Below, in pieces: positions 1 to 8,194 of a stretch of DNA of 8,194 nt. This DNA comes from an uncultured Acidobacteriota bacterium (GTDB taxonomy: Bacteria; Acidobacteriota; Blastocatellia; Pyrinomonadales; Pyrinomonadaceae): positions 1 through 8,194 of the forward strand of contig CAMLKY010000063.1 of assembly GCA_946480545.1 (NCBI GenBank). Direction: 5' to 3'. The notes below the pieces were generated by a model. The model had not been told where the DNA came from. It was given only the letters and a program-made list of their open reading frames with translations, and ran no database searches. Both the position numbers and the translations under genes were made by a program. Numbering within the stretch: position 1 is the first letter of the stretch; every line of letters starts with the position of its first letter.

Positions 1-942
1 ACCGTTGCCGATATCGTGTCGCGGGGACAGGATATGCGGAATTTCTGTCGCGACCTATTGGCGGTTTTCAGAGACCTGATGGTCTTCAAGGTTTCGGGCG
101 GCGATGCCGCGCTGGTAGAAACCTCGATGCTGACTGTCGACGAGATGAGGAAATTCGCTGCTGAGTTTGGAGAATCTGATTTTCTCCGGTTCTTTAATTC
201 GCTCTGTGATACCGAGTCGAAGCTCAAGGATGCCGCGCACCCAAGATACGTCCTCGAAACGGGACTGGTGAAGCTCACCGAGATGAAACGTGTCGCACCC
301 GTCGAAAAGCTTATCGAACGTCTCGCCGAACTCGAGCGCTTGCTCACGGGTAATGAGCAGTTGATCGCCGATGCCGCACCGGCATCGCCGGAAAAAAAAA
401 CTCTAAATTCCGAACCGGTAGTCCCTGACGAGCCGCCATCTTTCAGCCACGAATTCGAACCGGCATCACACGCGGAACCGCAACCTGGGCCGGCGATCGT
501 CGAGGCACCTGCGACAAGCATCGATCTCAGCTTTATAGACTCGATGCCGATCAAGCTGGCTCCCATCGATCCGGAAGCTCTCGAGCACGTTGAAGACACC
601 TGGCTCGACAACGCCTATGAGCGAAAGCTGGAGATGAGTGGCGACCATCTCTCGCCGATCCCGAACGCCGCCGCACTCGTCGAAGCCTTTGTCGGACGAA
701 GCTCGGTCGACTCAGCACCGCGATCCACGACTAATGGTCACGCCGCATCCGCAGCGGCACCGGCGCTTCAAACGATCTACGCACCGCCGACAATCGACGA
801 AGCTGAAGAAATATCCGATCCAGGAACCCTGCCCGAAAATGCTACCGAGGAAGAGCTGCAAGCGTACGCTGCTAATCACCCCGCTGTGAGACGTGCGATG
901 CGTGTATTCCGCGCAAAGATCGTCACCGTCACACGCACCTGA
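1..942 (+). CDS. dnaX: DNA polymerase III subunit gamma/tau, C-terminal part (5' truncated by window)
   Basis: The frame is open from base 1 and continues upstream of the window; 313 residues are visible. The first ~120 residues match the clamp-loader domain III of DnaX: VSRGQDMRNFCRDLL, FRDLMVFK, and the ETGLVKLTEMKRVAPVEKLIERLAEL helix pair that follows the AAA+ core. From about residue 125 the protein becomes a low-complexity Pro/Ala/Glu linker, as in tau tails, and ends in a short conserved-looking helix (HPAVRRAMRVFRAKIV). DnaX is the ATPase of the clamp loader that places the beta clamp on DNA; tau also bridges polymerase cores. The AAA+ domain lies outside the window. An A9 run at 392-400, at the domain III/linker boundary, is treated separately as a likely slippage site. 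The usual ybaB-recR partners do not follow; a TPM gene does. Identity is by recognition of domain III. Confidence 0.88.
   Translation, partial: TVADIVSRGQDMRNFCRDLLAVFRDLMVFKVSGGDAALVETSMLTVDEMRKFAAEFGESDFLRFFNSLCDTESKLKDAAHPRYVLETGLVKLTEMKRVAPVEKLIERLAELERLLTGNEQLIADAAPASPEKKTLNSEPVVPDEPPSFSHEFEPASHAEPQPGPAIVEAPATSIDLSFIDSMPIKLAPIDPEALEHVEDTWLDNAYERKLEMSGDHLSPIPNAAALVEAFVGRSSVDSAPRSTTNGHAASAAAPALQTIYAPPTIDEAEEISDPGTLPENATEEELQAYAANHPAVRRAMRVFRAKIVTVTRT
369..428 (+). promoter_or_regulatory. Candidate programmed slippage/frameshift site in dnaX (hairpin plus A9)
   Basis: An 8-bp perfect stem (369-376 with 380-387, loop CAC) is followed after four bases by nine consecutive A residues (392-400), in frame as GAA AAA AAA ACT. 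Losing one A puts TAA (404-406) in frame two codons after the lysines. Gaining one A, or a ribosomal -1 shift, reaches TGA at 426-428. Either event would cut the protein right after domain III, giving a gamma-like short form. An A9 tract with RNA polymerase slippage is the known mechanism for Thermus dnaX, and E. coli uses A AAA AAG with a ribosomal -1 shift. The sequence layout is seen directly; its function here is inferred. Confidence 0.6.
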
Positions 943-1015
943 CCGCCGAAGATCCGGAACAAGATTTTTTGTCTTTCGTATTCTTTCAGGATTTGACACA
1001 ATCCTTGTAATACGA

Positions 1016-1927
1016 ATGTTTAGGAACGTCGCTACGACAACCCTCAGAGGCGCTACGGTGCTTACCCTGATCTGCGTTACCGCCCTCTGGGCGATTGGTC
1101 AGGGTTCGTCCGAATGGTCGCTAAACGTTTCGCCGCTTCCGGCTCCGACTGGTCCCGTAAACGATTTTGTCGGCGTGATCGATGAGCAGGCGAAGGCCGA
1201 CCTGAACAAGAAGCTCATCGATTTCCAGCGGTCGGCCGGAGTGGAGCTTGCGGTTGCGATCATCGACACAACAGGTGACCGCCCGATCTCCGATTACTCT
1301 TTGGCAGTCTATCGCGGGTGGAAGATAGGGGCGAAGGCAGATGACAACCCCGGAGCGCTGCTCCTTATCGCGATCAATGACCGAAAGTACTTCACACAGG
1401 TTGGCAGCGATCTCGAGGACGAACTGCCGGATGCGCTGGTCGGAAGCTTGCAGAGGCAATATCTTGTCCCGGAACTCAGGAGCGGGAATTATGCGAAGGG
1501 CATCAACGACACGCTCGATGCATATATCCGAACATATCAGGAACGCAGCAGCGGAAGCGCGGCGTCGCCGACTCCAGTCCCCGGCCGTGAGAGACCCGGA
1601 CGCGTATCGCAGGGCGCGTCGTCGGCCTTCTGCTGTATTCTTATCGCCGGCGTTATCCTTCTGATCATCTTCTCGAACCGGGGTGGCAGATCCGGGGGAA
1701 GACGCGGCGGCGGTTGGGGTGGAGGATTCGGTGGTGGCGGAAGCGTTATACCGTGGATCATCGGTTCGGCCATTGCGAATGCTGCGAGCTCATCCTCATC
1801 GTCAAGCGATTGGGGCGGCAGTAGCGACTGGGGCGGCGGAGGCGATTGGGGCGGCGGAGGCGGCGGCTGGGGCGGCTTCGGCGGCGGCGGAGATGCAGGC
1901 GGCGGAGGCGCCGGTGGAGACTGGTAG
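1016..1927 (+). CDS. TPM-domain secreted/membrane protein with Gly-Trp-rich tail (YgcG-like)
   Basis: The protein is 303 residues from the ATG at 1016. That start is chosen because a hydrophobic signal-like segment (about residues 10-28) follows at once, and the longer in-frame extension back to 893 overlaps dnaX and looks non-coding. Residues ~46-175 form a TPM domain: it opens with PVNDFVGVIDEQAKADLN, continues with GVELAVAIIDTTGD and NPGALLLIAINDRKYFTQVG, and ends with GNYAKGINDTLDAYI. A second hydrophobic helix (about 204-220) follows, then a tail rich in Gly, Ser and Trp ending in DW. TPM proteins are envelope proteins; one plant homologue acts in photosystem II repair, and the bacterial role is poorly known. 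Many genomes place such genes beside lemA, and lemA lies two genes on here. No convincing Shine-Dalgarno is visible. The family call is firm; the biochemical role is not. Confidence 0.85.
   Translation: MFRNVATTTLRGATVLTLICVTALWAIGQGSSEWSLNVSPLPAPTGPVNDFVGVIDEQAKADLNKKLIDFQRSAGVELAVAIIDTTGDRPISDYSLAVYRGWKIGAKADDNPGALLLIAINDRKYFTQVGSDLEDELPDALVGSLQRQYLVPELRSGNYAKGINDTLDAYIRTYQERSSGSAASPTPVPGRERPGRVSQGASSAFCCILIAGVILLIIFSNRGGRSGGRRGGGWGGGFGGGGSVIPWIIGSAIANAASSSSSSSDWGGSSDWGGGGDWGGGGGGWGGFGGGGDAGGGGAGGDW
1808..1921 (+). repeat. In-frame 18-bp repeats coding DWGGGG, then Gly-rich tract
   Basis: Three consecutive 18-base units (1808-1825, 1826-1843, 1844-1861) encode DWGGSS, DWGGGG and DWGGGG. 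They are followed by degenerate GGW/GGF/GGGG coding up to the end of the TPM gene. Such Gly-rich tails are common in TPM/YgcG-like proteins. The repeats are prone to length variation. Confidence 0.75.
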
Positions 1928-1933
1928 CCGCGT

Positions 1934-2016
1934 TAGTTTCTAGCTCCTGGTTTCTAGTTTCTAGTTACGGAAGCTAGCAACTAACTAGAAACTCGGAACT
2001 AGAAACTCGGAACTGG
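1934..2016. repeat. Palindromic heptad-repeat cluster between the TPM and nucleotidyltransferase genes
   Basis: Five successive 7-mers run from 1934 to 1968 (TAGTTTC, TAGCTCC, TGGTTTC, TAGTTTC, TAGTTAC). After a short spacer, complementary-sense 7-mers run from 1983 to 2010 (AACTAGA, AACTCGG, AACTAGA, AACTCGG), ending with AACTGG at 2011-2016. The 14-mer AACTAGAAACTCGG is exactly duplicated (1983-1996 and 1997-2010). A perfect 12-bp inverted pair (1956-1967 with 1982-1993) gives a hairpin with a 14-nt loop. The cluster fills nearly the whole gap and abuts the downstream ribosome binding site. It resembles the short tandemly repeated (STRR) elements of cyanobacteria in style, not in sequence. 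Confidence 0.8.
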
Positions 2017-2020
2017 AGAG

Positions 2021-2752
2021 ATGCAGAATCAATTTGCAGAGTTCATTGACGATCTTCGGGCGACGCACGGCAGAAATCTGGCGTCGGTAATTCTTTACGG
2101 GTCAGCAGCCAAGGGCGATTTCGTCGCGAGACAGTCGGACTACAATATCCTGATCGCGCTGCGTAATATTACGCCGCAGGACCTGAGAAACGCCCATGCC
2201 TCGATCCGGGAGTGGAGCAAGCTTGGACATCCGGTGCCCGTCTATTTCACGGTCGCCGAACTTCGGGACGCCGCCGACGTATTCCCAATCGAGTTCCACG
2301 AGATGGAAGCCGCGCGGAAGGTACTCTACGGCGAAGACGTGCTCGAGGGTGTGAAGATCTCCGACGAGAATCTGCGGCATCAGGTCGAGTATGAGCTGCG
2401 TAGCAAGCTCATCCTCCTGCGGCGACAGTTTATTCCGGCGTCCGAATCCGTGGCGGCACTGAAGTCGCTTATGGCGGAGAGCCTGGCGAGCTTCGCGGTA
2501 CTGTTTAGGGCGGTGCTGTTACTTGGCGGGATCGATCCGCCGCTCGGGAAACACGAGGTACTTGCGTTGATCGCCGACCAGTACGGGCTTGACGGGGCGA
2601 CCTTTGAAAAGATCTTTAACATTCGTGAGAACAACTTCACCGAGACGCTGGATGAGCGTTCGGCAAACGAGCTGTTCGCTAGTTATTTGGAGCAGATCGA
2701 GCGCGTCATTGACGCGGTCGACAAAGTAGGACGGGCTGTCCGCTCGTCGTAA
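2021..2752 (+). CDS. Nucleotidyltransferase-fold protein with D-x-N in place of D-x-D
   Basis: A 243-residue cytosolic protein. Its N-terminal third has the Pol beta/MNT nucleotidyltransferase signature: VILYGSAAKGDF (Gly27-Ser28), then a strand with SDYNILIAL (residues 39-47). The metal-binding D-x-D is D40-Y-N42, so the second acid is Asn. The following strand (PVPVYFTVAEL) offers no obvious third Asp. The middle has DVFPIEFHEMEAARKVLYGEDVLEG and the rest is helical (ELRSKLILLRRQ onward). I recall a widespread uncharacterised family with SDIN-type motifs and the same VFPIEF segment, so the Asn may be a family trait and not decay. GGAG at 2015-2018 lies only 2 nt before the ATG, closer than usual. 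The substrate is unknown. It sits between TPM and lemA genes, probably co-transcribed with lemA. Confidence 0.75.
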   Translation: MQNQFAEFIDDLRATHGRNLASVILYGSAAKGDFVARQSDYNILIALRNITPQDLRNAHASIREWSKLGHPVPVYFTVAELRDAADVFPIEFHEMEAARKVLYGEDVLEGVKISDENLRHQVEYELRSKLILLRRQFIPASESVAALKSLMAESLASFAVLFRAVLLLGGIDPPLGKHEVLALIADQYGLDGATFEKIFNIRENNFTETLDERSANELFASYLEQIERVIDAVDKVGRAVRSS

Positions 2753-2770
2753 CGCGTACGATGGGAGAAC

Positions 2771-2790
2771 AACGGACCCGGGAGTCCGTT
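2771..2790 (+). promoter_or_regulatory. Intercistronic hairpin before lemA
   Basis: A perfect 7-bp inverted repeat (AACGGAC at 2771-2777, GTCCGTT at 2784-2790) with a 6-nt loop lies between the nucleotidyltransferase stop and the lemA ribosome binding site (2797-2802). Only a short, interrupted T stretch follows, so it may be a partial terminator, an mRNA processing or stability element, or chance. Confidence 0.4.
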
Positions 2791-2808
2791 CTTAACAAGG
2801 AGAAGCTG

Positions 2809-3462
2809 ATGAAACGAGGAATTTTGTTATCGATTGCGTTGTTCGCGGCATTCGGTCTGAGCGGCTGCAGCTACAACGAGCTGACAGCAAAGCAGCAGAA
2901 CGTCAAGACGAAGTGGGCGAACGTTGAGAGCGCCTTGCAGCGGCGTGCGGATCTGGTGCCGAATCTTGTCGAGACCGCCAGGATGGCCGGCGTTCAGGAA
3001 CAGGAAGTATTCGGACAGATCGCCGAAGCACGGTCGCGGCTGCTGAATGCTCAGCAGCAGGCTCCGGCAGGTGAGGCCGGTGACCGGACTCCCGAACAGC
3101 GCCAGCAGATCATGGACGCTGCGAACACGTTCGGAGGAACGATCGGACGCTTGCTGAGCTTGCAGGAAAGCTATCCGCAGCTTAGATCGGTCGAAGCGTT
3201 CATGAACGTCCAGACCGAGTTGGCCGGGACAGAGAATCGGCTTAATGTTGCTCGACAGGATTTCAATACCGCGGTTGGCGACTACAACACGGCGAGGAAC
3301 TCGTTCCCCGCGGTCCTTACGGCCGGGCTACTGGGGTTTAAGGAAGAGACTCCGTTCGCGGCGGATCCGAGTGCAAGACAAGCACCGAGTGTCGGAGACG
3401 CTAATTCGCTTCGTAGAAATCAGACCGCACCCGCGAATGCACCGGCGGCCCCGGCTAGATAG
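2809..3462 (+). CDS. lemA: LemA-family lipoprotein
   Basis: The start at 2809 is set by AAGGAG (2797-2802) 6 nt upstream and by the signal peptide that follows; the in-frame ATG at 2761 would bury that signal. The product is 217 residues. Residues 1-20 are a lipoprotein signal (MKRG, hydrophobic core, lipobox LSGC with Cys20), so the protein is probably lipid-anchored. The LemA signature follows: AKQQNVKTKWANVESALQ, RRADLVPNLVETA, LSLQESYPQLRSVEAFMNVQ, TELAGTENRLNVARQDFN and the final AVGDYNTARNSFP. The C-terminal ~30 residues are a Pro/Ala-rich low-complexity tail. LemA proteins form antiparallel helical bundles of unclear function and often neighbour TPM or HtpX genes, as partly seen here. 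The gene is convergent with the next one, 5 bp away. Confidence 0.9.
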   Translation: MKRGILLSIALFAAFGLSGCSYNELTAKQQNVKTKWANVESALQRRADLVPNLVETARMAGVQEQEVFGQIAEARSRLLNAQQQAPAGEAGDRTPEQRQQIMDAANTFGGTIGRLLSLQESYPQLRSVEAFMNVQTELAGTENRLNVARQDFNTAVGDYNTARNSFPAVLTAGLLGFKEETPFAADPSARQAPSVGDANSLRRNQTAPANAPAAPAR

Positions 3463-3467
3463 GTTTC

Positions 3468-3782
3468 TTAGAATCCGCGCGAGTTACACATCGAGCAGTG
3501 ATCACAAGGCTTGCCGTTCGGCTCGAACGTGCAGGCCTTTTCTTTTTGAAGGCCGGCAAAGATCTCGTCAGCGATTGCTTCGGCGACGGCGAACTTATCG
3601 AGGCTTGGATGATTGGTCTGTAGCTTCTGTAGAGGCGCGGGATCGACGATAGCAGCTTCGACCTTATCGAGCCGGTGGTTCAGCTTTTCGATGCTGGCGT
3701 AGATCAAAGCAAGCTCCGGCGAGCGATCCTCGGATTCAAGAAGCTTCGCTATTTTTTCCGCAAGAGATTCTGACTTACTCAT
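3468..3782 (-). CDS. Small hypothetical protein with C-terminal Cys motif (C-x8-C-x2-C-x2-C)
   Basis: A 104-residue protein. The N-terminal two thirds are charged and helical (SLAEKIAKLLES, LALIYASIEKLNHRLDKVEAAI), consistent with a short coiled coil. The C-terminus is CTFEPNGKPCDHCSMCNSRGF, in which four cysteines plus a histidine could bind a metal, probably zinc. Its ATG (3782-3780) overlaps the last 8 bases of the upstream four-helix-bundle gene (ATGAGTAA), so translation is likely coupled. I do not recognise a named family. The 3' part of the gene contains the lemA terminator on the other strand. Confidence 0.7.
   Translation of the reverse strand: MSKSESLAEKIAKLLESEDRSPELALIYASIEKLNHRLDKVEAAIVDPAPLQKLQTNHPSLDKFAVAEAIADEIFAGLQKEKACTFEPNGKPCDHCSMCNSRGF
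3506..3547 (+). terminator. Rho-independent terminator for lemA, embedded in the opposite-strand gene
   Basis: The left arm 3506-3520 (AAGGCTTGC then CGTTCG) pairs with 3524-3539 (CGAACG, one bulged T at 3530, then GCAGGCCTT), with a 3-nt loop and one G-T pair. The stem is about 15 bp and runs into the tract TTTTCTTTTT (3538-3547). Orientation and distance, about 45 bp past the lemA stop, fit termination of plus-strand transcripts. The same bases encode part of the C-terminal Cys motif of the convergent gene. Confidence 0.75.
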
Positions 3783-4122
3783 GTGAGGTCTTCGAGATCG
3801 ATGACGTCAATCTTATCATCTCAACACAATCATCGTTCAATGATACGTGCTGCTCGTGACTTATGAACTTCCCTTTCTCCAGCAACAAAAGCCATAACTC
3901 AGTGTCAAGACCCTTCTGTAGCGCAACGTACATCTCGTTCGAAAACCCTTCCCGGCTTCGCGAATGAAGAGCAGCCTTGACGTGCTTTGCTATGTAAGTT
4001 CCCGAAAAGAGGACCTGTTTAGAAAGAACGAACTCTTTCTTTTCTTCTGTCAGGTATTTGTATAGAGCGACGATGCGGAGTGCGAACTTGATAGCCTTAT
4101 CAAGAACAATACTTTCGGGCAT
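3775..4122 (-). CDS. Four-helix-bundle protein of the S23 / 23S rRNA intervening-sequence family
   Basis: A 115-residue protein. The start at 4122 is supported by GGAGG (plus-strand 4129-4133) 6 nt upstream. The features match the S23/IVS-encoded family: an N-terminal VLDKAIKFALRIVALYKYL helix, then VLSKQVLFSGTYIAKHVKAA, then FSNEMYVALQKGLDTELWLLLL, and a closing helix with DDCVEMIRLTSSI. Members were first found inside intervening sequences of 23S rRNA genes, but many, like this one, are free-standing. The fold is shared with the Avd accessory protein of diversity-generating retroelements; no reverse transcriptase is present here. Function is unknown. It forms a two-gene overlapping unit with the Cys-motif protein and is preceded by a heptad-repeat hairpin. 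Confidence 0.8.
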   Translation of the reverse strand: MPESIVLDKAIKFALRIVALYKYLTEEKKEFVLSKQVLFSGTYIAKHVKAALHSRSREGFSNEMYVALQKGLDTELWLLLLEKGKFISHEQHVSLNDDCVEMIRLTSSISKTSHE

Positions 4123-4151
4123 GGGAGACCTCCGGATTAGTTTCGATTTTG

Positions 4152-4227
4152 TTTCTTCAGTTGATAGTTAAGAGTTACAAGTGGGTAGTTTCTGAAACTA
4201 TCAACTTGAAACTATCCACTGAAGAAA
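4152..4227. repeat. Palindromic heptad-repeat cluster downstream of the BMC operon
   Basis: Five 7-mers beginning AGT run from 4159 to 4193 (AGTTGAT, AGTTAAG, AGTTACA, AGTGGGT, AGTTTCT). They are followed by 7-mers in the opposite sense from 4196 to 4223 (AACTATC, AACTTGA, AACTATC, CACTGAA). The outer ends TTTCTTCAGT (4152-4161) and ACTGAAGAAA (4218-4227) are perfectly complementary. After one mismatch a further 7 bp pair (4163-4169 with 4210-4216). No T tract follows on either strand, so it is not a standard intrinsic terminator. It fills most of the 114-bp gap between the last BMC-P gene and the S23-family gene. Confidence 0.8.
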
Positions 4228-4236
4228 AATATATCC

Positions 4237-4509
4237 TCACAACAAGTCAACATAGTCGACCACCCCGACTATCGCGGAGTCGATGGCGGCACCGGGGCGG
4301 CCCGTGGCGGCGGTCGATGCGGACCAGCCTTCCTGGGCGATGATCACGATGTCGCCTTCGCCCGAGTTAACCGAATCGAGGGCAACACACGTGTAATCCA
4401 TGTCCTCGCCCTCGGGAGTGATCTGACGACACAGCATAACGCGCGTTCCCTCGTAACGCTGATTCTTCTGCGTGGCGACGACGTTTCCGATGACGCGGGC
4501 GATAAGCAC
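4237..4509 (-). CDS. BMC-P pentameric vertex protein (EutN/CcmL family), third copy
   Basis: A 90-residue protein of the EutN/CcmL family, whose pentamers cap the vertices of bacterial microcompartments. It begins LIARVIGNVVATQKNQRYEG and has the strand VALDSVNSGEGDIVIIA in place of the usual AvD-GAGxGE segment. It ends IDSAIVGVVDYVDLL, matching the family's terminal PvDaaIvGIVD. The start codon is GTG at 4509, 6 nt after the stop of the preceding BMC-P gene. No good Shine-Dalgarno is visible, so translational coupling is likely. It is the last gene of the shell operon. Confidence 0.87.
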   Translation of the reverse strand: MLIARVIGNVVATQKNQRYEGTRVMLCRQITPEGEDMDYTCVALDSVNSGEGDIVIIAQEGWSASTAATGRPGAAIDSAIVGVVDYVDLL

Positions 4510-4515
4510 AATGAT

Positions 4516-4797
4516 CTACGATTCTGTATTCAGGACGTGTGCGTCGGAATCGATGATCCCGACGATCGTGCAGTCCGTCGGCGTCTCGTCGCGCTTAAAA
4601 GGAAACGAAGCTTCTTTCCCGCGACACCAGAAGACAAGCTCGCCGACACCGGCGCCGACCGCGTCGAGCGCGATCATCGGCTGGCCCTTAGCCTTCAGCC
4701 TGGCGTCAAGCGTTTGTACGAGCAGGAACTTCCTGCCGAAAAGCGACTCGTTCTTGACCGTCGAGACCACTGTCCCGATGACGCGTGCGATCTGCAT
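4516..4797 (-). CDS. BMC-P pentameric vertex protein (EutN/CcmL family), second copy
   Basis: A 93-residue protein. The N-terminus MQIARVIGTVVSTVKNESLFGRKFLLVQ and the central IALDAVGAGVGELVFWCRGKEAS are clear EutN/CcmL motifs, and TPTDCTIVGIIDS is the terminal family strand. It differs from its two paralogues in the CRGKEASFPFKRDE loop and in a short hydrophilic C-terminal extension (DAHVLNTES). The ATG at 4797 is 3 nt after the stop of the TPR gene, indicating one transcript and coupled translation. Three distinct BMC-P proteins in one locus is the pattern of PVM-like microcompartments. Confidence 0.88.
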   Translation of the reverse strand: MQIARVIGTVVSTVKNESLFGRKFLLVQTLDARLKAKGQPMIALDAVGAGVGELVFWCRGKEASFPFKRDETPTDCTIVGIIDSDAHVLNTES

Positions 4798-4800
4798 CCG

Positions 4801-5808
4801 TTAGCTCTGTTTCTTGAGGCCGGCGATCGCAGATTTGATACGGTCTGCGTTAGGTGCCTTGGGTACGAGCTCCAGATACTTCTCAAGCTCGACGATAGCT
4901 TCCGGATTCTTCTTTTTCTGCATGTAGATCTGTCCGAGATAAAGGTGCGCAAGAGCAAGACGCTCACCGCCCTTCGCCTCGACAGCACGCTTCAATCCGA
5001 CTTCGGCAGCGTCGACATTTTTAAGATTGAAAAGCGAGATGCCGAGATACATGTTCGCCTCCGGCATATCCTTTCTCGTTTTTAGAACGTCGTCGAAGAC
5101 CGCGGCCGCTACCTCGTAGTTCTTCTTCAGGTACTGCGTGTAGCCAACCGAATACTTTGCTTCGACATAATCCGGGTTGAGCTGGACCGCCTTTACGAAC
5201 GATTCGAGCGCCTTGTCGTTGTCATTCAGCTTCAGATAGGCAGAACCGCGCTCGAAGTGTGCGGCGGCAAAGTTCGGATGCAGGGCTATTGCCTCATCGA
5301 ATAGTGCTACCGCTGCTTTCGCGTCGCCGGAGCCAAGCTTCTCCATGCCCTTGTTATATTTTGCGGCGGACTCTTTCGGCACATCCTTCAACAGCGGGTT
5401 GGCCGGGCGGTCGCCCTTCTTCTGACCGGGGAGGCGAAGGTAGAACATTAGCTGGAACGCCTGTCCCGATGAGGTTCCCTCGGGAATCGTCAGCGATTCC
5501 GTCTCGGTCTGAAATCCCTCCTGACGAACACTGACAGAGTAATTTCCCGACGATAAGCCCGAGATCGTAAAGTTACCGTCCATGTCGGTCCGAGCATCCG
5601 AGCCGGTACTCTCCATCGAATTGGCGGAGACCCGAATATCATTTGCGGGACGTCCGTCCGGAAGCAAGACCCTTCCGGTGATCCGGTAAGTGCCGCGGCC
5701 CGCGGGGCGGTTACGGTCGCCGTAGCCCTGAGCACTGGCCGTGATGTCGGCAAAACCAATAACAGCGACGGCCAAAAGAATAAACACGAAACACAGTTTA
5801 CTTCTCAT
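4801..5808 (-). CDS. Exported CarboxypepD_reg-like plus TPR repeat protein inside the BMC operon
   Basis: The ATG at 5808 is chosen over an upstream in-frame start at 5877 because AGAGG (5816-5820) lies 7 nt upstream and the first 26 residues are a signal peptide: MRSK, hydrophobic core, then ASAQ, with likely cleavage before Gln27. The product is 335 residues. Residues ~41-122 look like a carboxypeptidase regulatory-like Ig/beta-sandwich (ITGRVLLPDGRPANDIRV, DMDGNFTISGLSSGNYSVSV). Residues ~147-320 hold four or five TPR units (AAVALFDEAIALHPNFAAAHFERGSAYLKLNDNDKA; then KALESFVKAVQLNPDYVEA and further copies). This suggests an extracytoplasmic binding or scaffold protein. It lies 11 bp from one BMC-P gene and 3 bp from another, so it is in the operon, yet a signal peptide is at odds with a cytosolic shell. 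Function unknown. Confidence 0.85.
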   Translation of the reverse strand: MRSKLCFVFILLAVAVIGFADITASAQGYGDRNRPAGRGTYRITGRVLLPDGRPANDIRVSANSMESTGSDARTDMDGNFTISGLSSGNYSVSVRQEGFQTETESLTIPEGTSSGQAFQLMFYLRLPGQKKGDRPANPLLKDVPKESAAKYNKGMEKLGSGDAKAAVALFDEAIALHPNFAAAHFERGSAYLKLNDNDKALESFVKAVQLNPDYVEAKYSVGYTQYLKKNYEVAAAVFDDVLKTRKDMPEANMYLGISLFNLKNVDAAEVGLKRAVEAKGGERLALAHLYLGQIYMQKKKNPEAIVELEKYLELVPKAPNADRIKSAIAGLKKQS

Positions 5809-5819
5809 ATGGGTACCTC

Positions 5820-6089
5820 TTATTTGATGAAATCTATCGTGTCGATGACGCCGATGATAGCCGAATCGACGGGGCAATCTTTGTTGCCTTCCGCCATTCG
5901 AGCGCTCGAGCCGCCGACCACGATCACCCTCTCATGGAAACCGGCCCCGACGGTATCGACCGCAACGACATAGCCGTTCTGGTCCGATCCGTCGAGGTTG
6001 ATCGGCTTAACTATTAGAAGCTTTTTGCCTTGGAGACGTTCGTCCTTTTGCGTGGAGACTACAGTGCCCAGGATACGACCGATTATCAT
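5820..6089 (-). CDS. BMC-P pentameric vertex protein (EutN/CcmL family), first copy
   Basis: An 89-residue protein and the most canonical of the three. It has IIGRILGTVVSTQKDERLQGKKLLIVKP, then VVAVDTVGAGFHERVIVV, GGSSARMAEG, and PVDSAIIGVIDTIDFIK. In the usual GAGxGE segment the residue before Glu is His (GAGFHER), a small departure. The start at 6089 has only a weak upstream purine stretch (GAGCAG on the coding strand). The gap to the BMC-H gene is filled by a heptad-repeat hairpin. The stop codon overlaps the ribosome binding site of the TPR gene. Confidence 0.9.
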   Translation of the reverse strand: MIIGRILGTVVSTQKDERLQGKKLLIVKPINLDGSDQNGYVVAVDTVGAGFHERVIVVGGSSARMAEGNKDCPVDSAIIGVIDTIDFIK

Positions 6090-6098
6090 CTGCTCGTG

Positions 6099-6171
6099 AA
6101 TCGTAAATAGGAAATCGTCAATCGTGAAGAAACAGAAGAATCTATTTACGATTTACGATTCTCTATTTCCT
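6099..6171. repeat. Palindromic heptad-repeat cluster between BMC-H and BMC-P genes
   Basis: Four 7-mers beginning AAT run from 6099 to 6126 (AATCGTA, AATAGGA, AATCGTC, AATCGTG). Four 7-mers of opposite sense run from 6144 to 6171 (ATTTACG, ATTTACG, ATTCTCT, ATTTCCT). AATCGTAAATAG (6099-6110) and its exact complement (6142-6153) form a 12-bp stem. The last heptad overlaps the BMC-H stop codon (6170-6172). As an intra-operon hairpin it could affect mRNA stability or the ratio of hexamer to pentamer protein; this is inference. Confidence 0.8.
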
Positions 6172-6448
6172 ACCTCATTACGACGGGAAGCGTATCGTCA
6201 ACGGCGGAATGTGGGCGTGGAATGACATGGACACTGACAAGCTCACCGACGCGGCGAGCGGCAGCCGCTCCGGCATCTGTTGCAGCTTTTACTGCCGCGA
6301 CGTCGCCTCGAACAATTGCCGTGACAAACCCGGCCCCGATCTTTTCATAGCCGATGAGCTGTACGTTGGCTGCCTTTACCATGGCGTCGGCCGCCTCGAT
6401 CATCGCGACGAGGCCTTTGCACTCGACCATTCCTAATGCTTCCTGCAT
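6170..6448 (-). CDS. BMC-H hexameric microcompartment shell protein (PduA/EutM/CcmK family)
   Basis: A 92-residue single BMC domain protein that forms the hexameric facets of a microcompartment shell. It has [29 protein letters not shown], with the edge lysine at residue 25. The pore loop is KIGAG (residues 36-40; PduA-type KIGGG has Gly at the fourth position here replaced by Ala). The core strand [19 protein letters not shown] and the terminal VHVIPRPH follow. The ATG at 6448 is preceded by AGGAG (plus-strand 6458-6462) at 9 nt. It is the only BMC-H gene in the window and no BMC-T gene is seen. It follows the aldolase gene by 48 bp in the same direction. Confidence 0.93.
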
Positions 6449-6496
6449 TTAATTTTGCTCCTGAGATCTACAGAGATTTCGAAAAGTGCTGCTAGT

Positions 6497-7291
6497 TTAA
6501 CCCAATTTCGCCGCCTGGCTCAAAAGATCTATCAACTCTTCACGAGTGAACGAGACCTTTCCGCCATTCAGACCGCCGTTGGCAGATTTATCGAGCGAAC
6601 ATGTGACCTCGGTCTCATGTAGATAGCCGCACGCCTGGCACCGGGCCTCTTCGGTAAGGTAGCCGGCCTTTTCGCGAATATTGATGAGTTTCTCGATCGC
6701 ATCTTTGGGCAGATCGTTCGCCCCTCCGAGCGCCTTTGCAAGGATAGCGATCTTCGCCGTGTGCTCGAGAGTTTCAAGGCGATCAAATGCCTGCCAGAGG
6801 TTTTCGCCATACGCCACCGCTCCGTGATTTGCCATCAGCAAAGCATTGTGATGCTTTACGAAAGGACGCATAGCCTCGGTCAGCTCATCCGTCGAAGGAG
6901 TCCCATAATCGGTAAGCGGGACGCATCCGAGCGTGAGTATCACTTCTGAAAGTATCGGCTTATCGATAGCGAGGCCGGCGACTGCAAACGCAGTCCCATG
7001 CGGTGGGTGGGCATGGCAGACGGCACGGATCTCCGGTCGTTCGCGATAGATCAGCAGATGCATCGCAAGTTCCGATGACGCACGCTTATCCGTCTTTGGC
7101 TTGCCTTCCATATCGGTCAGGGCAAGATCCGACGGTGCCATGCGGCCTTTGCACATCATCGTCGGTGTCGCGAGCACCGTGTTGTCATCGAGTCGGATAC
7201 TGACATTACCATCCGAAGAGACGACGTAGCTCCTCTCGTACAGCAGCCTTCCTATTTCACAAATAAGTTCGCGGGCTTGAGATTCGTCCAT
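6497..7291 (-). CDS. Class II aldolase (FucA/RhaD-like) with probable C-terminal encapsulation peptide
   Basis: A 264-residue protein from the ATG at 7291; a GTG at 7306 is in frame but lies inside a repeat. The zinc-dependent class II aldolase core is intact: DGNVSIRL, then catalytic Glu74 (SSELAMH), zinc ligands His93 and His95 (HAHPPHGTAF) and His156 (LMANHGAVAYG). Numbering is offset by one from fuculose-phosphate aldolase (E73, H92, H94, H155). Such enzymes split fuculose- or rhamnulose-1-phosphate into lactaldehyde and DHAP. Beyond the ~215-residue FucA length there is an extra region with C218-x2-C221 and Cys231. Then comes a flexible linker (SANGGLNGGK, ~236-245) and an amphipathic helix FTREELIDLLSQAAKLG, the layout of a microcompartment targeting peptide. 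It heads the shell gene cluster. The exact sugar phosphate cannot be told. No clear Shine-Dalgarno is visible. Confidence 0.85.
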   Translation of the reverse strand: MDESQARELICEIGRLLYERSYVVSSDGNVSIRLDDNTVLATPTMMCKGRMAPSDLALTDMEGKPKTDKRASSELAMHLLIYRERPEIRAVCHAHPPHGTAFAVAGLAIDKPILSEVILTLGCVPLTDYGTPSTDELTEAMRPFVKHHNALLMANHGAVAYGENLWQAFDRLETLEHTAKIAILAKALGGANDLPKDAIEKLINIREKAGYLTEEARCQACGYLHETEVTCSLDKSANGGLNGGKVSFTREELIDLLSQAAKLG

Positions 7292-7300
7292 AAACGAAGA

Positions 7301-7344
7301 AACCACAGATTAGCACACATCCATCTGTGCATTAACCTGTGGTT
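7301..7344. repeat. Long imperfect hairpin just upstream of the aldolase start
   Basis: AACCACAG (7301-7308) pairs with CTGTGGTT (7337-7344), TTA (7310-7312) with TAA (7333-7335), and GCACA (7313-7317) with TGTGC (7326-7330), leaving an 8-nt loop and small bulges. About 16 bp pair in total. It resembles dispersed CACAGATTA-type repeats seen in many bacterial genomes, and probably belongs with the other intergenic palindromes here. It lies 9 bases from the aldolase ATG and could form in the mRNA leader. Confidence 0.65.
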
Positions 7345-7365
7345 CGAGAGCTTGATGATCAGGAG

Positions 7366-7692
7366 CTATTCGATCGCGAAATCGTGTCGAGGATGCTTCG
7401 GCCGCTTCGGTGGTGTCGGCGGACGATGCTCCTTGAGCTCTACCGGGGGAACCGCATCCTGCAAAAACGTATCACTTTCCGCAACACGTCGCTTTAGATC
7501 CTTGTTCTCCCTTTCGAGATCGGCGATCGCCAGACGCATCTTATTGTGCTCGCGACAATGATTTGCACGGCGTGACTCGCGCCAGCTACTAAAGTTCGGG
7601 ACGATCGAAACGAAAAAGCTCGCGATAAAGAGCCCGGCGGCAAACGTAAGAACGAAAGGGATGATCCGCTTGAATAGTCCGATGTACAACAT
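7366..7692 (-). CDS. Small membrane protein with coiled coil and Pro-rich tail
   Basis: A 108-residue protein. The start at 7692 is supported by AGAGG (plus-strand 7702-7706) 9 nt upstream. Residues ~8-31 form one membrane helix (RIIPFVLTFAAGLFIASFFVSIV). A short basic stretch with Cys-46 follows, then a likely coiled coil (LAIADLERENKDLKRRVAE) and a C-terminal tail with PPTPPKRPKHPRH. This layout suggests a single-pass inner-membrane protein with a soluble coiled-coil region. Similar RIIPFVLTF-type proteins are, as I recall, frequent in acidobacterial genomes; function unknown. It points the same way as the aldolase, 74 bp upstream, with a hairpin between, so co-transcription is possible but uncertain. 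Confidence 0.7.
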   Translation of the reverse strand: MLYIGLFKRIIPFVLTFAAGLFIASFFVSIVPNFSSWRESRRANHCREHNKMRLAIADLERENKDLKRRVAESDTFLQDAVPPVELKEHRPPTPPKRPKHPRHDFAIE

Positions 7693-7908
7693 ACAACTTT
7701 ACCTCTTGTAAACTGCCAATTACTCTACGGCGACTTCCCCGTTTCGGTTTCAACTTATCGCCTTGGCTTCCATCTTAACTCTTTTGACGCCCGCCGAAAA
7801 GTTTTTTGACGGACAATAGGGAAAGCAAATTCGCCGGCCGCCGTATCGGTGAGACGTATCCAAACTCGGATTCGTTGCATTCGGCTCGCCGCCGGTGTGC
7901 TGCGTTCA

Positions 7909-7937
7909 TTGCGTTTCAGATTTGTATTTCCTATTCT
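7909..7937 (+). promoter_or_regulatory. Candidate sigma70-type promoter for ruvA
   Basis: TTGCGT (7909-7914) and TATTCT (7932-7937) are separated by exactly 17 bp. A start site 7-8 bases after the -10 box would fall at or just before the ruvA ATG (7945), giving a leaderless or nearly leaderless mRNA. That would fit the lack of any Shine-Dalgarno there. The rest of the ~250-bp divergent gap (7693-7908) shows no gene I can support. The match may be chance. Confidence 0.35.
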
Positions 7938-7944
7938 CTCTGCA

Positions 7945-8194
7945 ATGATCGGATTCCTCTCGGGCAAGATCCTGGAAAAGGACGCAAACTCCGTGATCGT
8001 CGACGTTAACGGAGTCGGATATGAGGTCTCGATCCCGCTCTCTACGTTCTATGAGCTAGGTGAGGTGGGCTCGGACATCCAGTTGCGTATCTTCACGCAT
8101 GTTCGTGAGGATGCGCTCCAGCTATTCGGATTCAAAACGACGCGTGAACGCGACATCTACCTGAAGCTGATATGGGTTCAGGGGATCGGCGCAA
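7945..8194 (+). CDS. ruvA: Holliday junction branch migration protein RuvA, N-terminal part (3' truncated by window)
   Basis: The frame is open from the ATG at 7945 to the window end; 83 residues are visible of about 200 normally. MIGFLSGKILEKDANSVIVDVNGVGYEVSIPL is the RuvA OB-fold domain I. The acidic-pin region follows as HVREDALQLFGFKTTRERDIYLKL, and WVQGIGA begins the first helix-hairpin-helix of domain II (usually VNGIGPK). RuvA tetramers bind Holliday junctions and load RuvB hexamers for branch migration in recombination and repair. The start is fixed by the universal N-terminal MIG motif. Its terminal position prevents checking for ruvB or ruvC. Confidence 0.93.
   Translation, partial: MIGFLSGKILEKDANSVIVDVNGVGYEVSIPLSTFYELGEVGSDIQLRIFTHVREDALQLFGFKTTRERDIYLKLIWVQGIGA

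Follow-up and report, generated by a model that had tools for sequence, protein, structure and literature searches.

The window, by which we mean the whole 8,194-nucleotide stretch of Acidobacteriota DNA that was analysed, begins inside dnaX, the gene of the DNA polymerase III tau subunit, and carries further genes on both strands. The features are listed below by position.

1-942, plus strand: 3' part of dnaX (DNA polymerase III tau), an open frame of 313 aa; the gene start lies upstream of the window
4-324, plus strand: DnaX domain III, the clamp-loader end common to gamma and tau (Pfam PF12169, residues 2-108)
369-387, plus strand: 8-bp hairpin CGATGCCG-CAC-CGGCATCG, by direct reading; not conserved and judged incidental
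391-400, plus strand: predicted slippage site, G plus nine A's (GAA AAA AAA A..), by direct reading
401-942, plus strand: tau-specific linker and C-terminal region, translated only if the frame is kept (open frame)
404-406, plus strand: TAA, the stop for loss of one A or gain of two, by direct reading
426-428, plus strand: TGA, the stop for gain of one A or a -1 ribosomal shift, by direct reading
4237-4509, minus strand: EutN/CcmL vertex protein, recognised by eye only
4516-4797 and 5820-6089, minus strand: EutN/CcmL vertex proteins, recognised by model
6170-6448, minus strand: BMC shell protein, model match
6497-7306, minus strand: class II aldolase-like protein, models below their own cut-offs

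A TPM-domain protein and a LemA-family protein flank a 243-aa frame that has no Pfam match (893-3462, plus strand), and the minus-strand gene at 3775-4122 encodes a PF05635 '23S rRNA-intervening sequence' protein; the window contains no Rfam rRNA match. The minus-strand genes between 4237 and 7306 make up a microcompartment gene group. Imperfect inverted repeats lie between genes at 1935-2014, 4152-4227 and 6094-6161, with 17-33 bases per arm and arms that are 79-94% complementary. The three look alike in style by eye and are possibly terminators or members of a small repeat family. An Rfam scan of the window at the gathering threshold and a tRNA scan gave no match.

The dnaX frame is open from 1 to 942 and runs 180 codons beyond a tract of nine A's (A9). 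Pfam PF12169 matches its residues 2-108 with an E value of 2.5e-9, and the NCBIfam gamma/tau models match it below their own curated cut-offs because the dnaX of the window is partial. The encoded protein is 57-61% identical to the DnaX of L001, one of the two starting loci of the comparison described below. By direct reading, the nine A's at 392-400 stand between G391 and CTCTAAATT, and the frame across the tract is GAA AAA AAA ACT CTA AAT, that is E K K T L N. With one A removed it becomes GAA AAA AAA CTC TAA, in which one Leu codon separates the tract from the TAA at 404-406, and the predicted gamma tail is EKKL, or EKKKL with two extra A's. The frame entered on gain of one A ends at the TGA at 426-428, which is codon index 12 when the GAA codon is counted as 0. 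The in-frame A9 and both of these stops had been reported in a preliminary description of this DNA and were borne out by direct reading; its placing of the tract exactly at the domain III/linker junction was right to within a short stretch, although not exactly, as the tract codes residues 131-133, about 22 residues past the PF12169 end. The tract is the sole run of at least eight A's or T's within the window. Counted as overlapping 8-mers on both strands, it gives 2 matches where 0.32 are expected, a number also reached in 14 of 200 shuffles, so that run length alone, in one window, is only mildly unusual.

The comparison with relatives started from two loci found in a genome scan, L001 (titled Acidobacteria gp4 AA15) and L002 (titled Pyrinomonadaceae bacterium). 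The genomes searched were 119 of L001's family and 162 of its class, those 119 included, and the dnaX loci examined were 105 from the family (L006-L110) and 39 further ones from the class (L140-L178); genomes with no usable dnaX linker match, 14 of the 119 in the family and 4 of the 43 further class genomes, were left out. Among the 145 rows, the window included, 64 have at least nine A's at the domain III/linker junction and 81 do not. The tract is A9 in 60 of the 64, A10 in three and A11 in one, and none is shorter. A maximum likelihood tree (quick method) of domains I-III was built from 144 rows after L104, too short with 66 aligned residues, had been dropped. All 64 tract rows, the window included, form one clade with an SH-aLRT support of 91, the remaining 80 tree rows carry no tract, and no tract-less row falls inside the clade. 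The tract label changes once on this tree, as compared to a mean of about 47 changes in shuffles. The window sits inside the tract clade, and its nearest row is L006, which is the same gene as L001. Our results show that the tract had a single origin and was retained in all examined genomes of its clade.

The linker is otherwise poorly conserved within the tract clade. Over 59 rows, the mean major-base frequency is 1.00 in the tract and 0.82 at positions +1 to +6, against 0.39 in the far flank upstream of -12 and 0.41 in that downstream of +15. The phase of the tract is identical in all 60 A9 rows. In this phase A9 forces AAA for both Lys codons, and AAA at both is true of the A9 rows by definition, since these rows were chosen for having A9; independent evidence beyond that selection is the lack of any clade row without the tract. 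Elsewhere in the 60 A9 genes, Lys is encoded by AAA in 1018 of 1749 codons and by AAG in 731. Runs of nine are also rare in the genomes counted (n=12): the number of overlapping 9-mers per genome, both strands included, was 4 to 53 in eleven of the twelve and 141 in G009, the dnaX locus of which has 37% GC. In the A9 rows the tract is followed by C in 60 of 60 and then by T in 58 of 60, which makes ACT the next Thr codon in those 58, whereas ACT accounts for 281 of 2009 Thr codons (14%) elsewhere in the same genes. These patterns in the sequence indicate that selection acts on the bases and not on the residues alone.

Whichever way the frame shifts, a stop close behind the tract is kept in most rows. 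Loss of one A brings a stop into frame at the second codon after the tract in 54 of 60 A9 rows (TGA in 24, TAA in 23, TAG in 7); one Leu codon precedes it in 53 of these 54, and gamma is predicted to end in EKKL in 53 and in EKKR in one. With gain of one A, 59 of 60 rows have a stop no later than codon index 12, and 46 of 60 no later than index 7. Both stops are near in 55 of the 60. As a null, the same peptides were recoded 2000 times with each gene's own synonymous codon use, and every observed count exceeded the maximum so obtained: for the loss-frame stop the recodings gave a mean of 25.8 and a maximum of 36 (observed 54), for the gain-frame stop at index 12 or less a mean of 31.5 and a maximum of 46 (observed 59), at index 7 or less a mean of 24.1 and a maximum of 38 (observed 46), and for both stops near a mean of 12.3 and a maximum of 22 (observed 55). 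Both stops were found in 52 of 59 cases at the tract, but in 44 of 2369 at shifted control anchors elsewhere in the same genes. Where the loss-frame stop stands, the tree requires at least 23 codon changes, yet only five between stop and non-stop. The 64 clade species share ancestry, so that counts over species are not independent, a problem that is eased, not removed, by the synonymous null and the 23 codon changes. The comparison of these sequences indicates that the stops in the two shifted frames are under separate selection. The preliminary description had proposed an alignment of dnaX from related genomes as a test, in which the A tract and both early out-of-frame stops should be conserved against a variable flanking linker. 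The tract was kept, with a varying linker, in every examined member of the clade, and the stops in most members (54 of 60 for loss, 59 of 60 for gain).

Six of the 60 rows (L017, L030, L031, L034, L053 and L107) have no loss-frame stop at the canonical place. The stop comes one or two codons later in L030 and L053, at index 8 to 11 in L107, L034 and L031, and not before index 68 in L017; all six have a gain-frame stop at index 5-7. The CT after the tract is still present in five of the six; the constraint on CT is not explained by the stop itself. It is possible, and we offer it tentatively, that the lineage fixed transcriptional slippage in dnaX once, at its root, and has maintained it in a finely specified form, and that the C and T after the tract are held for a further reason, either because they tune slippage or because the fixed -KKL end that they give gamma has a role in itself, for example as a docking tail or in stability.

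A constraint on the peptide alone was considered, in which the linker would open with a conserved motif, EKKTL, to which the tract belongs, and both the A-richness and the stops would be by-products. A protein database search for gamma-length products returned 4623 hits at E up to 1e-100, of which the best 120 were examined; EKKT is present in 113 of these best 120, and TL follows KK in 54 of the 60 A9 rows, as such a motif would have it. But every clade row holds at least nine A's in spite of the AAG codons used for Lys elsewhere in the A9 genes (731 of 1749), none of the 2000 synonymous recodings of these peptides gave as many stops as were observed, and all three stop codons are found at one position, with at least 28 changes in the residue that follows TL. 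L055, moreover, reaches the loss-frame stop through a different peptide, ACG GTG A. The peptide-only constraint was rejected by the synonymous recoding null, and we regard it as highly improbable.

The A9 run is very probably a programmed RNA-polymerase slippage site that gives tau and gamma from the one dnaX gene. RNA polymerase would realign the transcript on the homopolymer, and mRNAs with nine A's would be made together with mRNAs that have other numbers. Transcripts with nine A's, or with a number exceeding nine by a multiple of three, would encode full-length tau; those one A short or two A's longer would reach the stop one codon past the tract and give a gamma ending in ..EKKL or ..EKKKL, respectively, and those with one extra A would meet the second stop a few codons later. 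The predicted gamma, of roughly 410 residues as compared to roughly 600 for tau, would retain clamp-loader domains I-III and be without the tau-specific C-terminal part. The frame after the tract continues for a median of 204.5 codons in 58 A9 genes, and the unshifted frame is free of early stops in 62 of the 64 tract rows, the exceptions being L068 and L097. The tract, its phase, its single origin and its retention in the examined genomes are shown by the sequences, as is selection for the stops; the occurrence of slippage, its mainly transcriptional nature, the ratio of the products and the accumulation of both proteins we infer from sequence.

Programmed -1 ribosomal frameshifting on A_AAA_AAA, with gamma ending at the TGA at 426-428, could act alone or be added to RNA-polymerase slippage, and this we consider unlikely. 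The heptamer A_AAA_AAA is correctly phased in 60 of 60 A9 rows, the stop of the -1 frame is kept close in 59 of 60, and the dnaX of E. coli uses such a shift according to passages of PMC5009743. Such a shift, however, leaves unexplained the stricter stop of the other frame, present at one fixed place in 54 of 60 rows, and according to the same passages the E. coli site A_AAA_AAG is much more shift-prone in E. coli than A_AAA_AAA. The stimulators that would go with it were also sought. A Shine-Dalgarno (SD)-like tetramer between -18 and -4 of the tract was found in only one of the 64 genes, against 111 of 1146 control windows. The segment downstream of the tract in the window has no clear stem-loop (z 0.87), nor do the downstream 60-mers of the 64 tract genes show one, with a mean z of -0.31 and four of 64 below -2. 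Windows over and just after the tract gave mean z values of -0.31 to -0.71 in the 64 genes, and the downstream structure is weak, not strictly nil, so there may be a weak folding tendency. A downstream stem-loop and an internal Shine-Dalgarno sequence for a ribosomal shift were thus not found as conserved elements in the 64 genes. As a separate observation, the stretch from -18 to -4 looks depleted of SD-like tetramers, as though the tract genes avoided having an internal ribosome-binding stimulator there. The stricter stop in a frame that a -1 shift does not need and the absence of the stimulators favour transcriptional slippage, to which some ribosomal slipping on the same A run may add. Passages of Atkins et al. 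2016 (PMC5009743) point out that Thermus has separate tRNAs for AAA and AAG, which might be why it is RNA polymerase and not the ribosome that slips there. Twelve tract genomes were searched here by pattern, and a tRNA-Lys with anticodon CUU was found in all ten in which pattern hits were fetched; an AAA-reading tRNA was not located by pattern, and the UUU-type hits fetched included no tRNA gene.

The hairpin upstream of the tract was present as the preliminary description had claimed, with 8 bp at 369-387 and four bases, CCGG at 388-391, between it and the tract. Its proposed role as an RNA-polymerase-pausing arrangement did not hold. Compared with shuffles of a 41-base segment that includes the A tract, the hairpin of the window has a z of -2.59; compared with shuffles of the 45 bases upstream of the tract, it is ordinary (z -0.40). 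Over the 64 tract genes, the 45-mers upstream show no more folding than their shuffles do (mean z 0.05, two of 64 below -2), and the predicted upstream stems vary in length and in spacing from gene to gene. The hairpin was rejected as a conserved element on the lack of excess folding energy over the 64 genes. Slippage that depends on such a hairpin acting on RNA polymerase, i.e., stem-loop-mediated slippage, would fit the stable 8-bp stem that ends four bases before the tract of the window, but with stems that differ between genes and no enrichment in the clade it is very unlikely. Of the earlier proposal, the dual output of tau and gamma by slippage at A9 has passed the conservation test, and the part that invoked the hairpin has failed.

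Several loci deviate from a single A9. L052 combines A10 with an AAT codon, and both of its early stops are retained. In L068 (A11) and L097 (A10) the unshifted frame stops just after the tract, so that tau would need a shift, and in L230 (A10), outside the clade, the unshifted frame likewise ends just after the tract. These three may be dnaX genes of the two-ORF type as described in passages of Antonov et al. 2013 (PMC3711429), or possibly homopolymer assembly errors. L027, and also L002, has two A9 tracts that share a phase and lie 18 bases apart; judged by eye, a frame that had lost one A in the first tract of L027 would also reach the stop after the second. In a phylum sample of 70 dnaX loci, which was not random (30 best hits and 40 picked from the listed matches in 297 genomes, some for a short frame; four already in the class set and eight running off the contig), an A9 or A10 lies within 60 bases of the aligned domain end in seven, namely L230, L236, L238, L239, L247, L261 and L264. 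The tracts of the last six are outside the clade, and several have early shifted-frame stops by eye. From these sequences, A tracts in dnaX seem to have arisen more than once in the phylum, and the same six loci are probable cases of separate origins of dnaX slippage.

Homopolymers are error-prone, and a chance homopolymer or an assembly artefact without function was also weighed. The frame is shifted at the tract in two of the 64 rows (L068 with A11, L097 with A10) and in three of the best 120 database proteins, of which P0075 ends in EKKL and P0041 and P0102 end in a tail like that of the gain frame. Four others among the best 120 (P0001, P0067, P0072 and P0099) end before or near the tract position, have no EKKT and look cut off. 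The DNA or RNA source of these short database proteins is unstated, so they are indistinguishable from sequencing or assembly errors and are no evidence for slippage. Against an artefact stand the exact count of nine A's shared by 60 of the 64 rows, which come from different genomes, the one origin with no loss seen, and the rarity of A9 in the genomes counted. Conservation has already refuted this reading, and its probability is practically negligible.

The primary paper on slippage in Thermus dnaX is reportedly that of Larsen et al. 2000. As described in passages of PMC1088944 and PMC5009743, the dnaX of Thermus thermophilus has A9 on the sense strand, tau in a single open frame and nearby stops in both other frames. 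Three sequence features of this type are found in the window, i.e., an in-frame A9 after the clamp-loader domains, a continuous tau frame and both nearby stops. The Thermus tract, however, lies seven-eighths along dnaX according to a passage of PMC1088944, whereas here it lies at about residue 406, about two thirds along; the lineage here is Acidobacteriota; and slippage has been demonstrated in Thermus, whereas here it is predicted from sequence. The Thermus passages stress extra A's, whereas the stop kept most strictly here is the one reached when one A is lost or two are gained. E. coli dnaX resembles the present gene in that gamma ends about two thirds along (passages of PMC5009743) and in its early -1 stop. 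It differs in its site, A_AAA_AAG as compared to A_AAA_AAA_C here, with C after the tract in the window and in 60 of 60 A9 rows; in the present genes an SD-like stimulator is found in 1 of 64, a clear downstream stem-loop is lacking and the stop of the other frame is the stricter one. The two-ORF dnaX genes in the passages of Antonov et al. 2013 (PMC3711429) share the long A tract, often A10, but there a shift is needed for tau, whereas in the window tau is the unshifted product, with no stop in the unshifted frame just after the tract. The stem-loop-mediated slippage of a Roseiflexus IS element is similar in the nascent-RNA stem-loop beside the slippage run, and differs in the run itself (T5C5 there in passages of PMC5009743, A9 here) and in that the hairpin here is not conserved.

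The GeneTack survey took in three Acidobacteria genomes according to a passage of PMC3711429. Our literature search, which worked by title or abstract start and had most subscription papers outside its coverage, found no paper on dnaX slippage in Acidobacteriota. Judged by its sequence, the dnaX of the window is a well-supported further case of predicted dnaX slippage as in Thermus. Its unusual part is the quality of the evolutionary evidence, i.e., one origin, no loss among the examined genomes and separate selection of the stops. Baranov et al. 2005 stated, in a passage of PMC1088944, that it is difficult to assess slippage by comparing sequences when the product is truncated. Dense genome sampling together with a synonymous-recoding control makes such a comparative test possible, and it could be repeated for the dnaX of other phyla. 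The importance of the short gamma form was controversial even in E. coli, as a passage of PMC5009743 puts it. That the site was gained once and retained in each of the 64 sampled genes, with stops placed in both shifted frames, argues strongly, on evolutionary grounds, for the importance of gamma in this lineage.
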